DNA from: Saccharomonospora azurea NA-128
Lineage (GTDB): Bacteria > Actinomycetota > Actinomycetes > Mycobacteriales > Pseudonocardiaceae
DNA length: 64,000 nucleotides
Assembly: GCF_000231055.2 (NCBI RefSeq)
Contig: NZ_CM001466.1
Location: 3,953,950-4,017,949 of the forward strand
Direction of reading: 5' to 3'
This document shows, in pieces, positions 1 through 64,000 of this stretch. The position numbers were made by a program, and so were the translations under genes. The notes below the pieces were generated by a model. The model was not told the DNA's origin, made no database searches, and worked only from the letters and a program-made list of their open reading frames with translations. Within the stretch, counting starts at the first letter, position 1, and each line of letters starts with the position of its first letter.

Positions 1-374
1 CGGGCGCCGACGTCGTCGCCATGGCCGAGGCGGCGGCCGCGACCCGCCGGGCCGAGATCGTGGTGGCCGCCGAGGACGCCATCACGTGGGTCGGCAGGGC
101 CGCCGCGGGCGATGTGATCGGCCTGGTCGACGGTGAGGTGGTGCTCATCGAACCGGGCGATTCCGAGGGACGGATGGTTCGCGCCGCCACGGGTGTGCTG
201 GACCGCATGCTCGCGGTGGGCGGCGAGCTCGTCACCGTCCTCACCGGCGAACACGCGCCCGACGGCATCGCCGACGCACTCACCGACCACGTGCGCACCG
301 AGCGGCCCGACGTCGAACTGGTGTGCTATCCCGGTGGGCAGACCGATGCGGTGCTGCTGATGGGTGTGGAGTGA
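1..374 (+). CDS. DAK2/YloV-family protein, C-terminal part (5' truncated by window)
   Basis: An open frame runs from the left edge (first full codon at position 3) to a TGA at 372-374, giving 123 visible residues. It lies immediately upstream of recG, the place usually taken in actinobacteria by a DAK2-domain protein of the YloV/fatty-acid-kinase-like family. The visible C-terminus has an alpha/beta domain ending in a GGQTDAVLLMGVE-type tail, fitting the C-terminal domain of that family. The kinase-like DAK2 domain would lie off the window, so the assignment rests on neighbourhood and the tail. A gap of one base separates it from recG, so the two are very probably co-transcribed. Confidence 0.7.
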   Translation, partial: GADVVAMAEAAAATRRAEIVVAAEDAITWVGRAAAGDVIGLVDGEVVLIEPGDSEGRMVRAATGVLDRMLAVGGELVTVLTGEHAPDGIADALTDHVRTERPDVELVCYPGGQTDAVLLMGVE

Positions 375-375
375 C

Positions 376-2529
376 ATGGCGGTGTTGGCGGACAGGCTCA
401 CGGACGTCGTGGGCGCACGCACGGCGGACGCGCTGGCGTCCGCGCTCGACCTGCACACCGTCGGCGACCTCCTGCGGCACTACCCGCGGCGCTACGCCCA
501 GCGCGGCGAACTCACCGACATCGCCGGGTTGGAGCTCGGGGAGCACGTCACCGTGCTCGCGCGCGTCGAGAGCACCACGAAACGGCCGATGCGCTCCCGC
601 AAGGGATCGATCCTCGACGTCACCATCACCGACGGTCAGCGCAGGCTGTCGTGTGCGTTCTTCGGCAACCAGACGTGGCGCGAGCGGGAACTGCGGCCGG
701 GCCGGACGGGCTTGTTCGCGGGCAAGGTCACCGCGTTCCGCCGTTCGCTCCAGCTCGCCAACCCCGAGTACGAGCTGATCGAGTCCGACGACGGGTTGTC
801 GAGCGTGGACGACTTCCTCGCGCAGATCATTCCCGTGTATCCCGCGGCGCAGGGTCTGCCCTCGTGGCGGATCTCCAAGGCCGTGCACCAGACGTTGGAG
901 ATGCTCGACCACGAGCCCGACCCGCTGCCCGAGACGCTCCGCCGGGACCACGACCTGATCACGCTGTTCGACGCGTTGCACGCCATCCACCGGCCGCGCA
1001 GCGACGCCGAGCTGGCCGCCGCCCGCACCCGGCTCAAGTGGGACGAGGCGCTGGCCGTGCAACTCGTGCTGGCTCAGCGGAGGCAGTCCTCCGGGGCGCG
1101 CCCGGCGCCCGCGTGCTCGCCGAAGTCCGGCGGCATCGCCGAGGCGTTCGACGCGCGACTGCCGTTCGAGCTCACCGACGGCCAGCGCGAGGTCGGCGAG
1201 GCACTGCGCGCCGATCTCGCGGGCGAACACCCGATGAACCGCCTCCTGCAGGGCGAGGTCGGCAGCGGCAAGACCATCGTCGCGCTGCGGGCGATGCTGC
1301 AGGTCGTGGACGCCGGCAGGCAGGCGGCGTTGCTCGCGCCGACCGAGGTCCTCGCCGCCCAGCACGCACGGTCGTTGCGCGAGTTGCTCGGCGACCTCGC
1401 GAAGGCGGGCGAACTCGGCGGATCCGAGTGCGCCACGCGCGTCACGCTGCTCACCGGATCGATGCCCGCGAAGCAGCGCAAGCAGGCGTTGCTCGACGCG
1501 GCGAGCGGATCGGCGGGCATCGTCGTCGGCACCCACGCTCTGCTCGGCGAACACGTGTCCTTCGCCGACCTGGCGTTCGTGGTCGTCGACGAGCAGCACC
1601 GGTTCGGCGTCGAGCAGCGGGACGCGCTGCGCGCGCGTGCGGGCGACGACGTCAGTCCCCACGTGCTGGTGATGACCGCGACGCCCATCCCGCGCACCGT
1701 CGCCATGACCGTGTACGGCGACCTGGAGACGTCGTCGCTGCGGCAGCTCCCGTCCGGGCGTTCCCCGATCGCGACCACCGTGGTGCCCGCCGCCGAGAAA
1801 CCGGCGTGGCTCGACCGGGCGTGGCAGCGGCTGCGCGAGGAGGTCGGCAAGGGGCACCAGGCCTACGTCGTGTGTCCTCGCATCGGCGACGAACCGCCGT
1901 CGGACAAGACCGAACGGCCGGCGATCGCCGTGCTCGAGCTCGCCCCGGAGCTGGAGAACGGCCCGCTCGCGGGCCTGCGGGTCGGGGTCCTGCACGGGAG
2001 GCTGCCCAGCGACGACAAGGACGCCGTGATGCGCGCGTTCGCCGAGGGCGAGCTGGACGTGCTCGTGGCGACCACCGTCATCGAGGTCGGCGTCAACGTC
2101 CCCAACGCCACCCTCATGGTGATCATGGACGCGGACCGGTTCGGGGTCAGCCAGCTCCACCAGCTCCGCGGCCGTGTGGGCCGGGGCGACGTGCCGGGAC
2201 TGTGCCTGCTGGTCACCGAGGCGCTGGACGGCACCGCCGCCAGGGCGCGGCTCAGCGCCGTCGAGTCGACCACCGACGGGTTCGAGTTGTCGAAGCTGGA
2301 CCTGGAGCTGCGCAGGGAGGGCGACATCCTCGGCGCGGCGCAGTCCGGCAAGCGCTCCGGGCTCAAGCTCCTGTCCCTGCTGCGCGACGAACACGTGATC
2401 GCGCAGTCGCGCCGGGTGGCTCGGCAGGTGGTGTCGGCCGACCCGGACCTGCGCGACCATCCCGGCCTCGCCGCGTTGGCCGCCCAGACGATCGACGACG
2501 AACGAGCGGAGTATCTGGAGAAATCCTGA
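376..2529 (+). CDS. recG: ATP-dependent DNA helicase RecG
   Basis: RecG is a monomeric superfamily 2 helicase that remodels stalled replication forks and branch-migrates Holliday junctions. The 717-residue product has an N-terminal wedge/OB domain (about residues 50-150), Walker A GEVGSGKT near residue 293, a DEQH box (VVDEQHRFGVEQR) near 405, the TATPIPRT motif, and the motif VI region QLHQLRGRVGRG. Length is close to the family norm. ATG 376 is preferred over GTG 364 because it follows the stop of the upstream gene by one base. The 3' end is followed at once by an inverted 21-bp repeat array. Confidence 0.97.
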   Translation: MAVLADRLTDVVGARTADALASALDLHTVGDLLRHYPRRYAQRGELTDIAGLELGEHVTVLARVESTTKRPMRSRKGSILDVTITDGQRRLSCAFFGNQTWRERELRPGRTGLFAGKVTAFRRSLQLANPEYELIESDDGLSSVDDFLAQIIPVYPAAQGLPSWRISKAVHQTLEMLDHEPDPLPETLRRDHDLITLFDALHAIHRPRSDAELAAARTRLKWDEALAVQLVLAQRRQSSGARPAPACSPKSGGIAEAFDARLPFELTDGQREVGEALRADLAGEHPMNRLLQGEVGSGKTIVALRAMLQVVDAGRQAALLAPTEVLAAQHARSLRELLGDLAKAGELGGSECATRVTLLTGSMPAKQRKQALLDAASGSAGIVVGTHALLGEHVSFADLAFVVVDEQHRFGVEQRDALRARAGDDVSPHVLVMTATPIPRTVAMTVYGDLETSSLRQLPSGRSPIATTVVPAAEKPAWLDRAWQRLREEVGKGHQAYVVCPRIGDEPPSDKTERPAIAVLELAPELENGPLAGLRVGVLHGRLPSDDKDAVMRAFAEGELDVLVATTVIEVGVNVPNATLMVIMDADRFGVSQLHQLRGRVGRGDVPGLCLLVTEALDGTAARARLSAVESTTDGFELSKLDLELRREGDILGAAQSGKRSGLKLLSLLRDEHVIAQSRRVARQVVSADPDLRDHPGLAALAAQTIDDERAEYLEKS

Positions 2530-2532
2530 CGC

Positions 2533-2666
2533 CGTGTCCGCGAGCTGCGTACGCGTGTTCGCATTCTGCGTACGCATGTTGCCGTCCCACACTGCGGACA
2601 CACGTGCGCGAGGCGCGGACACGCGTACGGGAAGTGCGGACACGCGTGCGTGAGGTGCGGACACGG
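2533..2666. repeat. Intergenic 21-bp repeat array, head-to-head (locus 1)
   Basis: It begins four bases after the recG stop. Two 21-bp units of the type CGTGTCCGC-N5-TGCGTACG occupy 2533-2574. After a degenerate centre come inverted units of the type GCGGACACGCGTACGGGAAGT. The array closes with GCGGACACGG at 2657-2666. The whole is a large imperfect inverted repeat that could form a long stem in RNA or a cruciform in DNA. Related arrays occur at 8489-8725, 22619-22731 and 26112-26202. The 21-base period creates seven-residue repeats in all frames, so the open frames across it are artefacts. Confidence 0.85.
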
Positions 2667-2795
2667 TGTTCGGGGTACTCCCGACAGGGGATACGGCTTC
2701 GGCGCATGAGACCCGTCACTGGCCGTTGCTCTCCCTTCGAGCACGGCAACCGAGGTAACGTGCTCGCGACCGCTCCATACGAGGAAGGAACGGGA

Positions 2796-5700
2796 ATGTT
2801 CCGCAAGGTACTCGTCGCCAACCGTGGCGAGATCGCGATCCGAGCGTTTCGCGCAGCGTACGAGCTGGGCGCGGGAACGGTCGCGGTGTTCCCCCACGAG
2901 GATCGAAACTCCGTCCACCGGTTGAAGGCCGATGAGGCGTACCAGATCGGTCAGCCCGGCCACCCGGTGCGGGCGTACCTGTCGGTGGACGAGATCGTGT
3001 CCGCCGCGCAGCGGGCGGGTGCCGACGCGATCTATCCCGGATACGGCTTCCTCTCGGAGAATCCGGATCTCGCCCGCGCGTGCGCCGACGCGGGCATCAC
3101 GTTCGTCGGTCCCAGCGCCGAGGTCCTGGAGCTCACGGGCAACAAGGCGCGCGCCGTGGCCGCCGCCCGCGCGGCCGGTGTGCCGGTGCTCGGCTCGTCG
3201 GAGCCGTCTTCCGATGTGGACACTCTCGTCCGGGACGCCGAGGAACTCGGTTTCCCCGTGTTCGTCAAGGCGGTCGCGGGCGGCGGTGGCCGAGGCATGC
3301 GGCTCGTGAAGGACCGCGCGTCGCTGAGGGATTCGATCGAGGCCGCGGCCCGGGAGGCGGAGTCGGCGTTCGGTGACCCGACGGTGTTCCTGGAGAAGGC
3401 GGTCGTACGGCCCCGCCACATCGAGGTGCAGATCCTCAGCGACGGCACCGGCGACGAGAACGGCGTCATCCACCTCTACGAGCGCGACTGCTCGGTGCAG
3501 CGCAGGCACCAGAAGGTGGTCGAGCTGGCCCCGGCGCCGAACCTCGATCCCGAGCTGCGGGAACGCATCTGCGCCGACGCCGTGCGCTTCGCCCGGCAGA
3601 TCGGCTACCGCAACGCGGGCACGGTGGAGTTCCTCGTCGACCCGGACGGCAACCACGTCTTCATCGAGATGAACCCGCGGATCCAGGTGGAGCACACGGT
3701 GACCGAGGAGGTCACCGACGTCGACCTGGTGCAGGCGCAGCTGCGGATCGCGGCGGGCGAGACTCTTCCCGACCTCGGTCTGTCGCAGGACACGGTGTAC
3801 CTGCGTGGTGCGGCGTTGCAGTGCCGGATCACCACGGAGGATCCCGCCAACGGGTTCCGCCCGGACACCGGCATGATCAGCGCCTACCGCTCGCCGGGCG
3901 GGTCGGGTATCCGGCTCGACGGCGGGACCACGTTCGCGGGCACGGAGATCAGCGCGCACTTCGACTCGATGCTGGTGAAGCTCACCTGCCGGGGTCGCAC
4001 GTTCGAGACGGCGGTCGACAAGGCGCGGCGCGCGGTGGCGGAGTTCCGGATCCGCGGTGTGGCCAGCAACATTCCGTTCCTCCAGGCGGTTCTGGACGAC
4101 CCCGACTTCCGGGCGGGCCGGGTCACCACGGCGTTCATCGAGGAGCGCCCGCACCTGCTGACGGCACGGCATTCGGCCGACCGCGGCACGAGGCTGCTCA
4201 CCTACCTCGCCGACGTGACCGTGAACAAGCCGCAGGGGGAGCGCCCCCGGTTGATCGACCCGGTCACCAAGCTGCCGTCCGTGTCGCCGGGCGAGCCGCC
4301 CGCCGGGTCGAAGCAGAAGCTCACCGAGCTCGGTCCCGAGGGGTTCGCGCGGTGGTTGCGGTCGTCGCCGACCATCGGCGTCACCGACACGACGTTCCGC
4401 GACGCCCACCAGTCGCTGCTCGCCACCCGGGTGAGGACGAAGGACCTGCTCGCGGTCGCCCCGGTGGTGGCCCGCACCCTGCCGGAGCTGCTGTCGGTGG
4501 AGTGCTGGGGCGGCGCCACCTACGACGTGGCGTTGCGGTTCCTCGCCGAGGACCCGTGGGAGCGGCTCGCGGCGTTGCGCGAGGCGATGCCCAACATCTG
4601 TCTCCAGATGCTGCTGCGTGGCCGCAACACGGTGGGGTACACGCCGTACCCGACGGAGGTGACCGAGGCGTTCGTCGAGGAGGCCACCGCCACGGGCATC
4701 GACATCTTCCGCATCTTCGACGCGCTCAACGACGTCGAGCAGATGCGGCCCGCGATCGAGGCCGTCCGGGCGACGGGCACGGCCGTCGCGGAGGTCGCCC
4801 TCTGCTACACCTCCGACCTGTCGGACCCCGACGAGAAGATCTACACGCTCGACTACTACCTCAAGCTGGCCGAGCAGATCGTCGGCGCGGGCGCGCACGT
4901 CCTGGCCATCAAGGACATGGCCGGGTTGCTGCGGGCACCCGCCGCGGCGCGCCTGGTGAGTGCGCTGCGCAAGGAGTTCGACCTGCCCGTGCACATCCAC
5001 ACGCACGACACGGCGGGCGGGCAGCTCGCGACGTACCTCGCGGCCGTCAATGCGGGTGCCGACGCCGTGGACGGCGCGGTGGCGTCGATGGCGGGCACGA
5101 CGTCGCAACCGTCGCTGTCGGCGATCGTGGCCGCGTTCGACCACTCCGAGCGGCCGACGGGCCTCGACCTCGGCGCGGTCGGCGAGCTCGAACCGTACTG
5201 GGAGATCGTGCGCAAGATCTACGCGCCGTTCGAGGCGGGCCTGGCCTCGCCGACCGGTCGCGTGTACCACCACGAGATCCCGGGTGGACAGTTGTCGAAC
5301 CTGCGCACCCAGGCCGTGGCGCTCGGTCTCGGCGACCGCTTCGAGGAGATCGAGGCGATGTACGCCGCCGCGGACCGTATCCTCGGTCACCTCGTGAAGG
5401 TGACGCCGTCGTCCAAGGTGGTCGGTGACCTCGCGCTGCACCTCGTCGGCGCGGGAGTGTCGCCCGAGGACTTCGAGGCCGAGCCGAACAAGTACGACAT
5501 CCCGGCGTCCGTAATCGGGTTTCTGCGCGGTGAACTGGGCGACCCGCCCGGGGGCTGGCCCGAGCCGTTCCGCAGCAAGGCGCTGCGGGGGCGGGCCGAG
5601 GCCACGTCCACCGTCGAGCTGTCCGACGACGACCGGCGGGCACTGGCGAAGGACCGGAGGGCGACCCTCAACCGTCTGCTGTTCCCCGGCCCGACGACGG

Positions 5701-6179
5701 AGTTCGAGACCCACCGCCAGGCGTACGGCGACACGAGCGTGTTGCCCAGCAAGGACTTCTTCTACGGCCTGAGGCCGGGGGAGGAGTACCCGGTCGACCT
5801 GGAGCCCGGTGTCCGGTTGCTCATCGAGCTGGAGGCCATCGGCGAGGCCGACAAACGCGGTATCCGCACCGTCATGGCGTCGCTGAACGGGCAGCTGCGG
5901 CCCATCCAGGTCCGCGACCGCTCGGTGGCCGTCGACCTGCCCGCGAAGGAGAAGGCCGACAAGAGCAACCCGAAGCACGTCGCGGCCCCGTTCGCCGGGG
6001 TCGTGACGGCGACGGTGTCCGAAGGCGACACCGTCGAGGCGGGCGACACCGTGGCCACCATCGAGGCCATGAAGATGGAGGCCGCCATCACCGCACCGGA
6101 GGGCGGCCGGGTGGCGCGGCTGGCCATCAGCTCGGTGCAGCAGGTGGAGGGCGGCGACCTGCTGGTGGTGCTGGAGTAG
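2796..6179 (+). CDS. pyc: Pyruvate carboxylase
   Basis: Biotin enzyme that carboxylates pyruvate to oxaloacetate, refilling the TCA cycle. The 1127-residue product has the full single-chain layout: biotin carboxylase domain (about 1-450, with MFRKVLVANRGEIAIR, the glycine-rich loop VAGGGGRGM and the EMNPRIQVEHTVTEE signature), carboxyltransferase domain (from GVTDTTFRDAHQSLLATR), and a C-terminal biotinyl domain with the target lysine in EAMKMEA near residue 1093. ATG 2796 follows a GAGGAAGG ribosome binding site at 2781-2788. Very long open frames on the opposite strand are codon-bias shadows. Confidence 0.98.
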   Translation: MFRKVLVANRGEIAIRAFRAAYELGAGTVAVFPHEDRNSVHRLKADEAYQIGQPGHPVRAYLSVDEIVSAAQRAGADAIYPGYGFLSENPDLARACADAGITFVGPSAEVLELTGNKARAVAAARAAGVPVLGSSEPSSDVDTLVRDAEELGFPVFVKAVAGGGGRGMRLVKDRASLRDSIEAAAREAESAFGDPTVFLEKAVVRPRHIEVQILSDGTGDENGVIHLYERDCSVQRRHQKVVELAPAPNLDPELRERICADAVRFARQIGYRNAGTVEFLVDPDGNHVFIEMNPRIQVEHTVTEEVTDVDLVQAQLRIAAGETLPDLGLSQDTVYLRGAALQCRITTEDPANGFRPDTGMISAYRSPGGSGIRLDGGTTFAGTEISAHFDSMLVKLTCRGRTFETAVDKARRAVAEFRIRGVASNIPFLQAVLDDPDFRAGRVTTAFIEERPHLLTARHSADRGTRLLTYLADVTVNKPQGERPRLIDPVTKLPSVSPGEPPAGSKQKLTELGPEGFARWLRSSPTIGVTDTTFRDAHQSLLATRVRTKDLLAVAPVVARTLPELLSVECWGGATYDVALRFLAEDPWERLAALREAMPNICLQMLLRGRNTVGYTPYPTEVTEAFVEEATATGIDIFRIFDALNDVEQMRPAIEAVRATGTAVAEVALCYTSDLSDPDEKIYTLDYYLKLAEQIVGAGAHVLAIKDMAGLLRAPAAARLVSALRKEFDLPVHIHTHDTAGGQLATYLAAVNAGADAVDGAVASMAGTTSQPSLSAIVAAFDHSERPTGLDLGAVGELEPYWEIVRKIYAPFEAGLASPTGRVYHHEIPGGQLSNLRTQAVALGLGDRFEEIEAMYAAADRILGHLVKVTPSSKVVGDLALHLVGAGVSPEDFEAEPNKYDIPASVIGFLRGELGDPPGGWPEPFRSKALRGRAEATSTVELSDDDRRALAKDRRATLNRLLFPGPTTEFETHRQAYGDTSVLPSKDFFYGLRPGEEYPVDLEPGVRLLIELEAIGEADKRGIRTVMASLNGQLRPIQVRDRSVAVDLPAKEKADKSNPKHVAAPFAGVVTATVSEGDTVEAGDTVATIEAMKMEAAITAPEGGRVARLAISSVQQVEGGDLLVVLE

Positions 6180-6200
6180 CGCCGCCGGTCCGGCGAGGCC

Positions 6201-6246
6201 CGAGGGCCGGCTCCGCTGCGACGGACGGGCGGAGCCATGGCCTTCG
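6201..6246 (+). terminator. Hairpin terminator after pyc
   Basis: Arms GGCTCCG (6209-6215) and CGGAGCC (6230-6236) pair, with further GGCC pairing outside. There is no clear U tract, which is common in high-GC actinobacteria. It lies 22 bases after the pyc stop. Confidence 0.5.
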
Positions 6247-6272
6247 GCCGTCGCGCCCACTAGCGTGACCGC

Positions 6273-7094
6273 ATGCGTGTTCATGCCGTGGCGCAGTGGC
6301 AGGGAGCGGGTTGGCCGAACGCGGTGTCCCGGCTGCCCGCCGGATGCGCGGAACTCGCCTCACTCACCGAGGAGCTGCTGGACACACCGGTGTTGCGGGT
6401 GCCCGTCGGTGCCGAGGGTTCACCGACCGAGCACGGTGTCCGCAACCGTGCCGCGCTGCTGGACAACCGGACCGCGCAGCTGGCCGCTCTGGAGAATCCG
6501 GAGGGGCCCGTCCTGACCCTGGGTGGTGACTGCGGGAGCGACCTCGTGCCGATCGGGGTCGCCCGCTACCGGTACGGGCCGGGGCTCGGGGTGCTGTGGT
6601 TCGACGCGCACGCCGATGCGAACACGGCCGACACCTCACCGTCCGCCGCCTTCCACGGCATGGTGCTGAGGGCGCTGCTGGGCGAGGGGGACGACGAGTT
6701 CGTGGCGAACCCGGCGGTCGAACCCGGCCGCGCGGTGCTGGTGGGCACGCGATCGTTCGACCGGTCGGAGGCGGAGGCCGTGCGGTCCGGGCTGCTCCGC
6801 CACGTGCCGCCGCCCGCCCGGCCGGAGCAGGTGGTCACCGCCGTGCGCGAGTCCGGCGCGGAGGCCCTGTACGTCCACGTCGACGTCGACGTGCTCGATC
6901 CGAACGCGTTCGCGGGCACGCACTACCACGAACCCGGCGGCCTCACCATCGAACGCCTCGTCGCCTGCCTCGACGCGCTCGCGGAGTTCCGCGTCGTCGG
7001 CGCCGCGATCACGGAGTGCACGGCGTCCGACCGGATGGAGGCGTCGGCGCTGGTCCCTGTGGTGGACGCGCTGGCCCGCCGCCTGAGGGCCTGA
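6273..7094 (+). CDS. Arginase/agmatinase-family (ureohydrolase) enzyme
   Basis: The 273-residue protein has the ureohydrolase fold signatures LTLGGDCGSD (about 82-91), WFDAHADAN (about 109-117), SAAFHGM and HVDVDVLDP (about 202-210). Ureohydrolases hydrolyse guanidinium substrates with a binuclear manganese centre. In classical arginases the first motif is GGDHS and its histidine binds metal; here it is GGDC, with cysteine at that place. The other metal-ligand aspartates and the DAHAD histidine are kept. Substrate cannot be given. The start GTG/ATG choice is straightforward (ATG 6273). The gene stands alone after the pyc terminator, and the next gene starts 162 bases further on. Confidence 0.8.
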   Translation: MRVHAVAQWQGAGWPNAVSRLPAGCAELASLTEELLDTPVLRVPVGAEGSPTEHGVRNRAALLDNRTAQLAALENPEGPVLTLGGDCGSDLVPIGVARYRYGPGLGVLWFDAHADANTADTSPSAAFHGMVLRALLGEGDDEFVANPAVEPGRAVLVGTRSFDRSEAEAVRSGLLRHVPPPARPEQVVTAVRESGAEALYVHVDVDVLDPNAFAGTHYHEPGGLTIERLVACLDALAEFRVVGAAITECTASDRMEASALVPVVDALARRLRA

Positions 7095-7256
7095 GCACCA
7101 CGCGTTGTCATTCTCGCACAAGGTGGCCGGAAGATTTCGTCAGATCAGCACGAAGACCGGCCGCGGCTGTGATTCCGGTGATACCTTTTTCGATCATCGT
7201 CGGGCCGGGACGTCGCGAGTGGAATCCCCCAGAGTTGTGGGAAGGAGCTTGTCGGT

Positions 7257-8483
7257 GTGACGGGAGGAGCAGCGGACGAGACCGCCGAAGCGATGGTGCT
7301 TCCAGGACAACTCGCGCAGATCATGCGACCCGAGCTGGAGAGCGTGGCCGACGAGATCGTCGCCGAGATCCGCGCCCTCATCCCGGAGTACCGCAGGCCC
7401 CTCGACGGCCCGTACGGCAAGAGCATCAGGGCCGGAGTCCAGCACGCGGTGTCGCTGTTCCTCGCCCAGATCGCCGACCCGACGGCGTCGAAACACCACG
7501 CCCACGAGGTGCACCGCAGGCTCGGCCAGTACGAGATGCGCGAGGGTCGCAGCCTCGACACGTTGCAGGCCGCCTACCGCGTGGGAGCGCGGGTGGCGTG
7601 GCGGCGGATCATGGAGGTCGGGCGCAACGGCGGGTTCTCGTCGACGGTGATGTCGCAGCTGGCCGACACGATGCTCGGGTTCATGGACGAGCTGGCCTCG
7701 GTGGCGCTCGACGGGTTCCTCGAGGCGAAGGCCGGCTCCGCCGACGCGCTCGACACCTGGCGCCGGCGGCTGCTCCAGCTCATCCTCGAACGTCCCGCCG
7801 TGCCGCCGGAGGCGCTCGACGAACTCGCGCAGCTGATCGGGTGGGCCACACCCAGGACCGCCACGCCGGTGGCGGTGCGTCCACTGCTGCCGATCAAAGG
7901 CGGCTACCGGCCACCGCTCGACGCCGACGTCCTCGCCGAACTGACGGGCGTCGAACCGCGCCTGCTCGTGCCCGGCACCCTGACCCGCGAGCGGCTCGCC
8001 ATGCTGGAACAGGCGTTGCCGAGGTGCCGGTTCGCGGTCGGGCCGTGCGTGCCGCTGGATGCCGTCGCCGACTCGCTGCGCTGGGCGCGCAAGGCCCTCG
8101 GGCTCGTCGACGAGGGTGTGCTCCCGCCGCGCAGGGTGGTGTGGGCGCAGGAGTGCCTGCCCGTGCTGATGCTGCATTCGGACGAGGCGTTGGCGGCGCA
8201 ACTGCGGGCCAGGCTGCTCGCCACGCTCGACGGCCTCACTCCGAGGCAGCGGGAGCGGGTGCTGGAGACGTTGCGGGCCTGGCTGGACGCGCAGGGCCAC
8301 GTGCTGGCCATGGCCGAGAAGCTGTCCGTGCATCCGCAGACGGTGCGGTATCGGATGCGGCAGCTGGAGGCGATGTTCGGCGAGCGGCTGCACGACCCGG
8401 ACGCGCGGTTCGAGCTCGAACTGGCGCTGCGCACGCTGCCGTCGGCACCGTGGCAGCACGGCGCCGGTCTCCGCCGCTCCTGA
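7257..8483 (+). CDS. PucR/CdaR-type helix-turn-helix transcriptional regulator
   Basis: The 408-residue protein ends in a PucR-type helix-turn-helix (about residues 330-395): LSVHPQTVRYRMRQLEAMFG followed by an acidic FELELALR helix, typical of the family. The N-terminal two-thirds is mostly helical and fits the sensory and degenerate GGDEF-like middle segments seen in actinobacterial members. Such proteins usually control catabolic or stress genes, but no partner gene can be named here; the neighbouring Mce operon is convergent. GTG 7257 follows a GGAAGGAG-type ribosome binding site at 7239-7246. A 21-bp repeat array begins six bases after the stop. Confidence 0.8.
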   Translation: MTGGAADETAEAMVLPGQLAQIMRPELESVADEIVAEIRALIPEYRRPLDGPYGKSIRAGVQHAVSLFLAQIADPTASKHHAHEVHRRLGQYEMREGRSLDTLQAAYRVGARVAWRRIMEVGRNGGFSSTVMSQLADTMLGFMDELASVALDGFLEAKAGSADALDTWRRRLLQLILERPAVPPEALDELAQLIGWATPRTATPVAVRPLLPIKGGYRPPLDADVLAELTGVEPRLLVPGTLTRERLAMLEQALPRCRFAVGPCVPLDAVADSLRWARKALGLVDEGVLPPRRVVWAQECLPVLMLHSDEALAAQLRARLLATLDGLTPRQRERVLETLRAWLDAQGHVLAMAEKLSVHPQTVRYRMRQLEAMFGERLHDPDARFELELALRTLPSAPWQHGAGLRRS

Positions 8484-8488
8484 ACCAC

Positions 8489-8725
8489 CGTGTCCGCGTG
8501 CTGCGCACGCGTGTCCGCAGTCTGCGTACGGGTGTTGGCACTTCCCGTACGCCGGGGTGGGGCGTGGCATCGTGTCCGCGGCCTGCGTACGCGTGTTGGC
8601 GTCGCACGGCGCGGACATGCGTGCGTGAGGTGCGGACACGGGTACGGGAAGTGCGGACATGCGTGCGGGAAGCGCGGACATGCGTGCGTGAGGTGCGGAC
8701 ACGCGTGCGGGAAGCGCGGACACGG
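8489..8725. repeat. Intergenic 21-bp repeat array, head-to-head (locus 2, largest)
   Basis: It fills the whole space between the PucR-type gene and the convergent last gene of the mce operon. Forward units (CGTGTCCGCGTGCTGCGCACG and relatives) start at 8489. Some are interrupted by a GC-rich stretch near 8550-8572 before forward units resume. The centre (TTGGCGTCGCACGGCGCGGAC) closely resembles the centre of locus 3. Inverted units (GCGGACATGCGTGCGGGAAG type) follow and end GCGGACACGG at 8716-8725. The unit period is 21 bases. Confidence 0.85.
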
Positions 8726-8729
8726 TGGG

Positions 8730-9275
8730 TCAGGGTTGGGACAGGTTCGTGATGAACCAGCGGTCGTCGTGGTGGGTCGCGGTGACCAGCAGCGTCGCGC
8801 CCGCCGACGTCGCGCCCGACGAGGTCGGCTCGGAGGTCGGCTCGGAGGCCGGTTCGGCATCGCCGCCGACGCCCCGCTCGGCGGTCTGGTCGAGGAACAC
8901 CACGACCTCGGCCCGATCCGAGGTCAACGACAGCACGGCGGAGTCGACCACCCGGGTCGTGACGGAGAGCCGCTGCTCCGGCGCGTTGTCGCTGATCCGG
9001 GTGAACAGCTGCCGGTACTGCTCCCGCGCCGGGCCGCGCAGCAGGTCCTCGGCGGCGCGTTCGGTCGCCTCGACGTCGTCGAAGCGGTAGGTGAACACCT
9101 TGTTGACCCCCCGACCCACGGCCGACCGCACCTCCCGAGTGGCCTCGACGTCGATGTGAGCGACGTTGGTCGCGGTCTCGGAGGTCCGCATCGACCGGGC
9201 GAGCACCGTGCCCACGGCGCCGAGCCCGGCGAGCAGCGCCGCGACGACGAGGAGCGTGACGAACCGGCGGTTCAT
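8730..9275 (-). CDS. Mce-associated membrane protein (second)
   Basis: Last gene of the Mce operon. The 181-residue product has one N-terminal membrane helix (about residues 5-24) followed by an extracytoplasmic alpha+beta domain of the SnoaL/NTF2-like shape typical of Mce-associated (Mas) proteins, and a low-complexity Glu-Pro-Ser-Thr patch near residues 140-155. Mas proteins stabilise Mce transporters or help assembly in mycobacteria. Its ATG (9275) overlaps the stop of the upstream mas gene in ATGA. Function is assigned by position and layout rather than a sequence signature. Confidence 0.8.
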   Translation of the reverse strand: MNRRFVTLLVVAALLAGLGAVGTVLARSMRTSETATNVAHIDVEATREVRSAVGRGVNKVFTYRFDDVEATERAAEDLLRGPAREQYRQLFTRISDNAPEQRLSVTTRVVDSAVLSLTSDRAEVVVFLDQTAERGVGGDAEPASEPTSEPTSSGATSAGATLLVTATHHDDRWFITNLSQP

Positions 9276-9781
9276 TCGGCCCCTCCGACGGGCACCGTCT
9301 CGAAGGACTCGACCTTCCAGTCGTCGTCGGTGTGCCGGAGCTGGGCGCGGTAGCGGGTGCGCGTGTACGTCGGTTCGGCACCGTCGCGGGCGTTCGTGAT
9401 CTCCACCGAGGCCAGCAGCGTGGCGCGCCCGCGCGTGGGGTCGAACTCGCTGAGCGCCGCGTGCAGCACGGTGCCCGTGGCGACGGTGCCCGCCTGCTCG
9501 ACGGCCGTGAGCGTCGCGGGATCGGTGTTCTTCAGCTCGGAGTGCAGCGCGCCCGTGGTGGCGGACAACCACCGGCGCACGCCCTCGTCGACATCGGTGT
9601 GGTCCATGGTCGTCAGCTCCGCGACGCGGTCGCGGCCCTGGCGCAGGGCGTCGTCGCGCGCGTCGGCGGCATCGAGGCCGTCGTCGGTCGCGGCGGAGAG
9701 CCAGGCGAGTCCTCCCCACACCGCGAACACGGCGGCGGCGACCACCGCGGCGATCCCGAGTCCGGTGAGCGCCCGGGTCAC
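9272..9781 (-). CDS. Mce-associated membrane protein (first)
   Basis: A 169-residue protein with an N-terminal membrane segment (ALTGLGIAAVVAAAVFAVWGG region) and an outer domain with conserved elements of Mce-associated proteins, including AALSEFDPTRGRA and a C-terminal WKVESFETVPVG strand. GTG 9781 is preferred because it forms the same GTGA overlap with the upstream mceF stop (9778-9781) seen through the operon. GTG 9796 would add five residues. It is expected to sit in the cytoplasmic membrane with its domain outside, working with the MceA-F needle. Confidence 0.8.
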   Translation of the reverse strand: MTRALTGLGIAAVVAAAVFAVWGGLAWLSAATDDGLDAADARDDALRQGRDRVAELTTMDHTDVDEGVRRWLSATTGALHSELKNTDPATLTAVEQAGTVATGTVLHAALSEFDPTRGRATLLASVEITNARDGAEPTYTRTRYRAQLRHTDDDWKVESFETVPVGGAE

Positions 9782-10962
9782 TCCTCGTCGAGCCACAGCA
9801 GGTCCTCCAGCGATTCGCGGGTGTTGTCGTCACCGGTGAGGACGCCGGGCCGGGCCACGAGCGGCAGCCCGCCCTGGGGTACGTGCTGCGAGGTGCGCGC
9901 GGGTGCGGAGCCGGACGGCAGCGTGCAGCGCGCGTCGGTGTTGAACGGCGCGTCGCCGGTGTCCTCGCCGTTGCGGTACCGGGTGCCCTCGTATCCCCGC
10001 ACGCACGGCAAGGGTTCGAAGAACGACAGGGCCACCGAGAACTCGTCGCCGTCGAGGGCGGCCGACGTGGCGGCCGTGGCCTTCGGCAGCATCACGAACA
10101 GGTGCTCCATGCCGTCCACTCGGGACGAGAACAGGTGGGACGTCGTCAGCAGGTTCGCCACGAGCACCGACAGGCCGGGGTCGGTGTCGCGCAGCAGTGC
10201 GCTCACCTCGACGGCGGCCGTGGGGGCGTGGGCGATGAGCTCGCGCAGGTCGCCGTCCGCGTCGGCGAGTTCGGCGGCGAAGTCTTTGGCGTCGTGAGCG
10301 AACGACCGCCAGGCGTCGGCCGACTCCGCCTGGGTGCGCAGCACGGTGGCCCCGTCCTGGATGAGGGCGGAGGTCTGCGGCAGGTACTCGGTGGCGGTCC
10401 GGGTGAACTCGCGCGAGGAGTCGAGCAGCACCTGGAGGTCGTCGCCGGTGCCCTGGAAGGCGGTGTAGAGCTCGTCCACCACCGTCTGCAGCGACTCCGT
10501 GGGCAACGACTCGGTGAACGCGGTGAGGTTGCCGAGCAGCGCGTCCACACCCAGCGGTACCGCGGTCGACGTCTCGGGGATCACCGATCCGTCGGTCAGG
10601 TAGGGGCCCTGCCCGGTGCGGGGTTGCAGATCCACGTACTGCTCGCCGACGGCCGAGCGGTTGGCGACGACGGCCCGCGAGTTCGCCGGGATGGGAGGGG
10701 CGTCGTCGTGGAGCAGGAGGTCGGCCTCCATGCCGTCGTCGGTGAGCCGCAGGCCCTCGACCTCGCCGACGGCCACGCCGCGGTAGGTCACCTCGCTTCC
10801 GCGGAAGAGCCCTCCGCCGTCGGCGAGTTGGAGGCGCACGATCGGGCCGCCCGCACCGAAGAGCCGTCCGAGCCCCGCGTAGTTGGCGCCGACGAACGCG
10901 GTGGCGGTGAGCGCCACGACCACGAACGCGACGAGTTGGGTCCTGATGCGTCGGGTGAGCAT
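9778..10962 (-). CDS. mceF: MceF-type MlaD/MCE domain protein
   Basis: The sixth MCE subunit, 394 residues. There is an N-terminal transmembrane helix (LVAFVVVALTATAFVGANYA) and then the MCE domain (about 40-120) with LFRGSEVTYRGVAVGEVEGL and VGEQYVDLQP. A long helical segment follows, then a C-terminal tail rich in Pro and Gly. MCE subunits form a hexameric periplasmic tunnel that carries lipids or sterols to the YrbE/MceG ABC transporter. Its start overlaps the mceE stop by one base. No ATPase (MceG/Mkl) is encoded in the window. Confidence 0.92.
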   Translation of the reverse strand: MLTRRIRTQLVAFVVVALTATAFVGANYAGLGRLFGAGGPIVRLQLADGGGLFRGSEVTYRGVAVGEVEGLRLTDDGMEADLLLHDDAPPIPANSRAVVANRSAVGEQYVDLQPRTGQGPYLTDGSVIPETSTAVPLGVDALLGNLTAFTESLPTESLQTVVDELYTAFQGTGDDLQVLLDSSREFTRTATEYLPQTSALIQDGATVLRTQAESADAWRSFAHDAKDFAAELADADGDLRELIAHAPTAAVEVSALLRDTDPGLSVLVANLLTTSHLFSSRVDGMEHLFVMLPKATAATSAALDGDEFSVALSFFEPLPCVRGYEGTRYRNGEDTGDAPFNTDARCTLPSGSAPARTSQHVPQGGLPLVARPGVLTGDDNTRESLEDLLWLDEE

Positions 10963-12020
10963 CAGCGATCACCTTCCTCGGCGGGGGAGTCGGTGGTCGG
11001 CAGCGGGAGCAGGGGAATCGGCGCGGTGTAGCCGTCGGTGGGCACGACCTCGACGAACGTGTTGAGGTAGTCGCCCTCGATGCCGTCGAGCACGGTGTCG
11101 GTGAACGGGAACGTCGCGAGGATCTCCAGCGAGCGGGGCAGGGACTGCCCGGCGTCGGCGAGCCCGTCGAGCGTGGGGGCGAGTGCTTCCAGGTCGGCCA
11201 CGAGGTCCTCCCTGGTCTTGTGGATCACGTCCACGGCGACGTCGGAGAGCTCGTCGAGCGACTCCAGCATGGTGACGAGCTGCTCGCGCTGGTCGCGCAG
11301 TTCCTCCAGCCCGGGGGTGAGGTCGTTGAGTGCGCCCCGGATGGCGTCCTCACGCTCGGAGAGGGTGGTCGAGAGCCGGTTCAGGCCGTCGAGAGCGGCC
11401 ACGATCTCGTCGCGGTGGTCGTCCAGATCGGACACGAGGTGATCGACGTGCGAGAGGAACTCCTTGATCTCGGCCTCGTTGCCGGTCATCACCTGGTTGA
11501 GCTCGTGGTTGATCGTGCGCAGCTGGGCGATACCGCCGCCGTTGAGCAGCAGCGACAGCGCGCCGAAGACCTCCTCGACCTCGACGTGGCGGTTGGTGCG
11601 CGACACGGGGATGAGATCGCCGTCGGCGAGGGAGGCGCGGGGTTCGTCGTGGTCGGGTGCGGCGAGTTCGACGAACTTCTCACCGAGCAGGCTCGACTGG
11701 CGGATGTTGGCGAGCGTGTCGGCGGGCAGGTCGACGTCGCCGTTGACGAGCAGGACGACCTTCGCCTGCCAGTCGTCGCCGTCGGCGAGCTCGATCGACG
11801 CGACCCGGCCGACGGGCACGTCGTTGACCTTCACGGCCGCGTGCGGCACGAGGTCCAGCACGTCGTCGAAGTGCGCCATCACCCGGTACGGCTCGTCGCC
11901 GAGGTCGGCGCCGCCGGGCAGGGGCAGGTCCTGCACGCCTCCGAACTCCGGTGCGGCACACCCGCCGACCAGCAGGCAGGCGAGCACGGCCACACTCCCG
12001 AACGCGGTTCGTCGCGTCAC
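10962..12020 (-). CDS. mceE: MceE-type MCE lipoprotein (LprK-like)
   Basis: A 352-residue MCE protein with a type II signal peptide: VLACLLVGGC, with the lipidated cysteine at residue 21. This is the usual feature of the fifth Mce subunit. The MCE domain (about 45-130) contains VKVNDVPVGRVASIEL and SLLGEKFVEL, followed by long heptad-like helices. GTG 12020 overlaps the mceD stop at 12017. The lipid anchor would tether the hexamer to the membrane. Confidence 0.93.
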   Translation of the reverse strand: MTRRTAFGSVAVLACLLVGGCAAPEFGGVQDLPLPGGADLGDEPYRVMAHFDDVLDLVPHAAVKVNDVPVGRVASIELADGDDWQAKVVLLVNGDVDLPADTLANIRQSSLLGEKFVELAAPDHDEPRASLADGDLIPVSRTNRHVEVEEVFGALSLLLNGGGIAQLRTINHELNQVMTGNEAEIKEFLSHVDHLVSDLDDHRDEIVAALDGLNRLSTTLSEREDAIRGALNDLTPGLEELRDQREQLVTMLESLDELSDVAVDVIHKTREDLVADLEALAPTLDGLADAGQSLPRSLEILATFPFTDTVLDGIEGDYLNTFVEVVPTDGYTAPIPLLPLPTTDSPAEEGDR

Positions 12021-13021
12021 CGCCCACCTCCCGAGGCGTTTTCCGCGTACTCCAGCGGGTTGATGCGGCCCTGGAGCGTGCCGCTGCGGGGGTCGAAGGT
12101 GTTGTAGGCGTTCTCCGCGGCGGCGGGGGCGACGTCGAGCGCCTCGGCGAGGGAGGCGCGCCGTTCCACCACGATTTGAGTGAGGTCGGCGAGATCATCC
12201 ACACCGGACTTCAGTGCGGCGCGGTGGTCGGCGACGAACGATTGCAGGTCGGCCAGCGCGTCGCCGAGGGTCGCGAGTGCGGCCGACAGTTCCTCCTTGT
12301 CGGTGGCGAGGATGTCGGCCACGTTCGACAGCTGCTCGGTCGCCTCGCGCACCTGGGTGTCGTTGCCCGCCAGCATCGCCGTGAACGCGGCCAGCGACTC
12401 GACGGTGGCGAAGAGGTCGTCGTCGGAGTCGGCGAGTGTGCGGGTCAGGTCACCGAAGTTGCGCACGGTCTGCGCGAACGACTCCCCGTTGCCGTGCAGC
12501 ACGTCGGCGCCGGTGTCGAGGAGGTCGGACAACGCCCCGTCGGCGTTGGCCCCGTCGGGGCCGAGCGCGGTGGCGAGGTCGTCGAGGCTCTCGTACAGCT
12601 CGTCGAGTTCCACCGGCACGGCGGTGCGCGAGCGGGGGATCACGGCGCCGTCGTCGAGGCGCGGGCCACCACGTGCGAGGTCGGAGAGCTGCACGTAACG
12701 GTCGGCCACCACGCTGGGCGAGACGATGAGCGCCCGCGTCTCGCGGGCCACGGGCGTGTCGGCGGCCACGGACAGCGTCAGCCGTACCCGCGACGGTTCG
12801 GGGGTCACCTCCACGACCTCGCCGACGCGGACCCCGAGCACCTTCACGTCCGAGCCGGCGTACACGCCGACGGCGCGGTCGAAGTACGCCGTCACGGTCT
12901 TGTCGCTCGGGGTGCCGAACACCCACCACAGCGCTCCGGCCGTCACGACGGCGGCCACGACGAGCACCGTGACGATCCGTGCGTTCCGTAGCCGATTCAG
13001 CCGGGTCCACACGGTCCTCAC
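12017..13021 (-). CDS. mceD: MceD-type MlaD/MCE domain protein
   Basis: A 334-residue MCE subunit with an N-terminal membrane helix (ARIVTVLVVAAVVTAGALWW), an MCE domain (about residues 40-120) with SDVKVLGVRVGEVVEVTPEP and SPSVVADRYVQL, and a long helical body. GTG 13021 forms the four-base GTGA overlap with the mceC stop; the open frame itself extends further upstream but that part lies inside mceC. The stop lies in another four-base overlap with mceE, so translation is probably coupled. Confidence 0.92.
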   Translation of the reverse strand: MRTVWTRLNRLRNARIVTVLVVAAVVTAGALWWVFGTPSDKTVTAYFDRAVGVYAGSDVKVLGVRVGEVVEVTPEPSRVRLTLSVAADTPVARETRALIVSPSVVADRYVQLSDLARGGPRLDDGAVIPRSRTAVPVELDELYESLDDLATALGPDGANADGALSDLLDTGADVLHGNGESFAQTVRNFGDLTRTLADSDDDLFATVESLAAFTAMLAGNDTQVREATEQLSNVADILATDKEELSAALATLGDALADLQSFVADHRAALKSGVDDLADLTQIVVERRASLAEALDVAPAAAENAYNTFDPRSGTLQGRINPLEYAENASGGGR

Positions 13022-13998
13022 CTCCGATCCGGTGGTACGCAGGGAGCACGGTTGTCGGGAACGAGCCCGCACAGGTAGGCGTCGAGCCAGCGGCCGCTGC
13101 CCACGGCGTTGTTCACGACGCGGAAGTACGGTCCGGCGAGTTCGAGCGTCCGGTCCAGGTCGTCGCGGTGCCGCTGGAGGATGTCGGTGACGTCGTTCAG
13201 CGAGTCGAGTGTGGGGCCGAGTTGCTCGGCGTTGTCGGCGACGAGCCCGGAGATCTGCTCGGCGAGGTCGCGCGCGCCCGTGAGGAGCTGGTGGATGGCG
13301 TCGCGTCGCTGGTCGAGTTCGGTGAGCAGGAGGTTGCCGTCCTCGATGAGGCGTTCGAACTCGTCGCTGGAGTCGGCGAGCACGTCGGCCACGGTGTGCG
13401 CGTTGTCGAGCAGTTCGAACAGTTCGTCGTCCCGCGACGCGATGGTCGTCGACAGCGCGGTGAGGCCGTCGAGGGCGCCGCGGACGTGCTCCTCGGCGCC
13501 GTCGAACGTCTCGCTGAGCGTGCGGAAGCTCTCGGCGAGCCGGTCGGTGTCGATGGCGCCCGCGGTGCTCGCGAGGCGTTCGAACGCGGTGGTGACGTCG
13601 TAGGGCGTGGTGGTGCGGCCGAGCGGGATCGGCTGGTCGGGGTCGAGCACGGCGTCGCCGGTGGGGTGCAGGGCGAGGTACTTCTGCCCCAGCAATGTCT
13701 TGATCTTGATTTCGGCGGTCGTCCGGTTGCCGACCCACGCGTCGCTGACGCGGAAGGAGACGAGCACGCGGTCCTCGGCGAGCTCGACGTCGGTGACCTC
13801 GCCCACCTTGATCCCGGCGACGCGCACCTCGTTGGACGGCAGGAGTCCGGCGGCCTCGGAGAACTCGGCCTGGTAGGTCGTGCCGCCTCCGACGAGTGGC
13901 AGGTACTCGTAGTTGACCGTCGCGACGGTGACACCGGCCAGCAGGACCGTGCCCACGACGCCGAGGGTCAGCGGGTTGCGTTCGCGGAAGGACGTCAT
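13018..13998 (-). CDS. mceC: MceC-type MlaD/MCE domain protein
   Basis: A 326-residue MCE subunit. The N-terminal helix (TLGVVGTVLLAGVTVATVNY) is followed by the MCE domain with NEVRVAGIKVGEVTDVEL and LLGQKYLAL, then helical repeats and a C-terminal cysteine pair (YLCGLVPDNRAPC) typical of MceC. ATG 13998 overlaps the mceB stop in ATGA; GTG 14007 is a possible alternative that adds three residues. Confidence 0.92.
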   Translation of the reverse strand: MTSFRERNPLTLGVVGTVLLAGVTVATVNYEYLPLVGGGTTYQAEFSEAAGLLPSNEVRVAGIKVGEVTDVELAEDRVLVSFRVSDAWVGNRTTAEIKIKTLLGQKYLALHPTGDAVLDPDQPIPLGRTTTPYDVTTAFERLASTAGAIDTDRLAESFRTLSETFDGAEEHVRGALDGLTALSTTIASRDDELFELLDNAHTVADVLADSSDEFERLIEDGNLLLTELDQRRDAIHQLLTGARDLAEQISGLVADNAEQLGPTLDSLNDVTDILQRHRDDLDRTLELAGPYFRVVNNAVGSGRWLDAYLCGLVPDNRAPCVPPDRR

Positions 13999-15005
13999 CG
14001 GCCGCACCTCGCGGGCAGGGGTCCGTCGTGGATACCGGTGGGGGGATCGGTGAGCAGCACCGCTTCGCAGAGGTAGACGTTGAGGAACGAGCCGTAGGAG
14101 GCGGTGCGGCCGATCGCGGTGAACTTCTCCGGCGTGGTGACGAGGAACCGTTCCAGGTCGTCCGAACCGGACACCAGGGTGTCGGACACCTCGCCCAGTT
14201 CGGCGATGCTCTCCTTGAGCGGCCGGCGCGCCAGGTCGAACAGCCCGGCCGTGGCCGTGGTGAGCTCCGCCATGCCCTCGACGGACTCGCCGATGGCCGC
14301 GCGGTCGTCGGCGAGCCCGGACACGAGGTCCTGCAGCGTCGACACGAGTGTGGTGAGGGCGTCGCCCTCGGTGTTGATGGTGTCGAGCACCGAGTTGAGG
14401 TTCGTGATCACCTCGCCGATCACCTTGTCGCGGTCGGCGAGTGTGGCGGTCAACGAGCCGGTGTGGGCGAGCAGGCTCTCCACGGTGCCGCTCTCGCCCT
14501 GCAACACCTGGACGATCTCGCCGGAGAGCTGGTTGACCTCCTCCGGGTCGAGCGCGGAGAACAGCGGCTGGAAGCCCTGGAACAGTTCGGTGAGGTCCAA
14601 CGCCGGTCGAGTGCGGTCCAGGGGGATCTCCGCGCCCGGGTCGAGATGCGCGGGCTCGGGGTACTCGCCGCGTTCGAGGGCGACGTAGCGCTGGCCCAGC
14701 ATGTTGCGGTAGCGGATGATCGCCGTGGTGTCGGCGGGAAGCCGTCGGCCCGACTCCACCGAGAAGTGCACGCGGGCGAGGTGCCGGTCGACGATCTCCA
14801 ACTCGTCCACCTGCCCGACGCGTACTCCCGCGATCCGCACGTCGTCGCCCGGGTTGAGCGAGGTGACGTCGGTGAACCGCGCGCTGTACGAGGTCCGGTC
14901 GTCCACCCCGACGTTCGAGATCGACAGCGCGAGTAACGCCGTCGCGACCGTGGTCACCAGGATGAACGCGAGTCCCTTGAGCAGGGGACCGGCCAGATTT
15001 CTCAC
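13995..15005 (-). CDS. mceB: MceB-type MlaD/MCE domain protein
   Basis: A 336-residue MCE subunit with a membrane helix near residues 8-28 (LAFILVTTVATALLALSI), an MCE domain with GDDVRIAGVRVGQVDELEI and RNMLGQRYVALERG, and a long helical segment with a C-terminal cysteine pair (YLCEAVLL...ARC). GTG 15005 overlaps the mceA stop in GTGA. It shares architecture with MceC, as expected for paralogous ring subunits. Confidence 0.92.
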   Translation of the reverse strand: MRNLAGPLLKGLAFILVTTVATALLALSISNVGVDDRTSYSARFTDVTSLNPGDDVRIAGVRVGQVDELEIVDRHLARVHFSVESGRRLPADTTAIIRYRNMLGQRYVALERGEYPEPAHLDPGAEIPLDRTRPALDLTELFQGFQPLFSALDPEEVNQLSGEIVQVLQGESGTVESLLAHTGSLTATLADRDKVIGEVITNLNSVLDTINTEGDALTTLVSTLQDLVSGLADDRAAIGESVEGMAELTTATAGLFDLARRPLKESIAELGEVSDTLVSGSDDLERFLVTTPEKFTAIGRTASYGSFLNVYLCEAVLLTDPPTGIHDGPLPARCGR

Positions 15006-16288
15006 TTCAGGGTCACCTCCGTGCCCCGGTAGACGGGTCCCACGAGGACACTGCTCCACTCGGGCACCCGGTCGACGCCGACGCCGAGCTCCCCGGCGAG
15101 CAGGGTGGACAGCAGCTGACGTTCCTGGGGTGAGTTCGGCAGCCCGAGGTCCACGTCGTCGCCGCCGCGGTCGGGAACCAGTGCCTCGGCACCCTGTTCG
15201 GGCCGGGAAGGCGCCATGCCTTCGCGTGGAGTGACGCCGCTGGGATAGCAGCGCGGCCCGGTGTCGGCGGTGTAGGCGGGATCGTCGGCACCGGGGACGT
15301 ACGCGCCACGCGGTTCGGTGACGAGACTGCCCTGCATGCGCAGTCCCGGCTTGTCCGTGCCCTTGCCCAGGACGGCGTCCATGGCGGGGGTCAACTCGTC
15401 GAGCGCGCGCAGCGTGCAGGCGAAGCTCGGCGAGTAGCGGGCGGCGACCTCCAGCGGCGCTCGGCTCTCGGCGGACAGGCGGATGAGGTTGTCGGCGTTG
15501 GCGTGCAGGAACGCGCTGACGTCGCCCGAGGTCGTGGTCACCTGCGCGTACAGGCCGCGCAGTTCGGGTCCCTGCTCCTCCACCGTGCCGAGCGTCACCG
15601 CGGTGTCGGTGAGCGCGTCGAGCAGGTCGGGGGAGATGTCGCCGTAGAGCTGGGCCACCTCGCCGAGGTCGCGGATGTTCTCGTGCAGCGCGGGCAGGTT
15701 CGGATTGAACTCCTCCAGGTAGTTCGCCGCCTGCACCAACGTGTCGCCGAGCTGCTCACCACGCCCGTCGAGGGCGGTGGCCACGGCGCTGAGGGTGCTG
15801 GAGAGCTTGTGCGGTTGCACGGACTGGAGCACGGGAAGCAGCTCGTCGAACGCGCGCTCCAGCTCGACCGCGTTCTCCGAACGGTCCTGGTCGATCACGT
15901 CGCCGTCGGCCAGCGGCGCGGCGGTCGAGTCGTCGGGAATGGACAGCTGCACGTACCGCTCGCCGAACAGCGTCTTCGGCACGAGCAGGGCCGTCACGTC
16001 CTTCGGCAGGCGCGACACGGTGTCGGGGTCGAGGGCCAGCTCGATCTCGGCGCCGTCGGGCACCGCCGTGATCGAGCGGACCTCGCCGACGAGCACGCCG
16101 CGGGCCTTGACGTCGGAGTACTGCCGCAGCTGGTTGCCCACGCGGTCGGTCTGCAGCGTGACCGACACCGACGTCGTGAACTCCTTGTCGTAGATGCGCA
16201 CCGACAGATCCACCAGCAGCACGAGGACGAGGCAGAACACGACTCCCGTGAGCCGGACTCCGAGCTTGCGCAGTCGTGTCGTCCTCAT
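15002..16288 (-). CDS. mceA: MceA-type MlaD/MCE domain protein
   Basis: The first MCE subunit, 428 residues. There is an N-terminal helix (VRLTGVVFCLVLVLLVDLSV), an MCE domain (about 40-125) containing SDVKARGVLVGEVRSI and TLFGERYVQLSI, then a helical needle segment and a C-terminal domain with a cysteine pair (FACTLRALDEL ... PRCYPSGV). ATG 16288 forms an ATGA overlap with the yrbEB stop. The long open frame upstream of this ATG is inside yrbEB and is not translated. Confidence 0.92.
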   Translation of the reverse strand: MRTTRLRKLGVRLTGVVFCLVLVLLVDLSVRIYDKEFTTSVSVTLQTDRVGNQLRQYSDVKARGVLVGEVRSITAVPDGAEIELALDPDTVSRLPKDVTALLVPKTLFGERYVQLSIPDDSTAAPLADGDVIDQDRSENAVELERAFDELLPVLQSVQPHKLSSTLSAVATALDGRGEQLGDTLVQAANYLEEFNPNLPALHENIRDLGEVAQLYGDISPDLLDALTDTAVTLGTVEEQGPELRGLYAQVTTTSGDVSAFLHANADNLIRLSAESRAPLEVAARYSPSFACTLRALDELTPAMDAVLGKGTDKPGLRMQGSLVTEPRGAYVPGADDPAYTADTGPRCYPSGVTPREGMAPSRPEQGAEALVPDRGGDDVDLGLPNSPQERQLLSTLLAGELGVGVDRVPEWSSVLVGPVYRGTEVTLK

Positions 16289-17139
16289 CCCGCCACCCGC
16301 ACGGTCGTCGTGGCACCCCAGATGGCGAGGCTGGCGAAGAAGTCCAGCAGGGCCACCGCCACGATGGCGGTGCGGACCCCACGGCCGACGGCGACTCCGA
16401 CCCCCGCCGGACCGCCTCGGGCGTGGTAGCCGTAGTAGCAGTGCGTCAGCACCACCACGACGCTGAAGATGAGCACCTTCCCGAACGACCAGAGGACGTC
16501 CTCGGGCGGGAGGAAGAGCGAGAAGTAGTGGTCGTAGGTGCCTTCGGACTGGCCGTAGAACCACACCGTGATCTGGCGTGACGCCACGTACGACGTCAGC
16601 AGCCCGACGGCGTAGAGCGGGATGATCGCGCAGAACCCGGCGATGATGCGGGTGGTCACGAGGTACGGCACACTCGGCACACCCATCACCTCCAGCGCGT
16701 CGACCTCCTCGGAGATCCGCATCGCACCGAGCTGGGCCGTGAACCCGCAGCCCACGGTCGCCGACAGCGCGAGGCCCGCGACGAGCGGCGCGATCTCGCG
16801 GGTGTTGAAGTACGCGGAGATGAAGCCCGCGAACGCCGCCGTGCCCACCTGGTTCATGGCTGTGTAGCCCTGCAGGCCCACGACCACCCCGGTGAACATG
16901 GTCATGCCGACCATGACGCCGACCGTGCCGCCGATCACCGCGAGCGCGCCGCTGCCGAAGCTCACCTCGGCGAGCAGCCGCACGATCTCGCGTGGATAGC
17001 GCCGCAGCGCGCGGGGAACCCAGGCCAGGGCCCGCAGGCTGAACAGCACCGCTTCGCCGATGGTGTCCAGGAACGACAGTCTCCGGTCGAGACTCGCCAG
17101 CCCTCGGACGGCGCGCGGCCGTGCAGGTGTGGTCGTCAC
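16285..17139 (-). CDS. yrbEB: YrbE-type ABC permease B (MlaE family)
   Basis: A 284-residue multi-pass permease of the MlaE/YrbE family with the characteristic amphipathic N-terminal helix and about five membrane helices. The motif ISEEVDALEVMGVPSVPYLV is the conserved cytoplasmic EExDAL coupling element that contacts the MceG ATPase. GTG 17139 lies four bases after the yrbEA stop. It pairs with yrbEA to form the membrane part of the Mce importer. Confidence 0.95.
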   Translation of the reverse strand: MTTTPARPRAVRGLASLDRRLSFLDTIGEAVLFSLRALAWVPRALRRYPREIVRLLAEVSFGSGALAVIGGTVGVMVGMTMFTGVVVGLQGYTAMNQVGTAAFAGFISAYFNTREIAPLVAGLALSATVGCGFTAQLGAMRISEEVDALEVMGVPSVPYLVTTRIIAGFCAIIPLYAVGLLTSYVASRQITVWFYGQSEGTYDHYFSLFLPPEDVLWSFGKVLIFSVVVVLTHCYYGYHARGGPAGVGVAVGRGVRTAIVAVALLDFFASLAIWGATTTVRVAG

Positions 17140-17143
17140 GTCC

Positions 17144-17947
17144 TCACATCCCCTTCGGCGGCACGAGTTGGAGGTAGACGGTCGTCAGCACGAAGTTCAC
17201 GAGGAACAGCAGCAGGAACGTGATGACCACCGACTGGTTGACCGCGTCGCCCACGCCCTTGGGCCCCGGCGCCGGGTTGAGCCCGCGGTAGGCGGCCACG
17301 ACGCCGGCGACGAAACCGAAGATGAGTGCCTTGATCTCGCTGATCCACAGGTCGGGAAGCTGCGCCAGCGCCGAGAAGCTCGCCAGGTAGGCGCCGGGTG
17401 TGCCGTCCTGCATGACGACGTTGAAGAAGTAGCCGCCACACACCCCGACGACGCTCACCATGCCGTTCAGGAACACGGCCACCGCCATGGCGGCGAGCAC
17501 CCGCGGCACGACGAGTCGTTGCACCGGGGAGACGCCGAGCACCTCCATGGCATCGATCTCCTCGCGGATCGTGCGCGAACCCAGGTCGGCACACATCGCC
17601 GACCCGCCCGCGCCCGCGATGAGCAGCGCGGTGACGATCGGGCTGGCCTGCTGGATAATGGCGAGCACGCTCGCCGCTCCCGTGAACGACTGCGCGCCGA
17701 TCTGCGTGGTCAGCGACCCGACGTGCAGGGCGATGACACCGCCGAACGGAATGGCGACGAGTGCGGTGGGCAGGATCGAGACACTGGCGATGAACCAGAA
17801 CTGCTGCACGAATTCACGGAACTGGAAGGGTCTGCGCGGAATGGAGCGCAGAACATCGAGGGCCAACGCGTACAGCCTGCCGGTCTGCCTCAGCGCGGCA
17901 GCGCCGGGAAACGAACGCCCGGCCGCGTCGTCGACGTCGGTGGCCAC
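17144..17947 (-). CDS. yrbEA: YrbE-type ABC permease A (MlaE family)
   Basis: A 267-residue MlaE-family permease, the first gene of the Mce operon. It has several membrane spans and the coupling motif IREEIDAMEVLGVSPVQRLV. GTG 17947 is chosen because GGAGGAG sits six bases before it; the open frame extends to 18019 but has no ribosome binding site there. Two palindromes lie upstream (17968-17979 and 17988-18012). Confidence 0.95.
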   Translation of the reverse strand: MATDVDDAAGRSFPGAAALRQTGRLYALALDVLRSIPRRPFQFREFVQQFWFIASVSILPTALVAIPFGGVIALHVGSLTTQIGAQSFTGAASVLAIIQQASPIVTALLIAGAGGSAMCADLGSRTIREEIDAMEVLGVSPVQRLVVPRVLAAMAVAVFLNGMVSVVGVCGGYFFNVVMQDGTPGAYLASFSALAQLPDLWISEIKALIFGFVAGVVAAYRGLNPAPGPKGVGDAVNQSVVITFLLLFLVNFVLTTVYLQLVPPKGM

Positions 17948-18417
17948 TCGCGACTCCTCCGGTTCGTAAACCCAGGTTTCAGATTTTCCGGAACGCTCGT
18001 TTCGCGTTCCGGCACGCATTCTCGCTGTGCGTGCGATGACAATAACGCCGCGTCCCTGTCCTGGTTACGCGGCAATCTTCGTGCCTCCGTGACAGTTCTC
18101 GGCAGCATTCTTGTACGACTGTGAGGGGTCGCGTAGCCGATCGCTGTCGGGCGTCGTTGTTTGGCCGGGCACGACAAAGCACTGAAAGAAATTCCTGTCG
18201 TCGGTGACAACCATTGCGCCGATAGGGCGAGGAGCGAATGTGAAACGTCGATGTTTCTTGTTCGTAACGCAGTCAGAAGCTAACGTACTCGCTGGTAGGT
18301 TGGCTTTGGCTCCTACCGGCAAGCATCGTCGGCCGATGTTTTCGCGCGGGTCAGGATCGATCACTCCGCGTCGCTTGCTTTCGCCCGTTCGCCTGTTCAC
18401 CTGGGAAAGGAATCGCT
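17948..18417. promoter_or_regulatory. Divergent control region between mce operon and secreted-protein genes
   Basis: A 470-base gene-free stretch, visibly richer in A+T than the flanks around 18080-18320. It holds a palindrome AAACC-CA-GGTTT (17968-17979), a perfect 9-bp inverted repeat CCGGAACGC-N7-GCGTTCCGG (17988-18012), a small GAAAC/GTTTC hairpin (18242-18257) and a GGTAGG/CCTACC inverted repeat (18294-18317). I could not assign -35/-10 elements with confidence. It must carry promoters for both directions. Confidence 0.6.
17988..18012. promoter_or_regulatory. Perfect 9-bp inverted repeat upstream of the mce operon
   Basis: Arms CCGGAACGC (17988-17996) and GCGTTCCGG (18004-18012) with a 7-base spacer, 41 bases before the yrbEA start codon. 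It could be a repressor operator or a 5' leader hairpin. No regulator gene lies next to the operon. Confidence 0.55.
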
Positions 18418-19038
18418 ATGCGTAGGCGTGTCTTGAGCATGGTCGCCGGCAGCGCCGCGGCGGCCCTCGCGCTCGGTCTCACCGCCATGTCCGCCTCGGC
18501 TGCCCCGCAGGAGTGGGTCATCGACCCGGGCGGTGACTACACCGGTGCCTCGGGGACGACGGTGCTGACCAACACCGCCAACGGCGTGACGCTGGACTGC
18601 ACCGGATCCGACGCGTCCGGCACCCTCGCCGGCAGCGCGAGCGGCTCCCCGGCGCAGCTCGGCACCATCGCCGACATCTCGTGGGACAGCTGTTCGGGTC
18701 CGCTGGGGCTCACCTTCGAGGTCGTGCCGCAGAACCTGCCGTGGTCGATCAACGGTGAGTCCTACGCGGACGGTGTCACCACCGGCTACATCGGCGGCGT
18801 CGTGGCGAACCTGACCGGCCCCGGCTGTGACGCCATCGTCGAGGGCGAAGCCCCCGGCACCTACGACAACGCCAGCGACACGTTGGCCCCGCACCCGATC
18901 GACGGTTCCGCGCACGCGCTCACCGTCACGTCGGTCGATTCGGCCGCGAACTGCTTCGGCCTGATCAACGAGGGCGACAACGTGACCTTCGAGGGCGCCT
19001 ACGTGGTGACCCCGGGCCAGGACGTCACGCTCCAGTGA
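18418..19038 (+). CDS. Secreted protein of unknown function
   Basis: A 206-residue protein with a clear Sec signal peptide (RRR start, hydrophobic AAAALALGLTAM, probable cleavage after SASA near residue 28). The mature part is acidic, rich in Gly, Thr and Asp, has four to five cysteines (TLDCTGS, WDSCSG, GPGCDA, NCFGL) that may form disulphides, and looks all-beta. I do not recognise a named family. It is transcribed away from the mce operon, and a strong terminator follows. Confidence 0.85.
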   Translation: MRRRVLSMVAGSAAAALALGLTAMSASAAPQEWVIDPGGDYTGASGTTVLTNTANGVTLDCTGSDASGTLAGSASGSPAQLGTIADISWDSCSGPLGLTFEVVPQNLPWSINGESYADGVTTGYIGGVVANLTGPGCDAIVEGEAPGTYDNASDTLAPHPIDGSAHALTVTSVDSAANCFGLINEGDNVTFEGAYVVTPGQDVTLQ

Positions 19039-19061
19039 CGGTCGCCGCTACTCGGCACTGA

Positions 19062-19104
19062 GTGGTCGGTCCGTCCGGGCCTGCTTTCGGGACGGGCCGA
19101 CCAC
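19062..19104 (+). terminator. Strong hairpin terminator after first secreted-protein gene
   Basis: Arms 19062-19076 (GTGGTCGGTCCGTCC) and 19090-19104 (GGACGGGCCGACCAC) give a 15-bp stem with one G-U pair and a 13-base loop, 23 bases after the stop codon. It separates the first secreted gene from the next two. Confidence 0.75.
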
Positions 19105-19162
19105 CGTCGCGCGCCACGGCACGCTGCCGGCGGCGCGGGCGGCATCGAACGGAAGTGAGGAC

Positions 19163-20728
19163 ATGGGACGCAAAGCGAGCAGGGGCGGCCGGATCGCCGC
19201 ACTCGGAGTGGCGGTGCTGGTCGGTGGACTGTGGGCACCGGCCGCGTCGGGCGGGCAACCCGGCGACGGCGCGACCTCGGAACGCGAGTCGCGCGAGTTG
19301 CTGTACCACTGCGACACCGAGGCGGGGCAGCGCGACGTGCGGGTCCGCGTGACGCTGGCCCTGCCCGAGGCGACGGCCGAGCCGATCGGTGTGACCGTCC
19401 GGACCACGCTGGACGCGGAAGTCGTCGACGAGCTCGCCGCGGGTGGTGCCACCGAGGTGACCGGAGTCCTGTCGGCGACGTTGCGCGCGCAGCGAACCGC
19501 CGCGTCGGACGACGAGACCGGGGAGCCCGTCCTGCTGCCCGACCTCACGGTTCCGACGACACCGCTGCCCGCCGACGGCCCGGTGACCCTCGTCGCGACC
19601 GGCGAGGCCGACGAGATCACCCCCGAGGGTGCGGGGGAGTTCCGCGTGTCGGCCGACCGCTTCAACCTGCTGCTGGGCTGGCCTCCGCCGGAGGATCCCG
19701 ACGACGGCGGCGGTGACCCCGACCCTGTCGAGCCTCCCGGGGACGGAGACGAGGGAGACGGAGACGGTGACGACGAGGAAGGCGGGGGCGGTGTTGATCC
19801 GGTGCCCGACGCCACCACGTTGCCGGGCACGGACGGCGGTGGCGCCGCCGCGCAGGCCCGCAGGCAGGCACCTCCCGCCCGGGGCTTCGACTGCGTTCCC
19901 GCACCCGACCAGGACACCGTCATCACCACCCTCACGGTGGCCGACGACGGGACCACCCACCCCGGCGACGATCCCCGCGGACCCGGCAACGAGCGCTCCG
20001 GCGAGCCCGGCACCGGGCGCAGCACGGACGCCGAGCCCGTGGACATTCCCGACGACTGCGTCGACTTCGCCGACCTCAACAACGCCTGGTGTGCCTACCT
20101 CGGTGGCTACACCAACCTCGACCGCATGAACGCCGCCGCGCTCGTCGAGCCCGGCATCGTCAACCTCGCCCTCCCGGTCATCGCCCCGTGCAACGACGGT
20201 TCGGAGTGGTTCTGGTTCTGCCAGACGGCGCTCGCGGAAGTGCGCCACGACGGCAAGAAGCAGCTTCCCCCGACCCGCAACGCGTTCCACGCCTTCGACT
20301 TCATGCCCAACGAGGCCACCCTCGAACTGACCCAGATCGGTGACATGACGATCGACGTCCGCTCGCAGGTCATCGCGCCCTACGACGGCTCCGTCGTCGC
20401 CCACGCCACCCTCGGCGTGCGTGTCTACGACGTGACCGTGAACGGTGTCGTGCTCGACGTGGGCGACGACTGCCGGACCGAGGAACCGATCACCGTGGCA
20501 CTGACGGCGGACTATCCCGGCGACTACACGCCGGCCGCGGGGGGCTTCCTCGACGGCTACACCGACATCCCGCCCTTCACCGGCTGCGGAGTCGGCGAGG
20601 ATCTCGACCCGCTGCTCACCGGACTCATCTCCGGCAAGGACAACTACGTGAAGATGACGCAGGGGGCGATCTGCGACATCCGGACCGAGCGGACCTGCCC
20701 GCCCGCTCCTCCCGAACTCCAGCGTTGA
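19163..20728 (+). CDS. Large secreted protein with acidic linker (possibly DUF6801-like)
   Basis: A 521-residue protein with a signal peptide (IAALGVAVLVGGLWAPAASG, cleavage near residue 30). Layout: an N-terminal beta-rich domain (about 45-175, starting ELLYHCDTEAGQRDVRVRV), a low-complexity Asp/Gly/Pro linker (about 178-215), a middle part with CVP and CVDF, and a C-terminal beta domain (about 310-520) with paired cysteines (WFWFCQ, DDCRTEE, TGCGVG, ICDIRTERTC). The N-terminal part resembles the DUF6801 type seen in actinobacteria, but this is from memory and not checked. No enzymatic motif is visible. Confidence 0.75.
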   Translation: MGRKASRGGRIAALGVAVLVGGLWAPAASGGQPGDGATSERESRELLYHCDTEAGQRDVRVRVTLALPEATAEPIGVTVRTTLDAEVVDELAAGGATEVTGVLSATLRAQRTAASDDETGEPVLLPDLTVPTTPLPADGPVTLVATGEADEITPEGAGEFRVSADRFNLLLGWPPPEDPDDGGGDPDPVEPPGDGDEGDGDGDDEEGGGGVDPVPDATTLPGTDGGGAAAQARRQAPPARGFDCVPAPDQDTVITTLTVADDGTTHPGDDPRGPGNERSGEPGTGRSTDAEPVDIPDDCVDFADLNNAWCAYLGGYTNLDRMNAAALVEPGIVNLALPVIAPCNDGSEWFWFCQTALAEVRHDGKKQLPPTRNAFHAFDFMPNEATLELTQIGDMTIDVRSQVIAPYDGSVVAHATLGVRVYDVTVNGVVLDVGDDCRTEEPITVALTADYPGDYTPAAGGFLDGYTDIPPFTGCGVGEDLDPLLTGLISGKDNYVKMTQGAICDIRTERTCPPAPPELQR

Positions 20729-20765
20729 CCCGGTCTTTCGTTGAACCCCCGAAGGAGGAACCCCG

Positions 20766-21737
20766 ATGAGGCGAACGACACGATCCGGCGGCAGATCCGG
20801 CGGACGCATCAGAGCGCTCGCCGCCACCGCGGCGCTCGTGGCGGCCGGCGTGACCGCCGCCGCGAGCCCGGCGCTGGCGGAGGACGAGGTCCACGGCGAC
20901 GCGCTGGCCGGACACTGGGCGCCGTTCGACCGGTGCCCCGTCGACGATCCGGCGATGCTCGCGGCCGACGGCGTCGAGTCGGCGGCGTTGTGCCTGGCGT
21001 CGTCGTCGGAATCCGGAACGATGACCATCGGGGAGAAGGTCGTGCCCACGGCCGGAACGGACCTCCAGCTGGGACTCCTGGGCGACGGCGTGAACTACAC
21101 CTCGGTGGCACCCGAGGGGGCCGGTATCCAGGCCGAGCCGGTGACCGTGCCGGGCGGGCTGCTGAACCTCATGTGCCCGAGTGAGATCCCCGTGCTCACC
21201 GCCTTGTGCGAGAAGGCGGCCGACAGCAGGCTCAACCGCGTGGTCGCCACGGTGGAGCCCGCCGGGACGCCCACCGACTTCAGCCTCACCGCGGGGCTCG
21301 GAGTCGGGCAGCCGATCGTGACCCTGCCCGTGAAGATCCGGTTGGACAACCTGTTGCTCGGCGGCAACTGCTACATCGGCTCGGACTCCGACCCGATCCT
21401 GCTGCAGCCCCGCAACCTCAGCCAGCCGGCCCTCACCCTCACCCGGTACGCGCCCGACGGCACCGCCGAGCCCACCGGAGCGATGAGCAACGTCGCGCTC
21501 GCCGGAGCCGACCAGGGCGACGACACCTTCGCGGTGCCCGAGGCCGACGGCTGCGGACTGTTCGGTGCGCTCGACTGGGCCGTCAACGCCCAACTCGGAC
21601 TGCCCTCGCCCGAGGGGGCCAACAGCCTGGTGCTCGACGCGGCCGACACCACCACCGGCGGCTTCTACACGCCCGCGGCGTTCGCGCCGGACCAGGGGCG
21701 CCTGCTCGCCGAGCACTGGCACGCCGCTCACCAGTAG
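20766..21737 (+). CDS. Secreted protein of unknown function
   Basis: A 323-residue protein with an Arg-rich N-terminus and hydrophobic core (ALAATAALVAAGVTAAASPALA, cleavage near residue 39). The mature chain has several cysteines (DRCPVDD, LCLAS, LMCPSE, ALCEKA, NCYIGS, GCGLF) and beta-rich, Gly/Asp-rich sequence like its two upstream neighbours. ATG 20766 follows GGAGGAA at 20753-20759. It lies 37 bases after the 19163-20728 gene, probably in one transcript. Family unknown. Confidence 0.8.
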   Translation: MRRTTRSGGRSGGRIRALAATAALVAAGVTAAASPALAEDEVHGDALAGHWAPFDRCPVDDPAMLAADGVESAALCLASSSESGTMTIGEKVVPTAGTDLQLGLLGDGVNYTSVAPEGAGIQAEPVTVPGGLLNLMCPSEIPVLTALCEKAADSRLNRVVATVEPAGTPTDFSLTAGLGVGQPIVTLPVKIRLDNLLLGGNCYIGSDSDPILLQPRNLSQPALTLTRYAPDGTAEPTGAMSNVALAGADQGDDTFAVPEADGCGLFGALDWAVNAQLGLPSPEGANSLVLDAADTTTGGFYTPAAFAPDQGRLLAEHWHAAHQ

Positions 21738-21767
21738 GCCGCGACGGCCTCACCCTGAGAAGACAGC

Positions 21768-21809
21768 GGGCCGCCCCGCCTGACCCCACGACGTCAGGCG
21801 GGGCGGCCC
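21768..21809. terminator. Perfect 16-bp bidirectional terminator
   Basis: Arms 21768-21783 (GGGCCGCCCCGCCTGA) and 21794-21809 are exact reverse complements with a 10-base loop. It serves the converging secreted-protein gene and nitroreductase gene. The nitroreductase stop codon (21794-21796) is part of the right arm. Confidence 0.85.
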
Positions 21810-22504
21810 GTCGCGAAGAGCATGGTCGGGATCTCGTTCTCCGGCAGGCCCAGCAGCGTTCCCGCGGCGGCGTCGTCGAACCCCGCCACGGCACACCCGG
21901 CCAAACCCAGCGCCGTCCCCACCAGGTAGAGGTTCTGCACGGCCACCCCGGAGTCGACGTGCAGCGTCCGGTAGTGGCGCAGGGGGTACTTGTCGAACGC
22001 CGTGTCGAGCCGCGCCGTGATGGCCACGGTGGCGGCGGGCGGCCACGCGAACTCCTCCTGGAGATACACCTCGGCCAGCCCGGGACCCGGGTCGGTGTCG
22101 GTGAGCTGCACGAGCTCGTGGGACACCGGCTCGTAGCGGTACACGCCGTGGTCCAGTCCGGCGACCCGGCGTACGACCGCGTAGGCGCGCAGGATGTCCA
22201 GACCGCCCGCGCTCGGCGCCATGCTCAGCGGATACTGCTCGACGCCGTAGGCCGGCACGAACCGCTGCACACCCATCGAGAACCGCAGCAGGGCGCTCAG
22301 TTCGAGCAGTTCGAGGGGCTCCTCGGAGAAGTCGTACGACGAGTGTCGCCGGGCGAGCGTGGCCACCAGCCCGGACTTCGGCGGATGCACGTCCGGCAGG
22401 GCGATCCGCCGCGCCAGCGGCAACGGCTGGGCGGGCACAGGCAGTTGCGCGTTCAGCAGGCGGTGGACCGCCAACGCGCGTTCGGTGGTATCCCGACCAT
22501 TCAC
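21794..22504 (-). CDS. SagB/nitroreductase-family FMN oxidoreductase
   Basis: A 236-residue single-domain nitroreductase of the SagB/ThcOx type. Features seen: RRHSSYDFS near residue 52, SMAPSAGGLDILRAYAVV (the PSAGG flavin-binding segment), and VDSGVAVQNLYLVGTALGLAG in the C-terminal half. SagB enzymes oxidise azolines in peptide natural products, but stand-alone relatives act on other substrates. No cyclodehydratase or precursor peptide gene is nearby, so a peptide-maturation role is not supported. ATG 22504. The gene is followed by the bidirectional terminator. Confidence 0.85.
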   Translation of the reverse strand: MNGRDTTERALAVHRLLNAQLPVPAQPLPLARRIALPDVHPPKSGLVATLARRHSSYDFSEEPLELLELSALLRFSMGVQRFVPAYGVEQYPLSMAPSAGGLDILRAYAVVRRVAGLDHGVYRYEPVSHELVQLTDTDPGPGLAEVYLQEEFAWPPAATVAITARLDTAFDKYPLRHYRTLHVDSGVAVQNLYLVGTALGLAGCAVAGFDDAAAGTLLGLPENEIPTMLFATGRPA

Positions 22505-22618
22505 GACGGCTCCCGTCGTTTCCCCTCGTCACCGACCACGGCGGCATCGTAACCCGTTCGTGTGGCCCAGTGCGCTGTCTCGGTCATACCGGGCACGTGA
22601 TCCACGTCCCCACAACAT

Positions 22619-22731
22619 CGTGTCCGCGTCCTGCGCACGCGTGTCCGCACTTCAGCGACCCGTGTCCGCGTCCTGCGCACGCGTGTCCGCGTCGTGCGGC
22701 GCGAACACGCGTTCCTAACTCGCGGACACGA
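22619..22731. repeat. Intergenic 21-bp repeat array, head-to-head (locus 3)
   Basis: It lies just beyond the 3' end of helD (minus strand) and upstream of the nitroreductase gene. Forward units CGTGTCCGCGTCCTGCGCACG are followed by CGTGTCCGCACTTCAGCGACC and by a second pair. The centre TCCGCGTCGTGCGGCGCGAAC matches the locus 2 centre closely. Inverted units close with GCGGACACGA at 22722-22731. Confidence 0.85.
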
Positions 22732-22751
22732 TGTCGCGGGATCCCGAACGG

Positions 22752-24866
22752 TTACGGCGTCGGCGCGAGCCAGCGGTCGTCGGAGGCCAGCACCGTGAGC
22801 TGCTGCGTCGCCCGGGTCAGCGCCACGTACAGCACACGCCTGCCCGTCAGGGATTCCTCGACCAGCTCGGTGGGCTCGACCAACACGACAGCGTCGTACT
22901 CCAGGCCCTTCGAGTCGAGGCTGCCCACGACCCTGAGCCGGTCGTCGCCCTGACCCGCGACCCAGCGCCGGACCTCCTCGACCCGGTCCATCGCGCAGAT
23001 CACGCCGACGGTGCCCTCGACGGAGTCGAGGAGCTCCTTCGCCGCCAGCCGGGCGGCCGTCTCGCGGCCGTCGGCGTCGATGCGGCGGACCTCCGGGGCC
23101 AGACCGGTGGTCCGTACCGCCCGCGGTAGTTCGTCCGGTTCGGCGTGCCCCGCGACCACCCTGGCGGCGAGGTCGAAGATCTCGGCGGAGTTCCGGTAGT
23201 TCACGCGCAGCGTGTACCGGCGGCGCGCCGTACGCGCACCGAAGGCCTGATCGCGGGCCTTCGCGGCCTCCGCCGGGTCCGGCCAGGAGCTCTGCACGGG
23301 GTCGCCCACGACGGTCCAGCTCGCGTACTTGCCGCGACGGCCGACCATGCGCCACTGCATGGGGGAGAGGTCCTGCGCCTCGTCGACCACGACGTGGGAG
23401 TACTCGTCGTAGTGGTTCGGCCTGCGGTGTTGCCCGTCGCGGGACGGCTCGGTGTCGGCGTCGGACCGGCGGCGCCGCTTCGGCGGTGGACCGAGGAGCA
23501 CGCGCAGCTCGTCGAGCAGCGCGATGTCGGCGACCGTCCACTCGCGATCGGGTTCGCGAAGCGACGCCGCGAGCATCGAGATCTCCTCGGCCGACAGCAC
23601 GGTGCGCGCCGCGCGCGTGAGGCGCCGTTCGTCGCCGAGCCAGCGCAGGATCTGTGCCGGGTACAGCACCGGCCACCACACCACCAGGAAACGGTGGAAG
23701 TCGATGCGTTCGCCCAGATCGGTGATCAGTTGGGCCCGGTCGAAGTCGCGGCCGTCCTCGTGGGCGTACGACTCGGCCTTGTCGGCCAACGCCTCCAGCA
23801 GCGCCTCCGCGGCCCGGACGCGCGAGCGGTTCGGCGGCGCCCCGTTGCCGTGCACCTTGCGCCGCACCCGGTCGAGTTCCTTGGCGCTCAGCTTGAGCAC
23901 CTCGCCCTTGTAGACGATCTTCATCTCGGTGGGCGCGTCGGGTGGGGTGTCGCGCATCGCCTTGCCGAGCACCTTCCGCATGCGCAGCGAACCCTTGACG
24001 GCCGCCAGCGGTGCGGGGTCGTGCCGGGTGGCGTCCAGGCCGTCGAGCACCTGTCCGAGCGAGCGCAGTTCGACGTTCGTCTCGCCCATCGACGGCAGCA
24101 CGCGGGAGATGTAGTTGGTGAACACGCCCGACGGACCGATGACGAGCACGCCGGCGCCGCCCAGCTGGCGGCGGTAGCGGTAGAGCAGGTAGGCCGCGCG
24201 GTGCAGTGCCACGGCGGTCTTCCCGGTCCCCGGTCCGCCGGTGATTTCGGTCACCCCGCGCCACGGGGCGCGGATGACCTCGTCCTGTTCCTTTTGGATG
24301 GTGGCCACGATGTCGCGCATCGTGTCGCCCCGCGAGCGGCCGAGCGCCGCCATGAGCGCTCCCTGACCCACCACGTTCATGTCGTCCGGCACCGACTCCG
24401 GCATCAGCACGTCGTCGTCGATGTCGAGGACGGACTGGCCGGAGCAGCGAATCACCCTGCGCCGCACCACGTTCATCGGTTCCTCGGCGGTCGCCTGGTA
24501 GAACGCGGCGGCGGCCGGAGCGCGCCAGTCGGTGACGAGGTTGTTGAACTCCGCGTCGCGGACACCCAACCTGCCCACGTAGACGGCTTCGGAGTCGGTG
24601 TGGTCCAGTCGCCCGAACACCAAGCCCTCGTACTCGGCGTCGAGAGTCTGCAGGGTCTGGTTGGCGTGGAAGACCATCATGTCGCGCTCGTAGAGCATCG
24701 AAGCCTGCTCGAACACGGCTTCGCGCTGCGCGCCAAGGCCGAGCTCGTAGCCACGGGCGCGCATCGCTTCGGCTTGCGCGCGCAACTCCGCGAGCCGGAC
24801 GTAGACCCGGTTCACGTGAGTCTGTTCGATGGCGATCTCGGCCCGTCTGACCGGGGACTCCGACAC
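22752..24866 (-). CDS. helD: HelD-like RNA polymerase-recycling UvrD/Rep-family ATPase
   Basis: A 704-residue superfamily 1 ATPase. Residues about 1-80 form an N-terminal coiled coil (LAELRAQAEAMRARGYELG) like that which HelD inserts into the RNA polymerase secondary channel. Walker A is GGPGTGKTA near 211. The DEAQDLSPMQWRM Walker B lies in the second half, and the C-terminal motif VLYVALTRATQQLTVL is typical of UvrD-like helicases. HelD releases stalled RNA polymerase from DNA. GTG 24866 follows GAGGAG with a five-base gap. It is divergent from rsmD. Confidence 0.9.
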   Translation of the reverse strand: MSESPVRRAEIAIEQTHVNRVYVRLAELRAQAEAMRARGYELGLGAQREAVFEQASMLYERDMMVFHANQTLQTLDAEYEGLVFGRLDHTDSEAVYVGRLGVRDAEFNNLVTDWRAPAAAAFYQATAEEPMNVVRRRVIRCSGQSVLDIDDDVLMPESVPDDMNVVGQGALMAALGRSRGDTMRDIVATIQKEQDEVIRAPWRGVTEITGGPGTGKTAVALHRAAYLLYRYRRQLGGAGVLVIGPSGVFTNYISRVLPSMGETNVELRSLGQVLDGLDATRHDPAPLAAVKGSLRMRKVLGKAMRDTPPDAPTEMKIVYKGEVLKLSAKELDRVRRKVHGNGAPPNRSRVRAAEALLEALADKAESYAHEDGRDFDRAQLITDLGERIDFHRFLVVWWPVLYPAQILRWLGDERRLTRAARTVLSAEEISMLAASLREPDREWTVADIALLDELRVLLGPPPKRRRRSDADTEPSRDGQHRRPNHYDEYSHVVVDEAQDLSPMQWRMVGRRGKYASWTVVGDPVQSSWPDPAEAAKARDQAFGARTARRRYTLRVNYRNSAEIFDLAARVVAGHAEPDELPRAVRTTGLAPEVRRIDADGRETAARLAAKELLDSVEGTVGVICAMDRVEEVRRWVAGQGDDRLRVVGSLDSKGLEYDAVVLVEPTELVEESLTGRRVLYVALTRATQQLTVLASDDRWLAPTP

Positions 24867-24974
24867 TCGCGCTCCTCGCACCTGTCGCCTCGGAAGGGGG
24901 AAGAACGACTTTACGCGATCCGCGTGCGGCCACGGACGAGTCCCGCCTCGCGGACGGGTGCGAGCATAAGGGCT

Positions 24975-25532
24975 GTGACAAGGATCGTGGCCGGACTGGC
25001 AGGCGGGCGCACGCTGCGGGTTCCTCCGAAGGGAACGCGACCGACGACCGAGTTGGTGCGCGAGGCACTCTTCAGTGCGCTGGAGGCCGCCGACGAACTG
25101 GACGGGGTGCGCGTACTGGACCTGTACTCGGGCTCGGGTGCGCTGGGATTGGAGGCGCTGTCGCGGGGCGCGAAGGAGGCCGTGTTCGTGGAGGCCGACC
25201 GGACGGCGGCCGACATCCTGCGCGGCAACATCGCCAACGTGGGCCTCGGCGGCGTGGTGCGGCAGGGACGGGTGGAGTCCGTGGTGGCCGAGCCGGGGGG
25301 CACGCCGTTCGACCTGGTGTTCGCGGACCCGCCGTACGCCGTGGACGCCGAGACGCTCGGGGTCGTGTTGACGCGCCTGGTCGACAACGGCTGGCTCGCG
25401 GACAACGCGTTGGTGGTGGTCGAACGCCGGTCGCAGGACGGGCCCCCGCGCTGGCCGGAGACGTTGCGAGTGCTGCGGACCCGCACCTACGGCGACAACA
25501 CGCTGTTCCGCGCCGAGTACCCGGGCTCGTGA
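24975..25532 (+). CDS. rsmD: 16S rRNA (guanine(966)-N2)-methyltransferase RsmD
   Basis: A 185-residue class I SAM methyltransferase with N-terminal TRIVAGLAGGRTLRVPP and RPTTELVREALFSAL, the SAM loop VLDLYSGSGALGLEALSRGA, and the catalytic FADPPY motif, all diagnostic for RsmD. It methylates G966 of 16S rRNA. The order rsmD-coaD is conserved in actinobacteria. GTG 24975. Confidence 0.96.
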   Translation: MTRIVAGLAGGRTLRVPPKGTRPTTELVREALFSALEAADELDGVRVLDLYSGSGALGLEALSRGAKEAVFVEADRTAADILRGNIANVGLGGVVRQGRVESVVAEPGGTPFDLVFADPPYAVDAETLGVVLTRLVDNGWLADNALVVVERRSQDGPPRWPETLRVLRTRTYGDNTLFRAEYPGS

Positions 25533-25615
25533 CGCCCGCGGCCGGTGTGGCACGGGCGGCGAGCGATTGATCACATCTTGCGCGAGGCGGCGGCGTGCTT
25601 GATAGCGTCCGCGCC

Positions 25616-26098
25616 ATGCGGCGAGCGGTCTGTCCCGGTTCCTACGACCCCGCGACCAACGGGCACCTCGACATCGTCGAGCGTGCCGCCGCGTTGTTCG
25701 ACGAGGTCGTCGTGGCCGTGCTCATCAACCCGAAGAAGCAGGGTCTGTTCACCGTCGAGGAGCGTCTCGACATGCTCCGCGAGGTGACTCGCGACCTGCC
25801 CAACGTGCGGGTCGACTCGTGGCACGGGCTGCTGGTCGACTACTGCAGGAAGCACGACATCGCCGCGGTCGCCAAGGGCCTGCGCTCGGTCAGCGACTTC
25901 GACTACGAGCTGCAGATGGCGCAGATGAACCGCGAGCTGTCGGGCGTGGAGACATTGCTCATGTCGAACAATCCCGCCTACAGCTTCCTGTCCAGCTCGC
26001 TGGTGAAGGAGGTCGCCACGTACGGCGGCGACGTCAGCGGGATGGTGCCCGAGGTGGTTCACGAGCGTCTCAAGGCGAAGCTCCCGCAACAGCGGTAA
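25616..26098 (+). CDS. coaD: Phosphopantetheine adenylyltransferase CoaD
   Basis: Catalyses the penultimate step of coenzyme A synthesis. The 160-residue protein has the nucleotidyltransferase signature [13 protein letters not shown] at residues 9-21, the [16 protein letters not shown] substrate segment and the C-terminal [18 protein letters not shown] element. ATG 25616 gives the standard length; GTG 25595 would add seven unsupported residues. A 21-bp repeat array follows 13 bases after the stop. Confidence 0.97.
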
Positions 26099-26111
26099 CC
26101 CGCCGATACAT

Positions 26112-26202
26112 CGTGTCCGCCGTCTGCGTACGCGTGTTCGCACCTCAGGGACGGACATGCGTACGGCAAGGGCGAACACGCGTGCGTGACTCGCGGACAC
26201 GG
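26112..26202. repeat. Intergenic 21-bp repeat array, head-to-head (locus 4, minimal)
   Basis: The clearest case. There are two forward units (26112-26132 and 26133-26153), then inverted units 26151-26171 and 26172-26192, and a closing GCGGACACGG (26193-26202). Unit length is exactly 21 bases. It lies 13 bases after the coaD stop and about 125 bases before the sepIVA start. Confidence 0.88.
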
Positions 26203-26326
26203 TGACGTCGTTCACCACGGTCGGTCACTGCGGAGGACACGCCTGGTGCCGGGGTTGCCACCGATCGGGCACGGAACGCGGCAGACTAGTGGCGTCGCGT
26301 GGAATCGATGCCGCGAGGGAGTGGCC

Positions 26327-27016
26327 GTGTACCGGGTTTTCGAGGCGCTCGACGAGCTCGTCACGATCGTGGAGGAGGCCCGTGGGGTCCCGATGACGTC
26401 GAGTTGTGTCGTCCCGCGTGGCGACGTGCTCGAACTGCTCGACGACGTCCGTGACTCCCTGCCCGCCGAGGTGGACGACGCCCAGGACGTCCTCGACCGG
26501 CGTGACGAGATCATCCGCACGGCGCGTGAGCAGGCGGAGGAGACCGTCGGGTCGGCCACCGAGGAGGCGGAGCGGCTGATGGCCGAGGCCCGCGCCGAGG
26601 CCGAGCGGATCGTCGCCGAGGCCCGCGAGGAGGCCGACCGCACCATCGCCGCGGGGGAGGCGGAGTACGCCGACGTCACCGAACGCGCTCAGGTGGAGGC
26701 CGACCGCATGGTGCAGGCCGGCCGCGACGCCTACGAGCGCGCCGTCGACGACGGCAAGCGCGAGCAGGCACGACTGGTGTCCCAGACGGAGGTCGTGCAG
26801 GCCGCGCACAACGAGGCGGCACGCATCGTCGACGAGGCGCACGAGGAAGCCGACCGGCAGCGCGCGGACTGCGACGTCTACGTCGACAACAAGCTCGCGG
26901 AGTTCTCCGACCTGCTGGCGACCACGTTGCGTACGGTGGATTCGGGCCGCAACCACCTGCGGGGTCCGGTGCCCGCGGCCACGCGCCCGCCCGCCTACGA
27001 TTACCAGGCACAGTGA
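26327..27016 (+). CDS. sepIVA: SepIVA-like DivIVA-family septation protein
   Basis: A 229-residue, strongly helical protein: N-terminal YRVFEALDELVTIVEEARGVPM and VPRGDVLELLDDVRDSLP, then a continuous Ala/Glu/Arg coiled coil (about 60-205). It is the positional and sequence counterpart of the mycobacterial septal factor SepIVA (Rv2927c type), which is needed for division and for the intracellular membrane domain. GTG 26327 matches the start of that family; GTG 26321 would add two residues. GAGGGAG lies just upstream. Confidence 0.88.
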   Translation: MYRVFEALDELVTIVEEARGVPMTSSCVVPRGDVLELLDDVRDSLPAEVDDAQDVLDRRDEIIRTAREQAEETVGSATEEAERLMAEARAEAERIVAEAREEADRTIAAGEAEYADVTERAQVEADRMVQAGRDAYERAVDDGKREQARLVSQTEVVQAAHNEAARIVDEAHEEADRQRADCDVYVDNKLAEFSDLLATTLRTVDSGRNHLRGPVPAATRPPAYDYQAQ

Positions 27017-27135
27017 GCTGTTCACTCGCGTAGGCTTGGTGGAACGAGGTCGGCGCTCTCCGCCCCGTCGGGGGTCGACGAGTGGTGTGCCCGGCCTCGG
27101 CATTGCTCACCCACCGCGATTTCGAGAAAGCTCCG

Positions 27136-27738
27136 ATGTCTGACGAGAGTTCCAGCCCGCAGCGCGCCGCCGCGCGCAATCCGTGGCTGTTCGACACCCA
27201 TGAACTGGGCCGCCGACCGGGTTCCAGCCTGCCGTTGCGGCGTGACCTGACGGTCGAGACGGCGCTGGGGGTTCCCGACGTCGTCGAGGTGACCGTGGGG
27301 TCGACGATCACCGTGGACCTGCTGGCGGAGTCCGTGGTCGAAGGCATCCTGATGAGCGGCACCGCGACCGCGCACACCGAGGGGCAGTGCTCGCGCTGCC
27401 TCGACCCGGTGGCCGACGACCTCGAGGTGAGTGTCACCGAGTTGTTCGCCTACCCGGAGTCCACGACCGACGAGACCACGGAGGAAGACGAGGTCAGTCG
27501 CATTGTCGACGACTGGATCGACCTGGAGCCGATGGTCCGCGACGCCGTGGTTCTGGCGCTGCCGCTCGCGCCGCTGTGCAGCGAGGACTGCGCCGGACTG
27601 TGTTCGGGTTGCGGCGTGAAGTGGGCCGATCTCGAGCCCGGTCACGGGCATGAGACCATAGACCCTCGGTGGGCCGCGCTGGTGCAGCGCTTGGAGGACA
27701 CTCCGGGTGGCGACACGGCGAGCGGCTCCGACCGGTAA
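27136..27738 (+). CDS. DUF177/YceD-family protein
   Basis: A 200-residue protein of the YceD/DUF177 family, usually encoded directly before rpmF as here. Conserved features: the CSRCLDPV motif mid-protein, an acidic stretch (TDETTEEDEV), then LPLAPLCSEDCAGLCSGCGV, a possible metal-binding cysteine cluster. YceD proteins are linked to large-subunit rRNA processing in plants and bacteria. ATG 27136 is preferred; an in-frame GTG at 27082 would add eighteen residues without resemblance to the family. Confidence 0.9.
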   Translation: MSDESSSPQRAAARNPWLFDTHELGRRPGSSLPLRRDLTVETALGVPDVVEVTVGSTITVDLLAESVVEGILMSGTATAHTEGQCSRCLDPVADDLEVSVTELFAYPESTTDETTEEDEVSRIVDDWIDLEPMVRDAVVLALPLAPLCSEDCAGLCSGCGVKWADLEPGHGHETIDPRWAALVQRLEDTPGGDTASGSDR

Positions 27739-27816
27739 GCCTGCCGGGCAGTCGCCCGGCGTAGTTCGCAAGACCGCTCGCATGCCGCGAGCAGACCTGT
27801 GTGAGGAGACCCAGCC

Positions 27817-27999
27817 GTGGCCGTCCCCAAGCGGAAGATGTCGCGTTCCAACACTCGCTCGCGCCGCTCGCAGTGGAAGGCTAGCCCGGTACAGCTGGTG
27901 GCCTGCCAGAACCGCGCCTGCCGTCAGCCGAAGCCGCAGCACGTCGCCTGCCCGCACTGTGGCCAGTACGCCGGCCGTCAGGTTGTCGAGCCGGCGTAA
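27817..27999 (+). CDS. rpmF: 50S ribosomal protein L32
   Basis: A 60-residue L32 with the classical [20 protein letters not shown] start. The zinc ribbon reads CQNRAC...CPHC, so the first pair is spaced C-x4-C rather than the usual C-x2-C. It sits between DUF177 and rnc, the conserved place. GTG 27817. Confidence 0.95.
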
Positions 28000-28010
28000 G
28001 GTCGGTCGGA

Positions 28011-28763
28011 ATGGGGGGTAAGTCGCCTAGCGGACCGGCAGCCGATCCCGCATCCCTTCTCGACGCACTCGGTGTCCACCTGGACAGCGAGCTGCTGACC
28101 CTCGCCCTCACCCACCGCTCGTACGCCTACGAGAACGGGGGGCTCCCGCCGAACGAACGGTTGGAGTTCCTCGGCGACGCGGTGCTGGGTCTCGTGGTGA
28201 CCGACCACCTGTACCGGCAGCACCCGGACCTGCCCGAAGGGCAGCTGGCGAAGTTGCGGGCCAGCGTGGTCAACATGCACGCGCTGGCCGGTGTGGCGAG
28301 GACTCTCGGTGAAGGCGGGCTCGGTGCCCACCTGCTGCTCGGTAAGGGGGAAGAACTCACCGGCGGCAGGGACAAGGCCAGCATCCTCGCGGACGGCCTG
28401 GAGGCCGTGATCGGTGCCGTCTATCTCGCGCACGGCATCGAGACCGCGCGGTCGCTGGTGCACCGCATGTTCGGCAGGTTGCTCGACGAGGCGCCGCGCC
28501 GTGGAGCGGGCCTGGACTGGAAGACCAGTCTTCAGGAGCTCACCGCGTCGTCGGGTCTCGGCGTGCCCGAGTACAAGGTGGCCGACACCGGTCCCGACCA
28601 CCGCAAGGAGTTCAGCGCGGTGGTCCTCGTGGGTGGCCGTGACCTGGGACACGGGGACGGCACCACGAAGAAGGAAGCGGAGCAGAAGGCCGCCGAAGCG
28701 GCCTGGCGCGCGCTCGACCAGGAGTTGGCCGCGGACGGGCAGGCCGGGGAACAGGCGGAGTAG
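28011..28763 (+). CDS. rnc: Ribonuclease III
   Basis: Endonuclease that cuts double-stranded RNA, including the 30S rRNA precursor. The 250-residue protein has the signature [12 protein letters not shown] near residues 44-55, the second acidic site [12 protein letters not shown], and a C-terminal double-stranded RNA-binding domain ([14 protein letters not shown] to [13 protein letters not shown]). It starts 11 bases after rpmF and ends four bases before mutM, so it is part of one operon. Confidence 0.97.
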
Positions 28764-28767
28764 TCGC

Positions 28768-29634
28768 GTGCCCGAGTTGCCCGAGGTCGAGGTGGTGCGC
28801 TCCGGCCTCGAAGCTCACGTCGTGGGGCGCACGGTGGCCTCGGTGGAGGTTCTGCACCCGAGGGCCATCCGGCGCCACGTGCCGGGTGAGGCGGATTTCG
28901 TCGGCCGCCTCACCGGCGCGAAGATCACCGCCACGCGTCGGCGTGGCAAGTACCTGTGGTTCGATCTCGCCGATGGCTCCGCCGTGCTGGCCCATCTCGG
29001 GATGAGCGGTCAGATGCTCGTGCAGCCGCGTGACGCGGCGGACGAGAAGCACCTGCGGGTACGGATCCGATTCACCGACGACGGGCCGGAGCTGAGGTTC
29101 GTCGACCAGCGCACGTTCGGTGGCCTGTCGGTGTCGGAACTCGTCGAGGTCGACGGCACGGTGGTGCCGTCGACGGTCGCCCACATCGCGCGCGACCCGA
29201 TGGATCCGTTGTTCGACGTCGACGCTGCGGCTCGTGCCTTGCGGGCTCGGCGCACCGAGGTCAAACGCGCGTTGCTCGACCAGACGTTGGTGTCCGGGGT
29301 CGGCAACATCTACGCCGACGAGGCGTTGTGGCGGGTGCAGCTGCACTGGGCACGCCCCACGGACCGGCTCACTGCGGCGCAGGCGCGTAGCGTGCTCACC
29401 GCGGCGGCCGATGTCATGGCGGAGGCGCTTCTGGTGGGGGGCACGTCGTTCGACGCGCTCTACGTCAACGTCAACGGTGAGTCGGGCTACTTCTCGCGTT
29501 CGCTCGACGCCTACGGCCGTGAGGGCGAGCCGTGCCGGCGCTGCGGTTCGCCGATCGTGCGCGAGGCGTTCATGAACCGTTCGTCGTTCAGCTGTCCGCG
29601 TTGCCAGCCGAAGCCGCGAGCGCGGCGGCGTTAG
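28768..29634 (+). CDS. mutM: Formamidopyrimidine-DNA glycosylase (MutM/Fpg)
   Basis: Bifunctional DNA repair glycosylase/AP lyase that removes 8-oxoguanine. The 288-residue protein begins [14 protein letters not shown], with the catalytic N-terminal proline exposed after Met removal. It has the H2TH region ([17 protein letters not shown]) and a C-terminal zinc finger C-x2-C...C-x2-C (CRRCGSPIV ... SCPRCQPKP). GTG 28768. Confidence 0.97.
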
Positions 29635-29667
29635 TCGCCTTCGTCGTCGTCCACCGGGTCACGAGGC

Positions 29668-29690
29668 CGCTCACTCCGCAGTGAGGCGCC
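29668..29690 (+). terminator. Intrinsic terminator after mutM
   Basis: GC-rich hairpin CTCACT-CCGC-AGTGAG (29670-29685) extended by GC pairs on each side and followed by a short T run (CTTTCC). Confidence 0.5.
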
Positions 29691-29752
29691 TTTCCGTGTG
29701 CGCCGTCTCCACGCGAAATCCCATCCCAGCTGCCGACAGCAGAACAGTTTTA

Positions 29753-29768
29753 TGCACACTACTGTGCA
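29753..29768. promoter_or_regulatory. Palindromic operator upstream of the PadR gene
   Basis: TGCACA-CTAC-TGTGCA, a perfect 6-4-6 inverted repeat 39 bases before the padR start codon, within the only possible promoter segment. PadR regulators commonly repress their own operon through such a dyad; the pairing of this site with this regulator is inference. Confidence 0.6.
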
Positions 29769-29806
29769 ATGCGTGGTACTGTCCGTTGCGCAAGGAGGGA
29801 GCGCCG

Positions 29807-30130
29807 GTGGAGACGAGTCAACTGCTGAAGGGCGTGCTCGACCTCGCGGTACTGGCGGTGCTGCGCCACGACGACGGCTACGGCTACGACGTGGTGCGGC
29901 GATTGCGGCAGGCCGGGTTGGACGACGTCGGTGACGCGTCGGTGTACGGCACGTTGCGGCGGCTGTACAAGGCCGGACTGCTCACCACGTACGTCGTGGC
30001 GAGCGAGGAGGGCCCTCACCGCAAGTACTACGGACTGAACGAGCTGGGTCGCGAGCGGCTCGCGGGCTCGGTGAAGACCTGGCGCGGTTTTGCGGCCACG
30101 ATGGAGCGCCTGTTGGGAGAGAACTCATGA
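29807..30130 (+). CDS. PadR-family transcriptional regulator
   Basis: A 107-residue single-domain winged-helix PadR protein: LLKGVLDLAVLAVLRHDDGYGYDVVRRL, then the recognition region DASVYGTLRRLYKAGLL and the wing GPHRKYYGLNELGRERL. GTG 29807 is fixed by a perfect AAGGAGG at 29792-29798; the open frame extends upstream through the operator but that part is not coding. It overlaps the next gene by four bases (ATGA), the standard PadR/HAAS pair. Confidence 0.92.
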   Translation: METSQLLKGVLDLAVLAVLRHDDGYGYDVVRRLRQAGLDDVGDASVYGTLRRLYKAGLLTTYVVASEEGPHRKYYGLNELGRERLAGSVKTWRGFAATMERLLGENS

Positions 30131-31275
30131 CCGCACACACTCATCCCGTCGTCCGTGCCTACCTGGCTCGCGTGCGGACGGCGTTGTCCGACCTGCCCTC
30201 GGCGGAGATCGACGAGATCGTCGAGGACGTCCGCCCTCACCTCGCGGAGCTCGTCGACAGTCTGGGGGACCGGGCGAGCGTCGCCGCGATGACCGAGGAA
30301 CTCGGTGAGCCGGAGAGCTACGCCGCCGAGGTCCGCGCGGCGGGGGAGTACCCGCCCGCGCCGAACGAGAGCGCGCGTGCCGAGAAGCCGCGCACGGCGC
30401 TCGCCCGGGCCGTCCTGGCGGGGCTGCTCGCGGCCACGATCTGCGCGGCCGCCACGGGAATGGTGCTGGCAGTCGACCTCACCGGCGACGACGCGCTGCC
30501 GTTGCTGGCGCTCACCATCGTGCTCGTGGGCGGCGCGGCCGGTTATCTCGTCGTCCGGGGAACGCAGGACCTGCGGGCCCTGCCCGAGGTCCGCAAGCTC
30601 GCGGAACTGCGTGGCGCCAAGAACGCGGCGTCGCGCGGTGTGCGACTCCTGCAGATGCTCAATCCCGTGTGGTGGGTGGTGTCGGCGGCGCTGCTGGGAC
30701 TGCTCGCCGTCGCCTCCGCCGTCGGGCAGAGTTCCGGCATCCTCGCGCTGGTGATCCTGCTGGCGCTGGCCGGGATCGCGCTGTGGGCGGGGCCGAAGGC
30801 CGCGCGGGACCTGCGGTGGGTGGCGGTGGTGGTGCCGCTGTCGGCTCTGGTGGTGGGCTCCGGACTCGGTACGGCGGGCTACGTCCTCCAGAACGTCGGT
30901 GACGACGACCCGTACGCCGACGAGCTGCACTACGCCTACGCCACCCAGAACGTCGCGGACGACGGCTCACCGGCGCTGTACTACGGCTCGCGGCAGGTGG
31001 AGAACCTGTACGTGTTCGACTCCGAAGGCAAACCGCTCACCGACGTCTACGTCTACGGCGAGGACGGCAGCCCCGTCCTGATGCCGCGGTACGGGTGCGA
31101 CCCGCACGCCCAGACGAAGATCCAGACGGGGAAGGACAACAAGTTCCCGCGTCCGCACATCGAGCAGGGCGGGTACGACGAGTTCGGCACCGTGAACGGC
31201 TACAACGTCTCCCGGCCGTTCTGCCACGAGATCGACGAGGTGCCGTTCACGGTGGCCGTGCCCGGGGGCGAGTGA
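30127..31275 (+). CDS. HAAS-domain multi-pass membrane protein
   Basis: A 382-residue protein. Residues about 1-70 form a HAAS-type cytoplasmic helical domain (DLPSAEIDEIVEDVRPHLAEL, ELGEPESYAAEVRAA), which usually works with PadR regulators. Then come about five membrane helices (about 95-260) and an extracytoplasmic C-terminal domain (about 270-382) with two cysteines (RYGCDPHA, RPFCHEID). It is translationally coupled to padR. A role in envelope sensing is plausible but unproven. Confidence 0.8.
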   Translation: MTAHTHPVVRAYLARVRTALSDLPSAEIDEIVEDVRPHLAELVDSLGDRASVAAMTEELGEPESYAAEVRAAGEYPPAPNESARAEKPRTALARAVLAGLLAATICAAATGMVLAVDLTGDDALPLLALTIVLVGGAAGYLVVRGTQDLRALPEVRKLAELRGAKNAASRGVRLLQMLNPVWWVVSAALLGLLAVASAVGQSSGILALVILLALAGIALWAGPKAARDLRWVAVVVPLSALVVGSGLGTAGYVLQNVGDDDPYADELHYAYATQNVADDGSPALYYGSRQVENLYVFDSEGKPLTDVYVYGEDGSPVLMPRYGCDPHAQTKIQTGKDNKFPRPHIEQGGYDEFGTVNGYNVSRPFCHEIDEVPFTVAVPGGE

Positions 31276-31283
31276 GCGCCGCG

Positions 31284-31802
31284 TCAGAACCCGCGAGCGC
31301 TCATCGCCAGCTGGGCGAGCAGGTCGCGGCCACTCTCGGCGTTGCGGGGCTGGCACAGCACGTCGTAACGGCTGGCGACCAGCTGACTGTGCGAGACGAA
31401 GTCGCGGCGTCCGCGCGTCGCGGCGTAGCCCGCGGCCGAGAAGGCCATCCCGAACGCGACACCGGAGACGAGGCCGATCAGGATGGGGGCGAGTCCGGCA
31501 CCGGGGGTGAAGAAGCTGAGCAGCAGCCCGACGAACAGACCGAACCAGGCGCCGGACATCGCACCGCTGAGGAGCACCTTGCCCCAGGTCAGTCGGGCGG
31601 AGACCCGTTCGACGAGAAGCGGGTCGACACCGACGATGGTGACGTCCTGTACCGGGAAGTCCTTGTCCGCGAGGTGGTCGACGGCGCGCTGCGCCTCCGC
31701 GTAGCTGTTGTACGAGGCGATCGGCCAGCCCGTGGGCATGGTCGGCAGCTGCGGCGTCTGCTGCGTGGTGGAGAACGCCGTGCGGGAGAACGCGTGGGTC
31801 AT
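31284..31802 (-). CDS. General-stress-protein-17M-like (YflT-type) membrane protein
   Basis: A 172-residue protein with an N-terminal ferredoxin-like domain (WPIASYNSYAEAQRAVDHLADKDFPVQDVTIVGVD), typical of the GS17M/YflT family. It is followed by two glycine-rich membrane hairpin helices (LLSGAMSGAWFGLFVGLLLSFF and IGLVSGVAFGMAFSAAGYAA) and a short cytosolic tail. The tail is His/Arg-rich. Function unknown; family members are stress-induced in Bacillus. It converges with the HAAS gene with an eight-base gap. Confidence 0.8.
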   Translation of the reverse strand: MTHAFSRTAFSTTQQTPQLPTMPTGWPIASYNSYAEAQRAVDHLADKDFPVQDVTIVGVDPLLVERVSARLTWGKVLLSGAMSGAWFGLFVGLLLSFFTPGAGLAPILIGLVSGVAFGMAFSAAGYAATRGRRDFVSHSQLVASRYDVLCQPRNAESGRDLLAQLAMSARGF

Positions 31803-31940
31803 GCTTCCTTCACCTCTGGTGAGACACTGTCGTGCTCTTCACTAGTTCCAACGTCGGAAACCAGTGAAACAGTGCCCGAAGGGTCCCAATTCACAGGCCG
31901 TTCTCAGGTGGGACGAGGGTGGACCCGACGCCGGTCGCGG

Positions 31941-33233
31941 TCAGACCGCGGCCACGCCGGCGCGGAAGCCGTTGGTGCCGTGCATGCCGGAGAGCCCGTT
32001 CGGTGAACCGGCGTGCAGCCACTTGCCGAAGTGACGCACGGAGAACAACTCGTCGAGCACCATGTAGGCGGCGCCGACCAGCCCGCCTTCCTCGCCGAGG
32101 CGCGCCTTCTCGATGCGAAGCTCGCGTGTGGACAGCGGCAGGGAACGGCGGTAGATCGTCTCGCGGATCGTGGCGAGGAACAGGTCCCCCGCGCCGGCGA
32201 TCTTTCCCCCGAGCAGGATCGTCGAGGGGTTGTAGAAGTTCACCATCGTGGCGAGCATGGCGCCGATGCGCCGGCCGGCGTTGACCATGAGCTGCACCGC
32301 GTGGTGGTCTCCCGCGCCCGCGGCGGCGGTGACGTCGGCGGCCGTGATCGTTCCCTGGGCGTTCAGGACGGCGGCCAGTGCCGGGCTCTCGCCGGAGCGA
32401 GCCAGCTCCTCGCCGTCCCTGGCCAGCGCGGCACCTCCGGCGACGGCTTCGAGGCACCCGGTCTTGCCGCACCGGCAGACCACGGAACTGTCGTCGGACA
32501 CGGCGGCGTGGCCGATGTCGCCCGCGCAACCCTGCGCGCCCCGGTGGAGCTGCCCGCCGTGGCTGATGCCCGCACCGATGCCCGTTCCGATCTTGACGTA
32601 CAGCAGGTCACCCAGTTCGCCGGGCAGGCCGGGAGTGCGGAGCTCACCGAGACACAGCAGGTTCACCTCGTTGTCCACCCAGACCGGGGCGTCGTAGTGC
32701 GCGACGAGACGTTCGCGCACCGGGTAGTTGTTCCACCCCGGCATGATCGGCGGTTCCGAGGGCCGCGCGGTGGCGAACTCCACGGGACCGGGCAGCCCGA
32801 GGCCGATTCCCCAGACGTCCTTCGGCGTGTCGCCGAGCTCGGCCAGCAGCGTGTCGAGCGTCGCCTCGACCTCCGTCAGCACGGGGTCGGGGCCTCGCGC
32901 GATGTCGCAGTCGCGGTGCGTCATGGTGAGCACCGTGCCCATCAGGTCGGTGACGCCGGCGGTGAAGCTGGTGGCGCCGAGTTCCGCGGTGAGCAGGCGC
33001 CCGGCGTTCTTGCGGAACCGCAGCGTGCGAGCCTGACGGCCACCCGTCGACGGGTTGAGCTCGCCCTCTTCCAAGAGCCCTGCGTCGAGGAGCGTGGTGG
33101 TGCGTTGGGTGATGGCCGTGCGGCCGAGCCCGGTGCGCTGACTCAGCGCGGGCCGCGTGTCGGCGGCGCCGCTGCGCACGAGATCGAGGAGGCGTGTGTA
33201 GCTCTCCAGCAGCTCGGGACTGGGCTCTTCCAC
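31941..33233 (-). CDS. ROK-family transcriptional regulator/sugar kinase homologue
   Basis: A 430-residue protein. The N-terminal winged helix-turn-helix (about 10-75, LSQRTGLGRTAITQRTTTLL) is fused to a ROK domain with WGIGLGLPGPVEF, the YVKIGTGIGAGI phosphate loop and the zinc motif CRCGKTGCLE near residues 250-259. NagC/Mlc-like ROK proteins respond to sugars or sugar phosphates. No sugar gene adjoins; the nearest amino-sugar function is AnmK/SSS 6 kb away. GTG 33233 follows a GGGGG element. Confidence 0.9.
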   Translation of the reverse strand: MEEPSPELLESYTRLLDLVRSGAADTRPALSQRTGLGRTAITQRTTTLLDAGLLEEGELNPSTGGRQARTLRFRKNAGRLLTAELGATSFTAGVTDLMGTVLTMTHRDCDIARGPDPVLTEVEATLDTLLAELGDTPKDVWGIGLGLPGPVEFATARPSEPPIMPGWNNYPVRERLVAHYDAPVWVDNEVNLLCLGELRTPGLPGELGDLLYVKIGTGIGAGISHGGQLHRGAQGCAGDIGHAAVSDDSSVVCRCGKTGCLEAVAGGAALARDGEELARSGESPALAAVLNAQGTITAADVTAAAGAGDHHAVQLMVNAGRRIGAMLATMVNFYNPSTILLGGKIAGAGDLFLATIRETIYRRSLPLSTRELRIEKARLGEEGGLVGAAYMVLDELFSVRHFGKWLHAGSPNGLSGMHGTNGFRAGVAAV

Positions 33234-33246
33234 CGCGGACCCCCTT

Positions 33247-33305
33247 ATGTCTGAGTCCCCCCATCATATATCTGAAACCGCACAACTTCTGTTTGCTTCA
33301 GACAT
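33247..33305. promoter_or_regulatory. Promoter/operator region of the ROK gene
   Basis: An A+T-rich segment with widely spaced inverted sites ATGTCTGA (33247-33254) and TCAGACAT (33298-33305), plus a third related TCTGA (33271-33275). On the minus strand TATGAT (33268 down to 33263) could be a -10 element; no convincing -35 is seen. Confidence 0.45.
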
Positions 33306-33424
33306 TAGAGGGTAGATCGAAATCCTAAGGATGGCATTTCGCTTCTCAGCTTGGGTGGCAGGGGCCACAATTGTCAGCAGTGGCTAGGCCGTTCGAGTGG
33401 CGAACGCGCCACGGACTGATGACG

Positions 33425-34123
33425 TCAGGACGTGGAGGTAGCCGTCCCGGACGGCTGGGCCGTCGATGTCGCGCCGGTCGTCGACGTGTCACTGCGCTGC
33501 TCCGTGCTCGACGGCGCGCCCGCAGGGGAGGAGCTTCCCGCGGGCGGCGAGGTGCCGTCGGACGGGTTGGGAGTCGACGGCTCCGGCTCCGGGTCCGTGG
33601 GGTCGGGCTCGGGATCGGGCTCCGAGGGGGCGGAGTCCGAAGGCTCTGGAGGGTCGGTCGGGTTCGGGCCGGGGTCGTCCGTCGGGCCGGTCGGCTCGGG
33701 CTTGGTGCTGCCACCGCCGCCGTTGTCGGAGCTCCGCGTCGGCTGGCTCGGCGACGGCGTGTGCACCGTGGTGTGGCGGGTGCCGTTCTCGTCGGTGGTG
33801 ATCACCGTGGTCGGCGTCTCCGACGTGGCGGAGATCGAACCGGTGACGGCGACGCCGTCGATCACGACGGTCGTCTCGGCGGGTTCGGCCTGACCGGGCA
33901 CGATCTCCGCCGGTTCGCCGCCTCCCGACGAGCGGCCCGTCTGCGTGGTCTGCGTGTTCCCGGTGCTCTCGGGCTGGACGATCTGCGCGACCGCCGCGAA
34001 CGCCGTGCACAGCGCGAGGCCACTGGCGGCGAGGGCGAGATAGCCGGTGCGGTGCAGCCGTCCTGCGGACTCGCGGGGCGGCGCGACCTGGTCGCGTGGT
34101 TGCTGCCCTGGCGAGGTGGTCAT
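33425..34123 (-). CDS. Membrane-anchored protein with Pro/Ser/Thr-rich outer tail
   Basis: A 232-residue protein: short cytosolic N-terminus, one membrane helix or uncleaved signal (about 27-48, [21 protein letters not shown]), a small region with [38 protein letters not shown], then a long low-complexity tail of Pro, Ser, Thr, Asp and Glu (about 120-232). Such tails span or bind the cell wall. The opposite strand is also open, but the signal-like helix and tail composition favour this strand. No function can be named. Confidence 0.65.
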
Positions 34124-34258
34124 GCGACTCCTTCGGAGATGCGTCGAGCCCCCGAGTGTTCGCGCGGCACAGTATCACCGGCTGGGAACGGGTCGCGAAC
34201 GAGCTCACCCACGCGATCCGACGCCTCGCGCGAGGTCGGAGTGCGCGACGATGAACGG

Positions 34259-34546
34259 GTGACGGGTGAAACGGAGACGGTGCGACTGACGGCGTGGGTG
34301 CACGGGATGGTGCAGGGTGTGGGTTTCCGCTGGTGGACCAGGAGTCGCGCGCTGGAGCTGGGCCTGGTCGGGCGGGCGACGAACCTCCCGGACGGGCGGG
34401 TGGAGGTCGTGGCCGAGGGCCCGCGCCCGGCCTGCGAGCGGTTGCTGAGCGCACTCCGCTCGGGAGAATCACCCGGTCGAGTGGACCACGTGGCGGAGCT
34501 GTGGGCGTCTCCGCGCGGCGGCCTCACGGGCTTCGTCGAACGCTGA
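34259..34546 (+). CDS. acyP: Acylphosphatase
   Basis: A 95-residue acylphosphatase, which hydrolyses carboxyl-phosphate bonds. The signature [15 protein letters not shown] carries the catalytic Arg24, and [15 protein letters not shown] carries the catalytic Asn42. GTG 34259 gives the family length; the open frame extends far upstream antisense to the preceding gene and is not coding there. It lies just before smc, as in mycobacteria. Confidence 0.93.
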
Positions 34547-34750
34547 TCCCCTGGCCCCCCGACGTGGCGTTTCCCGGACAGCGCACGTTCCGGGCGGAGG
34601 GTGCCACGCCGACGCCCGCCTACCACGACCACGACGTGCTCGCCGGTAACATCAGCCGATCGGACAGCGAGTACCGGGGAGAACACGGCCCGAGGGAGTC
34701 GCCCCGAGGTCGGTCGGTACGGGAGTCGCAACGGGAAAGGTCTACACCGC
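34547..34750 (+). promoter_or_regulatory. Upstream region of smc
   Basis: 204 bases without a gene. A weak TAACAT (34648-34653) may be a -10 element. AAAGG lies at 34736-34740, ten bases before the GTG start. Nothing else stands out. Confidence 0.3.
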
Positions 34751-37700
34751 GTGCACCTGAAAAGCTTGACGCTCAAGGGCTTCAAGTCCTTCGCGTCGGC
34801 GACCACCCTGCGGTTCGAGCCGGGCATCACGTGCGTCGTCGGCCCCAACGGTTCCGGTAAGTCCAACGTGCTCGACGCGCTGCGCTGGGTGATGGGGACG
34901 CAGGGCGCCAAGGATCTGCGGGGCGGCAAGATGGAGGACGTCATCTTCGCCGGCACCGCGGGCCGCGCCCCGCTCGGCCGTGCCGAGGTGACGCTCACGA
35001 TCGACAACGCCGACGGCGCGCTGCCCATCGAGTACACCGAGGTGTCGATCACGCGCCGCATGTACCGCGACGGCGCGAGCGAGTACGAGATCAACGGCAG
35101 CACGTGCCGCCTGCTCGACATCCAGGAACTGCTGTCCGACTCCGGTATCGGCCGCGAGATGCACGTCATCGTGGGGCAGGGACAGCTGTCGGAGATCCTG
35201 CAGGCCAAGCCCGAGGAACGCCGCGCCTTCATCGAGGAGGCGGCCGGGGTGCTCAAGCACCGCAAGCGCAAGGAGAAGGCGCTCCGCAAGCTCACCGCGA
35301 TGCAGGCCAACCTCGATCGCCTCAACGACCTCACCGCCGAGCTGCGCCGTCAGCTGAAGCCGCTGGGCAAGCAGGCGGCGATCGCGCGCCGGGCGCAGGC
35401 GGTGCAGGCGGAGCTGCGGGACGCGAAGCTGCGGCTCTACGCCGACGACCTGGTGACGCAGCGCCGGGACATCGAGAAGGACGAAGCCGACGAGAAAGCC
35501 GCCCGGGAACGCCGCGCCGAGGTGGAGCAGACGCTGGAGTTCGTCGTCTCCGAACAGACGGAGCTGGAGGCGACGCTCGCCGAGGACGCGCCGAAGCTGA
35601 CCGCCGCACAGGACACCTGGTACAAGCTGTCCGCACTGGCCGAGCGGCTGCGGGGCACCGTGCGTCTCGCGGCGGAGCGTCGGCGGCATCTGTCGGCCGA
35701 GGTGGACACCGGCGGGACGGGCCGCGATCCGGAGGAGCTGCTCGCCGAGGCGGAGCGGGTCGCCGAGCGGGAAGCCGAACTGACGGAGGCGGTCTCCGAG
35801 GCCCGTGCCCTGCTCGCCGAGGTGGTGGAGCGGCGCGAACACCTCGAACAGGTCGTGCAGGCGGCCGAACGCGCGCATCTCGCCGCCGTGCGGGCGATCG
35901 CCGACCGTCGCGAGGGGATCGCCAAGCTGTCGGGCCAGGTGGAGGCCCTGCGGAGCAAGAGCAGCGCCACTGCCGAGGAGATCGAGCGACTGAGCAGCGG
36001 CATCGCCGACGCGGTCGCCCGGGCCGAGGCCGCCGCCGAGAGCGTGGAGGAAGCCCGCGCCGAGGGCGGGGTCGAGGACTCCGACGACGAGAGTCTGCGG
36101 GAACGGCACGACCAGGCGGTGGAGGCCCACAAGGCCGCGAAGGCCAGGGTCGAGGAGCTGGTCAAGGCCGAGCGCGCCGCGGAACGTGAGATCGCGTCGG
36201 AGAAGGCGCGGGTCGACGCGCTCTCCATGGGACTGGCGCGCAAGGACGGTGCGGGAGCCCTGCTCGGCGCCGCCGACGACGTCGCGGGGCTGCTCGGTTC
36301 CGTGGCCGCCCTGCTGACCGTGGACCCCGGCTACGAGGTCGCGCTCGCGGCCGCGTTGGGACCGGTGGCCGACGCCGTGGCGGTGGCGCAGGGTGACAAC
36401 GCCGTCGCCGCGTTGCGTTTCCTCAAGGACAACGACGCCGGACGCGCGGGGCTGCTGGTCGGTGGCCCCGCGACGGCGAGCGACCCGGCGAGCTGGCCGG
36501 TGCTGCCCGCGGACGCGCGCTGGGCTCGCGAGGTGGTCGCCGCCCCGGAGGCGTTGCGGCCCGCCGTGGAACACGCGCTCGACCGGGTCGCCGTCGTGCC
36601 CTCGCTCGACGACGCCCGCCGGCTGGTGGGGGCGTATCCGGAGGTCACGGCCGTCACGAGTGACGGCGACGTGTTGGGCACGCACTGGGCCACCGGCGGT
36701 TCGGCGCGCGACGAGAGCGTCATCGAGGTGCAGGCCGCGGTCGACGAGGCGCAGGACCGGCTCGTCGAGGCCGAACGCGCCTTCGAACGCACCGCGGCCG
36801 AACTCGAGGGGGCCCGCGCCGAGCAGCAGGCGCGCCGGGCCGAACTGGAGCAGGCCAAGGAAGCCGTCAACGAGGGCAGGGTCCGCAGGGCCCGCTCGGC
36901 GGAACGCCTGTCCAGCCTGGAGAAGGCCGCCCGCTCCGCGCAGGCGGAGGTCGAGCGCCTCACCGCGCAGCGCGCGAAGGTGGAGAGCACCCGCGAGACC
37001 GTCCTCGCGCAGTTGGCGGAACTGGAGGAGCGGCTCGCCGCGATCTCCGACCAACCGGTGGACGAGGACGTCGACACGAGCGAACGCGACGAGGCGGTCG
37101 AGGCTCTGGCGGAGGTGCGGCAGGAGGAGATGGACGCCCGCCTCGGCCTGCGCACCGCCGAGGAACGCGCCAGGAGCCTCGCGGGCAAGGCCGATTCGCT
37201 GCGGCGCGCTGCCGAGGCGGAACGCCAGGCGCGGGAGCGGGCGGAGAAGGCGCGTCGCGCACGCGAGCGGGGCGCGGCCATCGCGGCGGCCGTCGTGGAG
37301 GGTGGTGAAGCCGCGCTCGACCGCATCGAGGGGTCGCTGCAGCGGGCCGCCGCGGAACGCGACGCCATCCAGGCCCGCCGCGAGCACACCGAGCAGGCGC
37401 TGAGCCAGGTGCGCAACCGGGTGCGGGAGCTGACGGTGGAACTGGAGAAGCTCACCGACGCCGTGCACCGCGACGAGGTGCAGCGAGCCGAACAGCGACT
37501 GCGCCTCGAACAGCTCGAAGCCCGGATCACCGAGGAGTTCGGCATCGCGCTGGACGACCTCGTGGCCGAGTACGGGCCGGACGTGCCCGTGCCGCCCGGC
37601 CCGGGCGAGGTGGCCGAGTACGAGGCCGCCAAGGAACGCGGTGAGACGGTGATGGCTCCGCAGCCGATCCCGTACGACCGGGACACGCAGGCCCGGCGGG

Positions 37701-38350
37701 CCAAGCGGGCCGAGCGCGACCTCGCCCAGCTGGGCAAGGTCAACCCGTTGGCGCTGGAGGAGTTCGCCGCGCTGGAGGAGCGCTACAAGTTCCTGTCCAC
37801 CCAGCTGGAGGATCTGAAGGACACCCGCAAGGACCTGCTGACGGTCGTCAAGGAGGTCGACGACAAGATCCTGGAGGTCTTCACCGAGGCCTACCACGAC
37901 GTGGCGCGGGAGTTCGAGACCGTGTTCTCCGTCCTCTTCCCCGGCGGGGAGGGGCGCATGGTGCTGACCGAGCCCGACGACATGCTCACCACGGGCGTCG
38001 ACGTGGAGGCGAGGCCGCCGGGGAAGAAGGTCAAGCGGCTGTCCCTGCTCTCCGGTGGCGAGAAGTCGCTCGTGGCGGTGGCGATGCTCGTGGCGATCTT
38101 CCGCGCGAGGCCGTCGCCGTTCTACGTGATGGACGAGGTCGAGGCCGCCCTCGACGACACCAACATGCGCAGGCTGATCGGGCTGCTCGAACAGCTGCGC
38201 GAGAGCTCGCAGCTCATCATCATCACCCACCAGAAGCCCACGATGGAGATCGCCGACGCGCTCTACGGCGTCAGCATGCAGGGTGACGGCATCACGAAGG
38301 TGATCTCGCAGCGCCTGCGCGCACCCGACGCGGTGGAGCAGCCGGCGTAG
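34751..38350 (+). CDS. smc: Chromosome segregation protein SMC
   Basis: A 1199-residue condensin ATPase. The N-terminal head has Walker A GPNGSGKSN at residues 31-39. Two long coiled-coil arms rich in Ala/Glu/Arg flank a hinge (about 500-660, ALGPVADAVAVAQGDNAVAALRFL). The C-terminal head has the ABC signature LLSGGEKSLVAVAM near 1100 and Walker B YVMDEVEAALDD near 1125. GTG 34751 gives the expected HLKSLTLKGFKSF start. It acts with ScpA/ScpB, not encoded here. Confidence 0.98.
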   Translation: MHLKSLTLKGFKSFASATTLRFEPGITCVVGPNGSGKSNVLDALRWVMGTQGAKDLRGGKMEDVIFAGTAGRAPLGRAEVTLTIDNADGALPIEYTEVSITRRMYRDGASEYEINGSTCRLLDIQELLSDSGIGREMHVIVGQGQLSEILQAKPEERRAFIEEAAGVLKHRKRKEKALRKLTAMQANLDRLNDLTAELRRQLKPLGKQAAIARRAQAVQAELRDAKLRLYADDLVTQRRDIEKDEADEKAARERRAEVEQTLEFVVSEQTELEATLAEDAPKLTAAQDTWYKLSALAERLRGTVRLAAERRRHLSAEVDTGGTGRDPEELLAEAERVAEREAELTEAVSEARALLAEVVERREHLEQVVQAAERAHLAAVRAIADRREGIAKLSGQVEALRSKSSATAEEIERLSSGIADAVARAEAAAESVEEARAEGGVEDSDDESLRERHDQAVEAHKAAKARVEELVKAERAAEREIASEKARVDALSMGLARKDGAGALLGAADDVAGLLGSVAALLTVDPGYEVALAAALGPVADAVAVAQGDNAVAALRFLKDNDAGRAGLLVGGPATASDPASWPVLPADARWAREVVAAPEALRPAVEHALDRVAVVPSLDDARRLVGAYPEVTAVTSDGDVLGTHWATGGSARDESVIEVQAAVDEAQDRLVEAERAFERTAAELEGARAEQQARRAELEQAKEAVNEGRVRRARSAERLSSLEKAARSAQAEVERLTAQRAKVESTRETVLAQLAELEERLAAISDQPVDEDVDTSERDEAVEALAEVRQEEMDARLGLRTAEERARSLAGKADSLRRAAEAERQARERAEKARRARERGAAIAAAVVEGGEAALDRIEGSLQRAAAERDAIQARREHTEQALSQVRNRVRELTVELEKLTDAVHRDEVQRAEQRLRLEQLEARITEEFGIALDDLVAEYGPDVPVPPGPGEVAEYEAAKERGETVMAPQPIPYDRDTQARRAKRAERDLAQLGKVNPLALEEFAALEERYKFLSTQLEDLKDTRKDLLTVVKEVDDKILEVFTEAYHDVAREFETVFSVLFPGGEGRMVLTEPDDMLTTGVDVEARPPGKKVKRLSLLSGGEKSLVAVAMLVAIFRARPSPFYVMDEVEAALDDTNMRRLIGLLEQLRESSQLIIITHQKPTMEIADALYGVSMQGDGITKVISQRLRAPDAVEQPA

Positions 38351-38434
38351 GAGCGCACCGCACGCACGTCCGGACCCGGGTGAACCGAGCGAATCCGTCC
38401 GAGGGGACCCGTCGGAGCGGAGTGATCTGCGACG

Positions 38435-39313
38435 ATGCCCCGCATGATCGAGCAGACAGAGCAGGGTTGGCCGACGGGTGACCCACGCCGGTTCTTCGAC
38501 GTTCCGATCGACCCGGCGCACCTGCGGGCCAGCAGCCCGAACGTCTACCGGCGGGCGTGGCGCCTGACGACCGGCGTCGTGCTCGGCAGCGGGTTGCTGT
38601 TGCTCGGCATCTGGGCGATCGCCGTCGGCATGCGCGGGGTCGAGGTGTCGTGGGTGTCGATGGTGGCGGGTGTGCTGGCGGTGCCGCTGGGAGTGGGCCT
38701 GTTCCTGCGCGGGCTGATGGCGAGCAACGCGGCCAAGCCGTACCGCGGTGGGCAGCTCGTCCCCGGGCTCGTCGTGGAGCAGGCCGACGCCGACGTGCAG
38801 GTGCTCGTCCTCGCCGACACCTCGCGGGATCCGGTGGCTCCACCGGCGTTCGCCTACCGCCTGATGAGTTTCACCGCGCGGGAGGGCACCCGCTTCGTGC
38901 CGGGACAGCCCGTGCCGTGCGTGGCGCACGGGTTCGTCGCCGCGCCGTGGAGCAAGGTGTGGTGGAGCTTCGACGCCTCGCCCGTCGAGTGGGCGTCGTC
39001 GGACCCCGACGTCGTCGACGCGGCGGCCAGGGCGATCCCGCGGGCGGAGTGGAACCTGGTGCTGGCGGGCACGGAACGGGTCGCCGACCTGCGCCGACGT
39101 CTCTCGCGGGTGACGCGGATCGACGAGGCGACCGTGCCGGAGGAGTTGCGCCGTCCCCGGACGCGGATGGGGGTGCCCGTGGAGTGGCAACCCGACGGCC
39201 GGGCCCGGTTCGTCGGCTCGGTCGGGCACACCGTGACCCCGGTGGACGCGGCGGACTCGACCGTGGAGCTCCCCGCGGAGCCGACCCCGGAGTCACCGAC
39301 GACCACGGCGTGA
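38435..39313 (+). CDS. DUF3239-like membrane protein
   Basis: A 292-residue protein with two adjacent membrane helices (about 45-95, GVVLGSGLLLLGIWAIAVGM and VSMVAGVLAVPLGVGLFLRG), and a soluble C-terminal domain with PGQPVPCVAHGFVAAPWSKVWWSFDASPVEWAS. The arrangement and length fit the DUF3239 type known from corynebacteria; this assignment is from memory. ATG 38435 or 38444 may be used. Not needed by its neighbours as far as can be seen. Confidence 0.65.
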   Translation: MPRMIEQTEQGWPTGDPRRFFDVPIDPAHLRASSPNVYRRAWRLTTGVVLGSGLLLLGIWAIAVGMRGVEVSWVSMVAGVLAVPLGVGLFLRGLMASNAAKPYRGGQLVPGLVVEQADADVQVLVLADTSRDPVAPPAFAYRLMSFTAREGTRFVPGQPVPCVAHGFVAAPWSKVWWSFDASPVEWASSDPDVVDAAARAIPRAEWNLVLAGTERVADLRRRLSRVTRIDEATVPEELRRPRTRMGVPVEWQPDGRARFVGSVGHTVTPVDAADSTVELPAEPTPESPTTTA

Positions 39314-39317
39314 GAAA

Positions 39318-39346
39318 GGGCCGGGCACCAGTGCGGTGCCCGGCCC
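39318..39346. terminator. Bidirectional terminator
   Basis: 12-bp perfect stem GGGCCGGGCACC (39318-39329) and GGTGCCCGGCCC (39335-39346) with a five-base loop, flanked by AAA on the left and CTTCC on the right. It lies between the converging DUF3239-like and SSS genes. Confidence 0.8.
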
Positions 39347-39381
39347 CTTCCAGCCGATCGGCAGAGCCGATCTCGCGGCCG

Positions 39382-40890
39382 TTACGCGGTTTCCTTGACC
39401 TGCTCCACCTCGTCGGGCCCGGCCTCGGCCGGGTTGCGCAGCGACAGCAGACCGCCGACCACGAGCGTCACGACGACACCGAGCGGCACGTACCACGGGA
39501 AGGCCAGCCCGGCCTCCTCACCGTCGACGGTGAACGTCACGGCGAGGATGAACACGGCCGCCACGACGATCGTGGCCACGAACGCGATGATCGCGTCGGC
39601 CTGGCGGGCCCGCTTCACGAGGATGCCGAGGGCGAACGCACCCAGCAGCGCGCCGTAGGTGTAGCTGGCGATGCTCAGCCCGACCTCGACCACCGGCTGG
39701 TCGGTGCTGGTGAACATCGACGCGAAGATCACGAACACACCCGCCCAGATCAGCGTCCACAGCTTCGCCTGCTTGAGCACGACCGCGTCGGGCAGTTCCT
39801 TCTTCGTGATCCGCTGGTAGATGTCGCTCACGGTGGACGTCGACAGCGAGTTCAGCGACGACGAGATCGTGCTCATCGCGGCGGCCAGGATGCCCGCGAT
39901 CAGCAGGCCCGAGAGCCCGGCGGGCAGCTGCTCGACGATGAACTTCGGGAACAGCTCGTCGTTGGACTGCAGACCCATCGAGGCCGGGTCGGCGCCGTCG
40001 TAGAACGACCACAGCATCGCGCCGACCAGCAGGAAGAGTGCGAACTGGAAGAACACCACCACGCCGCTGGCGATCACGGCCTTCTGACTGTCGCGCACGT
40101 TCTTGCAGGCCAGCAGGCGCTGCACCATCAGCTGGTCGGAGCCGTGGGAGGCCATCGCGAACAGCGCACCACCCACCACGGCGGTGATGAACGCGTACTG
40201 GTTGGTGATGACGTTGGACGAGAAGTCGAAGACCTGGAACTTGCCCTCGTCGCCGAGCGAGCCGAACCAGCCGTCGGGCAGCTTGCCCGCGAGGAGGAAG
40301 ACGGCGGCCACCGCGCCGAGGCAGTAGATGCCCATCTGGACCACGTCCACCCAGATGACCGCCTTGATGCCGCCGAGGTAGGTGTAGATGACGGCGACCA
40401 CGGCGATGGCGGCGATGATCACCCAGTAGTCGACGTCGAGGCCGAGCGCGGCGAGCACCATTTTGACCGGGATCGCGGTGGCGAACAGCCGGACACCGTC
40501 GGCGAGCAGGCGTGTCACCAGGAACGTCACCGACGCGGTGCCCTGCATGCCCTTGCCGAAGCGCTTGCCGAGGAAACCGTAGGCGCTGACGAGGTCACCG
40601 GCGTAGTAGCGCGGCAGCAGCACGAAGGCGACGAGGACCCGACCGATGAGGTAACCGATCGCGAGCTGCAGGTACGTGACGTTGCCCAGGTAGGCCACGG
40701 TCGGCACGCTGATGACCGTCAGCGTGGACGTCTCCGTGGCGACGACCGAGAACGTCACCGCCCACCACGGCACCTGCCGGCTGCCGACGAAGTAGTCGGT
40801 GGAGGACTTCTGCTTGCCGCCGAGCAGAACGCCCAGCAGCGGTGACCCGACCAGAAATATCGCGATGATCGCGAGATCCAGTGCGCGCAT
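39382..40890 (-). CDS. Sodium:solute symporter (SSS family), probably for an amino-sugar or muropeptide sugar
   Basis: A 502-residue integral membrane protein with about 13 helices and SSS-family sequence (YFVGSRQVPWWAVTFSVVATETSTLTVISVP, GGIKAVIWVDVVQMGIY, SSSLNSLSTSTVSDIYQRITKK). It starts nine bases after anmK and is in one operon with it. SSS proteins use the sodium gradient to import sugars, sialic acids, amino acids and others. The link with AnmK suggests that it imports anhydro-N-acetylmuramic acid or a related cell-wall sugar; this is inference. Confidence 0.88.
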   Translation of the reverse strand: MRALDLAIIAIFLVGSPLLGVLLGGKQKSSTDYFVGSRQVPWWAVTFSVVATETSTLTVISVPTVAYLGNVTYLQLAIGYLIGRVLVAFVLLPRYYAGDLVSAYGFLGKRFGKGMQGTASVTFLVTRLLADGVRLFATAIPVKMVLAALGLDVDYWVIIAAIAVVAVIYTYLGGIKAVIWVDVVQMGIYCLGAVAAVFLLAGKLPDGWFGSLGDEGKFQVFDFSSNVITNQYAFITAVVGGALFAMASHGSDQLMVQRLLACKNVRDSQKAVIASGVVVFFQFALFLLVGAMLWSFYDGADPASMGLQSNDELFPKFIVEQLPAGLSGLLIAGILAAAMSTISSSLNSLSTSTVSDIYQRITKKELPDAVVLKQAKLWTLIWAGVFVIFASMFTSTDQPVVEVGLSIASYTYGALLGAFALGILVKRARQADAIIAFVATIVVAAVFILAVTFTVDGEEAGLAFPWYVPLGVVVTLVVGGLLSLRNPAEAGPDEVEQVKETA

Positions 40891-40899
40891 GGCTGTCTC

Positions 40900-42105
40900 C
40901 TACGGTGTGTCGGGGGTCGTGACCCGCAGGCGGGTCGGGGGCTGCCGGCGGGGGGCGGGCAGGATCAGGGGGCCTGCCCCCGGCGTGATCGCGCCGAGGA
41001 GGCGCGGTCCCGCCGAGCCGGTCGCACTCGGCACGTTGGCGGGAAGTCCGTTCCAGGTCAGCCAGCCGAGCAGCGCGGTCAGGTACGCCTCCTTGGCGTC
41101 GGACGGCAGACCGTCGTCGTCGCTGGGCACCACGGTGACGCGGTGTCGCAGTGCGGCCACGAGGGCGGGGTTGCGCAGGCCGCCGCCGGAGGCCACGACG
41201 GTGCGGACGCCGTGCCGTTCGCACTCGGCCGCCACGGTCGCCGCCGTCAGTTCGGTCAGCGTGGCGAGCAGGTCGGGGCCGTCGATCGGGGGCAGCCCCT
41301 CGGTGGCCTTCCGAAGGTAGGCGGCGTGGAAGTACTCCTTGCCGGTCGATTTCGGGGGTCGCACGGCATAGTACGGATCCGCGAGCAGGCGCGACAGAAG
41401 GTCCTGCCTCACAGTTCCGCGCGAGGCGAGCGCCCCGTCGACGTCGCTGTGCTGGGCGCCGCCGGTGACCTGTGCGGCGGCGATGTCCAGCAGCGCGTTC
41501 CCGGGACCGGTGTCGTAGGCGAGGACCGAGCCGTCCGGGTGCACGACCGTGAGGTTGGCGATCCCGCCGATGTTGAGGACGCCCACCGGCTTGCCCTCGC
41601 GTTCGACGGTGGACCGCAGCCACAGCGCGTCGATCGTGCTCGCCAGGGGCGCGCCGTGTCCGCCGGCCGCCACGTCGCGCACGCGCAGGTCGGCCACCAC
41701 GGGGAGTCCGGTGCGTTCGGCGATCCAGGCGGGTTGGCCGATCTGCAGGGTTCCTTCGACCCGGTCCTGCTCGACCCAGTGGAAGACGGTCTGGCCGAGC
41801 GAGGCGACCAGGTCGGCCCGGCCGTCGGCGAGTTCGGCGACCGCGGTCACCGCCGCGTCGGCGAAGGCCTGGCCCACGCGGGTGTCGAGCTTGGTCAGCT
41901 GCTCGGCGCTGCACTCGGCGGGAGGCAGCGCCGCGAGGATGTCGCGCCGCAGCTGCTCCGGGTAGGGCAGTTCTCGGTGGCCGAGCGGGGTCAGGGTGAG
42001 TTCGTCCCCCTCGATGCGGAACGAGGCGACGGCGACGTCGATGCCGTCCACCGACGTGCCGGAGAGGAGGCCGACCACTCGCAGCTCGGTCTTGCTTTCA
42101 ACCAC
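40900..42105 (-). CDS. anmK: Anhydro-N-acetylmuramic acid kinase
   Basis: AnmK opens the 1,6-anhydro ring of anhMurNAc with water and phosphorylates it to MurNAc-6-phosphate for reuse of peptidoglycan sugar. The 401-residue protein has VGLLSGTSVDGIDVAVASF, SLGQTVFHW, IGQPAWIAERTGLPVVADLRVRDVAAGGHGAPL, NIGGIANLTV, YDTGPGNALLD and SGGGLRNPALV, all typical. The C-terminal 30 residues are a Pro/Arg-rich extension. GTG 42105 lacks a clear ribosome binding site, and the DasR-like site sits six bases upstream. Confidence 0.95.
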   Translation of the reverse strand: MVESKTELRVVGLLSGTSVDGIDVAVASFRIEGDELTLTPLGHRELPYPEQLRRDILAALPPAECSAEQLTKLDTRVGQAFADAAVTAVAELADGRADLVASLGQTVFHWVEQDRVEGTLQIGQPAWIAERTGLPVVADLRVRDVAAGGHGAPLASTIDALWLRSTVEREGKPVGVLNIGGIANLTVVHPDGSVLAYDTGPGNALLDIAAAQVTGGAQHSDVDGALASRGTVRQDLLSRLLADPYYAVRPPKSTGKEYFHAAYLRKATEGLPPIDGPDLLATLTELTAATVAAECERHGVRTVVASGGGLRNPALVAALRHRVTVVPSDDDGLPSDAKEAYLTALLGWLTWNGLPANVPSATGSAGPRLLGAITPGAGPLILPAPRRQPPTRLRVTTPDTP

Positions 42106-42110
42106 GGTGG

Positions 42111-42122
42111 TGGTCTAGTCCA
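42111..42122. promoter_or_regulatory. DasR-responsive-element-like operator upstream of anmK
   Basis: TGGTCTAGTCCA matches the central twelve bases of the DasR consensus TGGTCTAGACCA at eleven of twelve positions. DasR is the GntR-family repressor of amino-sugar uptake in Streptomyces and relatives. The site lies six bases before the anmK start, so binding would block transcription. It is also 117 bases upstream of ftsY. Confidence 0.65.
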
Positions 42123-42238
42123 GACGGGCGCCGGGCGCAAGATGTTACGTGAAGGATTGTCCAAAAAGATTTGTAGTGGGTTGAACGCTGACTGTGGTGG
42201 TCGAGGGCGCACTGCTGCCGACGAGGGCGGATGCGAGG

Positions 42239-43828
42239 ATGACAGGCGTGTCGAACACCTGGTTGTGGATCATCATCGCCGCGGCGATTGTGCTGTTGGT
42301 CGCACTCGTGGCCGGGCTGACGATCGCACGCAAACGCCGCATCACCCTCGAGCGTGAGCGGGAGGAGGAACGCCCGAAGGGCAACCTCTACCAAGCCGGA
42401 GGCGGTATCGCGTTCGCGCCGGGCGGGGAGAAGAAGGCCCCCGCGCAGCCTCAGGCGCCTCCTGAGCCGCCCGCGCACCCGGTGTCCGAACGTACCGAGA
42501 CCGACGGCGAACCCGGTGTCGGTGAGGACGCCGCGGTGCCCCGGGACGCTCCGCGGCGCGACATCGTCGACGTGCGGTTGCCCGACCAGCCCACGGTAAC
42601 CCCCGAGACCCCCGAGGTTTCCGACGCCACGGAAGCTCCCGAGGCGCCGGAACGGCCGAGCGAGACCGTGCCCGAGCCGCGCTCGGAGGTCGAGGCGCCC
42701 GGTACGGACACCGCGTCCCCCGTCGATACGGCAGACACCACCGCCGAACCCGAGCAGGTGACTCGCGAGCCCGAGGCGCCTGCCGAGCCCGACGTCGTCG
42801 AGACCGAGACCGCCCCGGCGCCACCGGCGGAACCGAAGCCCGAGGTCGCACCCGAGCCCGTCGTCGAAGCCCCGGCCGAGCCGAAGGAGGAGGTCGCTCC
42901 CGCGGCGGGCCGCATCGAACGCCTGCGCGGCAGGCTGTCGAAGTCGCGCTCCGCGCTCGGTCAGAGCCTGCTGGGCCTGCTCGGCGCCGGCGACCTCGAC
43001 GAGGAGTCGTGGGAGGACGTCGAGGACACGCTGCTCATCGCCGACCTCGGTGCGGCGACCACCTCCGAGATCGTGGAGACGCTCCGCACGGAGCTGTCGG
43101 CTCGGGCGGTGCGCACGTCCGACCAGGCCCGCGCGCTCCTGCGTGAGGTGCTGGTGAACGCGCTCGGCCCGGACTCCGACCGCGCGGTGCGCGCTCTGCC
43201 GCACACGGTCGACGGCACGAAGCAGCCCGCCGTCGTCCTCGTGGCGGGTGTCAACGGCACCGGCAAGACCACCACGACGGGCAAGCTCGCCCGCGTGCTC
43301 GTCGCCCAGGACCACAAGGTGGTGCTGGGTGCGGCCGACACGTTCCGGGCCGCCGCCGCCGAGCAGCTCCAGACGTGGTCGGAGCGCGTCGGAGCGGAGG
43401 TCGTGCGCGGCAAGGAGGGCGCCGACCCCGCCGCCGTGGCCTTCGACGCCGTCAAGCGCGGCATCGACAGCGGAGTGGACGCCGTGCTGATCGACACCGC
43501 GGGCCGGCTGCACACCAAGACGGGGCTGATGGACGAGCTCGGCAAGGTCAAGCGCGTGGTGGAGAAGCAGGCCAAGGTCGACGAGGTCCTGCTGGTGCTC
43601 GACGCCACGACGGGACAGAACGGGCTGGCGCAGGCCCGGGTGTTCTCCGAGGTCGTGAACGTCACCGGCATCGTGCTCACCAAGCTGGACGGCACCGCCA
43701 AGGGCGGGATCGTGTTCCAGGTGCAGCGCGAGCTCGGTGTCCCGGTCAAGCTCGTCGGTCTCGGCGAGGGACCCGACGACCTCGCGCCGTTCGAGCCGGA
43801 GGCGTTCGTCGACGCGTTGCTCGGGTGA
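42239..43828 (+). CDS. ftsY: Signal recognition particle receptor FtsY
   Basis: A 529-residue SRP receptor. There is an N-terminal membrane helix (WLWIIIAAAIVLLVALVAGL), common in actinobacteria, then a long acidic Pro/Glu-rich A region (about 40-220), then the NG domain: GVNGTGKTTTTGKLA near residues 336-350, DTFRAAAAEQL, DTAGRL and TKLDGTAKGG. It docks ribosome-SRP complexes on the membrane together with Ffh (59237-60769). ATG 42239 is preferred over GTG 42194, since the membrane helix then begins at once. Confidence 0.96.
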   Translation: MTGVSNTWLWIIIAAAIVLLVALVAGLTIARKRRITLEREREEERPKGNLYQAGGGIAFAPGGEKKAPAQPQAPPEPPAHPVSERTETDGEPGVGEDAAVPRDAPRRDIVDVRLPDQPTVTPETPEVSDATEAPEAPERPSETVPEPRSEVEAPGTDTASPVDTADTTAEPEQVTREPEAPAEPDVVETETAPAPPAEPKPEVAPEPVVEAPAEPKEEVAPAAGRIERLRGRLSKSRSALGQSLLGLLGAGDLDEESWEDVEDTLLIADLGAATTSEIVETLRTELSARAVRTSDQARALLREVLVNALGPDSDRAVRALPHTVDGTKQPAVVLVAGVNGTGKTTTTGKLARVLVAQDHKVVLGAADTFRAAAAEQLQTWSERVGAEVVRGKEGADPAAVAFDAVKRGIDSGVDAVLIDTAGRLHTKTGLMDELGKVKRVVEKQAKVDEVLLVLDATTGQNGLAQARVFSEVVNVTGIVLTKLDGTAKGGIVFQVQRELGVPVKLVGLGEGPDDLAPFEPEAFVDALLG

Positions 43829-43853
43829 AGCACGGACCCTGACGAAGGGACCA

Positions 43854-43898
43854 CGACGAAGGGCCACCGTCCCCGTGGGGAGCGGTGGCCCTTCGTCG
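43854..43898. terminator. Bidirectional 16-bp terminator after ftsY
   Basis: Perfect stem CGACGAAGGGCCACCG (43854-43869) and its complement (43883-43898), with a 13-base loop that itself contains CCCC/GGGG. It is followed eight bases later by the converging LCP gene. Confidence 0.85.
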
Positions 43899-43905
43899 TC
43901 TCGGC

Positions 43906-44973
43906 TCAGTTCACGCAGCGGGGTTCGCTCGTGGGCCGCAGTTCCGGTGTGGTGCCCTCGGGTGTCTCGCCGTCGAGGAACGCGCCCACGAACTCGCGGA
44001 CCTCGTCCTCCTCGACCCCGATGACCGCCATCCCGCCCGGCGCCGTCTGCTCGGGGTCGGCGATGGGGATGGTCGCGGTCGTCAGGCCGGGGTCGGACAT
44101 CGAGGCCAGCTTCTCGGCCAGGCCGAGCACGTCGAGGTTCTCGTCGGTGCGAACGTGACCGTCGAGCGCCCCGGCGACCGTGGTGAACGCGTCCTCCGAG
44201 TCGGCCAGCGAGTGGAAGAGCGACTCGCCGAAGGACTGCAGCCGGGTCATGCGATCGAGGTCGCCCTCGGGGAGGTCCCGCCGTTGCCGCAGGAACGCGA
44301 GCGCCTGGTCCCCGGACACGGTCTGGCGGCCCGCGTCGAGGTCGACCCCGGAGAGCGGGTCGTGGTGCGCCTCGTGCACGCACACCTCGACACCGCCGAT
44401 CGCCGTGGTCACCGCGCCCACGGCGGCGGTGTCCACCAGCGCGTAGTGGTCGACGCTCTCACCGGTGAGCGTGGCGACGGTGTCCACCAGCGTCGTGGCG
44501 CCCTTGCGGTCGGCGTCCTCCTCGCTCTGCCCCGCGTCCAGCGCGGCCTGGCGCCCGAGCTGGTAGGCGGTGCTCAGTCGCTGCTGCCCGTGCCCCGGGA
44601 CCTCGACCCACGCGTCGCGCGGCAGCGAGACGACCGCGACGCCGTCGGAGCGCACACGGGACAGCAGCACCGTGTCGGACTGTCCGTTCGCGTCCATACC
44701 CGCGATCACCAGTGTCGGCTCGGACACCGACTGCTCGGCCGCCGGCATCGAGTGGTCGGGCTCCTGCCCGGTTCCGGGCACGACGATCGCGGTGACGGCG
44801 ATGGTGACCCCGGCGACTCCGGCGACGGTGGCCGCGATCAGTGCGGGACCGCGTCGGCGGGGCGCGCGGGCCGACCGGGCCAACTGGTTCCTCACCACGT
44901 TGGGGTCGACCGCTCGGTTCGCCTCGTGGGCGAGGGCGTCGCGGATCAGGGATTCGGTGCGGTCGTCGGTCAT
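43906..44973 (-). CDS. LytR-CpsA-Psr (LCP) domain protein with anti-sigma-like N-terminus
   Basis: A 355-residue protein. Cytosolic residues 1-42 (TESLIRDALAHEANRAVDPNVVRNQLAR) look like the N-terminal sensor part of a sigma-operon membrane protein. A membrane helix follows (about 43-63), then an extracytoplasmic LCP domain with LVIAGMDANGQSDTVLLSRV, VAVVSLPRDAWVEV and FLRQRRDLPEGDLDRMTRLQSF, carrying the pyrophosphate-binding Asp and Arg residues. LCP enzymes attach glycopolymers to peptidoglycan. Its ATG overlaps the sigma-factor stop in ATGA. Confidence 0.82.
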   Translation of the reverse strand: MTDDRTESLIRDALAHEANRAVDPNVVRNQLARSARAPRRRGPALIAATVAGVAGVTIAVTAIVVPGTGQEPDHSMPAAEQSVSEPTLVIAGMDANGQSDTVLLSRVRSDGVAVVSLPRDAWVEVPGHGQQRLSTAYQLGRQAALDAGQSEEDADRKGATTLVDTVATLTGESVDHYALVDTAAVGAVTTAIGGVEVCVHEAHHDPLSGVDLDAGRQTVSGDQALAFLRQRRDLPEGDLDRMTRLQSFGESLFHSLADSEDAFTTVAGALDGHVRTDENLDVLGLAEKLASMSDPGLTTATIPIADPEQTAPGGMAVIGVEEDEVREFVGAFLDGETPEGTTPELRPTSEPRCVN

Positions 44974-45521
44974 GCCAGGGCCCCCTTCACGGAGTCGTTG
45001 AGGCCGACGCGGGCGGATTCGGCGCCGCGCAGCCGGGACAGCGCACGGGAGATGTGGCTGCGGACCGTGCCCTCGCCGCAGCCCAGAGCTTCGGCGATCT
45101 CGGCGTCGGTGAGGTTCTCGTAGTAGCGCAGCACCAGTGCGGAACGCTGCTTGCGGGGAAGCGTCGCGATGCGGGCCCGCATGGCGTCCCGCTCGGCGTA
45201 GCGCGTGGCGTGGTCGGGCTCCGGCGACGACAGGGCGTCCAGTGCCTCGTGGGTGGTGGCGACCTGTCGCGCGGCCCGTCGACGTCGCCAGGACAGGTAC
45301 TCGTTGGTCACCATGCGGCGCACGTACGCGTCGGGTGACCGCAGGGTGGCGATGCGGTCCCACCGCGGCTGTGCGCGCAGCAGCACCTCCTGGACGACGT
45401 CCTGTGCCAGGTGCGGGTCGCACGTCAGGGCGGTGGCGTAGCGCAGGAGCCGGTCCAGCCGGTGCTGGACGAAATCGTCGAAGCGGAGGGGAACCGCTTC
45501 GGTACGGATCGGGTCAGTCAC
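44970..45521 (-). CDS. ECF sigma factor, SigE-family (group 40-like layout)
   Basis: A 183-residue extracytoplasmic-function sigma factor. Sigma region 2 is at about 12-78 (FDDFVQHRLDRLLRYATALTCDPHLAQDVVQEVLLRAQPRW), and region 4 at about 115-165 (LPRKQRSALVLRYYENLTDAEIAEALGCGEGTVRSHISRAL). The first gene of a two-gene operon with the LCP/anti-sigma-like protein, which suggests an envelope-stress circuit. GTG 45521. The group number is from memory and uncertain. Confidence 0.88.
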   Translation of the reverse strand: MTDPIRTEAVPLRFDDFVQHRLDRLLRYATALTCDPHLAQDVVQEVLLRAQPRWDRIATLRSPDAYVRRMVTNEYLSWRRRRAARQVATTHEALDALSSPEPDHATRYAERDAMRARIATLPRKQRSALVLRYYENLTDAEIAEALGCGEGTVRSHISRALSRLRGAESARVGLNDSVKGALA

Positions 45522-45583
45522 GCCTCTGTAACGTCACGACCGCACCGGTTCGTTGAGTCCCGGGGTGAACCTTGTCCGAGGCG

Positions 45584-46369
45584 TCATTCCACCGGCAGGC
45601 GCGCGGTGAGTTGCTCCGAGAGTCGCTTCGCGATCCGCTGCACGGCCGGGGCGATGTCGCGCACCATCGTGTCGGTCAACCTGCCTTCGGGACCGGAGAC
45701 CGACACGGCGGCGGGCACGGGAGTGTCGGGCACGGCCACGGCGATGCAGCGGACCCCGAGTTCCTGCTCGCTCTCGTCGAGGGCGTAACCCTGCTCGGCG
45801 ATGTGCTCCAGGTGGGCGAGGAACGTGTCGACGTCGGTGTGCGTGTGGTCGGTGTAGGACGGCATGCCGGTGCGGGCGAGCAGCGCGCGCACGTCGTCGG
45901 GCGGCAGTGTCGCCAGCATCGCCTTGCCGACGCCGGTGCCGTGGGGCAGCAGCCTGCGCCCGACCTCCGTGAACATGCGCATCGAGTGCCGTCGCGACGC
46001 GACCTGGGCGACGTAGACGACCTCGTCGCGTTCGAGCACGGCCAGGTTGGCGGTCTCGCCGACCTCGTCCACGAGTTCCGCCAGCAGCGGCCTCGCCCAC
46101 GTGCCGAACTGCAGGCTCGCGTGTTCACCGAGCCGGATCAGCCGTGCGCCGAGGGCGTATCGGCGGTTGGTGTTCTGCCGTACGTACCCGAGTGTCACGA
46201 GCGTGCGGATCAGTCGGTGGATCGTGGGCATCGGCAGCCCCGAGGAGGCGGCGAGCTCGGACAGGCTCGCCTCGCCGCCGGTGTCCGCCAGCCGTTCCAG
46301 CAGTTCGAACGCACGCTGAAGCGACTGCACACCTCCGTTACCTGCTCTGCCCGCTCTGGCAGTCGCCAC
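45584..46369 (-). CDS. IclR-family transcriptional regulator
   Basis: A 261-residue IclR protein: N-terminal winged helix (about 12-75, SLQRAFELLERLADTGGEASLSELAASSGLPMPTIHRLIRTLV) and C-terminal effector-binding domain (about 90-255) with RLLPHGTGVGKAMLATLP and a conserved cysteine in GVRCIAVAVPD. It is divergent from malate synthase and probably controls the glyoxylate or glycolate pathway. GTG 46369 has AAAGGAG six bases upstream. Confidence 0.92.
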   Translation of the reverse strand: MATARAGRAGNGGVQSLQRAFELLERLADTGGEASLSELAASSGLPMPTIHRLIRTLVTLGYVRQNTNRRYALGARLIRLGEHASLQFGTWARPLLAELVDEVGETANLAVLERDEVVYVAQVASRRHSMRMFTEVGRRLLPHGTGVGKAMLATLPPDDVRALLARTGMPSYTDHTHTDVDTFLAHLEHIAEQGYALDESEQELGVRCIAVAVPDTPVPAAVSVSGPEGRLTDTMVRDIAPAVQRIAKRLSEQLTARLPVE

Positions 46370-46411
46370 CGGTGACTCCTTTCGCGTCGCGAACACGGTG
46401 AGTTTTCCGCG

Positions 46412-46440
46412 TTGAGGTTCCGCAATGTAGAAACTATAGT
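46412..46440 (+). promoter_or_regulatory. aceB promoter with an embedded IclR-type palindrome
   Basis: A -35 TTGAGG (46412-46417) and -10 TATAGT (46435-46440) are separated by exactly 17 bases. The spacer begins with TTCCGCA-A-TGTAGAA (46418-46432), an imperfect 7-1-7 dyad of the TTC..GAA kind bound by IclR-family regulators. A repressor there would block RNA polymerase. The aceB start codon is 77 bases after the -10. Confidence 0.65.
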
Positions 46441-46516
46441 CCGGTATACAGAAGAGTTGCTCGTGATCGTGATGGCTGTTTCGGCAGCTCGCGTGTCCTC
46501 GTGTTTGGGGTGTTCG

Positions 46517-48091
<1,575 letters not shown>

Positions 48092-48097
48092 TCCTTC

Positions 48098-48141
48098 ACC
48101 GTGCCCCGGTCGCGCCGTTCTCAGGCGGGCCGGGGCACGGT
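48098..48141 (+). terminator. Terminator after aceB
   Basis: Perfect 12-bp stem ACCGTGCCCCGG (48098-48109) and CCGGGGCACGGT (48130-48141), 20-base loop. Confidence 0.75.
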
Positions 48142-48216
48142 CCTGTGTCGCCCTTTCAGGTGATCGGCCCCCTTCGCGTCCACAGTGCTCACCCGAGAAC
48201 GGCAAGATCAACTCTT

Positions 48217-48891
48217 GTGGCTCGACAGGGATTCGCGCGGACGACTGTGTGGACGCGAGGCGTGACGGCGTTCGTCGCCGGGTGCGCGGTGCTGGCCGGC
48301 TGTGGCACGACGACGGGCACGCCGGTCGCAGCGACGCCGCCCGCGGAGCAACCCGCGGCTCCCTCGCCTCCCGCCTCGCCGCCGGGGTCGGCCGGGTCGG
48401 AGAGTCCGGCGGCCACGCTGCCGGTGCCGATCGAGTTCTCCCTGCCCGAGGGGTGGCAGTCCGTACCGCCCGCCGACGTGGGGGTCCCCGAGGCCGCGTT
48501 CGTGGCCCTGCACCCCGCCTCGCGCGGCGACGGGTCCGTGCCCACGATCGTCATCACCGGCGACGTGCGGGACAGCACGGTCGACCTCGAGGACATCGCT
48601 GCGGAATCGGTGAAGCAGTTGGAGACTCCGGGCACCGAGGTCCGGGTCGAGAGCAGCAAGGAGAGTGGCACCGCGGCGATCCCCGCGCTGACACAGGCCG
48701 TGCGCATCTCACCGGGTCCCCGCGGGCACGAGCTCCTGCAGCTGCAGACCTTCCTCGGCATGAGTGACACGACCGACCCGAGACGCCGAGCCGTGCTCGA
48801 ATTCGCCCTGACCACCCAGCCGGAACACTTCCAGGAACTGGCGGTCGACTTCCAGGAGTTCGTCTCCACGGTCCGTGTGGAGAGCGGCTAG
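48217..48891 (+). CDS. LpqN/LpqT-like lipoprotein (first copy of the cassette domain)
   Basis: A 224-residue lipoprotein. The signal peptide ends in the lipobox VLAGC, with Cys29 lipidated. A Pro/Ala/Ser linker (about 30-70) is followed by a compact domain (about 72-222): PVPIEFSLPEGWQSVPP ... FVALHPAS ... IVITGDVRDSTVDLEDIAAESV ... ALTQAVRI ... LQTFLGM ... FQEFVSTVRVE. This resembles the LpqN/LpqT (PsbP/Mog1-like) type. The same domain recurs in the products of 49490-50371 and 51471-51971. GTG 48217 is chosen as it gives a normal signal peptide; GTG 48247 would shorten it. Confidence 0.85.
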   Translation: MARQGFARTTVWTRGVTAFVAGCAVLAGCGTTTGTPVAATPPAEQPAAPSPPASPPGSAGSESPAATLPVPIEFSLPEGWQSVPPADVGVPEAAFVALHPASRGDGSVPTIVITGDVRDSTVDLEDIAAESVKQLETPGTEVRVESSKESGTAAIPALTQAVRISPGPRGHELLQLQTFLGMSDTTDPRRRAVLEFALTTQPEHFQELAVDFQEFVSTVRVESG

Positions 48892-48937
48892 TTCGGGGCG
48901 AGCTGTTCCAATCTCACCCGATCGGATGAAGCGAGTC

Positions 48938-48965
48938 GATCTTCCGAACGAGTGCTCGGAAGATC
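48938..48965 (+). promoter_or_regulatory. Perfect 10-bp inverted repeat before the T7SS-like operon
   Basis: GATCTTCCGA (48938-48947), 8-base loop, TCGGAAGATC (48956-48965). It lies 47 bases after the lipoprotein stop and 15 bases before the next start codon, so it could be a terminator, an attenuator or an operator. Confidence 0.6.
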
Positions 48966-48980
48966 AACATCCTGTGTGGT

Positions 48981-49490
48981 GTGACTGGTGGGTTTGGCTT
49001 CGGAGCAATCCCTGAGGAGCTGCGGCAGGCGGCGGGCAAGATCGACGACGTCATCGGGGGAGTCGTCCAGCTGCCCTGGCAAGGGCCGACAGGGGACTAT
49101 GGACATTCCGGGGTGCAGCGAGGCTGGGCGGACTTCGTCGAGAACGCCAAGCGCGAGGTGGAGTCCCTTCGCGACAAAGCCGTCGAACACGGCGAGTCGC
49201 TGCGGGCCGCGGCGGTCAAGTACCTCGAGAACGAGGCGGAGACCGACGCGACGCTGACCGGACTGGGTGGACTGATCGACGGTGGGGGTCTCGACCCGAG
49301 TGTGGTCCCGGGCGGCGGGATCACCGGCGGCATGGGGCTCGGACAGGTCCACAGTGGCCGACCGATCGGCGGGGGACTCGATCCGACCGTCATTCCGGGC
49401 GGCGGGATCACCGGAGGGATCGCCGACGCCCTCTCCGGGACCGAGAGCGGCGCCTCTGGTGAGACCGCGAGCCGGGGGATGCCGTCCTGA
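48981..49490 (+). CDS. EspC/WXG100-like T7SS-associated protein with duplicated C-terminal motif
   Basis: A 169-residue protein. Residues 1-90 are a helical hairpin with a W-x-G-like turn (LPWQGPTGDYGHSG) and SGVQRGWADFVENAKREV, resembling EspC/WXG100 partner proteins of type VII secretion. The C-terminal part contains a near-exact internal repeat: GGGLDPSVVPGGGITGG and GGGLDPTVIPGGGITGG, spaced about 28 residues apart. GTG 48981 has no clear ribosome binding site. Its stop overlaps the next start (TGATG). Confidence 0.75.
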   Translation: MTGGFGFGAIPEELRQAAGKIDDVIGGVVQLPWQGPTGDYGHSGVQRGWADFVENAKREVESLRDKAVEHGESLRAAAVKYLENEAETDATLTGLGGLIDGGGLDPSVVPGGGITGGMGLGQVHSGRPIGGGLDPTVIPGGGITGGIADALSGTESGASGETASRGMPS

Positions 49491-50371
49491 TGGCCGAACT
49501 GGGGCAGACAACCAATCCACGAGAGTTGATCCCGGGCGACCCGGAGGCAATCATCAACGACCTCCGCGAGCTCGTGAAGAACATCGAGGCCATCGGAGCG
49601 ACCGGCGACGGGCTCGGCAACGTCGATCCCGGGGAGTGGACCGGCGACGCCGCCACGGCCTTCCGCGACGTGTTCACCGCCGAACCACCGAAATGGTTCC
49701 AGGCGGTCGACACGGCCAACCAGGGTGGACAAACTCTCGCCGACTACGCCGACACCCTGGTCTGGGCCCAGGGCGAAGCGCAGCGGGCGATCGAGATGTA
49801 CACGGAGGCGCAGGCGGCGTCACGGGCTGCCGCGGCCCAGTACAACGAACAGGCCCAAGCCGCCTCCCAGGCGGGCATGGCAGCGACCATTCCCGTGCCG
49901 ATCGAATTCTCGTTACCCGAGGGGTGGCGGTCGGTGAATCCCGACTCGGTCGACGCGAGCGGGCTCGGTTTCGTGGCAGTGCACCCGGGGACGAGCGGCG
50001 CGTTCACGGCCAACATCACGATCTCGGGCGAACTGCGTGAGTCCCACGTGCCGCTGGCGGAGGTCGCGGACGAGGCGGTCGAGCGACTTCGTGCGGAGAA
50101 CCCGAGTGTCGAAGTGGGTCGGCGCGAGCAGACCGGTTCGGCGGAGAACCCTGCTCTCACCCAGGTCGTCCGGCTTCGGGTGGTGAGCTCGGGGAAACCG
50201 GTGCAGGTCTACCAGCTTCAGGTGTTGTTGGGGATGCAGGACCAGCGTGACAGGAGTCGGCGCGCGGTGCTGCACGTTGTGTTGAGTGCGTTGCCGGCGC
50301 AGTTCGCGCAGCTCATCGGCGACTTCGAGGAGTTCCTGGCGACCATCCGGCCGGAGGGTGCGAACTCGTGA
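49490..50371 (+). CDS. T7SS-signal domain fused to an LpqN-like domain (second copy)
   Basis: A 293-residue fusion. Residues about 1-125 form the putative T7SS secretion-signal module (IPGDPEAIINDLRELVKNIEAIG, DPGEWTGDAATAFRDVF, KWFQAVDTANQGGQTLADYADTLVWAQGEAQRAIEMY). This module normally heads polymorphic toxins. Here it is joined by an Ala/Gln-rich helix directly to an LpqN-like domain (about 135-290, PVPIEFSLPEGWRSVNP ... FVAVHPG ... VLLGMQDQ ... FEEFLATIRPE) in place of a toxin. Its end overlaps the next gene by four bases. Confidence 0.82.
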   Translation: MAELGQTTNPRELIPGDPEAIINDLRELVKNIEAIGATGDGLGNVDPGEWTGDAATAFRDVFTAEPPKWFQAVDTANQGGQTLADYADTLVWAQGEAQRAIEMYTEAQAASRAAAAQYNEQAQAASQAGMAATIPVPIEFSLPEGWRSVNPDSVDASGLGFVAVHPGTSGAFTANITISGELRESHVPLAEVADEAVERLRAENPSVEVGRREQTGSAENPALTQVVRLRVVSSGKPVQVYQLQVLLGMQDQRDRSRRAVLHVVLSALPAQFAQLIGDFEEFLATIRPEGANS

Positions 50372-51105
50372 GTACCGGTCTGATTGTCGCCATCGCAGTG
50401 GGCGGTGGGGTCCTGTTCCTCGGCGGGGTGGCGTGGCTGATCAGCAAGCTGACCCGCTCCTTCGCCGCTGAGAGCGGAGCCGCCACCGCTGAGGCCGGCG
50501 ACGTGCGGCAGCGGTTGGCGGAGGAGCTCCAACGGCGGGGGTGGAAGTTCGAGGAGAGGAACGACTCCTACGCCGAAATCCACAACGCGCAGCCCGAGTT
50601 CCAGTTGCGTAACGTGCTCGATCCGTTCACTTTGCCGCCCAAAGCGGTGGGCGCTCGGAACGTCATCACCGGAACCCACCGCTCCCGCCCCTTCATCGCG
50701 ACGGAATTCGACGTCCGGCATCAGGGACAGCACGTGCCCGTGACAGCTGTGTGGCTGAGTCTGCCCGCGATGCGGCCCGGGCTCACCGTGAGGCGCGTAC
50801 TGCGTGCCCAGAGCAAGATCCGTTCTCAGATCGGCCAGCGGGACATCCAGCTCGGTTTCCCTGAGTTCGACGAGAACTTCGAGATCACGACCGAGGACGA
50901 AGCTTTCGCCCGTGCCGTGCTCGTCCCCGACCTTGTGCGCTTCCTTGTCACGGACCCCCGTGCGTCGCGAGGATTCGCCATCTATGGCGACCAGCTCAAC
51001 GCGCACGACATCGTGGGAGATCACCGTGATCCGCAGAAGCTTGTACCCGCACTCGATTTGCGGTGCGACATTCTCGACCGAATCCCAACCTTCGTCTGGT
51101 CTTGA
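50368..51105 (+). CDS. Single-pass membrane protein of unknown function
   Basis: A 245-residue protein with an N-terminal membrane helix (about 4-27, GLIVAIAVGGGVLFLGGVAWLI) and a soluble domain (about 50-245) that starts RQRLAEELQRRGWKFEERNDSYAEI and contains TGTHRSRPFIATEFDVRHQGQHVPVTAVWLSLP. No family is recognised with certainty. GTG 50368 overlaps the upstream stop (GTGA), so it is coupled to the T7SS-LpqN fusion and may serve as its membrane partner. Confidence 0.7.
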   Translation: MSTGLIVAIAVGGGVLFLGGVAWLISKLTRSFAAESGAATAEAGDVRQRLAEELQRRGWKFEERNDSYAEIHNAQPEFQLRNVLDPFTLPPKAVGARNVITGTHRSRPFIATEFDVRHQGQHVPVTAVWLSLPAMRPGLTVRRVLRAQSKIRSQIGQRDIQLGFPEFDENFEITTEDEAFARAVLVPDLVRFLVTDPRASRGFAIYGDQLNAHDIVGDHRDPQKLVPALDLRCDILDRIPTFVWS

Positions 51106-51132
51106 TTCTGAAACTGATGAGGAGAAGTTATC

Positions 51133-51474
51133 GTGAAATTGCGGTCACTGCGTGCGGTCGCTGTCCTGGCTGTTGGCGCTGCCTTTGCGCTGTCGGGATG
51201 TAGCTTCAAGTCGACCGTCTCCAAGGAAGAACTCGAAAAGCAGTCATTTGATGTGCTGACCAAGATGGCGGGCGAAGAGCCGGCCGAAGTCGAGTGTCCT
51301 GGACCGATCGACGGTGAAGTGGGCGCGAAGACCCGCTGTGTGCTCACAGCGAAGGACGGTGGTCGCATCGGTTACACGATCGAGATCACCTCCTATGAGG
51401 ACAATCGCGGCAAGATGGTGGTTCAAGTCGACGAGACGCCGATGCCGCCCGCGCAGGGGAATGCCGGGACATGA
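51133..51474 (+). CDS. DUF4333-type lipoprotein
   Basis: A 113-residue lipoprotein with the lipobox ALSGC and Cys23. The mature part has the DUF4333 pattern: VECPGPIDGEVGAKTRCVLTAKDGGRIGYTIEI, with a conserved cysteine pair. GTG 51133 is set by GGAG at 51121-51124. The last four bases overlap the next start (ATGA). The local base composition is less GC-rich than that of the flanking genes. Confidence 0.8.
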   Translation: MKLRSLRAVAVLAVGAAFALSGCSFKSTVSKEELEKQSFDVLTKMAGEEPAEVECPGPIDGEVGAKTRCVLTAKDGGRIGYTIEITSYEDNRGKMVVQVDETPMPPAQGNAGT

Positions 51475-51971
51475 GTACGACGGTGACGGCTTTGCCGGTG
51501 CCGATTCGGTGCACTCTGCCGGACGGCTGGCTCTCGGTGCCGCCGAAGGAGGTCAACGCCGACAACGCCGCCTTCGTGGCGGTGCATCCGGGGTTGAGCA
51601 AGGGGTTCACTCCGAGCATCACCATGACCGGGCACGTTCGGGCCCACGACGCGCCGTTGCAGCAGGTGGCGGAGGAGTCGCTGGCGGAGCTGCGGGCGGG
51701 CGCGACCGAGGTGCGGGTGGGGGAGCGCAGCGAGGTGGGTACCGCCGACAACCCCGGCTTCGCGCAGGCGGTTCGGCTCGTCCTGCCCTACGGCGGGAAG
51801 CCGCTGCACCTCGTGCAGCGACAGGCGTTCTTCTCGATGCGACATCCACGGGATCCCGGCAGCACGGCGGTTCTGCAAGTCGTTCTCAGCGCGTTGCCGG
51901 ACCAGTTCGTGCGACTGCTCGACGAGTTTCACGAATTCCTGACGACGATCCGACCGGAAGTGGAGCGATGA
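51471..51971 (+). CDS. LpqN-like domain, stand-alone cytosolic form (third copy)
   Basis: A 166-residue protein made of the cassette domain alone, without signal peptide or lipobox: LPVPIRCTLPDGWLSVPPKEV ... FVAVHPGLSKGFTPSITMTGHV ... LQQVAEESLAEL ... QVVLSALPDQFVRLLDEFHEFLTTIRPE. It is clearly homologous with the C-terminal halves of the products of 48217-48891 and 49490-50371. ATG 51471 overlaps the upstream stop; its own stop overlaps the YbaB start. Confidence 0.82.
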   Translation: MSTTVTALPVPIRCTLPDGWLSVPPKEVNADNAAFVAVHPGLSKGFTPSITMTGHVRAHDAPLQQVAEESLAELRAGATEVRVGERSEVGTADNPGFAQAVRLVLPYGGKPLHLVQRQAFFSMRHPRDPGSTAVLQVVLSALPDQFVRLLDEFHEFLTTIRPEVER

Positions 51972-52450
51972 GTGGTTACGCGGCGCAACTGATGCGTCGT
52001 ATCGAAGCGTTGGACACGGCGGCGGCCGACAACCGGCGACGCGCCGAGGCCTACCAGCGGACGGAGGAGGAGCTGAAGGACGTCAGCGCGAGCGTGACGT
52101 CGCCCGACGGGGTGGTGACCGTCGTGGCCGGGCCCGGGGGCGTGATCTCGTCCGTCACGTTCTCCGAGAGCGTGCACGACCTCAGCCCGGCGTCCTTGTC
52201 GACGACGGTGCAGCAGACCATCGCGGCCGCCGTCGCCGCGGTGGCGCGCCGGCAGGCGGACGTCGTCCGCCGGGGCCTCGGCAGCTCGGAACTGCTCGAC
52301 CGGGTCACCGAGTCGGACGAGACGCTGTTCGGGGACCGGCGCCCGACGGCATCGGCGGAGGACCTCGCGCCTGCGACGAGCGGGGCACGTAACGCCGACG
52401 ACGAAGTGTTCTTCGAGGAGTTCGACCTCTTCGAATCATCGGACCGGTAG
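51968..52450 (+). CDS. YbaB/EbfC-like protein
   Basis: A 160-residue protein. The N-terminal helix (about 1-45) and central strands (SVTSPDGVVTVVAGPGGVISSVTF) followed by a long helix (LSTTVQQTIAAAVAAVARRQADVV) match the YbaB/EbfC fold, a DNA-binding dimer. The C-terminal 45 residues are acidic and unlike the classical 100-residue YbaB. Such genes often accompany T7SS substrates in Pseudonocardiaceae. ATG 51968 overlaps the upstream stop in ATGA. Confidence 0.82.
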   Translation: MSGYAAQLMRRIEALDTAAADNRRRAEAYQRTEEELKDVSASVTSPDGVVTVVAGPGGVISSVTFSESVHDLSPASLSTTVQQTIAAAVAAVARRQADVVRRGLGSSELLDRVTESDETLFGDRRPTASAEDLAPATSGARNADDEVFFEEFDLFESSDR

Positions 52451-52458
52451 CCGTCTCG

Positions 52459-52489
52459 GCCGGGACGGGCGCCTGGTGCGCGTCCCGGC
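52459..52489 (+). terminator. Terminator of the T7SS-like operon
   Basis: 9-bp stem GCCGGGACG (52459-52467) and CGTCCCGGC (52481-52489), nine bases after the YbaB stop. Confidence 0.6.
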
Positions 52490-52531
52490 AGGGGTCTCCA
52501 CGGCGGGTCGGGACATGGTTACGCTGGCGTT

Positions 52532-53293
52532 GTGGACGCGGTGATCGACCTGAACAGCGACCTGGGCGAGGGCTTCGGCGCGTGGCCGCTCGGTGACGAC
52601 GACGCGCTGCTGGACGTGGTGACCAGTGCCAACATCGCGTGCGGCTTCCACGCGGGTGATCCGAGTGTGTTGCGCCGGGTCACCGAACGTGCCGCCGAGC
52701 GCGGGGTGAGCATCGGTGCCCAGGTCGGCTATCGCGACCTGGCCGGGTTCGGTCGGCGCTTCATCGACATGGACCCCGACGACCTCGCCAACGACGTCAT
52801 CTACCAGATCGGCGCGCTCGACGGCTTCGCCCGGATCGCGGGTTCGGCGGTGCGGTACGTGAAGCCGCACGGGGCGCTCTACAACGCGGTGGTCGCGCAC
52901 GCGGAGCAGGCTGCGGCCGTGGTCGAGGCGATCCGCCGCTACGACCCGGCCCTGCCGGTGCTGGGACTTCCGGGGTCGCAGCTGGTGAAGCAGGCCGAGG
53001 AGGCGGGCCTGTCCGTGGTCTTGGAGTCGTTCGCCGACCGCGCGTACACGCCGCAGGGCACGCTGGTGTCGCGGCGGGAAGCGTCCGCCGTGGTGTTGGA
53101 CCCGGACGTGGTGGTCGAGCGCAGCGTGCGGATGGCGGTGGAAGGCGCTGTGCAGGCCGTGGACGGCAGTGTGCTCAAGCTGAGTCCGCAGTCCCTGTGC
53201 GTGCACGGAGACACCCCTGGTGCGGTCGAGATCGCCCGGCGCGTCCGCAAGGCGCTCGCCGACGCCGGTGTGGCGGTGAAACCCTTCGTGTGA
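52532..53293 (+). CDS. pxpA: 5-oxoprolinase subunit A (LamB/YcsF family)
   Basis: A 253-residue protein with the LamB/YcsF signatures DLNSDLGEGFGAW, TSANIACGFHAGDP, VGYRDLAGFGRRFIDM, YVKPHGALYN and SLCVHGDTPGAVEIA. PxpA works with PxpB and PxpC to hydrolyse 5-oxoproline with ATP. The two partner genes are usually adjacent but are not here. GTG 52532. Confidence 0.92.
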   Translation: MDAVIDLNSDLGEGFGAWPLGDDDALLDVVTSANIACGFHAGDPSVLRRVTERAAERGVSIGAQVGYRDLAGFGRRFIDMDPDDLANDVIYQIGALDGFARIAGSAVRYVKPHGALYNAVVAHAEQAAAVVEAIRRYDPALPVLGLPGSQLVKQAEEAGLSVVLESFADRAYTPQGTLVSRREASAVVLDPDVVVERSVRMAVEGAVQAVDGSVLKLSPQSLCVHGDTPGAVEIARRVRKALADAGVAVKPFV

Positions 53294-53345
53294 GGCGGCG
53301 CCGGCGACGGTCGGGCCGGTGTGGCGCGGGACACGTGTCGTCAGC

Positions 53346-53367
53346 TTGACCCTCACGTCGCGTGAGG
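53346..53367 (+). promoter_or_regulatory. MerR-type operator/promoter of the VOC-MerR operon
   Basis: TTGACC (53346-53351) followed by a dyad CCTCACG-TCG-CGTGAGG (53351-53367), the arrangement typical of MerR/TipA-controlled promoters in which the dyad fills the -35/-10 spacer. The first start codon is at 53383, so the leader would be very short. Confidence 0.6.
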
Positions 53368-53382
53368 CTCGAAGGTGAGTGC

Positions 53383-53919
53383 ATGAGCGACTACTACGAC
53401 GCCTTCGAGATCAGCCCGGTGCCCGCTCCCGGTCCGGACGCGGTGGCGCCCGATCTGTACCGGGGCATCTACGGCATGCCCGCGTTCGTGACGATCCCGT
53501 CGACCGACCTGGCGGCGTCGGTGGACTTCTGGACCCGCGGACTGGGGTTCTTCGAACTGTTCGGCATTCCCGGCACGCTGGTGCACCTGCGCCGGTGGGC
53601 GTTCCAGGACGTGCTTCTGGTCGCCGGGGAGAGCGTGCCGGAGGAGGCTCCGGCGATGAGCGTCAGCTTCGCGTGCGTGCTGAACCAGGTCGATTCCCTC
53701 GTCGAGGCCTGCCGGTCGTTGAACCCCGATTCGGTCGACGGGCCACGGGACACCCCGTGGAACACGCGGGACGTCGAGGTGATCACGCCGGAGAGGGCGC
53801 GGGTCGTGTTCACCGCGGCGAAGCCGTGGGATCCGGACAGCCCGGAAGCGCAGAACCTCGCGTCCGTCGGGATCACCGCACCGACCTCCGACGGCGGGGA
53901 GAATGGGGACCATGGCTGA
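53383..53919 (+). CDS. VOC (glyoxalase/bleomycin resistance-like) domain protein
   Basis: A 178-residue vicinal-oxygen-chelate protein: MPAFVTIPSTDLAASVDFWTRGLGFFELFGIPGTLVHLRRWAFQDVLLVAGE, then a second half with the matching beta-alpha-beta strand pattern. Some metal-ligand positions are hydrophobic, so a binding or drug-sequestering role is as likely as catalysis. ATG 53383 follows GAAGGTGA. It overlaps the MerR gene, and TipA-type regulators often sit with drug-binding VOC proteins. Confidence 0.85.
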   Translation: MSDYYDAFEISPVPAPGPDAVAPDLYRGIYGMPAFVTIPSTDLAASVDFWTRGLGFFELFGIPGTLVHLRRWAFQDVLLVAGESVPEEAPAMSVSFACVLNQVDSLVEACRSLNPDSVDGPRDTPWNTRDVEVITPERARVVFTAAKPWDPDSPEAQNLASVGITAPTSDGGENGDHG

Positions 53920-54727
53920 GGTCGCCGACGGCGCCGACGCCGACGGTCTGACCGTCGGCGAGGTCTCGGCGCGGCTCGGGGTCACGGTGCGGGCTCTGCA
54001 CCACTGGGACGACATCGGCCTCGCGCGGCCGTCGCTGCGCACGAGCGCCGGATACCGCCTCTACACGGCCGGTGACGTGGAACGGCTGCACCGCATCGTG
54101 ATCTACCGGGAGCTCGGTCTCGGCCTGGACAAGATCCAGGCCGTGCTGGAGGGCTCGGGCACCGACGTGCCCGCGGCGCTGCGCGCACAGCAGTCGCAGG
54201 TGGCCGAGCGGATCGACCGCCTCCGGCAGCTCAGCGTCGGCCTGGAACGGATGATCGACGCCCACGAGCGGGGTCTGCTGCTCACCGCCGAGCAGCAGGC
54301 CGAGATCTTCGGGCCCGAGTGGAATCCCGAGTGGCCCGCCCAGGCCCGCGAGCGTTACGGGGACACGACGCAATGGAAGCAGTACGCCGAACGTTCGGCC
54401 TCCCGCAGCCCGGAGGAATGGCAGGCCGTCGTGGACACCGTCGCCGAGCTCGACCGCGCGATGGCGGACGCGATGGACGCCGGTGTCGAGCCTGGAAGCC
54501 CGGAGGCGAACCGGCTCGTCGAGCGTCATCGCGAGGTGTTCAGCTCGTCGTACTTCCCGCTCACCAGACAGATGCAGGTCTGTCTCGGGCGCATGTACGA
54601 GTCCGATCCGGCGTTCGCCGCCCACTACGACGGCGTCCGAGCCGGGCTCGCCTCGTGGTTGCGACGCAGTATCGACGCCGGCGCACGCGCCCACGGCGTC
54701 GACCCCGACACCGCTACCTGGGAGTAG
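53912..54727 (+). CDS. MerR-family regulator with TipAS-like drug-binding domain
   Basis: A 271-residue regulator. The N-terminal MerR helix-turn-helix (about 12-80) has LTVGEVSARLGVTVRALHHWDDIGLARPS and AGYRLYTAGDVERLHRIVIYRELGL. A coiled coil follows (about 85-120), then a C-terminal TipAS-like domain (about 125-255) with SPEEWQAVVDTVAELDRAMADAM and a YESDPAFAAHYDGVRAGLASWLRRSID tail. TipA proteins bind thiopeptide antibiotics and activate their own promoter. ATG 53912 lies inside the end of the VOC gene; ATG 53903 is an alternative. Confidence 0.9.
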   Translation: MAEVADGADADGLTVGEVSARLGVTVRALHHWDDIGLARPSLRTSAGYRLYTAGDVERLHRIVIYRELGLGLDKIQAVLEGSGTDVPAALRAQQSQVAERIDRLRQLSVGLERMIDAHERGLLLTAEQQAEIFGPEWNPEWPAQARERYGDTTQWKQYAERSASRSPEEWQAVVDTVAELDRAMADAMDAGVEPGSPEANRLVERHREVFSSSYFPLTRQMQVCLGRMYESDPAFAAHYDGVRAGLASWLRRSIDAGARAHGVDPDTATWE

Positions 54728-54760
54728 GTGCCGGGTGGACGCCGGAGTGACTCGGCAGCG

Positions 54761-55198
54761 TCAGGCGGGTACGAACGAGAGTCGTCGGCCGGTGAGCTGG
54801 CCCGTTTGGACGCGGAGGTACCGGTCGCGGTGTCCGGGCGCCCAGGGCCGGTGGCGGAAGTCGGTGACCCGCACGAGGGTGTCGATGTCCGTGACGATGG
54901 TGGCGGTACCGAGCAGAACCACGCTCCACCCGGTGTGGGTCTCGTTGTCGATGTGGTCGACCTCGAAGGCCACCACAGTGTCCGCCACTCGGCGGGCCCA
55001 GGAGTCGCCCCGGGTTCTGATGATCACGTCGCGCCCGTCGAGCACGTAGTTCACCGGGCGGATGGCGGGCATCGCTTTCTCGGTGAAGACGATGCGGCCG
55101 ACGAGCTCGGCCCGCAGCAGGTCGAGGCATTCGGATTCGCTGAGCTCCCGCATCTCGATGGGAGCGGGCAGCATCTTCTCCGACCGTGGTTGTGTCAC
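54761..55198 (-). CDS. Pyridoxamine 5'-phosphate oxidase-fold flavin/F420-binding protein
   Basis: A 145-residue split-barrel protein: LSESECLDLLRAELVGRIVFTEKAMPAIRPVNYVLDGRDVIIRT, then VAFEVDHIDNETHTGWSVVLLGTATIVTD. This is the PNPOx-like family common in actinobacteria, whose members use FMN or F420 or bind haem breakdown products. GTG 55198 has no strong ribosome binding site. It converges with the MerR gene. Confidence 0.87.
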   Translation of the reverse strand: MTQPRSEKMLPAPIEMRELSESECLDLLRAELVGRIVFTEKAMPAIRPVNYVLDGRDVIIRTRGDSWARRVADTVVAFEVDHIDNETHTGWSVVLLGTATIVTDIDTLVRVTDFRHRPWAPGHRDRYLRVQTGQLTGRRLSFVPA

Positions 55199-55374
55199 CA
55201 GCAGTGTCCCTCGTTCGTGGTCCGTCCTCGACAGTTTCCGGCGCTGTCGAGGTCTCGTTGTCGACAATGCGTCACGAACGACGGCCCGGAGCAGGGCACA
55301 AAGACCCGTCTGCGACCACCGATGGGCACGACCCGGCGATCTCGGGCAGGATCCGGGTCTCGGCCGGACGACGA
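55199..55374. other. Short intergenic region, nothing recognised
   Basis: 176 bases between the PNPOx-fold and FhuF-like genes. I saw no hairpin, repeat or promoter element worth naming. Confidence 0.5.
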
Positions 55375-56049
55375 TCAGGGCCCGAGCAGCAGACGCTGGC
55401 GTCTTTCCCGCTCGGCCGGCGTCTGCCGGGGGCAGCTCACACACTTGTCGTCGCGCGTGCGGGGAGCCTCGTAGAGCAGGCAGCACGACGAGCGTCGCAA
55501 CACCAGTCGGTGACCCACCGTGGTGAACCGGGGTCGCGGCGAGCCTTGCCACACGCACCGCGGCAACGCGCGGGCGGCGCGTTCCATCTGATCGGCCAGG
55601 GCGTCCGCCAGCCGCGGTGCCGTGTCGGGCCTGCCGACGGTGGACGCCGCCCACAGCAGCCGGTTGGCGATCGAGTCCACCGCCACGGCCCACAGTGCTC
55701 GTGGGGCCGCTCCGCTCGCGTGGGCGAACGCGGTGACCGCGGAGTCCACGGCCGGGACCAGGGCCGCGCCGAGCTCGGCGGCGTCGCCGTCGAGTGCCCG
55801 GCTCGACCGGGCGTCGAGGAAGCGGCCGTCCGCCGTGACGTCGAAGGTGACCGACTCCAGGGCCGGGTCGCGTGCCGCGCCGGTGTGCACCCAGGGTTCG
55901 AGCGCGGGCGCGACGAGGACCGACGAGGCCGAGTACCACCGGATGGTGCCCAACACGGTGGGGGAGGCGGGACCGTGGAGGCGGCGAGCCCGGTGGAGGT
56001 CCTCGGTCACCCAAGCCGGGTCTGCCAGCGCGGTCGCGGGAAGGTCCAC
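55375..56049 (-). CDS. FhuF-like (2Fe-2S) siderophore-iron reductase
   Basis: A 224-residue protein ending in a cysteine cluster CC-x12-C-x2-C (SCCLLYEAPR...CVSCPRQ), the [2Fe-2S] site of FhuF-type ferric siderophore reductases; the Escherichia coli protein has x10. The body (about 20-190) has LRRSSC and the helical WAVAVDSIANRLLWAAS segment. GTG 56049 follows TGAGGA and lies five bases after the stop of the upstream methyltransferase. No siderophore biosynthesis or uptake gene is nearby. Confidence 0.82.
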   Translation of the reverse strand: MDLPATALADPAWVTEDLHRARRLHGPASPTVLGTIRWYSASSVLVAPALEPWVHTGAARDPALESVTFDVTADGRFLDARSSRALDGDAAELGAALVPAVDSAVTAFAHASGAAPRALWAVAVDSIANRLLWAASTVGRPDTAPRLADALADQMERAARALPRCVWQGSPRPRFTTVGHRLVLRRSSCCLLYEAPRTRDDKCVSCPRQTPAERERRQRLLLGP

Positions 56050-56054
56050 GGTCC

Positions 56055-58759
<2,705 letters not shown>

Positions 58760-59236
58760 GCGCTGGAGGGAGGCCCGACACCGCGTGTTCGTGCGGGTGA
58801 CGTTGGCCGATCGCGGCAGAGGTGTGGTGGACTCGTGCGACCGGCCTGGCGCGCACCCTCGCGGACGCGGCGTGTCGGACCGCACGAGAAACCGCCCGAA
58901 CCGGATTGCGTAGGACTACTCACCGGTTACTCAGTGTCTTCACGCTGCCGGTACCGCGATCCGCCCGGCAAGCTGGAGGCACCTCGGTGAGGTGCTCATC
59001 CGGCCCGGGCGGTCGCCAGTTCTGGGGGTCTGGCGAACGTCGCGACCAAGCCGGACCCGACGAGCACCTCACCGGGCGAGGCCCGTCCGGTCGGAAGGGG
59101 GGCGCACAGGGGGGAGCGCCGGCCGGGCGGGCCGACCGTCGATGGGGCCGAGTCGTCTACGCTTGGGAGTCGCGGTCGGGCCTGGTGTCCCGCGGTCCGG
59201 CCGGGGACACCCACGACCTGCTGGAGCGTGCACCTC
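58760..59236. other. Gene-free gap where glnD would be expected, with a long hairpin
   Basis: 477 bases between glnB and ffh with no convincing coding region. It includes a rod-like inverted repeat (58985-59074). I could not see remnants of a GlnD nucleotidyltransferase, HD or ACT domain in the frames examined. GGAG at 59223-59226 may serve ffh. Confidence 0.6.
58985..59074. repeat. Long rod-like inverted repeat between glnB and ffh
   Basis: Outer arms CGGTGAGGTGCTC (58985-58997) and GAGCACCTCACCG (59062-59074) are perfect complements. Inside, CCGGC/GCCGG and GGTCGC/GCGACC also pair, and CGCCAG/CTGGCG forms the tip. The whole could fold into a nearly continuous hairpin of about 90 nt. It could be a structured leader of ffh, a small RNA or a miniature mobile element. 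The conserved SRP RNA tetraloop/GGAAG motif is missing. Confidence 0.7.
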
Positions 59237-60769
59237 GTGTTCGACACACTCTCCGATCGACTCACGTCGGTCCTGCAGAACCTGCGCGGCAAGGGCAAGC
59301 TCTCCGACGCCGACATCGACGCGACAGCGCGGGAGATCCGCATCGCGTTGCTGGAGGCGGACGTCGCCCTGCCCGTGGTCCGAGAGTTCATCAAGCAGGT
59401 CAAGGAGAGGGCCAAGGGCGCCGAGGTCTCGGAGGCGCTGAACCCGGCCCAGCAGGTCATCAAGATCGTCAACGAGGAGCTCATCGCCATCCTCGGCGGC
59501 GAGACTCGGCGGCTGAACCTCGCGAAGAACCCGCCGTCGGTCATCATGCTGGCCGGTCTGCAGGGTTCCGGTAAGACCACGCTGGCGGGCAAGCTCGCGC
59601 TGTGGCTGAAGAAGCAGGGCCACGCCCCGCTGCTCGTCGCGTGCGACCTGCAGCGGCCGAACGCCGTGACCCAGCTGCAGGTGGTCGGTGAACGGGCCGG
59701 TGTCGCCACGTTCGCGCCCGAGCCCGGCAACGGCGTGGGCGACCCGGTGGACGTCGCACGCCGGTCGATCGAGGAGGCGCGCCGCGCCCAGCACGACGTG
59801 GTCATCGTCGACACGGCCGGTCGGCTCGGTGTCGACGAGGAGCTGATGCGGCAGGCCGCCGACATCCGCGACGCCGTCACGCCCGACGAGACGTTGTTCG
59901 TGGTCGACGCGATGATTGGTCAGGACGCGGTCACCACGGCCGAGGCCTTCCGCGACGGCGTCGGCTTCTCCGGCGTGGTGCTGACGAAGCTCGACGGCGA
60001 CGCCCGGGGTGGTGCCGCGCTGTCGGTGCGGCACGTCACCGGTGAGCCGATCCTGTTCGCGTCGAACGGCGAGAAGCTCGACGACTTCGACGTCTTCCAC
60101 CCCGACCGGATGGCCAGCCGCATCCTCGGGATGGGCGACATGCTCACCCTGATCGAGCAGGCCGAGCAGGCCTTCGACCAGGAGAAGGCGGAGCAGACGG
60201 CGGCCAAGCTGGGCACCGGCGAGCTCACGCTGGAGGACTTCCTGGAGCAGATGCAGGCCGTGCGGCGGATGGGCCCGATCGGCAACCTGCTCGGCATGCT
60301 GCCCGGTGCTGGGCAGATGAAGGACCAGCTCTCGCAGGTCGACGACGCCCACCTGGACCGGCTGCAGGCGATCATCCGGGGCATGACTCCCGCCGAGCGG
60401 GCCAATCCCAAGATGATCAACGCGTCGCGCAGGCAGCGCATCGCCAAGGGGTCCGGCGTCACCGTGCGGGACGTCAACGACCTGGTGAACCGCTTCTTCG
60501 AGGCCCGCAAGATGATGCAGCAGATGGCGGGCCGCTTCGGCTTCGGTGCGGGCAACAGCGCCACGAAGAAGCGCAAGGGCAAGAAGGGCAAGAAGGGCAA
60601 GAACAAGGGGCCCACGCAGCCCAAGCTCAAGGGCGGTTTCCCCGGTGGCTTCCCCGGTGGGAGGCCCCAGGGCGGCGGCATGCCCGACCTGTCCCAGCTC
60701 GGTGGCGGGCTCAACGACCTCCCGCCCGGGTTCGACCCGTCGAAGCTGAAGCTGCCGAAGAAGAAGTAG
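59237..60769 (+). CDS. ffh: Signal recognition particle protein Ffh
   Basis: A 510-residue SRP54 homologue. N domain (about 1-90), G domain with GLQGSGKTTLAGKLA near residues 105-119, DLQRPNAVTQL, DTAGRLG and TKLDGDARGGAAL, then a Met-rich M domain (about 300-440, MGPIGNLLGMLPG, MINASRRQRIAKGSG), and a Lys/Gly/Pro-rich tail. It binds signal peptides and 4.5S RNA and docks on FtsY. GTG 59237 matches the family start (FDTLSDRL); GTG 59228 would add three residues. Confidence 0.97.
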   Translation: MFDTLSDRLTSVLQNLRGKGKLSDADIDATAREIRIALLEADVALPVVREFIKQVKERAKGAEVSEALNPAQQVIKIVNEELIAILGGETRRLNLAKNPPSVIMLAGLQGSGKTTLAGKLALWLKKQGHAPLLVACDLQRPNAVTQLQVVGERAGVATFAPEPGNGVGDPVDVARRSIEEARRAQHDVVIVDTAGRLGVDEELMRQAADIRDAVTPDETLFVVDAMIGQDAVTTAEAFRDGVGFSGVVLTKLDGDARGGAALSVRHVTGEPILFASNGEKLDDFDVFHPDRMASRILGMGDMLTLIEQAEQAFDQEKAEQTAAKLGTGELTLEDFLEQMQAVRRMGPIGNLLGMLPGAGQMKDQLSQVDDAHLDRLQAIIRGMTPAERANPKMINASRRQRIAKGSGVTVRDVNDLVNRFFEARKMMQQMAGRFGFGAGNSATKKRKGKKGKKGKNKGPTQPKLKGGFPGGFPGGRPQGGGMPDLSQLGGGLNDLPPGFDPSKLKLPKKK

Positions 60770-60779
60770 GGCGCGCGCC

Positions 60780-61844
60780 GTGTACCACCTTCGCGGGGTC
60801 GTGCTCCCGAGCGGCGAGGAGCGCGACGTCTGGATCAGTGGCGGGCGGATCACGTTCGAACCCGTCGAGGGCGCTCGCACCCTCGACGGCGCGTTCGTGG
60901 TCCCGGGCCTCGTCGACGCCCACTGCCACCCCGGCATCGGACCGGACGGGGCCACGACTCTCGACGAGGCGTGCGCGCAGGCGATCCGCGACCGGGACGC
61001 GGGCACCCTGCTGATCAGGGACTGCGGGTTGCCGATCGACGTGCGCCCGCTCCAGGCTCGCGACGACCTGCCCCGCATCATCCGCAGCGGTCGCCATCTC
61101 GCCCTGCCGAAGCGCTACCTGCCCGGCTACGCGATCGAACTGGAGCACCCGGACGACCTCCCCGCGGCCGTGGCTGCCCAGGCCGCCGACGGCGACGGGT
61201 GGGTGAAGCTCGTCGGCGACTGGATCGACCGCTCGGTGGGTGACCTCGCGCCGCTGTGGCCCGAGGACGTGCTCGCCGAGGCGATCCGGGTCGCTCACGA
61301 GGCCGGCGCGCGCGTGACGGCACACGTCTTCGGTGAGGCCGCCCTTCCGGGCCTGATCGAGGCGGGCATCGACTGCCTCGAACACGGCACGGGGCTGTCC
61401 TCCGACCAGCTGGCCGAGCTCGCCCGCCGGAACGTCGCGCTGGTGCCCACGCTGATCAACATCGACAACTTCCCGGCCATCGCGGACACGGCCGTGCGCT
61501 ACCCGACGTACGCGGCCCACATGCGGGCCCTGCACGCGGGCGTCACCGACATGGTGGGCGCGGCGGTCGACGCAGGGGTGGCCGTGTACGCGGGCTCCGA
61601 CGCGGGCGGCATGGTGGAACACGGACGGCTCGTCGACGAGATCGAGGCCCTGCACAAGGCCGGGATGACCCGGGAGCAGGCACTCGCGTCGGCGTCGTGG
61701 GCCGCCCGCGACTGGCTGGGTGTCGAGAGCATCACCGAGGGCGCGTCGGCGGATCTGCTCGTGTTCGACGAGGACCCGCGCGAGGACCTGTCGGTACTGC
61801 GCACCCCGCGCCACGTCGTCCTGCGTGGTGCCTTGATCGACTGA
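60780..61844 (+). CDS. Amidohydrolase-superfamily metal-dependent hydrolase
   Basis: A 354-residue TIM-barrel amidohydrolase: VVPGLVDAHCHPG (H48, H50), WVKLVGDW (possible carboxylated Lys near 143), ARVTAHVFGE and CLEHGTG (metal histidines), VYAGSDAGG (catalytic Asp), and a C-terminal SADLLVFDEDPREDLSVL strand. It is the counterpart of Rv2915c, which also follows ffh in mycobacteria. The substrate is unknown. Confidence 0.9.
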   Translation: MYHLRGVVLPSGEERDVWISGGRITFEPVEGARTLDGAFVVPGLVDAHCHPGIGPDGATTLDEACAQAIRDRDAGTLLIRDCGLPIDVRPLQARDDLPRIIRSGRHLALPKRYLPGYAIELEHPDDLPAAVAAQAADGDGWVKLVGDWIDRSVGDLAPLWPEDVLAEAIRVAHEAGARVTAHVFGEAALPGLIEAGIDCLEHGTGLSSDQLAELARRNVALVPTLINIDNFPAIADTAVRYPTYAAHMRALHAGVTDMVGAAVDAGVAVYAGSDAGGMVEHGRLVDEIEALHKAGMTREQALASASWAARDWLGVESITEGASADLLVFDEDPREDLSVLRTPRHVVLRGALID

Positions 61845-61913
61845 CGTACCCGACCGCGCCGCCGTAGTGTTGACGTCACAGACTGGTCGGCGGCCCGCGG
61901 TCGGGGAGGTGCG

Positions 61914-62633
61914 GTGGAGGACGAGGGGGCGACGTCGGCCCGGACCGGGCTGGTGTTCGGCGCACACTGGGCTCTGCTCGCGTTCATCGCCTCGCTCGGT
62001 GTCTACTACGCCCTCGCGCTGCTGCTGTCGGGCTTCGCGTTCCACGGGCGGATCGGTCTCGCCGACCTGGGACCGCTGATCCTGCTGGCCTTCGTCCCGA
62101 ATTTGCTGCTGGGCCTCGGCCCGGTCGTCGCGTCGCGGCGGTGGGGACGAGGAGTGCGGGCCGACTTCGGCCTGCGGCCCACGGGCCGCGACCTGCGCGT
62201 CGGTCTGGCCTGCGGTGGTTTCTCGCTGCTCGCGGCGTACGTGCTGAACCTCGTGCTGATGCAGGTCTACGGCAGTCGGTACCTGTCGGACTCCACCACC
62301 GACGTGTTGCGCGGGATGTCGTCCAGCATCGGTTGGCTCGTGTTCGCCGCGCTCGTCGTGGTGGTGGCCGCACCGCTGACGGAGGAGCTGCTGTTCCGCG
62401 GTGCGCTGTGGACAGGGCTCGCGCACTACCGCGTCCCGCCGTGGGTGATCCTCGTGCTCACGGCCCTGGTCTTCGCCCAGGTCCACGGCGAGCCGGAACG
62501 CACGCTCGCGTTGCTGGGGCAGGGGATCGCCATCGGAGCCGCGCGCCTGATCACCGGCCGCGTGAGCGCGAGTGTCATCGCGCACGCCACCAACAATCTG
62601 CCGCCCGCGTTGTTGCTGTTCGGCGGCGCGTGA
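61914..62633 (+). CDS. CPBP-family intramembrane metalloprotease (first)
   Basis: A 239-residue protein with six or more membrane helices and the three CPBP motifs: EELLFRGALW (EExxxR), FAQVHGEPE (FxxxH) and VIAHATNNLPP (HxxxN). CPBP proteases cleave membrane substrates or act in bacteriocin self-immunity. GTG 61914. The gene is followed 49 bases later by a second member. Confidence 0.88.
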   Translation: MEDEGATSARTGLVFGAHWALLAFIASLGVYYALALLLSGFAFHGRIGLADLGPLILLAFVPNLLLGLGPVVASRRWGRGVRADFGLRPTGRDLRVGLACGGFSLLAAYVLNLVLMQVYGSRYLSDSTTDVLRGMSSSIGWLVFAALVVVVAAPLTEELLFRGALWTGLAHYRVPPWVILVLTALVFAQVHGEPERTLALLGQGIAIGAARLITGRVSASVIAHATNNLPPALLLFGGA

Positions 62634-62682
62634 GCACCAGTAGGCTCGGTCGAAAAGATCATCCGGACCGCGGAGGAGACGC

Positions 62683-63495
62683 GTGAGGTCGTCGGACTCG
62701 CAGGATCCCGTGGGCGAGGTGGTCGGCGCCGGGGCAGCCGAGTCGGCGCAGGCCCAGCCGCATGAGCCGTCCGGGATCCACCGGCCCACCCATCGGTGGG
62801 GCTTCGGTGCGTTCCTCTTCGTGGAGGGAGTGCTGCTCGCGACCGCCGCGTTCGTCGGGGTCTTCATCGGCGAGGCGACGCCGGAGACGATCCCCGTGCG
62901 GGACGTGCTCATCGGCACGATGGCCCCCACCATGCTCGCGGCGCTGTCCGCGCTGGCCATCACCAAGGTCCGCGGCAACGGCCCCCTGGCGGATCTGTGC
63001 CTCGCGTGGCGCTGGGACGACGTGAAGGTCGGCCTCAAGTTCGGCGCGTTGGGGCTCGTGTGCACGGTCGTCGGGGTGCTGGTCTGGACCCAGGTCGTGG
63101 GGGAGGACAACGCCACCTCGGCGATCGGCGCGCTGGTCGAGGACAAGCCGATGTCGGTGTCGGCGGCCGTGACGATGTTCGTCTACCTGTGGCTGCTCGG
63201 CCCGATCTGCGAGGAGATCATCTACCGCGGACTGCTCTGGGGTGCGGCGGAGCGGCTGGGCTGGGGCAGCGAACGGTGGGGCCGCTTCGCGGCGTTCGTG
63301 CTGTCCACGGCGGTGTTCGCGGTGAGTCATCTCGAACCGCTGCGCACCTCGCTGTTGATCGTCATCGCCATCCCGATCGGTCTGGCCCGGCTGGTGACGG
63401 GCCGCCTGCTCGGCAGCATCGTGGCGCACCAGATGAACAACTTCCTGCCCGCGCTGGCGATACTGCTCACGGCGCTCGGCGTCCTCGCGACGTGA
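62683..63495 (+). CDS. CPBP-family intramembrane metalloprotease (second)
   Basis: A 270-residue CPBP protein with an N-terminal hydrophilic extension (about 1-40) and motifs EEIIYRGLLWG, FAVSHLEP and HQMNNFLPA. It is similar in layout to its upstream neighbour, so the pair is probably an old tandem duplication. GTG 62683. Confidence 0.88.
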   Translation: MRSSDSQDPVGEVVGAGAAESAQAQPHEPSGIHRPTHRWGFGAFLFVEGVLLATAAFVGVFIGEATPETIPVRDVLIGTMAPTMLAALSALAITKVRGNGPLADLCLAWRWDDVKVGLKFGALGLVCTVVGVLVWTQVVGEDNATSAIGALVEDKPMSVSAAVTMFVYLWLLGPICEEIIYRGLLWGAAERLGWGSERWGRFAAFVLSTAVFAVSHLEPLRTSLLIVIAIPIGLARLVTGRLLGSIVAHQMNNFLPALAILLTALGVLAT

Positions 63496-63696
63496 CATCG
63501 CCCGTCTCCGCGTCCAGCAGCCGGGCCCGGCACCCGGTGAGTTCGTCCGCTCTGGCAAAATGGGAGCTTGCCCGCTCCGGTTCGGGCCCTCTCACCGTGC
63601 CGGGGCGACGACCTACCTGCGGGCACCTGGATCCGGCTCCCCACTCGGATCGTGTCCCGACCCGAGTACGAGAAGACGACAGGAGTACCCACACCC

Positions 63697-64000
63697 GTGG
63701 CTGTCAAGATCAAGCTGCAGCGCCTCGGCAAGATTCGTGCGCCCTACTACCGCATCGTGGTCGCGGATGCCCGCACCCGTCGTAACGGCCGGGCCATCGA
63801 GACCATCGGCAAGTACCACCCGAAGCAGGAGCCGAGCTTCATCGAGGTGGACTCGGAGCGCGCTCAGTACTGGCTGAAGGTCGGTGCCCAGCCCACGGAG
63901 CCGGTGCAGCGCATCCTCGAGGTCACCGGCGACTGGCAGAAGTTCAAGGGCCTGCCCGGCGGCGAGGGCACGCTCCGCCAGCCGGAGGCCAAGCCCTCGA
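63697..64000 (+). CDS. rpsP: 30S ribosomal protein S16 (3' truncated by window)
   Basis: The frame starts [32 protein letters not shown], the S16 signature, and runs off the right edge after 101 codons. The last part ([17 protein letters not shown]) belongs to the actinobacterial C-terminal extension. AGGAG at 63681-63685 lies 11 bases before GTG 63697. The usual rpsP-rimM-trmD operon should continue to the right. Confidence 0.96.

Follow-up and report, generated by a model that had tools for sequence, protein, structure and literature searches.

The window, i.e., the whole stretch of 64,000 nucleotides that was analysed, is found in the soil bacterium Saccharomonospora azurea NA-128. At positions 48217–52450 it harbors a cassette of seven real open reading frames, all on the forward (+) strand, three of which share one domain (43–49% identical). 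The first gene (48217..48891) encodes a lipoprotein paralogue of this Mog1/PsbP-fold domain, with a LAGC lipobox signal, a Pro-rich linker and the domain at approximately residues 67–222. It is followed by the gene of an EspC-like partner protein of the type VII secretion system (T7SS) (48981..49490), which displays a YxxxD/E motif (YLENE) and a Gly-rich tail, and by a fused gene made by a deletion (49490..50371), in which a T7SS_signal module (residues 1–131; PF21725, E 3.9e-35, above the cut-off) is joined to the domain (residues 132–293). Next are a recurrent cassette protein with an N-terminal hydrophobic stretch and sub-threshold similarity to DUF3137 (50368..51105), a DUF4333 lipoprotein, recognised from Pfam and from locus comparison as a recurrent cassette member (51133..51474), and a signal-less paralogue of the domain, identified from its reading frame, locus comparison and a tree (51471..51971). 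The last gene (51968..52450) encodes a YbaB-like protein, comparable to EspH, EspD and EspL of ESX-1, which scores above the Pfam cut-off for the YbaB/EbfC family (P0007, 36.2 bits; cut-off 25.5). The lipoprotein, fusion and signal-less frames are all open and intact. The genome also harbors ESX machinery, as seen from EccB, the Ecc protein that was searched (E 1.2e-134 at C1:3408657).

The first-pass annotation had described a cassette in which one domain occurs in three reading frames, and this observation was confirmed. The same annotation named two findings that would speak against it, i.e., unrelated domains or a gene set that is not conserved. Neither was obtained: the three domains are related, and the genes stay together at the loci compared in other genomes.

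Origin of the fused gene

In the closest relative, Saccharomonospora sp. NB11, the two halves of the fusion are separate genes, 98% and 99% identical to the window. Here, a 473-aa T7SS-type substrate (referred to below as the effector) with a Gly/Ala-rich C-terminal beta domain precedes a stand-alone domain protein; at other loci, too, the counterpart of fusion residues 132–293 is encoded by its own gene behind the effector. The halves are separated in sp. NB11 by some 1.05 kb that consists almost entirely of effector sequence; at the junction in the window (49875..49876), where the flank matches overlap by 2 bp, 1052 bp of sp. NB11 have no counterpart. The missing segment takes in the effector's beta domain along with the opening codons of the partner gene, and its absence leaves the T7SS signal fused in frame to the partner. 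Among the matches listed for the window genome in the profile searches there are three copies of the domain and none of the beta domain, i.e., the genome appears to have been left with three partner copies and no detectable effector beta domain. The lipoprotein gene of sp. NB11 shows a loss of its own (~384 bp, with a 96-aa remnant).

The fusion was found at none of the 84 other loci, a set that includes nine second-identifier repeats of a genome (dropped from the WxG and YxxxD/E counts given below). A conserved fusion architecture is thereby rejected, as the halves are separate also in the closest relative. Judged from these sequences, the signal module lost its cargo through deletion; it did not acquire the domain as a new cargo. 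Of the three forms, one is the ancestral neighbour of the effector, now joined to the signal, and the other two are paralogues, rather than all being parts of one designed system. Since the deletion joined an export signal to a neighbouring gene, the three-form arrangement is partly accidental, which illustrates how a single deletion can leave behind what looks like a purpose-built fusion.

A tract at 49458..52275 (borders approximate, from stepwise identity) is near-identical to sp. NB11, with 96–100% identity in 28 of 29 steps of ~100 bp and 90% in one step, while the flanks vary between 58 and 99%. Consistently, the mean BLASTN identity is 97.9% over 49875–52471 versus 80–91% in four other long pieces. 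This tract of identity indicates a recent exchange between species, and the 1052-bp loss presumably occurred after it.

The domain and its coupling to a single cargo type

The domain is predicted with a pLDDT of 90.9 to adopt the Mog1/PsbP fold, as in LpqN, DcrB and the type VI Eag chaperones, and the structural match to this fold is full-length. The first-pass annotation called the domain LpqN-like, which holds for the fold but not for the sequence family: the three window copies yielded no match to LpqN (PF10738) at E≤1, the 72-row domain alignment (A3, all 69 listed relatives and the three window copies) contained weak matches in 13 rows, and a search of the domain's own genome with PF10738 gave 0 matches, as did its control. 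With no match above the cut-off, the sequence gives no support for placing the domain in the LpqN family. Nor did the window copies match DcrB/DUF1795 in Pfam; the sp. NB11 copy falls below the cut-off (E 0.15; 12.7 bits, cut-off 27.2), and 9 of the 72 rows reach E≤1 (best 0.014). When the PDB was searched with the domain profile (hmmsearch), the sole near full-length match was 3lyd (E 0.17). A smaller alignment, A2, was built from 12 rows of A1, which has 27. In the tree, the signal-less window paralogue is found beside other signal-less Saccharomonospora copies, in a group that also includes a Prauserella cavernicola copy (L052) joined to a DUF4333 lipoprotein. In related species the domain occurs in signal-less as well as in lipoprotein form, with only the signal-less form at most sampled loci, and a lipobox was found in 0 of 79 copies beside effectors.

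Genes for the beta domain, of which the search by its design collected a single conserved family (127 places), are followed directly by the domain in at least 116 of these 127 cases (at most 11 exceptions), counted over all listed rows; when lower-scoring rows were omitted the count was 88/89. This coupling spans Pseudonocardiaceae and Streptomyces. A second sample comprised 50 T7SS_signal places of family f1 only, with the window, other families and the broken G028:C42 (two partial rows) set aside. Here, the domain was present in 21 of the 23 places with the beta domain and lay directly downstream in 0 of the 27 with other C-termini, two of which (G050 and G054) gave no domain match in the T7SS_signal search and are of uncertain presence in the beta-domain sample. 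From the difference between 21/23 and 0/27 it follows that the partner accompanies one type of cargo rather than the signal common to all.

A WxG motif is found in 61 of 62 effectors and YxxxD/E in all 63 EspC-like proteins (15% when shuffled). The effector is itself conserved, with a mean column identity of 45% over 50 rows (alignment A4, 50 of the 51 listed effectors; alignment A5 holds 34 of the 51), and its Gly/Ala-rich C-terminus is predicted to form long antiparallel beta-hairpins. In four effectors scanned, T7SS_signal was the only Pfam family above the cut-off and no known toxin family was seen; Foldseek returned no match to the C-terminus with E <0.013, and porin-like rows had low probability. 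Assignment of the C-terminus to a known toxin family is left without support by these two results. Three other T7SS_signal proteins that were inspected have quite different C-termini. In 13 of 103 genomes the domain occurs without a detected effector, among them those of Saccharomonospora iraqiensis, which carry two or three lipoprotein copies; an orphan lipoprotein copy is also found in L134. For the signal-less copies in L125 and L132, for which the ORF lists were read, there was no effector profile match within the surrounding stretches.

A probable dedicated partner of a T7SS substrate

On the best reading of these data, the domain serves a T7SS substrate in the cytosol, as its chaperone or its antidote, and was duplicated in Saccharomonospora and Prauserella, where some copies are lipoproteins. 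On balance we favor, with modest confidence, a T7SS substrate cassette with a dedicated Mog1/PsbP-fold partner, probably chaperone-like, of which the window holds a deletion-fused remnant. The ancestral unit would consist of the EspC-like partner with YxxxD/E, the effector with its WxG-type T7SS_signal and beta-hairpin C-terminus, and then the Mog1/PsbP-fold protein, often with addition of the YbaB (EspH-like) protein, the membrane protein and the DUF4333 lipoprotein. Export of the effector is probably via the T7SS, as predicted from its sequence. Genetic linkage marks the Mog1/PsbP-fold protein as the dedicated partner of the beta domain, to which it most likely binds in the cytosol, where it would keep the effector soluble and off the producer's membrane until releasing it at export, as is thought for Eag chaperones with type VI effectors. 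The duplicated lipoprotein copies probably guard the outer face of the membrane. A bolder version, which we regard as speculative and rather unlikely, is that Mog1/PsbP-fold chaperones are a type VII class in actinobacteria, the counterpart of the Eag proteins in type VI, that keeps the amphipathic beta-hairpins of a pore-like substrate able to insert into membranes covered up to its export, that lipoprotein copies in some lineages disarm incoming substrates, and that the system in the window has just lost its weapon.

The most serious competitor, credible if on the improbable side, is that the domain is an immunity protein: the effector-side copy would neutralise in the cytosol and the lipoproteins outside, copies without effectors would be orphans, and the window would have lost the toxin end and kept the immunity gene partly fused to the signal. 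This explanation accords with the gene order, the effector-less genomes and orphan copies, the exchange between species, the diverse C-termini of the three inspected T7SS_signal proteins and the fold of the immunity proteins Tsi3 and TplEi; furthermore, PsbP/MOG1 appears in a survey table as one of the domains that occur in fusion with an immunity family (PMC3482391). However, a single C-terminal family is seen at all 127 places (again by search construction), with no swap behind the same partner, and the partner is absent beside the 27 other T7SS_signal proteins. In addition, the predicted hairpins look membrane-directed, such that a cytosolic immunity protein would be no shield from outside, and the signal-less form stands alone in most sampled loci.

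An envelope protein like LpqN, linked to a structural secreted protein through an envelope function and not through conflict, would fit the shared fold, the weak sequence similarity and the conserved effector, but we consider it improbable given the strict coupling to one secreted domain and the 0/79 lipoboxes on the effector side, in contrast to the lipoprotein annotation of LpqN. Even less probable are three working forms in three compartments, as the first-pass annotation proposed. Its lipoprotein and signal-less forms recur in related species and all three frames are intact; differences from sp. NB11 in the fused gene are mostly synonymous (5 to 1 in the T7 part, 4 to 1 in the domain part), yet too few to test for selection since the join, and the absence of the fusion from all 84 other loci, with separate halves and ~1.05 kb extra in sp. 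NB11, tells against a working secreted form.

Relation to known secretion systems

The conserved effector–partner pair looks new: no description of the cassette, or of a type VII partner with the Mog1/PsbP fold, was found in the titles and abstracts searched, a coverage that lacks most subscription journals. Type VI secretion is known to employ partners that hold membrane-active cargo in a harmless state until it is exported. A 2012 survey (PMC3482391), and likewise a 2025 paper (PMC12419801), link PsbP/MOG1 domains found next to toxins with type VI secretion; strict coupling to a T7SS-type substrate would widen this rule, and the cassette would offer a tractable model of how the T7SS handles beta-rich cargo.

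The closest likeness is to the ESX-1 espACD and espEFH loci of mycobacteria, in which a T7SS substrate (EspA/EspE), an EspC-like partner with YxxxD/E (EspC/EspF) and a YbaB-like gene (EspD/EspH) are clustered (described in parts of PMC6107294 and PMC6319747). Compared by description of the ESX-1 proteins, the cassette adds the Mog1/PsbP-fold partner, the membrane protein and the DUF4333 lipoprotein, and its substrate differs in the Gly/Ala-rich C-terminus predicted as beta-hairpins. Unlike LpqN/MTC28/PsbP-like proteins, the effector-side partner copies have no lipobox and lie behind a T7SS substrate gene. The Eag proteins (DUF1795/DcrB family; EagT6, SciW) belong to type VI, not type VII, secretion and have weak sequence similarity to the partner. 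Their ligands are N-terminal helices, whereas the presumed ligand region here is C-terminal and predicted as beta, and the eag gene lies upstream of the effector, as in two characterised pairs (PMC7773334), while the cassette partner lies downstream. Among T7SS immunity families, EsaG and TipC occur as tandem, recombining copies and TsaI recombines little (PMC9484751). The cassette resembles such families in its several paralogues, effector-less copies and exchange between strains, but differs from them in that it is coupled to one conserved cargo type and has copies both with and without lipoprotein signals.

Cassette genes and the origin of the fusion

The seven open reading frames (ORFs) of the cassette were found, all on the + strand, where the first-pass annotation had placed them: a lipoprotein copy of the Mog1/PsbP-fold domain (48217−48891), an EspC-like protein (48981−49490), a T7SS_signal fusion carrying a second domain copy (49490−50371), a membrane protein (50368−51105), a DUF4333 lipoprotein (51133−51474), a signal-less third domain copy (51471−51971) and a YbaB-like protein (51968−52450). 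The flanking ORFs, recognised from the sequence, are presumably a malate synthase-like and a YcsF/LamB-like gene. The three domain copies share 43−49% identity in pairwise comparison. The gene for the ESX protein EccB is located ∼0.59 Mb from the cassette in the same genome, where the fusion is the only T7SS_signal match above the Pfam cut-off (two further matches are sub-threshold).

A search of 100 related genomes revealed that the two halves of the fusion, signal and domain, match separate genes elsewhere. In Saccharomonospora sp. NB11, the closest relative, the counterparts of these halves (98% and 99% identical, respectively) belong to two genes with 5 bp between them, which encode an effector of 473 aa and a protein of 168 aa. 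The DNA of the two species is colinear at the cassette except for 1052 bp extra in NB11, at window position 49875/49876, and because the effector and domain genes start in frames two apart and the missing length is shifted by the same amount, the halves join in frame. None of 84 other annotated loci holds signal and domain in one ORF. The join could be attributed to an assembly error, but the genome is a single contig with an estimated completeness of 99.99%; the fusion is most probably a deletion scar. The observation of the first-pass annotation is confirmed, while its interpretation is borne out only in part: the idea of one domain acting in three compartments hangs on one accidental fusion. 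The lipoprotein copy of NB11 (L031 3816−4106) is itself a 96-aa remnant missing ∼384 bp, i.e., each species is short of a different piece of one cassette.

Conservation of the effector and its partner

A genome scan yielded 64 loci from Saccharomonospora, Prauserella, Amycolatopsis, Kutzneria, Saccharothrix, Kibdelosporangium, Actinophytocola, Streptomyces, one Rhodococcus and others, to which 20 loci from other relatives were added (nine of their genomes recur among the 64). One arrangement is seen across these loci: an EspC-like gene, the effector and the domain, often followed by YbaB, membrane-protein and DUF4333 genes. After removal of repeats, the domain is found just downstream in 60/60 loci with a recognisable effector; when only same-strand genes inside fixed distance limits are counted, the EspC-like gene accompanies 55, YbaB 41 and the membrane protein 31. 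Of 249 genomes from the family, 103 have the domain and 92 the effector C-terminal type (both in 90, domain alone in 13, C-terminus alone in 2, neither in 144; Fisher p 1e-50, uncorrected for kinship), and the domain lies directly downstream of the C-terminal domain at 116 of 127 places. T7SS_signal proteins with this C-terminus are accompanied by the domain in 21/23 cases, those without it in 0/27. Partial correlations between cassette distances, which are descriptive and without statistical test, link the domain to the C-terminus (0.41/0.38) rather than the signal (−0.07/0.05) or the EspC-like protein (0.13/0.03), with values of 0.29 for YbaB and also 0.42 for the membrane protein. Co-occurrence, placement and distances thus indicate that it is the C-terminus of the effector, rather than its signal, with which the domain travels.

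Seven Streptomyces effectors (L094, L095, L102−L105, L107) have the same Gly/Ala-rich C-terminus and an N-terminus missed by the T7SS_signal profile; the domain still follows. Six of these effectors were scanned; three gave a sub-threshold PPE match and three gave none. At L080 and L085 signal and beta domain occupy separate ORFs (a frameshift, or a draft assembly/MAG error). The copy of Rhodococcus rhodnii (L064, JOAA01000001.1) is nearly identical in the tree to that of Kibdelosporangium aridum (L068), reflecting either recent transfer or a mislabelled record.

Descent of the domain copies and probable exchange of the cassette

Of the 79 copies that immediately follow an effector, none has a lipobox, compared to 17 of the 25 copies at other places (0/72 and 12/19 without repeated genomes). 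The lipobox copies are from Saccharomonospora, Prauserella and one Actinomycetes MAG, and the DUF4333-fused protein of Prauserella cavernicola is one of them. Further copies not beside an effector include both lipoproteins and signal-less forms. At L134 (4780−7679) lipoprotein-type copies, one whole and one split, accompany the membrane protein and DUF4333; no effector lies in the stretch examined, while effectors are present elsewhere in that genome. In three genomes of the window's genus (L125−L127), the stretch examined around a signal-less copy yielded none of the cassette genes.

In a tree rooted by midpoint only, the fused domain falls among effector-linked copies, with NB11 and genome G001 (100/98). 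The window copy without a signal clusters with Saccharomonospora copies that likewise lack one and with the DUF4333-fused copy (97/86); seven lipoproteins adjoin this group, united with it by a branch whose support (87/95) falls short of the star threshold, and three others are found elsewhere, on a long branch. From this grouping, the two extra window copies may derive from one older duplicate. In Prauserella cavernicola (L052 7196−8092) DUF4333 and domain form one 298-aa lipoprotein; the window has two genes for them, with a four-base overlap (51471−51474). The signal-less copy may once have been an envelope protein, or have turned into one in Prauserella.

Between ∼49.46 and 52.28 kb, window and NB11 are 96−100% identical in 28 of 29 steps (90% in the remaining one), compared to 75−99% upstream and 58−94% downstream. 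BLASTN gave 97.9% over 49875−52471 and 80.3−90.6% for four other long pieces. Codon changes number 0−8 in each of the T7 part, the domain part, the membrane protein, the DUF4333 gene and the signal-less copy, compared to 56/169 in the EspC-like gene, which lies outside the tract, and 22/160 in the YbaB gene, which straddles its right border. The tract and its lower-identity flanks point to a recent exchange of the cassette between Saccharomonospora species.

Predicted structures and a possible mechanism

The model of the 166-aa window copy (72-row alignment; pLDDT 90.9, pTM 0.88) has a Mog1/PsbP fold, matching 3lyd (an uncharacterised Jonesia protein), PsbP, MTC28, LpqN, Mog1 and DcrB, as well as SciW and EagT6, both complexed with segments of their effectors. 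The NB11 effector is modelled as a helical hairpin, which resembles PPE41 (probability 0.99−1.0, yet E 0.04), and seven strands of ∼22 residues. Residues 251−430 have a block pLDDT of 80−90, the overall arrangement being uncertain (pTM 0.43). Adjacent strands are presumed to pair antiparallel because the turns are short. In the alignment, small or large hydrophobics (Ala/Val; Val/Phe/Leu in the final strand) alternate with Gly/Ser/Glu in the last four strands, a pattern not seen in the first three. Porin-like matches are weak; the modelled beta domain may insert into membranes.

The EspC-like protein and the effector would form an export pair, of which the motifs are found in 63/63 (YxxxD/E) and 61/62 (WxG) proteins, respectively, and the Mog1/PsbP protein would hold the effector's C-terminal beta domain. 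The strongest rival is that the domain is an immunity protein; the immunity proteins TplEi and Tsi3 are among its lower-ranked structural matches. The lipoprotein copies fit protection at the outer face. One Mog1/PsbP protein may also serve both chaperone and immunity roles.

In ESX-1, EspH binds EspE and is required for EspE/EspF, and EspD stabilises EspA/EspC, with EspL proposed to act likewise (PMC6107294, PMC6319747). The YbaB-like protein of the cassette is comparable to the ESX-1 YbaB-like proteins that bind or stabilise such substrates. Eags, the effector chaperones of type VI secretion, hold effector helices and, by the hypothesis of their authors, thereby keep these out of the membrane of the producing cell (PMC7773334); the Mog1/PsbP protein would instead hold a beta domain. 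Gene order and domain copies without an effector argue against a simple Eag analogy. The object of interest is the conserved effector/partner pair within T7SS substrate cassettes, of which it is a new variant.
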